Shown here: piece by piece, positions 1 through 43,643 of the stretch
How the letters are laid out: the number at the start of each line of letters is the position of its first letter
Numbering within the stretch: position 1 is the first letter of the stretch
From: Bacteroidetes bacterium GWF2_35_48
GTDB lineage: Bacteria; Bacteroidota; Bacteroidia; Bacteroidales; GWF2-35-48
Reading direction: 5' to 3'
Assembly: GCA_001769125.1 (NCBI GenBank)
Contig: MEOG01000002.1
Span: forward strand, 1 to 43,643
DNA length: 43,643 bases
Made by a program: the position numbers and the translations under genes
Notes under the pieces: generated by a model
Database searches by the model: none
Seen by the model: only the letters and a program-made list of their open reading frames with translations
What the model was told of the DNA's origin: nothing

Positions 1-134
1 ACCTGGTCTGATTGTATTGAGGAGAGGCCTTGAACGATTTAGTTACATTTTAGAAGGCTATTTGCTAATAAAAGATATGGGTACACGGTAGGACTAAGTC
101 GAGCGCAAACTAAAGGTTGTATTCAAGAACACAC
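1..134. other. Non-coding window edge
   Basis: No open reading frame, tRNA-like fold or clear hairpin was recognised between the window edge and the stop codon of the acyl-CoA ligase gene. The stretch may be the 3' untranslated region of that gene plus part of an element cut off by the edge. Confidence 0.4.
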
Positions 135-2045
135 TCACAGATTAAACAACTTCATCATAAACTTCATATTAACATTATTGCAAATATCCCTTGCCTCCGG
201 TTTATATAAAAAATCAATGGTTTCTTTATAATTTTCCACAACTTTATTTCTCACAATTTTTAAAGTGGAATTCATCATTTTATTTTGCTCAGAAAAAGCT
301 TGGTCAAGAACTGCTATATTCGCAGGAAGCCAGCGCTGAGGGAACGTTCCGGCATACATTCCCTTTTCTTTGTATTTGTTTACTTCGTTTTGAAGCAGCA
401 ACAAGGCTTCTCTCCTCCCCTCTTCCGAATCGAATGCAATACCACGGCTTGTCAATGCCTTTTTCAGCGCTTCTTTTGATGGTACGATCAACCCGACTGT
501 AAAAGGATTCTGATTGTTGTAAAGCACACACTGGTCAATGAAAGGAGAATGCTCTACCAATGTTTCTTCTATTCCTTCGGGGCTGTATTTCTCGCCATCA
601 TTTGCTATGAGAAGACTTTTAAAACGACCCGACACATAAAGAAAACCATCTTTGTCAAGATAGCCCATATCGCCGGTATGCAGCCAGCCATTTTTCAATG
701 CTTCTTTTGTGGCTTTTTCGTTTCTCCAGTATCCGATCATAACATTGTTGCCTTTTACAACAATTTCGCCCTTTTCGCCCACGGACAAAGCCTTTCCATT
801 ATCATCACAAATTTTTAATTCCATATTTTCAACGAGAAATCCTGAAGAGCCTAGCTTGTGCTTTTGTGGCGCATTTGAAGATATTATAGGAGCGGCTTCA
901 GTAAGTCCATAACCCTGAAACATGGGCATGCCTATCGCATAAAAAAACTTCTGTAGTTCAATGTCAAGAAGAGCGCCGCCGCCAATAAAGAATTCGAGCT
1001 TGCCACCAAAATTATCTCTGATTTTGCTAAAAATAAGTTTATCGTAAATCTTATACATAATCTTATTAAAAAGCTGAAATCCCTTTCCTTTAGTCCATCC
1101 ATCACCATTATATTCATAAGCAACTTTCAATGCTTTTTGAAATAATTTTTCAACTTTCAGACCTTTTGCGGCGATTCCGCTTTCAATATTTTTTTTGAAA
1201 TTTTTAGCAAGCGCAGGAACGCTGAGCATAAATCCCGGCTTTATTTCTTTAATGTTAACAGGAATATTTTTCAGTGTTTCCATGGGCGTTTTTCCTGTCT
1301 GTACAGAGGCTATACTGGCACCCATTTTAATGAAACAGTACAAACCCGCTGTATGAGCGAAAGCATGATCCCATGGCAGAATTATAAGATTGACAAAATT
1401 TTCAGGAATGTACATCAATCCACATGCCTGTTCTACATTTGTAACATAATTCAAATGGGATAAAATAATTCCTTTTGGATCAGCAGTAGTTCCCGATGTA
1501 TAGCAAATATTTGCGTAATCGTTTTCATCGAGAGATTTCCATCTTTTTTCAAAATCAGCATACCTGCTTTTTAGAAACGCTTGTCCTTTCAGCATTACTT
1601 CAGAATAATAAATTTCTCCTGCCTGAAGAATACCAACATCATCAAGTACAATAATGTGCTCAACCATGGGGAATTCTTTTGCCAGTGCCCTGATCTTCGG
1701 AAGCTGTGATGCAGATGCAATGATATAGCGGGAAATGGAATGTTCTATTCTGAATTTAATTTCAGGAAGTTCAACTAATTTTATAGATAAAGGAACATTG
1801 ACTGCACCTGCATAAAGCATTCCCAGCTCACAAATAAGCCAGTCATTTCTGCCTTCTGCCATCAAGGTTATTCTGTCGCCTTTATTAATTCCTAAGCTCA
1901 AAAGTCCGGCTGCAAACTGATGTACTTTCTGCTGAATTTCTTTGTAGGAAGATGCTTGATACGCATCTGTTTTTTTTTCCCACATAAGCGGATTGTTGCT
2001 GAAAAGAGCAACATGTTCTTCAAAAAAGTGTGGTAAGGTTTTCAT
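135..2045 (-). CDS. AMP-forming long-chain fatty acid--CoA ligase family protein
   Basis: A member of the ANL adenylating superfamily, expected to activate a carboxylate (probably a long-chain fatty acid) with ATP and CoA at the inner membrane face. With the ATG chosen here the protein has 636 residues. The ATP/AMP-binding loop YTSGTTADPKG is near residues 182-192, the adenine motif GYGLTEAAP near 378-386, and the hinge region with TGD (457-459) and GRFK (473-476) follows. The tail matches long-chain acyl-CoA synthetases of about 600 residues. The frame stays open upstream to a TTG at 2111, but those 22 codons read through a palindromic repeat and overlap the maf stop, so the internal ATG followed by KTLPHFFEEH is preferred. 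It is the last gene of a minus-strand run after maf. The exact substrate cannot be read from the sequence. Confidence 0.9.
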   Translation of the reverse strand: MKTLPHFFEEHVALFSNNPLMWEKKTDAYQASSYKEIQQKVHQFAAGLLSLGINKGDRITLMAEGRNDWLICELGMLYAGAVNVPLSIKLVELPEIKFRIEHSISRYIIASASQLPKIRALAKEFPMVEHIIVLDDVGILQAGEIYYSEVMLKGQAFLKSRYADFEKRWKSLDENDYANICYTSGTTADPKGIILSHLNYVTNVEQACGLMYIPENFVNLIILPWDHAFAHTAGLYCFIKMGASIASVQTGKTPMETLKNIPVNIKEIKPGFMLSVPALAKNFKKNIESGIAAKGLKVEKLFQKALKVAYEYNGDGWTKGKGFQLFNKIMYKIYDKLIFSKIRDNFGGKLEFFIGGGALLDIELQKFFYAIGMPMFQGYGLTEAAPIISSNAPQKHKLGSSGFLVENMELKICDDNGKALSVGEKGEIVVKGNNVMIGYWRNEKATKEALKNGWLHTGDMGYLDKDGFLYVSGRFKSLLIANDGEKYSPEGIEETLVEHSPFIDQCVLYNNQNPFTVGLIVPSKEALKKALTSRGIAFDSEEGRREALLLLQNEVNKYKEKGMYAGTFPQRWLPANIAVLDQAFSEQNKMMNSTLKIVRNKVVENYKETIDFLYKPEARDICNNVNMKFMMKLFNL

Positions 2046-2064
2046 TAAGGTTTGTTTAGTTTGG

Positions 2065-2100
2065 TATTGTAGCAACGTCCCATGGGACGTTGTTACAATA
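2065..2100. repeat. CCATGG-centred 36-bp palindrome between maf and the ligase gene
   Basis: The two 18-base arms pair around CCATGG with a single mismatch (2072/2093, G opposite T). The core arm reads AACGTCCC/GGGACGTT. A related palindrome lies inside the PP2C phosphatase gene (11613-11640), with a different core arm but the mismatch at the equivalent place. There is no T-run, so a simple intrinsic terminator is unlikely. It is probably a dispersed REP-like element. Confidence 0.75.
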
Positions 2101-2107
2101 TAATCAA

Positions 2108-2689
2108 TCAAAATTCTTTCAAGTGCTCATATAGTCTCATAATAGGCAAGCCCATTACATTGTAAAAAGAACCATCTACTCGCTCAACACCAATGTACCC
2201 AATCCACTCCTGCACACCATAGGCCCCAGCTTTATCATAGGGTTTGTATTTTTCGATATAATAATTTATTTCAAAATCATCCAGCGTCTTAAAATACACA
2301 TCGGTTTTAGCAAAAAAACTTATTTGGGTTTGCTTTGTTGTAATGCAAACGCCGGTTATTACCTCATGTTTATTTCCTGAAAGTTTTGTTAAAATCCTGA
2401 ATGCATCATCGTGATCAACAGGCTTGCCAAGTACTTCTTTATGCAGCCAAACGATTGTATCTGCCGTGATGATTAAATCTTTGGGTTTAATATTCTTTTT
2501 TAATTCTTTCGCTTTTTGTTGTGCGAGAAAAACTGGAATTTCTTCGGGTAATAAATTTTCAGGATATGATTCATCAGCCTCAGTAACCTGAACCGAAAAC
2601 GGAATATCAAGACCTTTTAAAAGCTGTTGTCTGCGTGGTGATTTAGAAGCTAGAATAATGTTATATTTCTCAAGATTTTTCAGATACAT
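2108..2689 (-). CDS. maf: Maf-family nucleoside triphosphate pyrophosphatase
   Basis: Hydrolyses non-canonical or surplus nucleoside triphosphates (dTTP/UTP and modified forms in the YhdE branch) to the monophosphate and pyrophosphate in the cytoplasm. From the ATG chosen the protein has 193 residues, the normal length for the family. Visible motifs are ILASKSPRR (12-20), ADT with the catalytic-type aspartate at 77, GKPVD (88-92), and the C-terminal stretch YGVQEWIGYIGVERVDGS. An open frame continues upstream for 19 more codons, but these include an A10 run just before the ATG and are unlike any Maf start. It precedes the ligase gene by about 60 bases that hold a palindrome. Confidence 0.93.
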   Translation of the reverse strand: MYLKNLEKYNIILASKSPRRQQLLKGLDIPFSVQVTEADESYPENLLPEEIPVFLAQQKAKELKKNIKPKDLIITADTIVWLHKEVLGKPVDHDDAFRILTKLSGNKHEVITGVCITTKQTQISFFAKTDVYFKTLDDFEINYYIEKYKPYDKAGAYGVQEWIGYIGVERVDGSFYNVMGLPIMRLYEHLKEF

Positions 2690-2738
2690 AATTTTTTTTT
2701 TACTTAAAATAATTAATTCAAAAATGTACACCCTTGAC

Positions 2739-2841
2739 TTCGACACTCCGGCAGGCTCAGTGCATCGCTCCGCTCAGTCTACGGCTGCAACCTGCAACAC
2801 TCCCAACCTGCAACCCTGTCTGCCGACAGGCAGGCTGCAAC
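2739..2841. repeat. Intergenic repeat segment (TTCGAC...GCTCAG motif and 37-bp unit)
   Basis: Much of the maf-lpxH gap is repeat-derived. It starts with a TTCGAC...GGCTCAG motif. It ends with a 37-base segment (2805-2841) repeated exactly, in inverted orientation, at 12398-12434. That segment contains a small hairpin, CTGTC-TGCC-GACAG. It has no coding potential. The GC-rich bases contrast with the AT-rich gaps elsewhere. Confidence 0.7.
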
Positions 2842-2854
2842 GCCTAACTCCTAT

Positions 2855-3607
2855 CTATTTTCCCCGAAATTTCTTCAACATCATTTTTTCTCCGTCAAAA
2901 ACTCCATAGGTAAAGTTATTAATCCAATCGCCAAGATTAAAATAAGTAGATTTTTCTGACAGTGGAAATTCAAGAACAATATGCCTGTGCCCGAAAATAA
3001 AATAGTCGAAATGTTCTTTTTTCAGAATATTTTTAGCATGCAGTATAAGCCATTCTTTATCTTCTCCATGGAAAGAAGGCGCACCCTGCAGTTTTCTGCT
3101 TTTATGCGACCATGAATTCGCAAATCCTACGCCAAAATTAGGATGGATACGCGCAAAAAGCCAATGTGAAATAGAAGATTTGAAAATAAGTCTCAGAAAT
3201 TTATATTTATAATCTCCGGGACCTAATCCATCACCGTGGGCTATGTAAAACTTTTTCCCGTTAAATTCTATTTTTAAAATACCATCGTGAAGAATGCAGC
3301 CTGTTTCCTGTGGTAAATAATCAAAGGCCCACATATCATGATTTCCCCTGAAAAAATGAACAGGAATTCCTATATCAGTAAGTTCAGCTATTTTTCCTAA
3401 AACCCTTGTAAACCCACGTGGAACAACATTCCTATACTCAAACCAGAAATCAAAAATATCTCCAAGCAGATAAATTGCTGCAGCATCATTTTTAATTTCA
3501 TCCAGCCAGGATACAAATAATTTTTCGCGTTCAAGGCTTTTTTTAAAATCGGGAAGCCCTAAATGAACATCAGAGGCAAAATATATGTTTTTCTTGTTTT
3601 CCTGCAT
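2855..3607 (-). CDS. lpxH: UDP-2,3-diacylglucosamine diphosphatase (LpxH)
   Basis: A calcineurin-like metallophosphoesterase that cleaves UDP-2,3-diacylglucosamine to lipid X and UMP, the fourth step of lipid A synthesis at the inner membrane. The 250-residue protein shows the di-metal ligand motifs in order: SDVHLG (12-17), LGDIFDF (48-54), RGNHDMW (87-93), HGDG (124-127) and FGHRH (205-209). The FWFEYR stretch after the second motif supports LpxH over general phosphoesterases. The start is taken at the ATG preceding QENKK. An in-frame alternative 10 codons upstream adds only a poorly supported extension. A good -7 box lies just before the start. It does not look co-regulated with the peptidase gene, since heptamer repeats separate them. 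Confidence 0.92.
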   Translation of the reverse strand: MQENKKNIYFASDVHLGLPDFKKSLEREKLFVSWLDEIKNDAAAIYLLGDIFDFWFEYRNVVPRGFTRVLGKIAELTDIGIPVHFFRGNHDMWAFDYLPQETGCILHDGILKIEFNGKKFYIAHGDGLGPGDYKYKFLRLIFKSSISHWLFARIHPNFGVGFANSWSHKSRKLQGAPSFHGEDKEWLILHAKNILKKEHFDYFIFGHRHIVLEFPLSEKSTYFNLGDWINNFTYGVFDGEKMMLKKFRGK

Positions 3608-3624
3608 ATTTAAAAATAAACGTT

Positions 3625-3632
3625 CAAATTTA
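3625..3632 (-). promoter_or_regulatory. Candidate Bacteroidota -7 box for lpxH
   Basis: Read on the minus strand, the sequence is TAAATTTG, a full match to the TAnnTTTG box used by the Bacteroidota housekeeping sigma factor. It lies about 18 bases before the chosen ATG. The -33 position is T-rich but not a clean TTTG. Confidence 0.4.
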
Positions 3633-3689
3633 TACAAAAAATATGAGCTGAAAAATATTAATGCTTTGTGTTATTCAAATTGCTTTTTT

Positions 3690-3794
3690 AGTCTACAGTC
3701 TACAGTCTACAGTCTACAGTCCTCAGTCCTCAGTCCTCAGTCCTCAGTCCTCAGTCCTCAGTCCTCAGTCCTCAGTCTGCATTCTGCATTCTGT
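3690..3794. repeat. Heptanucleotide tandem array (AGTCTAC / AGTCCTC)
   Basis: Fifteen 7-base units follow each other without a break in phase: four AGTCTAC, eight AGTCCTC, then AGTCTGC, ATTCTGC and ATTCTGT. The change of unit is stepwise, as expected from local duplication after point mutation. It is non-coding, since the period is not a multiple of three and no gene covers it. Confidence 0.95.
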
Positions 3795-3796
3795 CT

Positions 3797-3946
3797 GACT
3801 GCCGACTCTTTGACTGCCGACTGCCGACTTTTTTGACTGCCGACTGCCGACTCTTTGACTGCCGACTGTAGACTGCCGACTCTTTGACTGCCGACTGCCA
3901 ACTCTTTGACTGCTGACTGCCGACTCTTTCGACTGCCGACTTTTTA
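3797..3946. repeat. Degenerate array of GACTGCC heptamers and GACTCTTT spacers
   Basis: The unit GACTGCC occurs one or two at a time, separated by GACTCTTT-like octamers, repeated about seven times with a few base changes. It continues directly from the neighbouring AGTCCTC array and fills the rest of the gap before the M1 peptidase gene. There are no CRISPR-like unique spacers. Confidence 0.9.
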
Positions 3947-3979
3947 ACTCCTACGACTTCCACCATTTGCATAACATCT

Positions 3980-6900
3980 TTAATACATCATCTTCGGTAG
4001 ATTTTTTCTTTGCTCAAACAAATTCAGTTTGTTCAGGTTCAAGGTAAATCTTACTTTCTGAAAATATTCAGGAGCGTACAATTCTGTTGTTTTTTTTAAG
4101 TCAGAGGTCATCCATACAGGAAAAAAAGCAGAGCAAATTTCAGGAATCAATCTCAATTCAATACCGGTTTCTGTTACAAAATATAATTTAGAATTAAAGT
4201 AATTAACATTAGGGAAACTACCAAAATTGACAAATATTCTTAAAGGTGCCTGAGAAGGAATTGTTGTAGTTAAATTCAACGAAACAAGCCATGAATTGCT
4301 TTGCCCCCAGGGAGAATAAACCGTAAATCCACCATCATTTCGTACAAACTGATGTGCCAGAAAATCTTTTTGATTGCTTTGAATCAATTCTGTTCTGCCC
4401 AAAAACGTTTCATCAAACATATAATCCTCCATACCTCCGGAACCTGAAAGCCTGAAGTTATAAATTGCTCTATTGGTTTTGTTATATAAGAATCCACCTC
4501 CAAAAAGTCGAATCGTGAGTCCTTTTTTTAAGGAATTATAATTAAATTTATATTCCGTCTCAATCCAGCTTTTGATGTAATGATAACCATCAAAGTATCC
4601 ATGCTGATTATTGATAGAAACAGAAAAAGGATTTATGAATCTGTTGTTTTTGTATGTTGCAATGATATGATTGAAAAAATTATAAGTTCCTTGCTTGTAA
4701 TTAATATCCGAAGTCGCAATTGAGTTGAAAATAATATGTTTTTCAATAGTTGATTTCATACTTTCTGGCTGCAGGGTAAAATCAATTTCTGTTTTGAATT
4801 TTTGAAAATTATCTCCTGTTTGATGTTCATAAGCATATTGAGATGCAGAAGCTGAAAAATCAATATTATGAATAAAACTTTCATTAAAATATGCAGTGTA
4901 ATTAATTTTCCCACAACCAGCTATATCGTTCTTAACATAACTGTACATGGGCATCAATTGATATTCTAAATTTTTCGCAGGCAGAACGCTGTTATATAGC
5001 AACAAACCCGCCATTGTTTTGTTATAATTATTCCAACCCACGACAGGTATAAAATTTAGTTGAGAATATTTTGGATTTTCGATACTTCCCAAAAACTGAA
5101 ATTTTAATGGCTCAATTTTTTTTAAAATTCCCATTTTTCGTATAATGTTATTTCGCTTGTTTATTTCAGGAACCTCCCACATAGCGTCAATTTCAAGCTT
5201 GTCAAAATCTATCCGGTGAATTTTAATCGTTTTTGTTCCGTTAAATCCTTTTTCCCACCGTGTAGAAATTATAGAATCGTTTTGTATTACAGACAGGGGA
5301 AAAGGCGCAGCAATTTCTCCGCAATTTTTTATTGTTACATCCCAGCAATCGCCTGTAAAACTAAGAGGATCCATCCCTTTTTTCAGCGATACAATTTTGT
5401 AATCAATTTCTTTAGTCGTTTCAATTAAATCTTCAAAAAACCAGGAAAGATCTTCTGAATAATTTTCTTTGAAAACCTGCTTCAAATCATCTGGTTGAGG
5501 GTGTTTAAATTTCCATTTTTCGTAATACAATTTCATTACTTTGTCGAAATCTTTTTCTCCCATGTACTTTTTTAAATACATAAAAAGATAGGATGATTTC
5601 ATGTACAGAACAGCTCCGTAATTGAGTGCCATGAATTTTTCTGAATGAATTCCGACAGGCTGATCAATATGCAAACGTGCAACAAAAAGATATGCAAAAT
5701 AATCCATAAAACCAAAAGGAAATTTGTCAATTCCCAGCCAGCGTAAATACCTGTCATTACTAAGTTGAAAGGCATTTATTCCCGGATATTTTGCAAGCGT
5801 ATATCTTTTGTCATAAAAAGAATTCAGCCCTTCATCGAGCCAGGGATGCGCACGTTCGTTGTTTGCAAGAATGCCGTAAAACCAGTTATGACCCACTTCA
5901 TGAGCAATAACAGTTTCGAGACTAAGTGAATCTCCTGCCCAGCCGATATTCGTAATTGTCGGATATTCCATTCCTCCGCCCGCTCCCAGCGCACCTTCTA
6001 CCGCGGTACAATTGTCATAAGGATAATCTCCGAGCCACAAGGAATAATAATACACTGCATCATTCACATATTGGATTGCATTTTGCCAAAGCTCTGCCTG
6101 AATATCGCTGAAATAAACCCAGGTAGTAACTTTTCGCTTGGTATGCGGAAGAATTACTTCGCCCTTTACTACATGGTAACGCTTATCGGCAAACCATGCA
6201 AAATCGTGAATATTTTTTTCTTTATAACAAATTGTTTTGAATTCTCTACTTGATAAAGGGAATCCGAAATTTTCATTTTTAAAAAAAGATTTTCTTCCTT
6301 TTGTTTTTTCAGAAAGATCATCAAGAAAAAGCTGTTCGCTCAAGGTTTGAAGATTGCCTGTAGCAGCCACAACATAATTTTTTGGAACAGTAATATATAC
6401 TTCAAAACTTCCAAATTCAGAATAAAACTCGCCCATATCAAGGTAAGACATAGGGTGCCAGCCGGTTTTATCGTATACTGCCGGCTTCGGATACCATTGC
6501 GTAATCTGGTATTGTTGTCCCCAATGACCAAGTCGTGAAAAAGATGACGGAAGTTTCACACGAAAAGGAGTGGAAATATTTATTTTCTTGCCCGGAAGCA
6601 AAGGTTCAAGCAGCAAAAGTTTACAAATATCAATATGCTTCGCATCGAATTCCCATTTCACAGAATTGCCATCTACTTTAAAATCCAAACTATCCATATA
6701 GCCCCGCTGATTTTTTTCAGCAAAATGAAACCGATCACGCCTTAATTCTGATTGCTGCTTTGCATAAGCTGTTTCATTATTTTTGTAGGCGTTTGGCCAT
6801 AAATGAAAATAAATTTCTTTTAATGTATCCGGAGAATTATTTATGTACTCCAATGATAAATCGGCATGGAGAAAATGATTTCCATCGTCAAGCGTTACAT

Positions 6901-6991
6901 TGATAACATAATTTACCTCTTGCTGAAAGTAGCTCTGGGCTTTAGTAATTGCTATTGTAAAAAGAAAAAATATGATTAAAATTATTTTCAT
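3980..6991 (-). CDS. Secreted M1-family metallopeptidase with C-terminal barrel-like domain
   Basis: A gluzincin peptidase of 1003 residues with an N-terminal signal peptide (about residues 1-19, ending KAQS). The aminopeptidase part shows the exopeptidase-type motif GGMEY (339-343) and the zinc site HEVGH (364-368), with the third ligand Glu387 exactly 18 residues later (WLDEG). The M1 core seems to end near residue 560. The remaining ~440 residues have no helical-repeat character. They are rich in alternating aromatic/polar beta-strands such as FINPFSVSINNQHGYF and SWLVSLNLTTTIP, resembling an outer-membrane barrel or surface-antigen domain. The likely role is peptide trimming with the catalytic domain held at the outer membrane. 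The family is common in Bacteroidota. The barrel assignment is inference from pattern, not from a match. Confidence 0.85.
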   Translation of the reverse strand: MKIILIIFFLFTIAITKAQSYFQQEVNYVINVTLDDGNHFLHADLSLEYINNSPDTLKEIYFHLWPNAYKNNETAYAKQQSELRRDRFHFAEKNQRGYMDSLDFKVDGNSVKWEFDAKHIDICKLLLLEPLLPGKKINISTPFRVKLPSSFSRLGHWGQQYQITQWYPKPAVYDKTGWHPMSYLDMGEFYSEFGSFEVYITVPKNYVVAATGNLQTLSEQLFLDDLSEKTKGRKSFFKNENFGFPLSSREFKTICYKEKNIHDFAWFADKRYHVVKGEVILPHTKRKVTTWVYFSDIQAELWQNAIQYVNDAVYYYSLWLGDYPYDNCTAVEGALGAGGGMEYPTITNIGWAGDSLSLETVIAHEVGHNWFYGILANNERAHPWLDEGLNSFYDKRYTLAKYPGINAFQLSNDRYLRWLGIDKFPFGFMDYFAYLFVARLHIDQPVGIHSEKFMALNYGAVLYMKSSYLFMYLKKYMGEKDFDKVMKLYYEKWKFKHPQPDDLKQVFKENYSEDLSWFFEDLIETTKEIDYKIVSLKKGMDPLSFTGDCWDVTIKNCGEIAAPFPLSVIQNDSIISTRWEKGFNGTKTIKIHRIDFDKLEIDAMWEVPEINKRNNIIRKMGILKKIEPLKFQFLGSIENPKYSQLNFIPVVGWNNYNKTMAGLLLYNSVLPAKNLEYQLMPMYSYVKNDIAGCGKINYTAYFNESFIHNIDFSASASQYAYEHQTGDNFQKFKTEIDFTLQPESMKSTIEKHIIFNSIATSDINYKQGTYNFFNHIIATYKNNRFINPFSVSINNQHGYFDGYHYIKSWIETEYKFNYNSLKKGLTIRLFGGGFLYNKTNRAIYNFRLSGSGGMEDYMFDETFLGRTELIQSNQKDFLAHQFVRNDGGFTVYSPWGQSNSWLVSLNLTTTIPSQAPLRIFVNFGSFPNVNYFNSKLYFVTETGIELRLIPEICSAFFPVWMTSDLKKTTELYAPEYFQKVRFTLNLNKLNLFEQRKNLPKMMY

Positions 6992-7346
6992 TCGTCAGAT
7001 TTGGAAATAAAAAATTAGTTATTAGACATTTTTAGTGGATTTCATGCTGGGCAAAACCCTCAAGATCTCAGTCTGCTATCCCAAGGGAGACCTTGAAGGT
7101 TTGTGCATGCTCAGGTTATATTGTCTTTAAAAACTGGCTAACCCAATAAACTTGTTAAAAAGTTTGTTTTTTTAATTCGATGTCTTCCACTATTTTTGGA
7201 GAATAACCTAAATTTGTAAAAAACAAAATTAAAATAATATATTAAACATTTCAGACATCAGTCTAAACCTATAAGCTTTTGCAATAATTATCAGCAAAAA
7301 CATTTAAAATCACGAATTAAATGTATTTTTTCGTAAATAAAAAAGA
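6992..7346. other. Divergent intergenic region with a hairpin element
   Basis: The AT-rich gap separates the minus-strand peptidase gene from the plus-strand TPR gene, so it must hold two promoters. No full TTTG-N19-TAnnTTTG pair was found for either. The only clear structure is the long inverted repeat annotated separately. Confidence 0.6.
7054..7102 (-). repeat. 16-bp inverted repeat, fully paired only as minus-strand RNA
   Basis: The arms 7054-7069 and 7087-7102 pair at 14 of 16 positions as DNA. The two exceptions are A opposite C and C opposite A, which become U-G and G-U pairs in a minus-strand transcript, so the RNA stem would be unbroken. The 17-base loop can form a rival hairpin (TCCC-AA-GGGA). 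It lies about 60 bases upstream of the peptidase start, possibly in its leader, or is a dispersed repeat. Confidence 0.6.
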
Positions 7347-8573
7347 ATGAGAACCTGTATTTTTATATTTGTAAGTTTATTATTTCAATTCAACTTTGCA
7401 CAATCTGTTAACGATATTTACGATAGCGGGGTTGATAAATTAAAAAGCAATCAGCCGGAGGAAGCGATTAAAAGTTTTTCCTATGTTATTGATAAAGATA
7501 AAACGTATTATGAGGCTTACCACGACAGGGGAATTGCTTATACCCGCCTAAATAAATACGATCTGGCAATTGAAGATTTTACAACTGCAATAAAAATAAA
7601 AAAAGATTACTTTTCGGCATACAGCAACAGGGCTTTAGCCCTTTTAAAAACGGGAAAAGAAAAAGAAGCTCTTGCAGATTTCGATAAGATAATTACCATG
7701 AAGCCCGAATATGTTGATGCTTATGAAAAACGCGGCGATCTGTATCTTGAAATGAAAAATACAGATGCTGCAATAAAAGATTTTTCAAAAGTGATTGAAC
7801 TGAAACCTGAAAAACAAAATGTTTATTCCAGACGGGCAGCTCTTTATATTCAAAGCAAAAATTACGATGCAGCAATAAAAGATATCAATTTTCTGATTTC
7901 AAAAAATCCGAACAACAGTAAAGCAATTTATCTTCGAGGGCAATGTTATTATGAACAAAAACTGTACGTCAAAGCCTGCATTGATTTGACTAAAGCTCTG
8001 AACGACCTTAAAGATAAAGAGGAAGAAATTACCGGCTATCTTGCAAATGCATATTTTGAAGATAAAAAATACAATGATGCGATTAAGCATTACACCTCAT
8101 TATACACTAAATTCAAATCAAAAAATAAACATGTTTTTTTAAATTACGGAATTGCACTTTTTAAGGTCAACAAATTTATAGAAGCAACAAAGCAGTTAAG
8201 CAAAGCGATTCAGTATGATAAAAAAAATGAAATACAATTTGAAGCATACTATAATCGTGCACAGGCATATTTGAGCATAAAAAAAGACCAACAGGCTATT
8301 CAGGATTTGAATAAATCAATACTAATAAAACCTGATTATGCTGAAGCCTATATGTATAGAGGGCTGCTTCATTACGACAAAAAAAGATTTCTGCAGGCAG
8401 TAGATGACATGAGTAACGTAATAAAAATTAAAGAAAGCGCGGATGCGTATTATTACAGAGGAGCTATTTATTACAACATGAAAAAAAATAAAAGTGCATG
8501 CAGCGACCTGCAAAAAGCTGCTGAAATGGGGCATCAGAAAGCGAAAAGTGAAATGGCTAAAATTTGTTTGTAA
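7347..8573 (+). CDS. Exported tetratricopeptide-repeat protein
   Basis: The 408-residue protein has a signal peptide (about 1-19, ending FAQS) followed by roughly eleven TPR units that fill the rest of the chain. Typical units are YEAYHDRGIAYTRLNKYDLA and YAEAYMYRGLLHYDKKRFLQ. There is no catalytic domain. The final unit (SACSDLQKAAEMGHQKAK) looks like a Sel1-type ending, common in such Bacteroidota proteins. It probably acts as a periplasmic or surface protein-binding scaffold, with unknown partner. The stop codon lies two bases before the ATG of the following permease gene, so the two are co-transcribed and probably translationally coupled. A functional link with transport is not otherwise shown. 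Confidence 0.85.
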   Translation: MRTCIFIFVSLLFQFNFAQSVNDIYDSGVDKLKSNQPEEAIKSFSYVIDKDKTYYEAYHDRGIAYTRLNKYDLAIEDFTTAIKIKKDYFSAYSNRALALLKTGKEKEALADFDKIITMKPEYVDAYEKRGDLYLEMKNTDAAIKDFSKVIELKPEKQNVYSRRAALYIQSKNYDAAIKDINFLISKNPNNSKAIYLRGQCYYEQKLYVKACIDLTKALNDLKDKEEEITGYLANAYFEDKKYNDAIKHYTSLYTKFKSKNKHVFLNYGIALFKVNKFIEATKQLSKAIQYDKKNEIQFEAYYNRAQAYLSIKKDQQAIQDLNKSILIKPDYAEAYMYRGLLHYDKKRFLQAVDDMSNVIKIKESADAYYYRGAIYYNMKKNKSACSDLQKAAEMGHQKAKSEMAKICL

Positions 8574-8575
8574 AA

Positions 8576-9493
8576 ATGGAAATCATCGGCATTCTGATAA
8601 TAAAACTTATTCCGCTCTACCTGCTGATACTGCTTGGCATGATAGTTTCTCAGAAACTAAAAGTCAACAGGGAGTCTGTTGCGAAATTGCTTGTTTACAT
8701 TATCAGTCCGGGAGTTGTATTCTATGGCACATGCAAAGCAGATCTGAATTTGTCAAATCTTCTGCTTCCTATTGTATTTTTTGCATTATCCTGCATTTCT
8801 GCGCTTCTTTTTTTTCAAATCGGTAAATATTTTTGGAAAGACAATACAAAAAATATACTTGCATATACTGCCGGCACTGCAAATACAGGATATTTCGGAC
8901 TACCCGTGCTTTTGATGCTGTTTGGAGAAAATTCATTCACACTTGCAGCACTGGCAATTTTCGGTTTTATCCTGTATGAAAATACCTTAGGATTTTATAT
9001 CACTGCAAGAGGAAATTTCTCTGCAAAGCAAAGCCTGATGAAGGTTTTAAAACTTCCGGCAATCTATACTTTTATAGCAGGACTCACATTTAATTTCTTG
9101 AAAATTCCCATCAGCGCAGATATTTTTGATATGCTCGGTTATTTTAAAGGCGCTTATTCCTTACTGGGGATGATGATAATAGGGATGAGCCTTTCACGAG
9201 CTACATTTCAAAAATTCGATTTCAAATTTTTAACACTTTCTTTTATTGCGCGATTTATTTTCTGGCCTCTTATTCTGCTTCCTTTTGTATATTTTGATAA
9301 AACAATCTTTCACTTTTTCACAAATGAAGCCTACCATATTTTGTTAGTCTACTCATGTGTTCCGTTGGCTGCCAGCACGGTCGTTTTTGCCTCTGAACTC
9401 GGAGTACAGCCGGATAAGGCTGCCGTTACAGTACTGTTAAGCACATTGTTTGCCTTGTTTTATATTCCAATGGTAATTTTTTTATTCGGATAA
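8576..9493 (+). CDS. AEC (auxin efflux carrier) family transporter
   Basis: A 305-residue integral membrane protein with about ten hydrophobic segments, the usual size for bacterial AEC permeases, which export or exchange organic acids such as malate or malonate. Family-like features are the first-half motif GTANTGYFGLPVLLMLFGENS and its counterpart in the second half, CVPLAASTVVFASELG, both around helix breaks. The substrate cannot be predicted. The ATG two bases after the upstream stop is preferred over an in-frame TTG inside the preceding gene. Followed by a repeat-containing gap without a clear terminator. Confidence 0.85.
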   Translation: MEIIGILIIKLIPLYLLILLGMIVSQKLKVNRESVAKLLVYIISPGVVFYGTCKADLNLSNLLLPIVFFALSCISALLFFQIGKYFWKDNTKNILAYTAGTANTGYFGLPVLLMLFGENSFTLAALAIFGFILYENTLGFYITARGNFSAKQSLMKVLKLPAIYTFIAGLTFNFLKIPISADIFDMLGYFKGAYSLLGMMIIGMSLSRATFQKFDFKFLTLSFIARFIFWPLILLPFVYFDKTIFHFFTNEAYHILLVYSCVPLAASTVVFASELGVQPDKAAVTVLLSTLFALFYIPMVIFLFG

Positions 9494-9501
9494 TATAGTA
9501 T

Positions 9502-9592
9502 GGGATTTGGAATTAGGAATTAGGAATTAGGAATTAGGAATTAGGAATTAGGGATTAGGAATTAGGAATTAGGAATTAAGAATTAAGAATTG
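9502..9592. repeat. Heptanucleotide tandem array (GGAATTA)n
   Basis: Thirteen consecutive 7-base units: a GGGATTT start, six GGAATTA, one GGGATTA, three GGAATTA, then AGAATTA and AGAATTG. The array starts nine bases after the AEC transporter stop and is non-coding. It shares its 7-base period, but not its sequence, with the array at 3690. Confidence 0.95.
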
Positions 9593-9627
9593 GACATTAA
9601 GCTTGCGATGCACAGAGCTTGCTGAAG

Positions 9628-9640
9628 TGAGCTTACCGAA
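9628..9640 (-). repeat. Dispersed motif TTCGGTAAGCTCA
   Basis: One of at least five intergenic copies or variants of a TTCGRYAAGCTCA motif in this window. The others are near 2739, 12445, 23632 and 26368. It lies in the gap between the AEC permease and phosphatase genes. Function is unknown. Confidence 0.5.
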
Positions 9641-9725
9641 ATGTAGAAATGTAGAAATTGCGTTTAAATGGATTTGAATAACACTACAACAAGGATTACA
9701 GAATAATATATTAAAAATATGCTAA

Positions 9726-11942
9726 ATGAAAAAATTTATTCCCATTAATATAATATTTATTTATTTTCTTTTTACAGTAGCTTGTTTCGGGCAACTGGTA
9801 AATACAGACAGCCTTCAAAAGCTTGTATCATCTCCTGTGGATTCCATTAAAATGAGTGCCCTTGAAGAATTAATCAACCACTTTACGTATACGAATCAAG
9901 CTATAGCAATACGATATGCAAAGCAAGCTGAAAGTCTTGCAGAAAAAAACAATTTGCTGGGAAAAAAAGCTGATATTTATATTTCCACCGGAATTATTTA
10001 TTATGAAAAAGGAGAATATTACCATGCGCGGTTGTGGAATGAAAAAGCATTGAAAATTTCAATGAATATTAAAGATTCTCTTCTGATGGCACGGGCTCTG
10101 GGAAATATAGGGAACTCTTTTATGGCAGTAAAAGATTATGAAAATGCCTTGGCGAACTTTAAAAAAGCGTTGAACATTTTTGAAAAAAGGAAAAATTTTA
10201 TGGGCATCGCTATTGCTAATGGAACGATTGGAAATCTTTACTTTTACTCAAAAAAATATAAAGAAGCTTTAACTTATTACAAAAAATCGAATGAGTATTT
10301 TGAGCAGATTGAATTTAAAGAGGGTATCGCTATTAATTTAATGAATATCGGTGCTATTTTAAAGAATGAAAAAAAGTTTACTCAGGCATTAGATTATCTA
10401 AATAAAGCATTTCGAATTTTTGAAGAACAGGAATTAAAGCTGAATGCGGCACAATGTCTTGCAAATATTGGAAATTGTTACGTAGGATTAGACGATTTTA
10501 ACAAAGCAGAATCTTATATAAAAACTGCAATTGATCAATTAATACTTATTAATGCAGATGAATCGCTGGCTCTCACATACAATGATTTTGGGAATGCTTT
10601 TCTGAAAAATAAAAAATATAATGAAGCATTACAGGAATTTGAGAAAGCCTTAACGCTTGCAGAAAAAGTTGGTGATTTCTATTTTATTGAAAAAACATTT
10701 AAAGACCTTTCATTGTTATATGAACAAACAAAAGATTTTGAAAAAGCTTTGAAATTTAAAAATAAATACGTTGTACTGCACGACTCACTATTAAATTCTG
10801 AAAACGAAAATTATCAGGAACGCCTTCTTACTGAATTTGCAAGTGAAAGAAAAGACAAAGAAATTCTTATAAAAGAAACAGAATTACAAAAACAAAAAAT
10901 ACTAATAATATCTCTGATAACAGGAATTGCTCTGTTTATTCTTCTTCTTTATTTTTCATTCACACGATACCGAATTAAAAAAAGAGCAAACATTGATCTT
11001 ACTTTTAAAAATGCTGAAATCACACAGCAGAAAGAAGAAATTTTAACACAAAAAGAAGAAATCGAAGCCCAGAAAAATGAAATTGAAAAGAGCAGAAGCG
11101 CGCTACAGGATCAGCACACGATAGCGATCCGTCAAAGAGATGAAATTTTCAGACAGAAAAAAGATATAACAGATAGTATACTGTATGCAAAAAGAATTCA
11201 AACAGCGCTACTGGCAGGAAATGAAAGGTTCAAGCAAGTTTTGCAAAATGGATTCTGCCTGTTTAAGCCACGAGACATTGTTTCGGGAGATTTTTATTGG
11301 GTAAATCAGATAGAAAATAAATATGTAATTATAGCGGCAGATTGCACAGGACATGGCGTACCGGGGGCATTTATGAGCATCATTGGCATTACATTTCTTA
11401 ATGAAATTATTAATGAGAAAAAAATACTACAACCCGATGAAATTTTAAATATCCTTAGAGAAAATGTTATCAATGCTTTGAAAAGTACGGCGGAATCTAT
11501 GGATACAAAGGATGGGATGGATATGGCTGTTTGTGTTGTGAATAATGATACGCTGGAAATGGAATTTGCCGGGGCGAATAATCCCATTTATGTAACATCG
11601 TCCCATGGTATGGTAACATCGCCCCATGGGGCGATGCTACTACATACCATAAAGGCAAACAAACAACCCATAGGCATTTACGAACAAATGAAACCTTTTT
11701 CAAGGCAAATGATGCAACTGCATAAAGGAGATACAATATATCTCATGAGCGACGGATTTGCCGATCAGTTTGGAGGAGAAAAAAACAAGAAACTAAAAAT
11801 ACAACGTTTAAAAGAAATCATTTCTGAAATCTCTACCCGACCCATAGAAATGCAGAAAGCACTTCTTGAAATGCAGTTTGACAAATGGAAAGGGAGTAAT
11901 GATCAGGTTGATGACGTACTGGTAATTGGATATAAATGCTGA
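9726..11942 (+). CDS. TPR / membrane / SpoIIE-type PP2C phosphatase signalling protein
   Basis: A 738-residue sensor-effector. A signal peptide (about 1-22) is followed by an exported array of TPR units to about residue 360, one transmembrane helix (about 390-410), a charged coiled coil (ITQQKEEILTQKEEIEAQKN and following), and a cytoplasmic PPM/SpoIIE serine phosphatase domain from about 486. Metal-binding motifs are present: SGDFYW (about 520), ADCTGHGVPGAFMS (about 537), MSDGFADQFGG (about 674) and the final NDQVDDVLVIGYK. The likely role is dephosphorylation of an anti-sigma-factor antagonist or similar target in response to a periplasmic signal. Between the family segments GANNPIY and NKQPIGIY lies an extra stretch (about 623-642) encoded by a palindromic repeat and a half copy of it, so the loop is longer than usual. 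Its stop is only 15 bases from the convergent HIT gene. Confidence 0.9.
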   Translation: MKKFIPINIIFIYFLFTVACFGQLVNTDSLQKLVSSPVDSIKMSALEELINHFTYTNQAIAIRYAKQAESLAEKNNLLGKKADIYISTGIIYYEKGEYYHARLWNEKALKISMNIKDSLLMARALGNIGNSFMAVKDYENALANFKKALNIFEKRKNFMGIAIANGTIGNLYFYSKKYKEALTYYKKSNEYFEQIEFKEGIAINLMNIGAILKNEKKFTQALDYLNKAFRIFEEQELKLNAAQCLANIGNCYVGLDDFNKAESYIKTAIDQLILINADESLALTYNDFGNAFLKNKKYNEALQEFEKALTLAEKVGDFYFIEKTFKDLSLLYEQTKDFEKALKFKNKYVVLHDSLLNSENENYQERLLTEFASERKDKEILIKETELQKQKILIISLITGIALFILLLYFSFTRYRIKKRANIDLTFKNAEITQQKEEILTQKEEIEAQKNEIEKSRSALQDQHTIAIRQRDEIFRQKKDITDSILYAKRIQTALLAGNERFKQVLQNGFCLFKPRDIVSGDFYWVNQIENKYVIIAADCTGHGVPGAFMSIIGITFLNEIINEKKILQPDEILNILRENVINALKSTAESMDTKDGMDMAVCVVNNDTLEMEFAGANNPIYVTSSHGMVTSPHGAMLLHTIKANKQPIGIYEQMKPFSRQMMQLHKGDTIYLMSDGFADQFGGEKNKKLKIQRLKEIISEISTRPIEMQKALLEMQFDKWKGSNDQVDDVLVIGYKC
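11591..11640. repeat. CCATGG palindrome plus half copy, inserted in frame in a coding region
   Basis: The full copy (11613-11640) pairs over 28 bases around CCCCATGGGG with one mismatch. A partial copy (11591-11608) repeats the left arm and centre (TGTAACATCGTCCCATGG). It is related to the palindrome at 2065-2100. In the sense of the gene it reads V-T-S-P-H-G-A-M-L-L, parallel to V-T-T-S-H-G-T-L-L-Q for the other copy, so orientation and frame are the same. Confidence 0.8.
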
Positions 11943-11957
11943 GTAAATAAAAACCTG

Positions 11958-12368
<411 letters not shown>

Positions 12369-12397
12369 TTAGTTAATATTTGGGTTACAGGTTTCAA

Positions 12398-12457
12398 GTT
12401 GCAGCCTGCCTGTCGGCAGACAGGGTTGCAGGTTAACCGCAGGTTGAGCTTGTCGAA
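12398..12457. repeat. Inverted copy of the 37-bp intergenic unit plus TTCGACAAGCTCA motif
   Basis: Bases 12398-12434 are the exact reverse complement of 2805-2841. They are followed by TTCGACAAGCTCA on the minus strand (12445-12457). Several GGTTGCAGG fragments surround them. Both copies sit in short gaps between housekeeping genes. Confidence 0.8.
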
Positions 12458-12490
12458 ACCCAGGTTGCAGGGTGTTTTCAAAATCTTCAA

Positions 12491-12964
12491 TTACATTGAT
12501 ATTTCGAGCAATTCAAAATCAACAACCCCGGATGGTATTTGAACATGCACAACATCACCGACTTTTTTACCGATAAGGCTTTTAGCAATAGGTGTGTTCA
12601 CGGAAATTTTCCCGGATTTGAAATCAGCCTCCCTCTCTGGAACCAGCATATAAGACATTATGGTATTTGTTTTCAGATTTTTAATTTTCACTTTATTAAG
12701 AATCTGAACAGAATCTGTATTAATCTTTGTTTCATCAAGTAAGCGTGAGGTTTGTAGTAATGTCTGAAGTTTTGAGATTTTCAGTTCAAGCAACCCCTGG
12801 GCTTCTTTTGCCGCATCATATTCAGCATTTTCAGATAAATCGCCTTTATCGCGGGCTTCTGCAATCTGCCTGGAAATAGCAGGTCTTTCTATAGAGGTCA
12901 ATTGTTCCAGTTCTTCCTGTAGTTTTTTAAGTCCCTCTTGTGTAAGATATGTTACATTAGCCAT
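12491..12964 (-). CDS. greA: Transcription elongation factor GreA
   Basis: Binds RNA polymerase through the secondary channel and stimulates cleavage of backtracked transcripts. The 157-residue length is exactly in the family range. The N-terminal antiparallel coiled coil (about 1-77) carries the tip motif GDLSENAEYD, with the acidic residues D42 and E45 expected to hold the catalytic metal. The C-terminal FKBP-like domain ends with GKKVGDVVHVQIPSGVVDFELLEI. The start ATG is followed by ANVTYLT, as in related proteins. It is preceded by the terminator of the PorV-type operon, so it probably has its own promoter in the 98-base gap. Confidence 0.97.
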   Translation of the reverse strand: MANVTYLTQEGLKKLQEELEQLTSIERPAISRQIAEARDKGDLSENAEYDAAKEAQGLLELKISKLQTLLQTSRLLDETKINTDSVQILNKVKIKNLKTNTIMSYMLVPEREADFKSGKISVNTPIAKSLIGKKVGDVVHVQIPSGVVDFELLEISM

Positions 12965-13004
12965 GTTTTCAGTATTTAATCATTTTAATAAAAAGGTAAT
13001 AAAA

Positions 13005-13038
13005 CAAAAAGAATCCCTTTTGCGAGGAATCCTTTTTG
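13005..13038 (-). terminator. Intrinsic terminator of the TonB/cargo/PorV operon
   Basis: On the minus strand a 13-base stem (CAAAAAGGATTCC with GGGATTCTTTTTG, closing through two G-U pairs) encloses an 8-base loop and carries a U-run on its 3' arm. It starts 24 bases after the stop codon of the PorV/PorQ-family gene. Confidence 0.7.
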
Positions 13039-13062
13039 CAAATATAAAAAATTAAATTAATT

Positions 13063-14172
13063 CTACAAAGTAACCCTTACTCCAATTGAATGTATTCCGG
13101 AGAAAGGATTTGTATCCCTGTAAGAGTAATCAATCGCGAAGATGGTGCCCTTTTCCTTATTCAAAGGAATATTAAAAGTAACACCGGCAGCAGGACCAGT
13201 AAGTGCTGTTGTTCTGTCATCAGCATTGAAAATACCTTTTTCATAAACATAGCCACCCCTAACAAAAACAATATCTCGCCAACTGTATTCCAAACCTACA
13301 TGATATTGATCTTTAGTAAATGAATTGGAGGTAAATGTACCTGCAACAGCAAGTTTATTATCAGATCTTACTTTTTTGGCAATTGTATCAACAACCGGAG
13401 TTAAATTAAAATGAAGAGAAAATCCGATTTTAATCAAAGAAGGCAATTCAAATTCTGCAGATCTTTGTTCTAACGTCATACTTACACCAGAAGGAACCGT
13501 TCCGCGGAAAGAAAGACCATCGCCTTTATACACCATAGTAGGCCCCACGTTTTTCATTGAAATACCAAACCTGAGATTATCCTGTCTGCGGTTTCCTGCT
13601 TTATCTTTACCAACACCTGTTACATACTGAATACCTGCATCAATAGATACGCTGCTTGTATTTAAGTCGGAAATACCGCCACTTACTACTTTTACAGCCA
13701 AACCTCCATAAATACTGTTCGAGAACTCTTTTGCATAAGCAAGCGAAATATTTGTAAATTTTGGATTAAAAGTACCTATTCCGCCTTCAGGAGAATCAAC
13801 AGTACGAATTTCAATTTCACCGGCATCTAGGGTCATACCACTTATACCGATAACTCCGGCTTCGCCAACTTTCTGCGTTAACCCGAAAGAGTTAAAATTA
13901 ATACCGGAACCTGTGAGCCAAGAGGTACGCGCAAAAATCAACTCGGTTTTTTGAGTAAACGCAATACCGGCGACATTTGAATACAAAGCTTCAAGACCAT
14001 GTATGCAGGACATATTTGCATCTGCGAAACCACTACTTCGCGCCCAGGGGTTAATAAGCAACTCTGATGCGCCTGCAGAACCGGCACGCTGTTCATTGCC
14101 TCCAAGGGAAACAAACGGGCTGAATAATATTAAACTTATTACTATCAGCTGTATGAATGTTATCTTTTTCAT
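13063..14172 (-). CDS. PorV/PorQ-family outer-membrane beta-barrel protein
   Basis: A 369-residue protein with a signal peptide (about 1-22) and the N-terminal family signature GSAGASELLINPWARSSGFADANM...GLEALYSNVAGIA. Strand-rich barrel sequence follows, ending in SGIHSIGVRVTL. The PorV/PorQ group includes the T9SS shuttle PorV, which takes cargo from the translocon to the attachment complex. The start chosen is the ATG preceding KKITFIQ. A TTG-initiated extension of eight residues would overlap the upstream gene region and is less likely. It is the last gene of a three-gene operon, 26 bases after the exported 1418-residue protein, which suggests a dedicated partner. Whether it is a true T9SS component or a paralogue cannot be decided here. 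Confidence 0.85.
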   Translation of the reverse strand: MKKITFIQLIVISLILFSPFVSLGGNEQRAGSAGASELLINPWARSSGFADANMSCIHGLEALYSNVAGIAFTQKTELIFARTSWLTGSGINFNSFGLTQKVGEAGVIGISGMTLDAGEIEIRTVDSPEGGIGTFNPKFTNISLAYAKEFSNSIYGGLAVKVVSGGISDLNTSSVSIDAGIQYVTGVGKDKAGNRRQDNLRFGISMKNVGPTMVYKGDGLSFRGTVPSGVSMTLEQRSAEFELPSLIKIGFSLHFNLTPVVDTIAKKVRSDNKLAVAGTFTSNSFTKDQYHVGLEYSWRDIVFVRGGYVYEKGIFNADDRTTALTGPAAGVTFNIPLNKEKGTIFAIDYSYRDTNPFSGIHSIGVRVTL

Positions 14173-14198
14173 ATTATAAATACGGATTAAATTCAAAA

Positions 14199-17100
14199 TT
14201 AAAATGCATTCAAGTCAATAGGTCTTAAAGTACCAAACCATTTCACAATTTTTTCTCCAATACCTGGAGCATTAACATGTATTACATATAAACCGCTTGA
14301 GATTGAAATGCCAAAAGTATTTTTCAAATCCCACTCAATAATGGTAGACTCATTGTCTTTAATAAATTTTCTAACAAGTGTTCCATTTAACGTGTAAATT
14401 GAAACTGTACATTTTTTGGGAAGGTTTACAATTTTTATAAGATTTTCGGTCTGTGTCTGCTCATAAGAATTGTAAGCATAATAAGGATTCGGTACTGCGC
14501 AGATTAGGTCAAGCGCATTTTTCGCAACATCTGATAAACCGGTTTTTGTTACAGCACCTGATGTCTTAAAAGAATAATAAGGGAAATTGTTATTCTGCGG
14601 ATTATTTACAAAATAGCCACCAGTACCTTTTCTATAAGGTTTTGCAACTCTTAATTTGATATTTATTTCAGTTAATGGAATATTTCCATCTTTAAAATCA
14701 TATCCCTCAGCCAAAAAAGGAATAGAACACCACATCGGGCAACCCCAAAAACGTCTTTTTACAATAGTATTCGTTGAAGATAGGATTGTATATGCTTTCA
14801 GCCCCTCATCATAATTACCAATAGTATTAACATTTGTTGCCCCAACTGAGTTATCTTTAAAAAATTGAACCCTGCCAAGAATATAGATATAATGCTTCCC
14901 TCCGAAAAGGACATTCCCAAGGTTAGTGAAAAGATTAGAGGTTGGATTAAACAACATATCATGCCCTCTTTCTCCATTAAGCCATGATTCTTCACCAAAC
15001 ATCATATTCAGACGTTCTCCTGTTTCAACATCTATCACATAGCCGGGAAAATAGCCCATCCCTGTTAGCTGTGTTCCATTTGCTGTAGCTTCATCAGTAT
15101 CTGTTTTACCATCCCTGTCAACAGAGGGGCTTTTTCTGAGTTCAAATTTATATGCGCCTCCTATTGATAAAATATTGTCCTCGCCCATTTCAATGACAGG
15201 ACAACGAGTCCATTTTGATTTATCGGGCGTGATAACAATATCAACACTGTTCAGTCCTGTCATAAGAGTGCCATCGTTCATAAATGGAGTTGAATTCATA
15301 TTCTGAAGACCGTCTTTATATTTTGAAGCTAATCTATACGGAGCCCAAGTTCCTTCGAGAATTTTTTCATAGTTCTGTGATGGATCCCAAAAAACTTTAC
15401 TATCATTTGGAACTTGACCAACAATATAATGCTCATCATTATTTTTTGGATTCGTTCCGTCCACAGATGAACCTGAACGTATCCAGTTCATTGGATTTAC
15501 ACCGTCTGCATTTGTAAATACGCTTTGTCCATCCTGATCCGGTAAGAAATACATCCAGACTTTTGAATTATCTGATGTTGTCAATGAAGATTCTAAAACT
15601 CCGTTATCCAACACCGGACCAAGAGAATAAGAGCCATTCACAAAATTGTAATAATTTCCTGCGATTGTTTTTGCAAGAGGGTGACCAACCTGTTCCATTT
15701 GAACAGAAATGCCCCAGTTAAAAAATATTTTCTCATCATTAACCGTAATCCACTGGTCAGACCAAATCTTTTCCCCTTTGGAATTTTGAATATACCATTT
15801 AGCCTGTTTAATTAATCCATACAAAAAATTCACGGCACCTGAAACTAATGAATCAGCATAATAATATTCATTGGATATTGAATCCATTTTAATAATATAG
15901 GTATCATCAGGAACATTCAATGGATCTATTATTTTCACTTTAATAGGTCCCTGATCTGCCTTATATGTGAGATTATTGGTTTTCCATGTTGAATCAGTCA
16001 TAATTGCATTGATTGTAGCTTCCGTAAGTTCAAGATTATTTTGTCCGTTTCCATAGCCTTCATGCTGAGTTACTTCCAAACCTTCTCCATAGTTAGTTGT
16101 ATATTCTGTACCACCATTTTCGGGAGAATTAATATGAGGAATAACTTCATAAACTTTAATAGCTCCGTCAGCTCCCTTACGACCAGCTTTATAGGGTTGT
16201 TTTTGTCCCATAACAGTCGAAGGGTCATTCTGATCATAGGGTTGGTAATTATTATAAGCATAAGCAACGGCTACATAATAATACTTTTTATTATTTATGA
16301 GTCTTTTATTTCCAGTAGCAAAAACGTCTTCAGTTAGCTGGAAAGAATGCTTAACACCTTCATCAGTACCGCTTACTTCAAGAATGGGAACATTAGCGCG
16401 CATATCATCAGACCATGTGAAATTAACAAGTTTCGATACACCGTCTTTAATGTCACACTGGAAAACCAAACGTGCTTTACTTGCATTATGAAGTTCGGCA
16501 ACAGAAGCATATTGGTCTGCTAACTGAAATACCTGATATCCCTGAAACTTGTAATATTTATCACAATCAGGCAGTAAAAGCGGACAAACAATCTGAGGAT
16601 CTTTTTGAGAATACAATTCCATATAATTATTGGAAGCAGGTTTGTTCCATAAATGGAAAATAATTTTCTTATCCATAGCTACTGTATGCATTTCAGGAGC
16701 ATCTGGACCGTCAAGTACTTTAAAGCAGTTTTCGAATAATCTTTGCGCTTTATCATCAGCAATCTGAAGGATTTTAACAGACTCCCATTCGTCTCCGGAA
16801 GTAGCGCGCGCCCATACTGCGCCTGTTGTAATATCATTAACAGCTCCCGGTTCCAGAATAAATGGACCGGCAGATTGAATCAAACGTTTATCATCGGGTG
16901 CATTACCTTCCCCTTTTTCAGACCAACCGAGTGTTGGATCTGTTGGAGCAGGAGATGGTGGATTTCCGGAAGTACCCCAATTACACGGGTCGGTTTTTCC
17001 TGGGAATAAAAAATCAGTAACCATACCACTTGTTGCATGTCCCGTTCCACCAAAAATAAGACGTGTACCATCTTTCCAATAGCCTCTGAGATACTGATAA

Positions 17101-18455
17101 TGCTGGGCAGCAGTTTCTGGGTCGCACATATCATTACAGGAACCATTTTTATAATAAATAAATCTTCTCATACCCCAACGCTCATTATCCACAACTCCAT
17201 CACCAAAATTCAATCCATTTATGTTTCCATTAAGAATATTACCTGATCCCACATATAAATATTCATTGGAATCTACATTAAAACGAAAGCCACTATCACA
17301 TGATAAAATCCCATTTTTATTCCAGTTTGAAGGATTATCAATTCCGTCAGAATCCTGATAGGGACCTTCAAAAAAGTCAATACCAATTGCGGGAGGAGGA
17401 GGATTCGGACCACCGTAGGCTTCGGGCTGACCGGTTCCGTCAACACCAGAACCATTATAAATATAACCAAGACCTCTATTCACATCGCAGCCAACAAAGT
17501 CATCATAAGCATAACCAAGGTCAGCATCCGTCCAAATACCAAAATAGGTTTCCATCAAAGTATAAGTAGAACGGTTGATAAGGGCATAGTTGTAGAAAGT
17601 CATATTATTTAATTCATCATTTGTAGCAAAAGCAAAAGCCTGCGCACGAATTTCAAAACCAATAGCTTCACCGTTTGTTTCGGTGTGGACATTTCCTCTG
17701 TCATTATAAACCCACCAAAGAGATTGGTCTCCGTAAAGACGAGGCGTTCTTAATTCTCTAGTTGTTCCGCAGGGCAATGTATTATCAATATCAAAATATG
17801 GATAGTCTCCATCATTACAGTTATAAGTACCATCATTATTAAAGTCAAAAAACGGAGCAAGGTATGCATCGTATCCACCAGCTGGACCGTGAGCGGGCCA
17901 ATTCTGAATAATATTAGGAATAGTATAACCGGGGTAATCAGCTAGTCTGGTAGCAGCATCTGCTTTAAACCATGATCTAAATTTAACAACATCATTTTTG
18001 TCAACAACAAAATGCTTGTCATACTCAATACAAATTTCGGGAGATACTGTGGCTTGATTATCACCGCCGGTAATAAGAGGTCCGGGCCAATAGTCCACAC
18101 CACGCGCTCTGAAGTCAACAGCCGCTAATTTCAACTGACCGTTGACATCCTGACCACCAATCCAGATAGCTCCGGCAAACAGAGCCGTTTTCCCGGATCC
18201 TTTAGGAATTTCATACTTGGCCTTACCCTGAAGATCCCACCACATATCACCGCCTGTATGAATCAATGCTCTTACATTGTTCAATTCAAGATATGTGGAA
18301 CCAGCTCCCGGAGCGCAGTTAGCTGCTACACCCTGATCAGACTTTGGCGGTTCACCGTTCTTATCTTTATTACCCCTGAATTTATCTGCAAAAACCTGGT
18401 TGCAGACAAAAATCCCTATAATGCTGAGGATAAATAATTTCTTTATTGTATTCAT
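14199..18455 (-). CDS. Large exported surface protein with FlgD/T9SS-like C-terminal domain
   Basis: A 1418-residue protein with a signal peptide (about 1-23, ending VFADKF). The body is rich in Asn, Gly, Asp and aromatic residues, and I do not recognise a catalytic domain. The last ~95 residues begin with AVPNPYYAYNSYE and continue with VSIYTLNGTLVRKF, EWDLKN and ISSGLYVIHV. This matches the beta-sandwich layout of FlgD-like and T9SS type A sorting domains, but it ends in GTLRPIDLNAF rather than the usual short basic tail. It lies between a TonB-dependent receptor and a PorV-type barrel with 26-base gaps on both sides, so all three are one transcription unit. It is probably a surface lattice or receptor-associated cargo protein. 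Function is inferred from context only. Confidence 0.8.
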   Translation of the reverse strand: MNTIKKLFILSIIGIFVCNQVFADKFRGNKDKNGEPPKSDQGVAANCAPGAGSTYLELNNVRALIHTGGDMWWDLQGKAKYEIPKGSGKTALFAGAIWIGGQDVNGQLKLAAVDFRARGVDYWPGPLITGGDNQATVSPEICIEYDKHFVVDKNDVVKFRSWFKADAATRLADYPGYTIPNIIQNWPAHGPAGGYDAYLAPFFDFNNDGTYNCNDGDYPYFDIDNTLPCGTTRELRTPRLYGDQSLWWVYNDRGNVHTETNGEAIGFEIRAQAFAFATNDELNNMTFYNYALINRSTYTLMETYFGIWTDADLGYAYDDFVGCDVNRGLGYIYNGSGVDGTGQPEAYGGPNPPPPAIGIDFFEGPYQDSDGIDNPSNWNKNGILSCDSGFRFNVDSNEYLYVGSGNILNGNINGLNFGDGVVDNERWGMRRFIYYKNGSCNDMCDPETAAQHYQYLRGYWKDGTRLIFGGTGHATSGMVTDFLFPGKTDPCNWGTSGNPPSPAPTDPTLGWSEKGEGNAPDDKRLIQSAGPFILEPGAVNDITTGAVWARATSGDEWESVKILQIADDKAQRLFENCFKVLDGPDAPEMHTVAMDKKIIFHLWNKPASNNYMELYSQKDPQIVCPLLLPDCDKYYKFQGYQVFQLADQYASVAELHNASKARLVFQCDIKDGVSKLVNFTWSDDMRANVPILEVSGTDEGVKHSFQLTEDVFATGNKRLINNKKYYYVAVAYAYNNYQPYDQNDPSTVMGQKQPYKAGRKGADGAIKVYEVIPHINSPENGGTEYTTNYGEGLEVTQHEGYGNGQNNLELTEATINAIMTDSTWKTNNLTYKADQGPIKVKIIDPLNVPDDTYIIKMDSISNEYYYADSLVSGAVNFLYGLIKQAKWYIQNSKGEKIWSDQWITVNDEKIFFNWGISVQMEQVGHPLAKTIAGNYYNFVNGSYSLGPVLDNGVLESSLTTSDNSKVWMYFLPDQDGQSVFTNADGVNPMNWIRSGSSVDGTNPKNNDEHYIVGQVPNDSKVFWDPSQNYEKILEGTWAPYRLASKYKDGLQNMNSTPFMNDGTLMTGLNSVDIVITPDKSKWTRCPVIEMGEDNILSIGGAYKFELRKSPSVDRDGKTDTDEATANGTQLTGMGYFPGYVIDVETGERLNMMFGEESWLNGERGHDMLFNPTSNLFTNLGNVLFGGKHYIYILGRVQFFKDNSVGATNVNTIGNYDEGLKAYTILSSTNTIVKRRFWGCPMWCSIPFLAEGYDFKDGNIPLTEINIKLRVAKPYRKGTGGYFVNNPQNNNFPYYSFKTSGAVTKTGLSDVAKNALDLICAVPNPYYAYNSYEQTQTENLIKIVNLPKKCTVSIYTLNGTLVRKFIKDNESTIIEWDLKNTFGISISSGLYVIHVNAPGIGEKIVKWFGTLRPIDLNAF

Positions 18456-18481
18456 TGTTTTGAAATATTAAATTCTGAATA

Positions 18482-21400
18482 TTAAAAGCTAAATTGTACA
18501 CCTAACCAAATTCTTCTGGGAGCGATATATCTTCCCGGATGATTAACTGCCATTTCATAATAATTACTATAGGCAGAAGGATCGTTTCTTGATTCAATAT
18601 AAGATTGATTCTGTGGAGAAGTAAGATATCCGTCATCGTCGGCATTTCCGGTTGATGAATAAACATCAAGCAGGTTCATGGAGTTGAGTAAATTACTAAC
18701 CTCAATGTAAACATTCAAATTAGTAGGACGTTTCTTTTCTCCTTCACCGAAAGTAATATTAATATCTTTGTCAATTCTTAAATTCATAACTGTTGACCAG
18801 GGAAGTCTGGAACCATTAATTGAGCCTATAAGCGAACCACCATTGTCTCCACCGTTAGAACTCGGAGTACCCGGCATTAATCTTTTACTGTAAGGAGTAC
18901 CGGAACCACTTGAAATTACAAGGTTAGCACCTGCATTTTCAAATACTTTTCTTCCCCATTGCGGACCATCATAAGGTAATCCATTGGCTTTTCCATCGAA
19001 ACGATAATCTACAGTTACATTTACAGCATGTCTTTGATCATAATTTAAAGGTAAAGAAGCTCTAAGGTTGGGAAGATTCGCTTTAATCAAACTTAAGCTT
19101 GTTTGTAAATCGGAACCAGTACCATTAGCGAACTGCAAGGTATAGTTTGCGCGAACAGTTACATTACTAGTACGACGCAAGTCATAAGTAAATGTAACAC
19201 CTTTAACGGTACCGAAATCGAGGTTACCATAGGTCATATAGTTTACAGGATAAGCGCCATAAACATTAATAACCTGCTGCATATCTCTCATTTCCCTATA
19301 GAAAGCAGACATTTTTAAAGAAGAGGTGTTTCCTAATTTTTGCTGAAAACCTAATTCATAGTCAATTGTTTTTTCAGGCTTCTGGTCGGGGTTATTAATC
19401 GGATTATTATTTAATGTAGTAAGATACAAATATTCAACAGGGTTCAATCTTGCAGCATAAGAGGGTCTTTTAGAGAGGATGTCGTAGTGAGCAAAAAACA
19501 AAGCCTCGTCAGAAATCGGGAAAGAAAAAGATATACGTGGCATCAAAGTAACATCGGGTTCATAATCTTTAAATGCGGATGCATCAAGTTTTGCATTTGC
19601 ATTTGCATTAATTAAGTATGGAGCAATCCCCGTAGCAGTAAACAAAGCCGTTGGATCATTAATTTCCGTTCCGTCTTTGGCATACCAGGTATTTTCGTTT
19701 CTATATCCAAGTATTGAAGTAGGATTTTGAATATTGTCTACATATATCACATAATCATTCCCAATATTAGAGGGATGTGTAACGGATCCGAGAAGATTAG
19801 CCCTATCGTTACTATTACCAACTCTATATGTTTCAAATAATGAATATTTATCTTTTAAAACCATCTGATTTCCATCAAAACGGTCAACCCTCACACCCAC
19901 GTTGAAAATAAGATCATTAAAAGCAAACTTATCCTGAATATATCCTGCAACATAAGTAGGTTCATAAGGCGCAATTTCACGTTTATACCTTAAAACTCCG
20001 GCTTCATCGGTATAAGCATCCGTAAAAAAGTCATTAAGGCTGGGTTTGCTTTTAAGTTTATTGCCATGATGATCATATCCATAGTAAGAAACATAAGCAT
20101 TTCCTGAATTTAAAAGTTCTTCAGCACTAAAATAATCAATTGAAAATTCGCTTGGGTCATAAGAATCTATATCAATTTTGTCAGTAAAAGAATTACCGGT
20201 AATATTATAGCCATGGTTCTTTCTGAAATTTAAACTAAACAAAGATTGGTCTGTCGCATTATACAACCAGTTATAATTAATTGTATCCTGAAAAACACCA
20301 TCCGCATCAGTAATAAGTATCGGATTAAAAACATCTAACTGTATAAGGTGGTTATTCATGAGCCTGCGGGCTAAAGTCCATAAACCTACAGGATTAACAG
20401 CATAAGAACTATTCTTTTTCTGTTCAAATTCAAAACCAAGAGATACCTCATGATCTTTAATATCTGCAGAACCGGATGCTGTAACACGGAACTGGTTGTT
20501 ATCAACATAAGAATATTGATCATATTTTGTACCCGGACTCGACCATATACTATAAATAGAAGAAGGTGTTTCGCCGTTAATTAAACCATTTCCCATTTGA
20601 ATTCTGTCAAGATTCAAATGATAATAAGTTTCTGGAAACATGCTGTAATACTGGCTTGTGAAAGCAGCAGCATCTGCATTTATTTCAGATGGAGTAAAGG
20701 CAACCAAAGTATCACGTGCGCCGTCTTGTAACCACCCTGATAAATTTATATTTGTATCTAAACCGTAGGTATAAGATCTTTCTTTAAAAACATTAAATTT
20801 TCCGATATACCCATATTTAAAAAGGTCGTCTTTGAATTCAGGGTCTTGTGTTGTGCTGTTATATTTTGAATAGTCTGCCTGAATAGAATAATAGGCATTT
20901 TTAATAAGGGAAGCAGATTGTTTTTCTTCTTCAGCAGATTGGTTTGCAAATTTTTGAGTAATACGTCCCCATATTCTCCAGTCCTTTGTACGAACTTCCG
21001 GGTTATTATTTGAATTGAACAATTGATAATTATAAATAAAAGCATTTGTTTTTGCAAACCTGTAAGATCCACCTACAGTTATGTTAAAATTTCTTGTAGG
21101 TTGGTAATCTGCTTTCGCATTAATTTTAATATTATAGGAACTTGAATTTAAGGAGGTTTTAATGTTTTCAAAATCATCTTTATGTAAAAATTCAGCATTC
21201 ATGAGGGCACCGGTAAGAAATTCAGTACTGGATAAACTTGCGCCGGCTTTTCTGAATGGTTTGGTTCTTATGCTGTCTAAAATTTCGTCATTAGCTTTCC
21301 ATCTTCCTAAAATTGAAGGAGCAGCATCATTATGCATTGTAAATTCAGAAGAAATAAGAAATCCCATTAAAGCTTTTTTTGCGCCAGTTTCAGGATCTTT

Positions 21401-22186
21401 TTTCGAATAAAGGGGACCCATTAAATTCAATCCAAAAATGGTACTTCCAAAAGCATCTAAAAACTGGGTAGTCTGTATTTCAGCAGCGCCGTTCATTTTA
21501 GAAGAGGGGCCTTTTGTTGTGATATTAATAATACCACCGGTAGCATCACCATACTGTGCAGGCAGACCTCCAGTAATAACGGTTACCTGCTCTAGAGCTG
21601 ATTTGGGTACGGCGCTTTCACCGATAACTTTAACACCGTCCACGTAATAAACAGTACCTTCCGAACGAGCGCCCCTGATACTAACATCAGACTCGCTACC
21701 AGTAGCAGAATAAACACCACCAACAGTTTGAGCGATAGACGTAGCAGAACGACCCGGCATTTTTTTAATGTCCTCAGCAGTAACCGCACCCCCTGATTGA
21801 GTCTGGTCTTTATCAATAAGAGGAACTTTATAGTCTGTAACAGAAACTTCGCCTAATTGTTTGGAAGAGGATTTCAGTTTAAAATCCTGGTAATTAATTA
21901 CCCCCCCTTTTACAATAACTCCGTTTACCTGTGAGGCCTGATAGCCTACGTAAGAAGCTTTCACTGTATACTTACCAGGAGTTACAGGCTTAATAGTAAA
22001 GTTCCCATCAAAGTCTGTTGTACCACCTGTAAGGACTTTCCCGTTATCTTCAACAGTAACGTTTGCAAAAGGTATAGGTTCACTGGTACCTTCGTCAATA
22101 ACTTTTCCTTTTAATGTCCCTGATTGGGCGAACAAACCATTTGCTATTAGCAAAGTTGATAGTACATAAAATAACTTTCTTAACAT
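18482..22186 (-). CDS. TonB-dependent receptor with carboxypeptidase-regulatory-like N-domain
   Basis: A 1234-residue outer-membrane transporter. The signal peptide (about 1-20, ending LFAQ) is followed by a CarboxypepD_reg-like beta-sandwich (about 22-105: GKVIDEGTSEPIPFANVTVE...GKYTVKASYVGYQ). A plug domain (about 130-225) carries SDVSIRGARSEGTVYYVDGVKV and GLPAQYGDATGGIINITTKGP. A long barrel ends in WLGVQFSF with the C-terminal Phe needed for barrel assembly. The SusC-type N-domain fits uptake or docking of a large ligand. No SusD lipoprotein follows, so it is not a classical glycan-uptake pair. First gene of the operon, with a candidate promoter just upstream. Confidence 0.93.
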   Translation of the reverse strand: MLRKLFYVLSTLLIANGLFAQSGTLKGKVIDEGTSEPIPFANVTVEDNGKVLTGGTTDFDGNFTIKPVTPGKYTVKASYVGYQASQVNGVIVKGGVINYQDFKLKSSSKQLGEVSVTDYKVPLIDKDQTQSGGAVTAEDIKKMPGRSATSIAQTVGGVYSATGSESDVSIRGARSEGTVYYVDGVKVIGESAVPKSALEQVTVITGGLPAQYGDATGGIINITTKGPSSKMNGAAEIQTTQFLDAFGSTIFGLNLMGPLYSKKDPETGAKKALMGFLISSEFTMHNDAAPSILGRWKANDEILDSIRTKPFRKAGASLSSTEFLTGALMNAEFLHKDDFENIKTSLNSSSYNIKINAKADYQPTRNFNITVGGSYRFAKTNAFIYNYQLFNSNNNPEVRTKDWRIWGRITQKFANQSAEEEKQSASLIKNAYYSIQADYSKYNSTTQDPEFKDDLFKYGYIGKFNVFKERSYTYGLDTNINLSGWLQDGARDTLVAFTPSEINADAAAFTSQYYSMFPETYYHLNLDRIQMGNGLINGETPSSIYSIWSSPGTKYDQYSYVDNNQFRVTASGSADIKDHEVSLGFEFEQKKNSSYAVNPVGLWTLARRLMNNHLIQLDVFNPILITDADGVFQDTINYNWLYNATDQSLFSLNFRKNHGYNITGNSFTDKIDIDSYDPSEFSIDYFSAEELLNSGNAYVSYYGYDHHGNKLKSKPSLNDFFTDAYTDEAGVLRYKREIAPYEPTYVAGYIQDKFAFNDLIFNVGVRVDRFDGNQMVLKDKYSLFETYRVGNSNDRANLLGSVTHPSNIGNDYVIYVDNIQNPTSILGYRNENTWYAKDGTEINDPTALFTATGIAPYLINANANAKLDASAFKDYEPDVTLMPRISFSFPISDEALFFAHYDILSKRPSYAARLNPVEYLYLTTLNNNPINNPDQKPEKTIDYELGFQQKLGNTSSLKMSAFYREMRDMQQVINVYGAYPVNYMTYGNLDFGTVKGVTFTYDLRRTSNVTVRANYTLQFANGTGSDLQTSLSLIKANLPNLRASLPLNYDQRHAVNVTVDYRFDGKANGLPYDGPQWGRKVFENAGANLVISSGSGTPYSKRLMPGTPSSNGGDNGGSLIGSINGSRLPWSTVMNLRIDKDINITFGEGEKKRPTNLNVYIEVSNLLNSMNLLDVYSSTGNADDDGYLTSPQNQSYIESRNDPSAYSNYYEMAVNHPGRYIAPRRIWLGVQFSF

Positions 22187-22597
22187 GATATTTATAATTA
22201 TTTAATGTATAAAATCTGAAATTACACTTTTTTAAGTTTGTAAATATATAACTCAATTAAAAATCTGCAAAAAAAAAATGATATTTTACTTATGTTACAT
22301 AAATTTTTTGAAAATATAAGATATTGATTATATTATAGGCGACAAAATCTCAAAAATCTATTAATTAGGCAATTAAGCATTGTTGTGTTTTTTCAATAAT
22401 CAATCTTTTGTTAAAATAGAGAGAAAAATACCTGCTTACCCCTATAAAAATATATTTTTTTTAATAAAAATACTTATTAACAATTCGTGTTTCATAATTT
22501 TTTATCCTGAATATTTAACAAATTTAACTTTGTTTTATATATAAAACGTGTTCATTTATAAAAATCAAAAACAGATATATACTATCTCAGAGTTGAT
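22187..22597. other. AT-rich intergenic region upstream of the TonB receptor operon
   Basis: Beyond the candidate promoter nothing else was identified in the roughly 325 bases up to the neighbouring gene. There is no open frame, hairpin or repeat. The length suggests room for regulation, but no operator could be recognised. Confidence 0.5.
22241..22271 (-). promoter_or_regulatory. Candidate Bacteroidota promoter of the TonB receptor operon
   Basis: On the minus strand a TTTG (-33 element, 22268-22271) is followed after 19 bases by TATATTTA (22241-22248), one base from the TAnnTTTG consensus. Transcription would start about 50 bases before the ATG. The spacing and both boxes agree with the Bacteroidota sigma-ABfr consensus. 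Confidence 0.55.
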
Positions 22598-23017
22598 TCA
22601 TTTTTTAAATTTTGTTGGTTTTTGCTTATTTTTCAAAAAGATTCTTTTATAAAAAGGCAAGCGGGTTTGATTATGATTAACCCTTCCAGACTGTTTTTTG
22701 ATTCTTTTCATTCTTTTTGATACTCTTTCTCCCGATATTATTTCTTTGTCTTTTCCTTGCTTTTCATTATACCGCTCCAGTCTCTTCTGGTACATTATCT
22801 TTTCCCGTTCTTCTCTTTTTCTTTTTTTCTCATCCGCTTTTTTTTGCTTGTCTTCATGGAACAAGTTTTTTATTTTGATGCGAAGACGAATAATTAAAGG
22901 GGTTTTCTGTTTTCGTTCTGAACCCTGTTTGTCAATAGAGTATTTCCATGATTGAGGAAAAGCTGTGAGTGAAAATGAAAGTAATAAAATAAAAATTGTA
23001 ATTCTGCGTATATTCAT
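22598..23017 (-). CDS. Small, highly basic exported protein of unknown function
   Basis: I do not recognise this 139-residue protein. A clear signal peptide (about 1-22, ITIFILLLSFSLTAFPQS) precedes a mature part of about 117 residues, of which about 42 are Lys or Arg. It includes a helical stretch of alternating basic and acidic residues (QKKADEKKRKREEREKIMYQ) and ends KPTKFKK. It has no Cys and little hydrophobic core, so it may be extended or a single helix that binds an acidic polymer such as LPS, peptidoglycan or nucleic acid. The ATG preceding NIRRITIF is chosen over an in-frame TTG three codons upstream. It is divergent from the Rieske-like lipoprotein gene, with about 50 bases between. 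Confidence 0.75.
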   Translation of the reverse strand: MNIRRITIFILLLSFSLTAFPQSWKYSIDKQGSERKQKTPLIIRLRIKIKNLFHEDKQKKADEKKRKREEREKIMYQKRLERYNEKQGKDKEIISGERVSKRMKRIKKQSGRVNHNQTRLPFYKRIFLKNKQKPTKFKK

Positions 23018-23041
23018 TGTTTTCAAAATAATAAATATTGC

Positions 23042-23049
23042 TACTTTTG
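23042..23049 (+). promoter_or_regulatory. Candidate -7 box of the Rieske-like lipoprotein gene
   Basis: TACTTTTG is a full match to TAnnTTTG, 19 bases before the ATG. A T-rich tetramer (TTTT) lies 18 bases further upstream at the -33 position. Confidence 0.45.
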
Positions 23050-23068
23050 TAAAGTATAATTTACGATA

Positions 23069-23500
23069 ATGATAAAAAAATCAAATATATTATTTTTCTT
23101 TTTATTTTTTATTATTTTGCTTACTACTTGTAAAAAAGACAACAACAATGGGCAAATTCCGAATGTTTACGTTAATTTTTATATTTATTTAAGCGATCCG
23201 GAATTTGCAGCATTAAATTCGGTCGGAACTGCTGTTAGGGTTACAGGTGGAGTAAAAGGGATAATTGTTTACCGCGCTACCTGGGATGAATTTATTGCAT
23301 TGGAAAGAGTTTCTTCTTACCAGCCGGAAAATCTATGTCCAGTAGAGATTGACAGTACCGGAATTTATGCAAAAGACCCCTGTAGTGAATCGAAATTTTC
23401 ACTTTTTGACGGAATGCCTGTAAAAGGTCCGGCTACTGCGCCTCTTAAGATGTACCGATCATTGTTTGATGGAACAAATTCTGTACACATTTTTAATTAG
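23069..23500 (+). CDS. Lipoprotein with degenerate Rieske-like fold
   Basis: A 143-residue protein with a lipoprotein signal peptide. The lipobox is LLTTC with the lipidated Cys at about residue 21, followed by KKDNNNG. The mature part (GGVKGIIVYRATWDEFIALE...SKFSLFDGMPVKGPATAPLKMYRSLFDGTNSVHIFN) follows the layout of Bacteroidota Rieske-domain lipoproteins. The [2Fe-2S] ligands are missing: the C-x-H pair is replaced by S-S-Y, and the C-x-x-H pair appears as PCSES without His. An iron-sulphur cluster is therefore not expected. A structural or binding role at the membrane is more likely. The fold assignment is from memory of the family pattern, not from an alignment. Confidence 0.75.
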   Translation: MIKKSNILFFFLFFIILLTTCKKDNNNGQIPNVYVNFYIYLSDPEFAALNSVGTAVRVTGGVKGIIVYRATWDEFIALERVSSYQPENLCPVEIDSTGIYAKDPCSESKFSLFDGMPVKGPATAPLKMYRSLFDGTNSVHIFN

Positions 23501-23539
23501 TGTTTGTCCAGAATGTCCGAGCATCGCACCAGCTGGCTC

Positions 23540-23558
23540 AAACAACCACCGGTTGTTT
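23540..23558. repeat. Small hairpin AAACAACC-ACC-GGTTGTTT
   Basis: A perfect 8-base stem with a 3-base loop, 40 bases downstream of the lipoprotein stop. It has no T-run, so it is only a weak terminator candidate. It stands immediately before the 65-bp element. Confidence 0.5.
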
Positions 23559-23563
23559 GTCCT

Positions 23564-23628
23564 GTTATGCTCATAATAAAAATAAGTCATTTACATCAGT
23601 AAACTCCTAATTTTTATTATTTCGCAAG
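23564..23628. repeat. 65-bp nested-hairpin element, copy 1
   Basis: The flank GTTATGCTC leads into an outer 10-base stem (23573-23582 with 23611-23620). Inside is AGTCAT, a 5-base inner stem (23590-23594 with 23599-23603, loop ATCA), then ACTCCTAA, and the element ends TTCGCAAG. Copy 2 at 43579 has the same length and stem positions but different stem bases, with pairing preserved. Confidence 0.85.
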
Positions 23629-23631
23629 CAT

Positions 23632-23644
23632 TTCGGCAAGCTCA
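23632..23644 (+). repeat. Dispersed motif TTCGGCAAGCTCA
   Basis: A copy of the TTCGRYAAGCTCA motif. It starts four bases after the 65-bp element, so the two may be parts of one larger repeat. Confidence 0.5.
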
Positions 23645-23741
23645 ATGTATCACCTTGAACTCGAACATTCTGACCTAAACACTATCTTTATGGGTCGCCA
23701 CGGCGACAGGCTCTCATTAGTTGTTTGCAAGAAATAGAATT

Positions 23742-23767
23742 AAAAAAAGGGCTAACGCCCTTTTTTT
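23742..23767. terminator. Bidirectional intrinsic terminator at the end of ahcY
   Basis: A7-GGGC-TAAC-GCCC-T7 forms a GC-closed stem with T-runs in both directions. On the minus strand it starts at the ahcY stop codon. It can also end transcripts of the plus-strand lipoprotein gene. Confidence 0.85.
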
Positions 23768-25184
23768 AATATCTGTAATGGTCGGGTTTGTAAGGACCCT
23801 CAGGAGGAACGCCAAGATAGGCAGCCTGTTCAGGAGTTAATTTTGTTAATTTCACACCAATATGTTCGAGATGCAGACGGGCAACTTCCTCGTCAAGATA
23901 TTTTGGCAGACGATATACTCCTACAGCATAATCATTCTTCCAAAGGTCAAGTTGAGCAAGGGTTTGATTTGTAAACGAATTGCTCATAACAAAAGATGGG
24001 TGACCTGTTGCGCAACCGAGATTCACAAGACGACCTTCTGCTAACAATATTATTGAATGTCCATCAGGGAAGTAATACTGATCAACTTGTGGTTTTACAG
24101 TTTCTTTTTTAATCCCCGGCCATTTTTCTAATTTTTCAACCTGAATTTCATTGTCAAAGTGACCTATATTGCAAACAATAGATTTATCTTTCATTTTTGA
24201 CATGTGTTCGGCAGTAATAACATCTTTATTACCGGTAGTTGTAACAAAAATAGTTCCTTCATCCAGAGTATCTTCCACAGGCTTTATTTCAAAACCTTCC
24301 ATTGCAGCTTGCAAGGCGCATATCGGGTCAATTTCAGTAACAATAACACGTGCTCCATAGGCTCTCATTGAACGTGCAGATCCTTTTCCTACATCTCCAT
24401 AACCACAAACAACTACTACTTTTCCGGCCAGCATGATGTCTGTTGCACGTTTAATACCGTCAGCAAGCGATTCGCGGCATCCGTATAAATTATCGAATTT
24501 TGATTTTGTAACAGAATCATTTACATTTATTGCAGGAATGAGCAATTCACCTTTTTCCATCATCTGATAAAGGCGATGCACTCCGGTTGTTGTTTCTTCA
24601 GAAACTCCTTTCCATTCTTTTACCAAGCGCTGCCATTTTGTTGGATCGTCTTTCAATGTTTGTTTCAAAAGATTTGAAATAACACCTTCTTCAACATTTT
24701 CTGCTTTTTTATCAAGAATAGTTGCATCTTTTTCTGCTTGAAATCCTTTATGAATAAGCAGGGTAGCATCTCCCCCATCGTCAACAATCAAATTCGGACC
24801 TTTCCCATTTGGAAAACTCAGTGCCATGTTTGTACACCACCAGTATTCTTCAAGAGTTTCGCCTTTCCATGCAAACACAGGAACACCAGCTTGAGCAATT
24901 GCAGCAGCAGCATGATCTTGCGTCGAAAAAATATTACAACTTGCCCATCTGACATCTGCACCTAGTTCCACGAGTGTTTCAATAAGCACTGCCGTTTGAA
25001 TCGTCATGTGCAAAGAGCCAGAAATCCTCGCTCCTTTCAATGGTTTTTCTTTACCGTATTTTGCGCGTAGAGACATTAATCCCGGCATTTCATGTTCTGC
25101 CAAAGCAATTTCTTTTCTTCCCCAGTCTGCCAGACCAAGGTCTTTTACTTTAAAAGTAATTTGATTTGTTGAAGTTTCAATCAT
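23766..25184 (-). CDS. ahcY: Adenosylhomocysteinase
   Basis: A cytoplasmic NAD-dependent enzyme that reversibly hydrolyses S-adenosylhomocysteine to adenosine and homocysteine, clearing the product of SAM-dependent methylation. The 472-residue length is typical. Features are the N-terminal substrate-site sequence [23 protein letters not shown] (a shorter part is diagnostic), the NAD-binding loop [20 protein letters not shown] near residue 258, [10 protein letters not shown], the [22 protein letters not shown]-type region, and the C-terminal KPDHYRY, which contributes to the cofactor site of the neighbouring subunit. No SAH riboswitch was recognised in the 86-base gap upstream. ribF lies before it on the same strand and may be co-transcribed. 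Confidence 0.97.
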
Positions 25185-25270
25185 AATTTTATATTTGAAA
25201 TTTAACCTGAATATATCTATTTAATACTAACAAAAGATTAAAATAGGGCAACAAATTTAAAAAAAATAAT

Positions 25271-26221
25271 TTACTGGCAAACAAGATTTGTAGTTCGGGG
25301 CAAAAACATTAAAGCTCTCTGGCGGTCAATTTTCATTTGTCTTATAAGATCTTCGATTGAATTGAATTTTTGTTCATCCCTGAGGCGAGCTTTGAATCGA
25401 ATTGTAATTTCTGTATTATATATTGTATCATTAAAATCAAAAATGTGAACCTCAAGAGCGGGTGTATGCTCAATATTTTCAATTGTTGGTCTTACACCAT
25501 AGCTTAACATGCCGTTGTAGCTTGTAGTTCCAATAACAATTTGCACAGCATAAACTCCAAAAGCAGGAAGGAGTTTCATCTTATCTGCAACTTCAATGTT
25601 TGCAGTAGGAAAACCGATAGTTTTACCGATTTTATTTCCTTCAACAACTGTTCCGGTTAAAGAATAACAATAGCCAAGATATTTGTTTGCTGTAAAAATA
25701 TCGCCTGACATCAGAGCATTTCTGATTTTTGTAGAACTTATACTAATTTCATCCTGCGTAAGCGCATCAATTAAATGCAATTCGAAATTATATTTTTTCG
25801 CATAATCTTTTAATGAAGCTCCAGAGCCTTCCCTGTTTTTCCCGAATTGATGATTAAAGCCAACAATTAATGCGCTAAGTCTTGTCTTTCCTTTAAGGTA
25901 GCGGATAAAATCCTCTGATGAAAGCGCAGCAAACTCTTGGGTAAAAGGATGTGATATTAAAATATCAATTCCTTTTTTCTCGAGTAAATTTGATTTTTCC
26001 TCGAAAGTAGTAAGCAGTTTCAGGGAAGCATCATTAGGATTTAAAACTTGTCGCGGATGTTGAGAAAAAGTAAAGACAACAGAGGATGCATCATAAGCAA
26101 TTGCCTGACTTCGTAGAAAATCAAGTATTTTAGCATGACCTTTATGAATACCGTCAAAAGTACCGACAGTAACAACAGTACGGTCTGCCCAAAAATTATC
26201 AAGTTGTGTTACAATTTTCAC
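25271..26221 (-). CDS. ribF: Bifunctional riboflavin kinase / FAD synthetase
   Basis: Converts riboflavin to FMN and then FAD in the cytoplasm. The 316-residue protein has the N-terminal adenylyltransferase domain, with the HxGH-type nucleotide motif GTFDGIHKGH (20-29), GFNHQFGKNREGS and ISSTKIR (161-167). The C-terminal kinase domain has GKTIGFPTANIE (199-210) and GVYAVQI, ending with FNSIEDLIRQMKIDRQRA. The start codon is GTG. The order and length agree with standard RibF. It is located 85 bases upstream of ahcY. Confidence 0.96.
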   Translation of the reverse strand: MKIVTQLDNFWADRTVVTVGTFDGIHKGHAKILDFLRSQAIAYDASSVVFTFSQHPRQVLNPNDASLKLLTTFEEKSNLLEKKGIDILISHPFTQEFAALSSEDFIRYLKGKTRLSALIVGFNHQFGKNREGSGASLKDYAKKYNFELHLIDALTQDEISISSTKIRNALMSGDIFTANKYLGYCYSLTGTVVEGNKIGKTIGFPTANIEVADKMKLLPAFGVYAVQIVIGTTSYNGMLSYGVRPTIENIEHTPALEVHIFDFNDTIYNTEITIRFKARLRDEQKFNSIEDLIRQMKIDRQRALMFLPRTTNLVCQ

Positions 26222-26338
26222 TTTAAAATCTTTCTCAAAATTGACTTACAAACTTAATAATAAAAAATATATTTTAGCCTTAATCAGGAATGAGTTATTC
26301 ACAAAAGAGAAAAATGTTGCTTAATAACTAATGTTGGG

Positions 26339-26443
26339 CAAAATGTTTTTGAGTCGGAAGTTGGTACTTCGACTTCGCTCAGTAACCAAGCGTTGGAAGT
26401 TGGAAGCTGTACCAACGTCTGCTTCTGACCTAAAACATTTTCC
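26339..26443. repeat. Imperfect long inverted repeat in the gap after the PKD-protein gene
   Basis: The left arm (26339-26367) contains AAAATGTTTTT...GGAAGTTGGTAC. The right arm (26409-26443) is its approximate reverse complement (GTACCAACG...CTTCTGACC...AAAACATTTT), with small insertions. The 41-base spacer holds a TTCGAC-TTCGCTCAG motif and two TTGGAAG repeats. It may act as a folded element or mark a small non-autonomous mobile unit. No gene is present. Confidence 0.55.
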
Positions 26444-26506
26444 ACAAATTGCATAATTTCAGTCAATAACAGAATGATAAGGAGGAAAAAATTATAGATA
26501 TTACTA

Positions 26507-27343
26507 TTAATGAGCCAACTCAACAAAGCCGGCTTTTTTTATAGAATTTGAGCCCCCAACAGATGTCAGGTTGTAATAATATGTACCGGGAATCATAAGC
26601 ATACCAACAGAATTACGACCATCCCAACGAACATTCTTTGCAGTTGTTTCGTAAACAAGATTCCCCCAGCGACAGAAAATCTGGAGTTTGAAAAGTTGAT
26701 TTCCATCAGAGGATATTGCAAATTCATCATTGAGACCATCTCCATTTGGAGAAAAAACATTGGGGACTGAAAAAAACTCAACTAAATTTATTGTATCTGT
26801 TACAGCACCTTCACATCCTTCATTATTTTTCACTTTCATGTTAAAAATATAGAAGCCGGAAGAAGCATAAGTGTGTAACACTGCTGAACCAACAGTAGTA
26901 TCGCCATCTCCAAAATGCCAGGTATATGAATAATCAAGAGAATCGGCATTACTCAAGCCAAAAAAGCCCACACAAAAAGAGGCGTTATACATTGCAATTT
27001 TTGTACTATGGGAGGTATCAGGTAGCGCATTTACAACAATATAATGCTCCTTCGTAAGCGATTGCGTTTGTAAATTCGAGCCACTTGACCTTAATATAGT
27101 AAGTTGCACAGTATAATCTCCGGGTGTAGCGTAATGATGAATGGGGTGTCTTTCTTCGCTGAAGGTATTATCGCCAAAGCTCCACAACCAAGCTTCGAGA
27201 CCTGTTGCTGTAGTTAAATCTCTAAACTGAACGGTTAAAGAATCACAGCCTTTAAGCTTTTCTGCTTTAAAATTTACAACAAACTGTGATGATGCCGTAA
27301 ACACAGCTATAATCATAACAATCGAAAGTAATATTCTGCGCAT
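26507..27343 (-). CDS. PKD-domain surface protein with gliding-motility-type (T9SS type B) C-terminal domain
   Basis: A 278-residue secreted protein. The signal peptide (about 1-18, ending TASSQ) is followed by two PKD-like beta-sandwich domains. Their signature strands are AWLWSFGDNTFSEERHPIHH and YTWHFGDGDTTVGS...LHTYASSGFYIF. The C-terminal domain, VPNVFSPNGDGLNDEFAIS...LQIFCRWGNLVYE...WDGRNSVGMLMIPGTYYYNL, is the type B (CHU_C) sorting domain that sends proteins through the T9SS to the cell surface. It is short for such proteins. The ATG preceding RRILLS is preferred to a TTG seven codons upstream. It is transcribed in the same direction as the giant genes but separated from them by a terminator, so it is its own unit. 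Confidence 0.9.
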   Translation of the reverse strand: MRRILLSIVMIIAVFTASSQFVVNFKAEKLKGCDSLTVQFRDLTTATGLEAWLWSFGDNTFSEERHPIHHYATPGDYTVQLTILRSSGSNLQTQSLTKEHYIVVNALPDTSHSTKIAMYNASFCVGFFGLSNADSLDYSYTWHFGDGDTTVGSAVLHTYASSGFYIFNMKVKNNEGCEGAVTDTINLVEFFSVPNVFSPNGDGLNDEFAISSDGNQLFKLQIFCRWGNLVYETTAKNVRWDGRNSVGMLMIPGTYYYNLTSVGGSNSIKKAGFVELAH

Positions 27344-27361
27344 GAGCAAGATAATTTTTTG

Positions 27362-27369
27362 CAAATATA
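27362..27369 (-). promoter_or_regulatory. Candidate -7 box of the PKD-protein gene
   Basis: The minus strand reads TATATTTG, a full TAnnTTTG match, 18 bases before the chosen ATG. No good TTTG was found at -33. Confidence 0.4.
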
Positions 27370-27405
27370 ATAAAAATTTATTAAGAAGCTGATATATAGA
27401 ATAAA

Positions 27406-27423
27406 ATTACGAATTACGAATTA
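27406..27423. repeat. Short heptamer repeat (ATTACGA)2.5
   Basis: Two and a half copies of a 7-base unit in the gap between the PKD-protein gene and the giant operon. This is the third place in the window with a 7-base period. Confidence 0.6.
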
Positions 27424-27438
27424 ATAAAAACATAGCCA

Positions 27439-27476
27439 AAAAAGCAGAGCCACGATAAATCACGGCTCTGCTTTTT
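27439..27476. terminator. Strong intrinsic terminator after the giant-gene operon
   Basis: A perfect 13-base stem, AAAAAGCAGAGCC with GGCTCTGCTTTTT, around a 12-base loop and with flanking A/T runs. It is about 20 bases downstream of the stop of the 1973-residue gene on the minus strand. Confidence 0.88.
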
Positions 27477-27495
27477 AAAATTTATAATGCATCAA

Positions 27496-30400
27496 TCAAT
27501 GTTGCAAATTAATTTTCACTAATTTCTTTATAAATATTCTATCATCCTGAATTATTCTGATAAAATAACTTCCATCTGGCAAATTAAATGATTCAAGCGA
27601 AATTTCAATCTTCCCCTCATAATGCTTTTCAATTAGACGAGTAAATAGTAACTCTCCTGTAATGTTAAAAAGCTCAATAAGTACTGGTAATGTATTTTCA
27701 AAATTATTTATCAGATAAATTTTTTCTGAAAACGGATTTGGATATAATTGCAGGCTCGTATTCAAAGAATTTTTATCAGAATACAAAAATCTTAAAGTAT
27801 CAATTGCGCCATTTGCAGGTGTTGTATCAACAATAAAATTAAAATTCCAGTGAATAGTATCATTGCCTTTAACTTCAAAATTATAAGTACTCAACTGCTC
27901 AAATCCCGGAATATCTACCCTTAAAGAATATTGTCCCCAACGTACATTCCTGAAAATAAATGCGCCATTTGTTACAGTACGTAAAGAGCGAACGCTTTTC
28001 ATGTCTGGTTTAAGTTCCATAAAAACATCAACATTCGGAACTGGCGCACCTAAAGCATCAGGATTATTATAATCCGCATAAAAAACTCCGCCTCTTACAT
28101 GACCAAAAGCAAGACCATTGTTATATCTTGAAGCAAGATTGATATTTGCCACAACAGAATCGCATAATATCTCAAGAGCCGTAGCCTCTTCCCACTCGGT
28201 TGCTAAAGAATCTTCATGGAAATAACTATTCAACGCATTTTCATACAAACTACCCGGGCTTTGATTAAGAAGAACCGCTTTTACAATATAGGTATCTTCT
28301 AATAATTGTGTAATACGATAATTGCCCTGTCCAAAAATTGTAATGACAGGAAAAACTTCATCATAGCCTCCCTTAGTACTAAGGGTCGTTGAGTAAATAT
28401 GAATTTCAAATTGATTATTTTCAACAGGAATGTTGTTATACTTAACGACACCGCTTATTTTACCTTGTGAGTAAGATACCACAACAGCATCTGACTTGTA
28501 GCAACCATTAGGCAGTGTAACCGTTACAGAGAAAGTTCCTGAAGTATTTATAGTAATTTGTTGTTGCGTTGAACCATTATTCCAAAGATATACAGAGCCC
28601 GGATTTCCCGCATCGAGAGTTACAGTTTGCGTGTTGCAAATACTTGTGTCATTTCCAAGACTTACTACTGGAACTTCTTTAATTGTAACAGTAACAGGAG
28701 TTCTTACCAGAGAAACACAGGAACCGGAAGAAGCCTCGGCATAGAAAACAGTATCTTCATAAAGAACAGGGGTTACAAAACTTGTTCCTGTCCCCATATT
28801 ATTACCACCTGTAGGCGCATCCCACCAGCTTACTGTTCCAAATGAAGCAATCGCACCTAATGTAACCGCGCCAGAGCCACAACGCGAAGCCGGGCTTGAG
28901 CCTGTTATCTGTGGAAGAGAACCAACTGTTACAGCCAGAGAACTAATATCGCTAACACCACACGAATTCTGGGCATAAACTTTAATGGTATCAGAAACTG
29001 CGCTTGAAGAATAATTTATGATAATGCTTGTATCTGTACTATTGCCGTTGTATCCGTTAGGCAAAACCCAAACATAGATTTCAGCATTTTCTACTTGATC
29101 AATAGTATAAGTTGCAGTAGAACCTGTACAAGCAATCGTATCTCCGAAAATCGAACCAAGCACACCTGGATAAGATTTTACTAAAACAGTAGTTGTATCA
29201 GAATATAAAATTCCGCAATATCCTCCGTCAACAGCGACTCTGTAGTCCCAAATACCTGCAACATCGGGCATTTCTGTGTATGTTACTGAGGTATTCACAA
29301 TATTTTCCCAAGTCCCACTATCGAATCTTTTTTCCCAATTCAAAACATTACCGCCATTTTCAGACAAAGTAAAATCAACAGATTCTCCAATACAAATCGT
29401 ATCATTTTCATTTAATAATCCAGCACTCACAACAGGAACAACAACTACTTCTACAGCGGTTGAAAAATCACTGGCACAAATACCATTCATAACTTCTGCC
29501 CTGTATTCCCATGTTCCATCCGAAGAAGGTATTTCAGAATACGTTGTATTTGTATTGATGATATCATCCCAAACTCCACTAGTTAAACGCTTTTGCCATT
29601 TTACAATACTTCCAGTATGACCTGTCAGAGTAAGTGTTTCAGTAGCTGAACCGAAACAAATCGTTGAACCGCCTAAAACTGCTCCTCCAACACTTCCGGG
29701 ATTTACTATTATTTCAGCAATAGAAGAATAATCTGCATTACAAACTCCATTCTGTACTTCTGCGCGGTATTCCCAAACACCTGTTGAGACAGGAATTTCC
29801 TGATACGATGAGCTTGTATTAATAATGTCAGTCCAACTGCCACCATCAATGCGTTTTTGCCATTTATTTATTACTCCGGTATATCCGGACAAAGACATAT
29901 TTCCTGTTGGTAATCCTTCGCAAATAGTTGTAGAACCGGAGAGAATTCCTCCAACAGAACTTTCATCAACAGAAATAGTTTTTACAGAAGAATAAAGAAT
30001 ATTTCCTCCATTATCCACAACTACCCTATATTCATAAATTCCAGCTAATGCCGGAGTTTCTGAATATGTTTCAGAAGTATTTGTAATAATCTCCCATATA
30101 CCACTGTTGAATTTTCTTTCCCATTGAGTTATTGTTCCGGTATAACCAATAAGGGTCATTGTCCCGGTTGATATTCCAAGACAAATAGGACTAGAACCGC
30201 CAGTAATAGCTCCTCCGCTTGATGAAGAAACAACTATTGAAATTACTGAAGAATAATCCTCTGAACACAATCCGTTTTGTACAACAGCTCTGTATTCCCA
30301 AGTACCTTCGGCAGATGGATTTTCGGAGTATGTATCAGTTGTATTAACTATATCCTGCCAAATTCCCCCATCCATTCTTTTCTGCCATTTCACTATGTTC

Positions 30401-33400
30401 CCATTATATCCTGTTAAGGTCATAATTCCTGTAGAATTTCCAAAAACAACAAATGCGCTACCCCCAGACAAAGTCCCACCTACAGAAGAGGAAGTTGCTG
30501 TTACTGTGATAGCAGACGAAGCTCCATCGCCACAAGAATTAGAAGGAACGACAGTGATATCGCCGGATACCACACCTGCAATTACAGAAATATCATTTGT
30601 ACCTGCGCCGGATGTAATAGTCCAATCGGAAGGTATTGCCCATGTATAAGTAACTCCATTCGTATTTACTACGGAATAATTTAACAATGCTCCTTCGCAA
30701 ACAGCAGTAGAGCCGAAAATTAAGCCGGGTTGAGCAGGAATATTATAAACTGTTGCAACAACCTCTATTCTGGGAGAAGAAGTACAACCGCCACTTGAAG
30801 CATCAACAAAATAAGAGATACTTGAAGAAATAGAAGGACTTGAAAAACTTGTTCCAGTACCCATAACAGAACCTCCTGTTAATGAATCGTACCAAGTAAT
30901 AGTTCCCGACGAAGAGCTTGCTTCAAGTGTAACAGTACCTGTGCCGCAACGCGAATCGGGAGTTGTGGATAAAATTGATGGTGTTGTGAAAATCGTAATA
31001 ATGATATTATCAGTTGCCGCCGGACAAGAACCATTTCCTGTTGAAGTAAGCGTGAGCGTTGCTATTCCTGCATTGATTTCCGTTGCAGATGGTGTGTATG
31101 CCATATTTAAGCTGGTATTACCCGGAGAATAATCTCCCGAACCGCCCGACCACTCACCGCCAGTAGCGTCCGAAACGGTTGCGCTCAAAAATGCCTGATC
31201 GCCTGCGCAAATTGTAATACCTAATCCGGCATTAACAGAGGGGGGCGTATTGATTGTTGCAGTAACAGGTGTACGCGGAGTAGAAAAGCAGAAACCGTCG
31301 TCAGCATCAACATAATATGTTGTGGTAACATCTATTACTGGAGTTGTAAAGGAAGTGCCTGTAACCATACCTATACCGCCTGACGAAGCGGCGTACCAAT
31401 AAATCGTACCGGAACTTGCCGTAGCTCCAAGAGTAACAGCACCAGTTCCACAATTAGAACCGGGAGTTGTTGTTGTAATAGAAGGACCGGAAGTAACAGT
31501 TGCGGTAATAGCTGTTCTTGTAGCAGTAGTACAACCATTATCTGTTGCATCCACATAATAAATTGTGGTAACCGATATTGAAGGCGTAGTAAAGCTTAAA
31601 CCAGAGCCAAGAAGTGAACCATCGGTTTCTGTGTCGTACCAGTTAACAGTACCAGAGCTTGCAGTGGCGTTGAGAGTAACAACTCCTTCTCCGCAACGGG
31701 ATGCGGGGGTTGTGGAGGTTATGGAGGGAATAACAAAAACTGTAGCCAAAATTTCTGTTCTTGATATTGAAACACAGCTACCACTAATAGCTTCAGCATA
31801 AAAAGGAGTGGTAACAGAAATTTCAGGTGTATTAAAAATGTCTCCTGTACCTGATGCTGTCACTCCGGAAGAAGTCGTATACCAATTAATTAGTCCCTCG
31901 GAAGCCGATGCACTTAGTGTAGCAATTCCAGTACCACATGATGAGCCCGGTGTTGTGCTTGTTATTGTTGGGAAATCATTAACAATTGCCATAACAGATG
32001 ATCTTGCAGGAGAAGTGCATCCGGAAGCAGTTGCATCACAATAATAAGTAGTAGATGTAGAAATTACTGGGGTTGTGAAAGAAGTACCTGTCCCAATAGT
32101 ACCACCAGTTGGTGAAGAATACCAATTAATAGTTCCGGCAGAAGCTGTTGCTCCCAAATCAACGGTACCAGAGCCACACCTTGATCCGGTAAATGTTCCG
32201 GTAATAGTTGGACTTGGTAATATTTCAATTGCATAATCAGGTGAATAATTCCCATCTCCACAGGTATTGCTTCCATATACCTTAAGATTTCCACTTGTAG
32301 AATTTGTAGCAAAATCAATAGTAATAGAATTTCCCGAGCCATTTATCGTTGCATTAGATCCAGAATAACTCCAATTATAGGTTGTTGCATAATTAATCGG
32401 AGAAACTGAATAGGTAATACCAGATAAACCATTGCAAACAGAAGCAGTACCCGTAATTAATCCTGGGTCGGCAGGGAATGAAAGGATTGTTAATGTTACT
32501 TCTATAGCAGAACTTTCAGTGCCACCTATTGTTTGGGTGCAATAATAGGTATAAACACCAGCAGTAGTTTGTCCTGTGGTAAAAGGTGTTCCACTATATA
32601 CAAGATTTGACAATCCTGCATCGCTGTACCATTTAATATCCGTTCCGGTGGCTGTAAGATTTGGGATAAAACCGCCGGCGCAAGCAACCTGATCAGAAGC
32701 AGTTGGTGGTTGTGTGCCTGAAGCAGGTGTCCACCTCCATGAAGAACCATCAGAAGTAACTGCATAACAAATCGCAGAGCTACCTGCTGTCCCATCACTA
32801 TTCTCTATACCAATAACGCCATTTCCATTTTCAAGTAATGAATTAGAAAGCAAATTTATTTCAATTACATTTGTCGTTTCATATAATAAAACCTGTGTAG
32901 AAACAAAATATCCACAACCACTGGCAGGGGTAATAAAATCTATCCAACTGACAACAAATATTCTATTAGGAGCACTATTTAAAGTCTGATACTTCCACAT
33001 TGAGCTACTGCCACAAGTTTTATCATATTTTAAATTATCCCAGTATGCAGCAATAATATTATTAGGTTCAGTTGCGTCAGGTAAACAATGATTTATGGCA
33101 GAAGTACTTGTTCCCCCAAACCGTATAAAACCATTTGCATTAACATAACAGCTTGTGTATTCTGTGCCATAAAACGAGAAAGGAAATGGGATTGTTCTTG
33201 TAACCCCGCCATTATCTGTTGAGGATGAATAAACATTTGTTGGAGATGAAGATATATCAATCCAGTTAAAAGGAATAGTGCTTTGCGTATAACTCTGGGC
33301 AATAGAATTCAAATTCAATATTCCTGAAAAAAATACAAGCAATATAAAGCCGACAAAGCAACTCCTGAAAAAAAAATTGCTTTGCTGTTTCTTCGTAATT

Positions 33401-33417
33401 ATGGTATTTAGCATCAT
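27496..33417 (-). CDS. Giant Ig-like repeat surface protein, T9SS type A substrate
   Basis: A 1973-residue protein. After a long signal peptide (about 1-41, ending NSIAQS) comes a nidogen-like domain (about 45-235: FPFSFYGTEYTSCYVNANGF...IIAAYWDNL). Next are six bacterial Ig-like units sharing RCGSGTVDLGATASAGTINW, between about residues 400 and 1580. Five other units sharing KWQKRMDGGIWQDIVNT...GTWEYRAVVQNG lie between the fifth and sixth. A carboxypeptidase-regulatory-like region follows (about 1650-1850), then a type A sorting domain (about 1887-1973: LYPNPFSEKIYL...ELFNITGELLF...LPDGSYFIRI...KKLVKI). It is likely an adhesin or matrix protein on the cell surface. The first ATG overlaps the stop of the upstream giant gene by four bases; a second ATG follows directly. 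Confidence 0.92.
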   Translation of the reverse strand: MMLNTIITKKQQSNFFFRSCFVGFILLVFFSGILNLNSIAQSYTQSTIPFNWIDISSSPTNVYSSSTDNGGVTRTIPFPFSFYGTEYTSCYVNANGFIRFGGTSTSAINHCLPDATEPNNIIAAYWDNLKYDKTCGSSSMWKYQTLNSAPNRIFVVSWIDFITPASGCGYFVSTQVLLYETTNVIEINLLSNSLLENGNGVIGIENSDGTAGSSAICYAVTSDGSSWRWTPASGTQPPTASDQVACAGGFIPNLTATGTDIKWYSDAGLSNLVYSGTPFTTGQTTAGVYTYYCTQTIGGTESSAIEVTLTILSFPADPGLITGTASVCNGLSGITYSVSPINYATTYNWSYSGSNATINGSGNSITIDFATNSTSGNLKVYGSNTCGDGNYSPDYAIEILPSPTITGTFTGSRCGSGTVDLGATASAGTINWYSSPTGGTIGTGTSFTTPVISTSTTYYCDATASGCTSPARSSVMAIVNDFPTITSTTPGSSCGTGIATLSASASEGLINWYTTSSGVTASGTGDIFNTPEISVTTPFYAEAISGSCVSISRTEILATVFVIPSITSTTPASRCGEGVVTLNATASSGTVNWYDTETDGSLLGSGLSFTTPSISVTTIYYVDATDNGCTTATRTAITATVTSGPSITTTTPGSNCGTGAVTLGATASSGTIYWYAASSGGIGMVTGTSFTTPVIDVTTTYYVDADDGFCFSTPRTPVTATINTPPSVNAGLGITICAGDQAFLSATVSDATGGEWSGGSGDYSPGNTSLNMAYTPSATEINAGIATLTLTSTGNGSCPAATDNIIITIFTTPSILSTTPDSRCGTGTVTLEASSSSGTITWYDSLTGGSVMGTGTSFSSPSISSSISYFVDASSGGCTSSPRIEVVATVYNIPAQPGLIFGSTAVCEGALLNYSVVNTNGVTYTWAIPSDWTITSGAGTNDISVIAGVVSGDITVVPSNSCGDGASSAITVTATSSSVGGTLSGGSAFVVFGNSTGIMTLTGYNGNIVKWQKRMDGGIWQDIVNTTDTYSENPSAEGTWEYRAVVQNGLCSEDYSSVISIVVSSSSGGAITGGSSPICLGISTGTMTLIGYTGTITQWERKFNSGIWEIITNTSETYSETPALAGIYEYRVVVDNGGNILYSSVKTISVDESSVGGILSGSTTICEGLPTGNMSLSGYTGVINKWQKRIDGGSWTDIINTSSSYQEIPVSTGVWEYRAEVQNGVCNADYSSIAEIIVNPGSVGGAVLGGSTICFGSATETLTLTGHTGSIVKWQKRLTSGVWDDIINTNTTYSEIPSSDGTWEYRAEVMNGICASDFSTAVEVVVVPVVSAGLLNENDTICIGESVDFTLSENGGNVLNWEKRFDSGTWENIVNTSVTYTEMPDVAGIWDYRVAVDGGYCGILYSDTTTVLVKSYPGVLGSIFGDTIACTGSTATYTIDQVENAEIYVWVLPNGYNGNSTDTSIIINYSSSAVSDTIKVYAQNSCGVSDISSLAVTVGSLPQITGSSPASRCGSGAVTLGAIASFGTVSWWDAPTGGNNMGTGTSFVTPVLYEDTVFYAEASSGSCVSLVRTPVTVTIKEVPVVSLGNDTSICNTQTVTLDAGNPGSVYLWNNGSTQQQITINTSGTFSVTVTLPNGCYKSDAVVVSYSQGKISGVVKYNNIPVENNQFEIHIYSTTLSTKGGYDEVFPVITIFGQGNYRITQLLEDTYIVKAVLLNQSPGSLYENALNSYFHEDSLATEWEEATALEILCDSVVANINLASRYNNGLAFGHVRGGVFYADYNNPDALGAPVPNVDVFMELKPDMKSVRSLRTVTNGAFIFRNVRWGQYSLRVDIPGFEQLSTYNFEVKGNDTIHWNFNFIVDTTPANGAIDTLRFLYSDKNSLNTSLQLYPNPFSEKIYLINNFENTLPVLIELFNITGELLFTRLIEKHYEGKIEISLESFNLPDGSYFIRIIQDDRIFIKKLVKINLQH

Positions 33418-36400
33418 TTGATAATAATCTTTTTGTTATAGATTTCGTTTTCGGTCGTACCGATAATCAAATATATTCCCGGTGGGATATTTGAATCAGG
33501 ATCAATTGCAAATATAGAATTTTCTTCTTTATCTGAAATAAAAACTTTACTGAAATACTCCCTACTCATAATATCACGTACAACAACAAGTACTTTTTTC
33601 TCTTCCTGTAAATTTTTCAAAGAGAAATAGATACGATCTCCTTTTCCGGCAGGATTTGGATAAACCAAAACCTCAACCTCTTTTTTCACTTCTTTAACCA
33701 CATAATATTCAATGGCAATCCATGCAGAATAGGTGTATTTCCCATCATAATCTGTTTGCTTAAGCCTGTAATAAGAAACCCCTTCATAAGGATTATAATC
33801 AAAAACCATGTAATTCAAAAGGATATTTGAATTCCCGGCACCTTTAACAGTAGCAACAGTTGAAACATTATTAAGGTCTGTAGATTTTTCTACTGTAAAA
33901 TAATCATTGTTTATTTCTGAATTTGTAGTCCAGGTTAATTGAACGATATCATTATTTATAGCAGCATCAAAATTAATCAGATTTATTGGCAATGCATTAT
34001 CTCCTGCTCCTGTATATTCACTAAATGAAGTAACCCCTGCCCATGTAAGCAAATTAGCAACTGTATTGCATGCTGTTGTACTTCGTGTCCACGTTCCACC
34101 GGAATATTTCGATAAAAATATATTCGCCTCAAAACCTACAACATCTGCATCTATATACGTAAGAGTAATATCATAATTTGGATTTGTAATACCACTTGGT
34201 TCAAGTGTCCAATAGCGATTGATATAGGAAGATGATGCTAATAAATTCGGATTAATTGCATTTCTTGTGTTTACCATAATATATGAAGATGATAAATCAG
34301 CACTGTTTAATGTAAAATAAAACTTCGTATAATTATTGTTGTCTCCCATTGGAATATCAAAAATCAACGGAACCGAAGCAATATTTTTCTTGATTACGCC
34401 CACACTGTGCGCCTGAATATAACTTGTTGCGCTTCCATTAGAAATAGTTGCGCCGGTAGAAAACACCAGATCATAATCACCCAAAACTAAATCACCTCCG
34501 GTAAGATTAAGATTATTTAAAATATTGATTGTACCAAATAATGATAAATCGGTTGCCCCGGTTTTATTTATTTTAAGATTATAATAATTTTGTGAAGCAC
34601 CGCAGTTAAATGAAGAATTAGTATTTCCGATAAATTCTACAGTACCAAGCCTTTCAATAAATGAGCCTGAATTGTTCCAATTACCTGAAGTTGTTATTGT
34701 ATAATTCCCACTGCTGCTTGCATCCAAAGTGGTTGAAGAGTTGGAAATATTCAATGAGCCGTTTACAGTAATACTTCCTGCCAGAATTTTAATTCCTGAC
34801 CCTCCCAGTATAAGATTACTGTAAATTAAAGCAGCAACCGGCTGATCTCCTGTTTTTGTATATGCAATCGTACTATTTGTATTTGCTGTAAATGCGCCGC
34901 CGTTCAGGGTAATCGTTCCATTGTTAATTGTCAGCGTGATATTATTATTAACAGTTACTGAACCTCCTGTAGAAATTTCTATAGAACCCACTGTCTGATT
35001 AACATTAACAAGCATATTGTGCAACACAATGCCATGCTGACCGCTACCGGGAGAAAATCCTGCCGACCAGTTTGTACCAACATCGAAATTTCCAGCTAAA
35101 ATAGTAACATTGCGTATAGTACCAATAGCTACAAAATTATTATCTGCGATACTCACGCCAAGCGCCTGATACAATGTTCCACCTGCAGAAGCCATTGGAT
35201 AAATAGTAGCGCCCGATGAAAAATCACCATCGGCATCAACAAGCAAAGTATAAGACTGGTAGCCTGGAGAAAGCGCAGGGAACGAAGCAATATCAACAGT
35301 AAATGTAAGGCTCCCTAAATCACCTCCTGATTCTTTAAACCTCCACTCAAGGGCTAATCTTTCAGTAAACACATTTGGCACTTCTGTTGCTGCCCATGCA
35401 GTAATATCCCCATTATCATGTGCAAATAAGAGAAACTCTCCATTGCCAAGATTATCTGCACCTCCAACTTTTAAAATATTTGCAGACATAGCAGCTGTAT
35501 GAAAATTGGATGCATCATCTCTACCGATTCCTGCCAAATCATACTTGAAGCCAGCATAACCTGTTTCATCAAATTTATCATTACCGCCCAAAGCTATTCC
35601 GTATCGCGTGCTCAGATAATTTTCTACTATTTTCTTTTGTGCAGTATTTAAAAACACCCTGTATTGAATAAGTTCAGCTATATTCACGTCTCCGTAATTA
35701 GCAGCATTTCTACCGATAGCTGGTGCTGTTGGAATTGAACTTATAGCTGTAATGGTTGCATTTGTGCCCAGTGACGTAGAGCTATTCTGATAAAAAAACC
35801 TGCCGGTAGAAGTACTAAACAATCCAGAATATATTCCATAAGTTGATGGCACAAGAGCAGAAGTACCAATAGAATAATTTGTATTCTGTCCGAAACGTAT
35901 ATTGCTTGCATCCGTACTTTGGTCTGTCCATTCAAGTGTTATAAATTGGTTCAGATTTGCAGTAGTCCCTCCAAGCACGGGATGAACAATTCCATTATTC
36001 CCTGTGGTTCTTGCACCAACAAAAAATACAGAATAAGGCTGATCGACAACTGTAGAGGAACCTGAATAATTATAATTCATGTAATCAGTATTCGCTTTTG
36101 TAAATCTTACAGCCGGCATACCTCCAATTGCAGGAGTCAGGTAATCTGGTTCCTTCCCTGATGGGCTCGTGGCATTGTTTCCATTACCGGAAAGATCATT
36201 CCAGTAAGTTACTGCACTTCCACTTGTTGTTGTATTGGTTCCATAATCTGCCCTTAGCCAAAGAACATTAAAATTATTATCTGTGTAATTATTCCCAACA
36301 CCTCCAGGACCAATAAATCCTATCCCATCATTATCATATATAGTGTAGGTATTTGTAAGTATTGTTCCAAGCGTTGCTCCGGTTGCTCCGGTTATTTCCA

Positions 36401-39400
36401 CACTAAATGTTTCATCCTGTTCAAGATCCGTGTCATCCAGAATCAAAGGTTCTATATTCAAAACTACACTTCCTGCCGGAATAATAATAGAACCGGGGAT
36501 GGAAGGAAGATTGTAATCATCCCCATCTCCTAAAGCTGTAATAGGTGTTACAGTGTAATCAACAGTAACATCAGCGCCTGAAGCAGCAGAAAGCGAAACC
36601 TGAATCAAGCCAGGAGATACACTTTCATCGCCCCCTGATGCAGCCTGTGTAAATTGAACAGTTGGTATTCCATCATTATCATTAATTGTATAAGTATAGG
36701 ATGTGTTCGTTAAAGCAAGATTACAATTAACAGGCGTTTGTAAAGAAACAATAACAGTTTCATTTGTTTCGTATAAAAAATCATCGGTAACGGTAAAAGT
36801 AAAACTCCCTGTTGTAAGACCTGCAGGAACAACAACATTAGCGGAAATTAATGTAAAATCCACACCACCACCAGTTGCAGTACCTCCGGAGACATAAAAA
36901 TTAGCCTGTGTAGGGTTTAAGGCATCTGCAACATTAATTTCAACATTTAAAGTAATAACATCCACACTTTCATCACCACTGGAACTGGTAGTTGAGAAGC
37001 TTATTTTTCTTGGATTGTCATCATCCTGAATTGTTAAAATATGACTTTGATTGGAACCAATGATAGCCCCATTTGCATTCGCAAGGGTTACAATAACTGT
37101 TTCATCTGATTCAAGAAGCACATCGTTGAAGATTCCAACCTGAACATAAGTAAACAGATTTCCGGGAGTAATAGTTGCTGTAAGAGGAGGGACAATACTA
37201 TAATCTGCATCTGTTGCAGTTCCACCTGTTACAGAAAAATCTACAGTAACATTAGACAAAGAAGGAGTACTAAGAATAACTTTCAATAATGCTGGTCCAT
37301 TGGGTTCAAAAATACCAGAATTTGCAAGTTCAAACTGAATAACCCTTCTTGCAACAGCAATGGTAACAAAATCAAGATCATTAATTATTACATTACTGGC
37401 AGAATAACAGGTACCGTCTTCTAATAAAAGTGGATATTGTGTTGCACCGGAGCTGAAATCGCCATCTGCATCAACTAGCAGGACATAAGTTTCATACCCT
37501 ACGGGGGGTGCCGGAAAACCAGCAACATCTATTGTAGCAGTAACAGAAGTAATAGTTCCACCTGTCTGATCGAACCACCACTCACGCGCAATTCGTTGAA
37601 TATTACTACCTGCATTCGGAGCTTCTGTTGTTGTCCATGAAGATACAGATGCATTATCGTGCCCAAAAAGCATATACACATTATTTGCAAGACCAGCAGG
37701 ACTACTGATCTTTAAAATATCGGCAGACATTGCAGCTAAATGGTTGGTTGCATCAGATGCCTGACCTACGCCTGCAACATCGTAATTATGGGCAACATCT
37801 AAAGTATATTTATCATTTGAAATAGTAATATTATATTTTGAACTTAAATAATTATCTACAATGATTCTCTGCGCTTCATTCAGATATTTATTATACACAA
37901 TTATTTCAGAAAGATCGCCTGTATAATGTGCCGCGCCATCGGTAGTTGCACCTACCGTGAATAAACCCGGATTAGCAGAAGTTGCTAAAATAGTATTATT
38001 ACTTGTCGTTAATGTTGTTTCATCTATCAGATTATTTCTGAGTGGACCTGTATTTGTAACTCTGTTCGCTGCAATATGTGCATTTCCATTATTACAGACT
38101 CCTCCATCAATGAAATCATCCTGCCCTCCTCCTCGCCGAACATAAAAACCAGCTTCCGTGGCTGTACTATTAATTACTCCCTCTAATAAAGGATTGGTTT
38201 CTGTAGCATCTCTTTTAAAAGACCAAAACCTTCCTGCATTATTTGTTGTTGTTTTAAAAACAGTGAAAGCAGATACATTTTGAATAGCTCCTCCTAATAC
38301 AGCATTTGAAGCAGGTCCCTTAACGATATCATCTGATCCATCAAAACGCACTACTGGTCTGCCATTTAAAATGTTTGTATAAAATACAGGTTGCTTGCTT
38401 CCGGTTGCCTGAGATATGTTATTTGCATTTCCTGAAAAATCATTCCATTGCTGAATAGGGTTTCCATTTGTTGCAGGAGTAATCCCGGCATCTGAATACA
38501 ATCCTACATCCCCTTTCAACCAAAGCAAATTTGTATTTCTGTCTCCGACCCCACCCGGACCCGTATAACCCAATGATCCTTCATCGTCATAAATCGTATA
38601 CGTACATTGCGTATTTACACCAACACTTGCATTTGATGCACCCGTAATATCCACCTCAAAGGTTTCTGCATTTTCTGTTTCAGAGTCATTAATAATTGAA
38701 GCGCTTATATAAGCAGACAATGTGCCAGCAGGAATAATTACAAAATAAGGAGTTTCTAAAATAAAATCATCACCATTTGTTGCAGAAACATCAGTAACAG
38801 TATAATTAACCGTAACATCCTGCCCTGAAATTGTTGAAAGACTTACCTCCATTTTACCAGGAGTAACATCTTCGGCTCCTCCGGCTGCAACCCATGTAAA
38901 CTGAACAGAGGGTACAACATCATTATCTGTGATTGTATAGGTATAGGTATAATTGGGACTAAGAGCCAAACAACCATTTTGTGGATTTGAAAGCTGAATA
39001 ATAACCGTTTCACTTGGCTCACTTAAGAAATCTTCAGAAATCTGTAAAGTAATAGTTGTGGTAGTTGAGGTATTATCTCCCGGAATAGTAGCAGTAATTT
39101 CTGTCAACCCGTAGTCAGAAAAAAGACCTGCTGTGCCACCAATAACAAAGAAATCAACTGTAATAGGAGAAGTACTTGGCAATGTCGCCTGTATTGTTAT
39201 TGTAACATTACCAACACTTTCAAGACCTGAACCGGTAAGTGTCTGGAAACTTATTTTTCTTGCATTATCATCATCGTGAATGGTAAACGTAAATGTAGAA
39301 TTCGTTCCGATAACAACTCCTGCAGAAGGATTGGACAAAGTAAGAATAACCGTTTCATCTGATTCTACAGTTATATCGTCAATAACAGTTAAACTAATAA

Positions 39401-42400
39401 TAGTACTTGTATTTCCTGCTGTGATTGTAGCGGTTCCATTTGCAAGAATAAAATCATTGCCAACTGCGGGACCCGGTGTAGCCGTACCACCTGTTACAGC
39501 ATAATCAACTGTAACATCAGTAGCCATAGGATGATTAATACTAATGGTAATAAAACCCGGACCCTGTGGTTCCAGACAACTTCCTGTTGTAGCAGAAAAT
39601 TGAATCAATGTTTTGCTACATCCTACTGCGAACATATAATTGTCTGACACTACCACATTCGTTACAGAATAAGTACCGTCTCCGTTATCAGTCATTTTGT
39701 ATTGTGTGGCACCTGTAGTGAAATCTCCATCTGCATCTACAAGTAAAATGTAATTATCATAACCTGCAGGAAGGGCAGGTAGCAAGGAGGTTTCAAAAGT
39801 TACAGAAACATTGTTAATTGCAGTAGCACCGGTAATATTTGTTCTCCATTCTCTGGCAAGGCGATAAAAATTTGATATTCCTGAAGGGATTTCAGAAGTA
39901 GTCCATGCGGCGATGCTTGCATTGTCGTGACCAAAAAGCATAAAACTGCTGTTTGCCATTGGGGTTGGACCGCTAACCATAAAAATACCTCCACTCATGG
40001 CAGCAGTATGTAAACTACCATCACTAGCTTGTCCAACTCCTGCAACTTCGTATTTATGGGAGTTATGAATGAAAATATCATTTGCAATGGAAATTCCATA
40101 CTTTTCAGCAAGATAATTCTCAACTATAATCCTTTGTGCCTCGTTCAAGCAACGTGTATACAATATGTATTCAGCGACATCGCCCATATATTGCATGTTA
40201 GAACTGGTTCGTGCGCCTAATGTAAATGGACTTGTATTATCATTTACTCCTAAAATATCTTTGTTGTCGTTATCCCGTTGAGTGCCTTGTGTGAAAAAAA
40301 GTCTGTCTGCTCCTGCAATAGGTTGATTCGAAAACAGGGCGCTCATTAAATACGTGTTACCGTTATTATACACCAAAGAGTTATCAGAAAAATAATCGTC
40401 TTGCGGATTAGTGGATTTTCTGTTATAAATACCACATTTCCCTGAAGCACCATAATTTAAACAACCCTCGAGAAGAGGATTGTTTGATCCATCACGTTTT
40501 ACAGACCATATCCGGCTATCAGTAGTTGAACCACTTCTGAAAATTGTGAATGCAGATAAATTCTGAATACAACCCCCAAGCAGCGATGTACTGGAAGGTC
40601 CTGTTAATATATCATCAGTCCCATCAAAGCGCACAACAGGTTGCCCGTTCATTACACCAGTAACATAAGAAGGCTGTAAAGAACCTGTACCCTGAGACAG
40701 ATCATTGGAATTTCCGGAAGCATCTGGCCATGAGCTAACAGGAGAAGAAGAGAGATCGCCTGCTCGAAGCCATACAATATTGGTATGATAATCGCCAACG
40801 CCACCGGGACCTTTATAGCTCATTGAATTATCATTATCTGAAATAGTGTAGGTGGCCACACTGTTTGCGCCTATAGTAGCAGTAGCACCAGTAACTGTTG
40901 TCAATGTAACAGAAAAAGTTTCGTTCACTTCAACAATAGCATCATCTACAATGACAGGCTGAATATTTGCAGATAAAGAACCTGCAGGAATCGTAATAAA
41001 TCCATTCGCAAGAATGTAATCCACATTTGCAGTAGCAGAACCGGCAGCAACAGTATAATTGACAGAAATATTTCGTCCGGCAAGACTGTTAAGACTGACC
41101 TCCATTCTACCAGGAGACACATCTTCTGCGCCGCCGGGAGCAGTAAAAGAGAATTGAACTGTAGGTAAGGCATCATCGTCAGTAATTACATACACAAATT
41201 CTTTTGCCCCTGGATCTATTCCAGCCCCAACCGGGTTTGATAAAGCAATAGTGAAATCCTCATCGCCCTCACTTAAAATATCCTGACTTACAAACAATGT
41301 TATTGTTGCAGTTAAATCACCAGCAGAAATTATAAATGAACCAGAAAGTGAATAATCTACACCCCCTGAAGTAGCAGAGCCACTAGTAACAGAATAGTCA
41401 ACTGTAACATCAGAACCAGAAATCATATTCAATGTAACTTGTATAGGAATTCCAGTAGTTCCTTCATCATTTCCGTCAGAAGCTAAAGAAAAACCAACCA
41501 GAATAGGGTTATCATCATCATTAATATAAAATATATGTTGTAGTGAAGTTCCAAGTTGCCCAAAACTAACAGCATCAATATCAATAACAACTGTTTCATC
41601 TGGTTCAATGGTGGCATCATCCACTGCATCTATATAAATTTCGGTTGTGGTTGTTCCGGCAATTATTGTAATCGGACTTGGTGATGAGATAGAATAATCT
41701 GCAGGATCAAGAGCAGTACTTGCTCCATTGATAGAAAAAGTAACATCAATATCTGTACTTACAGCCCAGTTTAAGTTAACTTCAATAATATTAGTAATAT
41801 CGGGTTCTATTAAAGTAGAACTTACAATATTAAAAGAAACAACTGGTCGAACACAAGATATTGCAACATGAGAGCCATCAGCTAAAGAAATATTAGCAAC
41901 TTTATAAATACCCCCACCTTGAGGTATCAATCTTCTATTAGTAGAACCACTTGAAAAAACTCCGTCTGCATCAACCATTAAATAATAATCAGTATATTCT
42001 ACAGGAAGAGCAGGTAAGGTTGAAACATCAATATAAACATCCACGTTTCCAACAGAACCTGTTTGTTTTACAATCCAGTCCCTTTCAAGCCTCTGGATGT
42101 TTCCTAAAGTTGGCGTGTTTACGCTTGTCCATGCAGTAATATCTCCATTGTTATGTCCAAAAAACATCCATTCATCATTACCTAAATCTGTAGGATTATT
42201 TATTTGTAAAATTCCGGCAGACTTTGAATCATCATGTGGTGTAGCAGTACCTGATTTTCCTATCCCGCATAAATCTTGAGAATGTGTTGAATAGGGATAA
42301 AAATCATTAACAATCTCAATGTTATATTTTTGAGATAGATAATTTTCTACTATAATTTGTTCAGATCTATTTAATGCTGTGTTGTAAATAATTAATTCTC

Positions 42401-43145
42401 CTATGTCCCCTGAAAAAACTTTAACTCCATCCGTTTGAGCCCCAATAGTGAATAATCCAGTATTTCCAGCAACAGAGGCGACAATTTGGGGTGTGAAATT
42501 AAAATCAACACCATTGTAATATAAATATTGCTTATTTGTGGGTACTTTCGTATTAACAGATAAAATAAAATTAGTTCCATTATTATAAAAGCCATTGTCA
42601 GTCGTGTAATCATCTGCCCCCCCCCCTGCTCTTCTTGTATAAAAACCACCATTACGAGTACCTCCATTATTAAATACTGCTTCAAATAAAGGATTTGTGC
42701 CTGCGTCTCTTTTAAACGACCACATACGGCTATCTGTAGAAACCTGAGTTCTAAAAACGGTAAAAGCAGTAAGATTGGGCTGGTTGTTACCAATAATTGC
42801 ATTTGAAGCTGATCCGTTTATAATATCATCAATACCATCAAAACGAACTGCAGGGTAACCGGAAAAAACATCGGCAGCAAGAACAGGTTTTTTCGTGCCT
42901 GTTAATTGGTTTAAAGTAAATCCGTTTCCAGAAAAATCATTCCATTGCTGAATAGAAGAACCATTGGTAGCAGGAGTAACCCCGGCATCTGTATAAAGAC
43001 CGGCGTCTGCTTTTAACCAAAGGCGGGTATTGGCAGAATTACCAACACCACCAGGACCCGTTTGCGCAAACCCTGCCAAGGGAATAATTAACGCAAAAAA
43101 TAGCCCTAATTGACTAATAATATTTATTCTATGGCGTAAAAACAT
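33414..43145 (-). CDS. Giant modular LamG-like / Calx-beta surface protein, T9SS type A substrate
   Basis: A 3243-residue protein with a signal peptide (about 1-27, ending AGFAQ). Four modules begin with GPGGVG at residues 30, 779, 1529 and 2279. Each starts with a concanavalin/LamG-like domain (WLKADAGLYTDAG, VRFDGIDDI, FTVF..., IIVENYLSQKYNI). A conserved domain I recall as DUF8202 follows (VAGVGQASD...ILKI...FGHDNASIAAW...YVLLVDADGDF). The first three modules then carry three Calx-beta domains each (SGSDVTVDYSVTSGSATSGG...EGDEDFTIALSNP...TDDD). The fourth instead leads to a beta-helix-like stretch, an Fn3-like domain (INLINFDA...NDYFTVEKS...YYRLKQTDYDGKYTYS) and a type A sorting domain (about 3157-3243). 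Calx-beta domains bind calcium, so a calcium-stiffened surface fibre is likely. A G10 run interrupts module 1 without breaking the frame. Confidence 0.93.
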   Translation of the reverse strand: MFLRHRINIISQLGLFFALIIPLAGFAQTGPGGVGNSANTRLWLKADAGLYTDAGVTPATNGSSIQQWNDFSGNGFTLNQLTGTKKPVLAADVFSGYPAVRFDGIDDIINGSASNAIIGNNQPNLTAFTVFRTQVSTDSRMWSFKRDAGTNPLFEAVFNNGGTRNGGFYTRRAGGGADDYTTDNGFYNNGTNFILSVNTKVPTNKQYLYYNGVDFNFTPQIVASVAGNTGLFTIGAQTDGVKVFSGDIGELIIYNTALNRSEQIIVENYLSQKYNIEIVNDFYPYSTHSQDLCGIGKSGTATPHDDSKSAGILQINNPTDLGNDEWMFFGHNNGDITAWTSVNTPTLGNIQRLERDWIVKQTGSVGNVDVYIDVSTLPALPVEYTDYYLMVDADGVFSSGSTNRRLIPQGGGIYKVANISLADGSHVAISCVRPVVSFNIVSSTLIEPDITNIIEVNLNWAVSTDIDVTFSINGASTALDPADYSISSPSPITIIAGTTTTEIYIDAVDDATIEPDETVVIDIDAVSFGQLGTSLQHIFYINDDDNPILVGFSLASDGNDEGTTGIPIQVTLNMISGSDVTVDYSVTSGSATSGGVDYSLSGSFIISAGDLTATITLFVSQDILSEGDEDFTIALSNPVGAGIDPGAKEFVYVITDDDALPTVQFSFTAPGGAEDVSPGRMEVSLNSLAGRNISVNYTVAAGSATANVDYILANGFITIPAGSLSANIQPVIVDDAIVEVNETFSVTLTTVTGATATIGANSVATYTISDNDNSMSYKGPGGVGDYHTNIVWLRAGDLSSSPVSSWPDASGNSNDLSQGTGSLQPSYVTGVMNGQPVVRFDGTDDILTGPSSTSLLGGCIQNLSAFTIFRSGSTTDSRIWSVKRDGSNNPLLEGCLNYGASGKCGIYNRKSTNPQDDYFSDNSLVYNNGNTYLMSALFSNQPIAGADRLFFTQGTQRDNDNKDILGVNDNTSPFTLGARTSSNMQYMGDVAEYILYTRCLNEAQRIIVENYLAEKYGISIANDIFIHNSHKYEVAGVGQASDGSLHTAAMSGGIFMVSGPTPMANSSFMLFGHDNASIAAWTTSEIPSGISNFYRLAREWRTNITGATAINNVSVTFETSLLPALPAGYDNYILLVDADGDFTTGATQYKMTDNGDGTYSVTNVVVSDNYMFAVGCSKTLIQFSATTGSCLEPQGPGFITISINHPMATDVTVDYAVTGGTATPGPAVGNDFILANGTATITAGNTSTIISLTVIDDITVESDETVILTLSNPSAGVVIGTNSTFTFTIHDDDNARKISFQTLTGSGLESVGNVTITIQATLPSTSPITVDFFVIGGTAGLFSDYGLTEITATIPGDNTSTTTTITLQISEDFLSEPSETVIIQLSNPQNGCLALSPNYTYTYTITDNDVVPSVQFTWVAAGGAEDVTPGKMEVSLSTISGQDVTVNYTVTDVSATNGDDFILETPYFVIIPAGTLSAYISASIINDSETENAETFEVDITGASNASVGVNTQCTYTIYDDEGSLGYTGPGGVGDRNTNLLWLKGDVGLYSDAGITPATNGNPIQQWNDFSGNANNISQATGSKQPVFYTNILNGRPVVRFDGSDDIVKGPASNAVLGGAIQNVSAFTVFKTTTNNAGRFWSFKRDATETNPLLEGVINSTATEAGFYVRRGGGQDDFIDGGVCNNGNAHIAANRVTNTGPLRNNLIDETTLTTSNNTILATSANPGLFTVGATTDGAAHYTGDLSEIIVYNKYLNEAQRIIVDNYLSSKYNITISNDKYTLDVAHNYDVAGVGQASDATNHLAAMSADILKISSPAGLANNVYMLFGHDNASVSSWTTTEAPNAGSNIQRIAREWWFDQTGGTITSVTATIDVAGFPAPPVGYETYVLLVDADGDFSSGATQYPLLLEDGTCYSASNVIINDLDFVTIAVARRVIQFELANSGIFEPNGPALLKVILSTPSLSNVTVDFSVTGGTATDADYSIVPPLTATITPGNLFTYVQVGIFNDVLLESDETVIVTLANANGAIIGSNQSHILTIQDDDNPRKISFSTTSSSGDESVDVITLNVEINVADALNPTQANFYVSGGTATGGGVDFTLISANVVVPAGLTTGSFTFTVTDDFLYETNETVIVSLQTPVNCNLALTNTSYTYTINDNDGIPTVQFTQAASGGDESVSPGLIQVSLSAASGADVTVDYTVTPITALGDGDDYNLPSIPGSIIIPAGSVVLNIEPLILDDTDLEQDETFSVEITGATGATLGTILTNTYTIYDNDGIGFIGPGGVGNNYTDNNFNVLWLRADYGTNTTTSGSAVTYWNDLSGNGNNATSPSGKEPDYLTPAIGGMPAVRFTKANTDYMNYNYSGSSTVVDQPYSVFFVGARTTGNNGIVHPVLGGTTANLNQFITLEWTDQSTDASNIRFGQNTNYSIGTSALVPSTYGIYSGLFSTSTGRFFYQNSSTSLGTNATITAISSIPTAPAIGRNAANYGDVNIAELIQYRVFLNTAQKKIVENYLSTRYGIALGGNDKFDETGYAGFKYDLAGIGRDDASNFHTAAMSANILKVGGADNLGNGEFLLFAHDNGDITAWAATEVPNVFTERLALEWRFKESGGDLGSLTFTVDIASFPALSPGYQSYTLLVDADGDFSSGATIYPMASAGGTLYQALGVSIADNNFVAIGTIRNVTILAGNFDVGTNWSAGFSPGSGQHGIVLHNMLVNVNQTVGSIEISTGGSVTVNNNITLTINNGTITLNGGAFTANTNSTIAYTKTGDQPVAALIYSNLILGGSGIKILAGSITVNGSLNISNSSTTLDASSSGNYTITTSGNWNNSGSFIERLGTVEFIGNTNSSFNCGASQNYYNLKINKTGATDLSLFGTINILNNLNLTGGDLVLGDYDLVFSTGATISNGSATSYIQAHSVGVIKKNIASVPLIFDIPMGDNNNYTKFYFTLNSADLSSSYIMVNTRNAINPNLLASSSYINRYWTLEPSGITNPNYDITLTYIDADVVGFEANIFLSKYSGGTWTRSTTACNTVANLLTWAGVTSFSEYTGAGDNALPINLINFDAAINNDIVQLTWTTNSEINNDYFTVEKSTDLNNVSTVATVKGAGNSNILLNYMVFDYNPYEGVSYYRLKQTDYDGKYTYSAWIAIEYYVVKEVKKEVEVLVYPNPAGKGDRIYFSLKNLQEEKKVLVVVRDIMSREYFSKVFISDKEENSIFAIDPDSNIPPGIYLIIGTTENEIYNKKIIIK
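42617..42626 (-). repeat. G10 homopolymer run inside the 3243-residue gene
   Basis: Ten consecutive G on the coding strand encode part of R-A-G-G-G-A-D-D near residue 174. The equivalent stretch in module 3 encodes R-R-G-G-G-Q-D-D with interrupted codons and no run, so the protein does not require the homopolymer. Confidence 0.9.
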
Positions 43146-43578
43146 ATAGTTTTTTTTAATATAAATCTGTTCAATAACAGTGTACCAATCCTATATATAC
43201 GATAAAATTATTTTAAAGTTTCAAAAAAACATATAAATATAAATTATTTATTGTAATTTAGATGTATATTTTTGGCGAACCCTTTATTTTTGTTGATGAA
43301 AATAAAAAATTTGACCTTTCATATAATATATAATAATTGTACGTATATTATAAAATATTGTTACAAAATTTAAACATTTAGTCTACTTCGAAAAGTTCTT
43401 TTGACACAAATTGTTTTTTAAACACAAAGATAATCAACATATTAAACCTGCCTTGTAGATTTACCTGGTGAAAATTTACCTGTAATAAACAGCTACCGTG
43501 TGGACACATCTTTTTTTTAGCTGGATTTTGTCACAAAATTTGCATACTTAGTGCCTGCAAGAAAACATCAATTTCATC
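43146..43578. other. AT-rich region upstream of the giant-gene operon
   Basis: No gene was found in this gap. It should hold the promoter of the giant-gene operon, but no TTTG-N19-TAnnTTTG pair could be placed with confidence. The best A/T-rich -7 candidates lie at 43190-43220. A small palindrome, TTTTGT-C-ACAAAA, occurs near 43527, and ATTTACCTG occurs twice near 43458 and 43477. Confidence 0.45.
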
Positions 43579-43643
43579 GTTACGCTTGACCTGAAAAGTA
43601 GTCATGTACATTAGTACACTCCTAATTTTCAGGTCTTCGCAAG
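43579..43643. repeat. 65-bp nested-hairpin element, copy 2
   Basis: Same layout as copy 1: GTTACGCTT flank, outer 10-base stem (43588-43597 with 43626-43635), AGTCAT, inner 5-base stem (43605-43609 with 43614-43618, loop ATTA), ACTCCTAA, and TTCGCAAG. The window ends at the last conserved base, so the element may extend further. Confidence 0.85.

Follow-up and report, generated by a model that had tools for sequence, protein, structure and literature searches.

A structured repeat of Bacteroidetes bacterium GWF2_35_48 is the core of a MITE and resembles the core of ERIC

For decades, ERIC repeats have served as a typing tool. To our knowledge, both their mover and the function of their core are open questions, and we know of no insertion sequence (IS) that moves them. 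In Yersinia, ERICs touching stop codons were reportedly found by De Gregorio et al. in 2005 to share one orientation and to affect the mRNA. ERIC is described as a 127-bp MITE-like repeat with a TA duplication (PMC2759123, PMC2229807), which is reported from Enterobacteriaceae and Vibrionaceae (PMC10969869) and whose orientation is crucial, its effect on mRNA stability through RNase E being orientation dependent (PMC2229807, PMC10969869). STAXI is a structured motif that may act as RNA or as single-stranded DNA according to its authors (PMC2864571). Among the matches listed in a search of the open-access literature, none linked ERIC to elements of Bacteroidota.

The window analysed here, a stretch of 43,643 nucleotides, is an entire contig (C2) of the GWF2_35_48 genome, which comprises 5.98 Mb in 142 contigs. 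Two stretches of 65 bases at positions 23564-23628 and 43579-43643, in which the first-pass annotation had seen two nested stems, were reread and agree with its description. Their outer stem (offsets 10-19 and 48-57) reads ATAATAAAAA/TTTTTATTAT in the first and GACCTGAAAA/TTTTCAGGTC in the second copy, so that five of the ten pairs differ, all five being compensated. The inner stem (offsets 27-31 and 36-40) consists of TTTAC/GTAAA and TGTAC/GTACA, respectively, with one differing pair that is likewise compensated, and the unpaired parts AGTCAT, ACTCCTAA and TTCGCAAG are conserved between both copies. Elsewhere in the window, two giant adjoining ORFs of 1973 and 3243 aa lie on the minus strand (27496-43145).

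The pattern shared by the two copies lies far outside what chance would produce. In its exact form, the core pattern matched 17 times in the genome and the reversed control pattern not once, whereas a looser pattern gave 22 matches against two for the control. The covariance model R1 was built from 34 variants (alignment A1), after five of 39 distinct cores had been removed (two with loop insertions, one chance match and two near-duplicates). It reported 132 core copies in the genome at E<=0.01, which may be a lower bound, as 150 of 6481 first-look candidates were scored. Thus, the genome search disclosed many copies and not just the two of the window, and their stem changes are not the uncompensated ones that would have spoken against the earlier reading, since both A1 and the more diverse alignment A2 revealed strong covariation (see below).

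Comparison of the flanks revealed conserved borders beyond the core, with ends of the form AGTGTTTGTCCATAA..TTATGGACAGACACT or AGTGYCWGCAAGAAAAC. Ends were picked by their inverted repeat alone, with a threshold of at least 12 of 16 matching positions; 91 of the 132 copies passed, while the 41 copies without clear ends were left out of all counts of ends and duplications. Most copies with clear ends (76 of 91) are 140-194 bp long. Identical 4-bp flanks, all of the form A..T, were found in 74 of them; re-paired flanks gave only 11.9 identical cases on average and a maximum of 24 in 1000 trials. Because 66 of the 74 duplication-bearing copies have a T before and an A after the repeat, the target is TANNTA, of which the four base pairs ANNT are duplicated. 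According to their ends, 57 copies belong to the GCAAGAAAA type and 29 to the TCCATAA type, five not clearly belonging to either; both types insert at TANNTA and duplicate ANNT. The element is thus short, encodes no protein, and possesses terminal inverted repeats and a target duplication, the features by which MITEs are recognized. The 65 bp are the core of a non-autonomous transposon of mostly 140-194 bp. The element of the first-pass annotation is real and structured, but its limits had been drawn too narrowly, as they enclose only the middle of the MITE. Two elements of about 40 bp made up of ends only (L316, 233-270; L322, 176-215) are flanked by perfect 4-bp repeats and a third one (L324) by a repeat matching at three of four positions, from which we concluded that the core is dispensable for some transposition events.

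In the window, MITE copy 1 lies on the minus strand and covers positions 23499 to 23683, the right limit being approximate. It belongs to the AGTGTTTGTCCATAA end type, its ends being TCCATAA-like, and starts with AGTGTTTGTCCAGAATGTCCG directly behind the left 4-bp target repeat AATT (23495-23498), whose right partner is lost. The inner right end reads AAACACT; the outer right end is altered, only the relic CTTTATGG being left beyond AAACACT, while intact copies exist elsewhere in the genome. An ORF of 143 aa on the plus strand (23069-23500) terminates at the left border, its stop codon TAG taking its first letter from the end of the target repeat and the other two from the beginning of the element. 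The structured core (23561-23634, minus strand) scored 84.8 bits with R1. Within it, the 3' arm of the outer stem P2 on the functional strand (23573-23582) pairs with the 5' arm (23611-23620), and the inner hairpin P3, i.e. TTTAC/GTAAA with its loop, occupies 23590-23603, all of them on the minus strand. MITE copy 2 (43550-43643, minus strand), which has ends of the GCAAGAAAAC type (AGTGCCTGCAAGAAAAC), runs off the contig end. It is preceded by ACTT (43546-43549), its right flank lying beyond the contig end, and its core (43576-43643, minus strand), truncated by the contig end as well, scored 75.8 bits. At 23512-23562 of the window, and in copies with GCATTTCGGCAAGCTCAATGTATCACC or CCTGCC..GGCAGG, small part-palindromic inserts were seen at recurrent places of otherwise intact MITEs. 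At two loci (L014, L022), a MITE copy abuts the end of another transposon, as if a later insertion had used one end as its target.

An intact IS of 1644 bp with the ends AGTGTCTGTCCATAA and AATT flanks was identified on contig C133 (L063, 387-2030). It encodes an ISNCY-family transposase of 443 aa (NF033593, 332 bits at a cut-off of 325), which also matches Pfam DDE_Tnp_1 (30.7 bits, cut-off 23), and this IS gave the only NF033593 match over the cut-off in the genome. Several contigs have their limits within a related sequence that carries this end, too, and is 83-84% identical to the IS over the available 78-94 bp. The terminal repeats and the 4-bp duplication of the IS are common to one MITE end type (29 of 91 copies). 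This makes movement in trans by DDE transposases likely, and judging from the common ends and duplication, it is likely an ISNCY-family transposase that moves the AGTGTTTGTCCATAA-type copies. For the commoner GCAAGAAAA ends (57 of 91 copies), the search of the genome for a partner IS yielded only contig ends inside another repeat. With the AGTG(T/C)C(A/T)GCAAGAAAAC and GGGCACCTCTA ends, the search for a partner IS gave only contig ends in other repeats that begin with these ends. A second, weak ISNCY match (L311, 20.4 bits) was also discarded; it is without these ends and, from its ORFs, looks like a broken IS1182-like gene.

REP and REPIN sequences are short multicopy palindromes with conserved flanking bases, and it was to such elements, moved by RAYT-type Y1 enzymes (IS200/IS605-like), that the repeat had been compared at first sight. 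The GGAGT motif beside the hairpin fits this interpretation, as do ten Y1 (PF01797) matches in the genome and the presence of PF01797 in 24 of 26 element-bearing genomes. The other two genomes (G052, G106), however, carry elements without any Y1 match. No core was detected near the ten Y1 loci within the flank of about 1.5 kb or up to the contig end, the nearest one being located about 2.4 kb away (C82). The RAYT gene flanked by the element that one would predict did not show up among 30 Y1 loci either: R2, a further covariance model, found the core in only two of them, both chosen for their core, at 1.6 and 4.1 kb from the gene. The lack of cores around the Y1 genes and the two genomes without Y1 leave a REP-like origin unsupported; the inverted ends, the target duplications in 74 of 91 copies and an end type in common with a DDE IS point in another direction, so that we regard movement by a Y1 enzyme as extremely improbable. 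Several Y1 matches per genome with lower scores and frames of about 320-350 aa were noticed in Chlorobium-like genomes (for example L336, L338, L339), possibly a RAYT-like group of their own.

To return to the core of the DDE-type MITE, its structure was studied with A1 and with A2, which contains 69 cores from many organisms (57 of 83 cores of other species and 12 of the own genome). In A1, 97.3% of the cells form pairs, compared to 83.1% after shuffling (reached by none of 500 shuffles) and 38.8-47.6% with slid partners; 11 of the 21 pairs have changed on both sides, to which three of 500 shuffles came up; the covariation score reached 0.403, compared to 0.146 for shuffled alignments (none of 500). 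Without guidance, RNAalifold predicted the same 21 pairs and one further pair for A1. The diverse set gave a similar result with 89.3% pairing cells versus 74.6% in shuffled alignments, 15 of 21 pairs changed on both sides and a covariation score of 0.376 versus 0.127 (none of 500 shuffles), while the number of pair types was unremarkable, being reached by 105 of 500 shuffles. Beside the inner hairpin, non-standard positions are fixed in A2, namely an A.G in all 69 cores and a G.U in 67, the other two having G-C, and a tandem GA/GA is found mid-stem in 13 of the 69 cores. Across phyla, the stems differ as blocks while the loops stay fixed. Covariation and conserved loops support the earlier proposal that selection acts on a structure together with fixed single-stranded sequence. 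No match to Rfam release 15 was obtained at the element in the loci searched at gathering thresholds, and none of the low-score matches at E<=5 overlapped it.

It might be argued that the complementarity goes back to a few master copies and to hairpin template switching, which repairs imperfect palindromes, and that the core has no function at all. Eight clusters indeed hold 91 of 108 cores, and of 22 private changes at paired sites only 14 keep the pair, eight breaking it. Palindrome repair does not account, however, for the conserved unpaired positions and the nearly invariant A.G and G.U, nor for stems that change as blocks around loops fixed across phyla, and private changes are if anything rarer at paired (22 of 3815) than at unpaired sites (20 of 2085), these numbers being small. 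Together, this renders a core without function improbable. The count comprised 91 copies in eight clusters, after 24 of 132 cores had been set aside for their unusual length and 17 of the remaining 108 for belonging to small clusters; the private mutations are too few to tell whether selection continues after insertion.

Which strand is the functional one was approached by folding. With RNA parameters, all of the 75 distinct own cores folded better on the minus strand of the window (mean -25.3 versus -16.0 kcal/mol), and the same strand was preferred in 73 of 83 cores of other species, the reverse in five. DNA parameters favoured this strand as well, though less clearly (66 of 75 own and 58 of 83 other cores). 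Counted as alignment cells, which are not independent events, G.A mismatches outnumber C.T mismatches in the diverse set (57 versus 7 in stem columns, 58 versus 29 in all pairs) and in the own genome (18 versus 3), whereas G.U against A.C, with the two near-fixed G.U columns excluded, gave 29 versus 9 in the own genome and 23 versus 28 in the diverse set. The wobble test is thus mixed, as the counts of the diverse set do not favour RNA over DNA. The better fold of the minus strand and the G.A asymmetry corroborate a function of the reverse strand, as had been suspected, and disfavour a plain cruciform, in which both strands would be selected equally. Coding on the minus strand, suggested by an AGGAG-ATG-like start and a frame that is open through the left end, was rejected because stretches of 11 and 12 nt following ATGACT put the families out of phase.

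On the minus strand, the outer stem extends into the terminal repeats. It is followed by an internal loop that is conserved (AAGGC..GCGNAG / RAGCG..AACGC), a stem whose sequence is free and in which tandem G.A pairs are frequent, and finally a second conserved loop (AGU / AUGA) and the UUAC/GUAA hairpin. Orientation was counted with the functional strand running from left to right, ORFs being called mechanically; in the own genome, 17 of 132 copies (four inside genes, 13 at edges) were omitted. The right neighbour gene pointed into the element in 76 versus 39 cases in the own genome (p 0.0007) and in 49 versus 21 cases in other records (p 0.001). No clear bias was seen for the left neighbour (55 versus 60 and 32 versus 42, respectively). 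Of the copies, 75 have matching ends together with perfect repeats; in 24 of these, a stop codon was located at most 6 bp from the right end, compared to four with one at most 6 bp from the left end (p 0.0002), and at a limit of 60 bp the counts were 30 and 11 (p 0.004). The orientation bias was absent from a Chlorobium-like sample (7 versus 12); its 13 copies of the GGGCACCTCTA end type are not all independent, as L301 and L304 have common flanks and L131, L140, L156 and L173 also entered the count of other records.

The mRNA of a gene whose stop codon is touched by the element would carry the weaker-folding complement. A strong fold is seldom found immediately behind a stop codon, as though transcripts were disturbed by it, and the weaker complement appears to be tolerated at this place, which suggests that the fold acts on transcripts. 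The result could be an orientation-dependent effect on the fate of the mRNA, like the one proposed for Yersinia ERIC. We see about even chances that the core has such a putative role in RNA, in transcripts at gene ends.

The main rival of this interpretation is a role in DNA: during replication or transposition, the minus strand could fold as single-stranded DNA, join the ends or bind a host protein and thereby make the MITE more mobile. In its favour, the outer stem consists of the terminal repeats themselves, and in the diverse set G.U does not exceed A.C. When flanked as in pyrimidine-GA-purine, tandem G.A pairs are stable in DNA as well, for which reason they were also counted for a DNA role. 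On the other hand, the strands are told apart less well by DNA than by RNA folding energies, a role in DNA would not be expected to depend on how genes are oriented at stop codons, and the ends-only elements moved without any core. We therefore consider action as single-stranded DNA possible but rather doubtful.

The structured core has a counterpart in Enterobacteriaceae. While the first-pass annotation knew of no named family with this layout, the core of the E. coli ERIC has the same one. In 50 kb of one E. coli genome, ERIC was the sole match at E<=10 with R1 (29.2 bits, E 3e-5) as well as with R2 (21.2 bits, E 0.007), these E-values being rough. It aligned across the whole model in the same orientation, with the same loop nucleotides in the same order, and its strand of this orientation again folded better (-32.8 versus -22.5 kcal/mol). 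A 44-base query joined from the two ERIC primers was present in 5375 of 5426 E. coli genomes. At two of four E. coli sites (ybhI, cusC), the stop codon of the right gene lies 2 or 7 bp from the end of an ERIC in the same orientation; this placement was absent at the other two (pgk/fbaA, mobH/ardC-like). Compared with what characterizes ERIC, our elements exhibit the conserved core, i.e. the ERIC primer sites, in its structural context, albeit with modest scores, and the preferred orientation beside stop codons with the exception of the Chlorobium-like sample. They are no 127-bp units with a TA duplication, and on account of their 4-bp duplication we call them ERIC-like and not ERIC proper.

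The core is distributed widely. A strict pattern matched at least 117 stretches in a genome collection; among the 80 matches listed were Marinilabilia, Anaerophaga, Alistipes, Bacteroidaceae, Tannerella, Saprospiraceae, Cryomorpha and Balneolales, but also Chlorobium, two Clostridia, one Clostridiales MAG and Billgrantia. One viral contig harbored the pattern, too, while blastn with one element revealed no match in phages. Out of 395 sampled genomes of the phylum, 42 were positive with R2 (E<=1e-4) and two with R1. All but three of these 42 belong to one family (f19), which is probably Chlorobiaceae, given that its elements closely resemble that of a Chlorobium record (L156). In a MAG of Dysgonamonadaceae (L144, 53-227), a copy of the core was noticed about 20 bp from a tRNA-Gly gene. 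The ends vary by host (AGTG..., GGAAGTTGTATAACAAG, GGGTGACTCAAAAGG, GGAGATGAATAAAAAG, GGGCACCTCTA). Copies of the Chlorobium-like GGGCACCTCTA type showed exact 4-bp target repeats of mixed sequence in seven of 13 cases, and in one genome (G149) six contig ends fall within another repeat, which starts with an end of this type; for the Alistipes-type and Bacteroidaceae-type ends, no target duplication was established. From the differing ends and the mixed duplications, we concluded that at least two kinds of transposon ends carry one core. As MITE-like elements of several phyla carry the core between ends that are unrelated, it was probably inherited or exchanged as a module.

Blastn with two elements against a plasmid collection yielded matches in Pseudomonas, Halomonas and Candidatus Fukatsuia (three records) and in Escherichia, Salmonella, Klebsiella, Comamonas, Aeromonas and Yersinia (18 records). 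Of these, the copies from Pseudomonas and Halomonas scored 51.0 and 50.6 bits with R2 and 23.1 and 19.8 bits with R1. Two intermediates from E. coli and Klebsiella (L361 and L362) reached 25.2 and 23.3 bits with R2, no feature being annotated under the match, and were not reported by R1. These two (2501-2560 in both records) represent a core-bearing element of E. coli and Klebsiella that is distinct from ERIC, with ends like GCCTATCCCAGT.., and for which blastn also lists Salmonella.

Could the likeness to ERIC have arisen by convergence, since a short palindrome might make all structured MITEs look similar? The ERIC stem is shorter and its target duplication differs (PMC2759123). Identical loop nucleotides in identical order over the full model, a sole match in 50 kb, the same better-folding strand and the intermediates in Pseudomonas, Halomonas, Klebsiella and E. 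coli argue against it, and we believe convergence to be unlikely. We read the present element and ERIC as probable members of one ERIC-like superfamily, a homology that rests on limited conserved positions and on the intermediates.

Taken as a whole, the repeat is, with good probability, the structured core of a MITE that IS transposases mobilize in trans, and a portable hairpin of an ERIC superfamily. A wider idea, which might equally turn out right or wrong, is that an ancient, pan-bacterial structured module includes the ERIC core as one of its members, is exchanged among MITEs that depend on unrelated DDE transposases, and persists because its fold benefits the carriers, for instance by way of a conserved host factor bound in RNA or single-stranded DNA. 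If so, ERIC would be an orphaned branch whose lost mover could be deduced from its relatives. As the same core occurs with strong covariation in Bacteroidota, in relatives of Chlorobium and in Gammaproteobacteria, once together with an intact partner IS, both questions about ERIC become testable, and a structural model of the loops, the G.A pairs and the strand is supplied for this. It also adds a structured family without a match in Rfam release 15 in the loci searched.

Several described systems share some of these properties. Correia/NEMIS elements are structured MITEs as well, whose transcripts form long hairpins (PMC2229807), and QMITE2 resembles our element in its location at 3' ends (PMC10969869, PMC5896051), but Correia/NEMIS and the QMITEs have other ends and other duplications. 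STAXI is similar in being a structured motif with a possible action as RNA or single-stranded DNA (PMC2864571); it folds into a pseudoknot and is not known to be carried by MITEs. REP/REPIN sequences with their RAYTs are likewise short multicopy palindromes with conserved adjacent bases, whereas the present element has target duplications and showed no Y1 linkage in the loci read. The ISNCY-family IS (NF033593) agrees with one MITE end type in its ends and its 4-bp duplication and, unlike the MITE, carries no copy of the core. The closest system is ERIC, which differs by its length of 127 bp and its TA duplication from mostly 140-194 bp and the 4-bp ANNT of our elements, and which has a shorter stem; moreover, one end type of the present elements is accompanied in the genome by an IS with the same ends, whereas no IS is known to move ERIC. 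Both have in common the core AGGAGY-TTAC-N4-GTAA-RTGACT, the flank GAGCG(T)AACGCA, the better fold on the same strand and a MITE-like nature.
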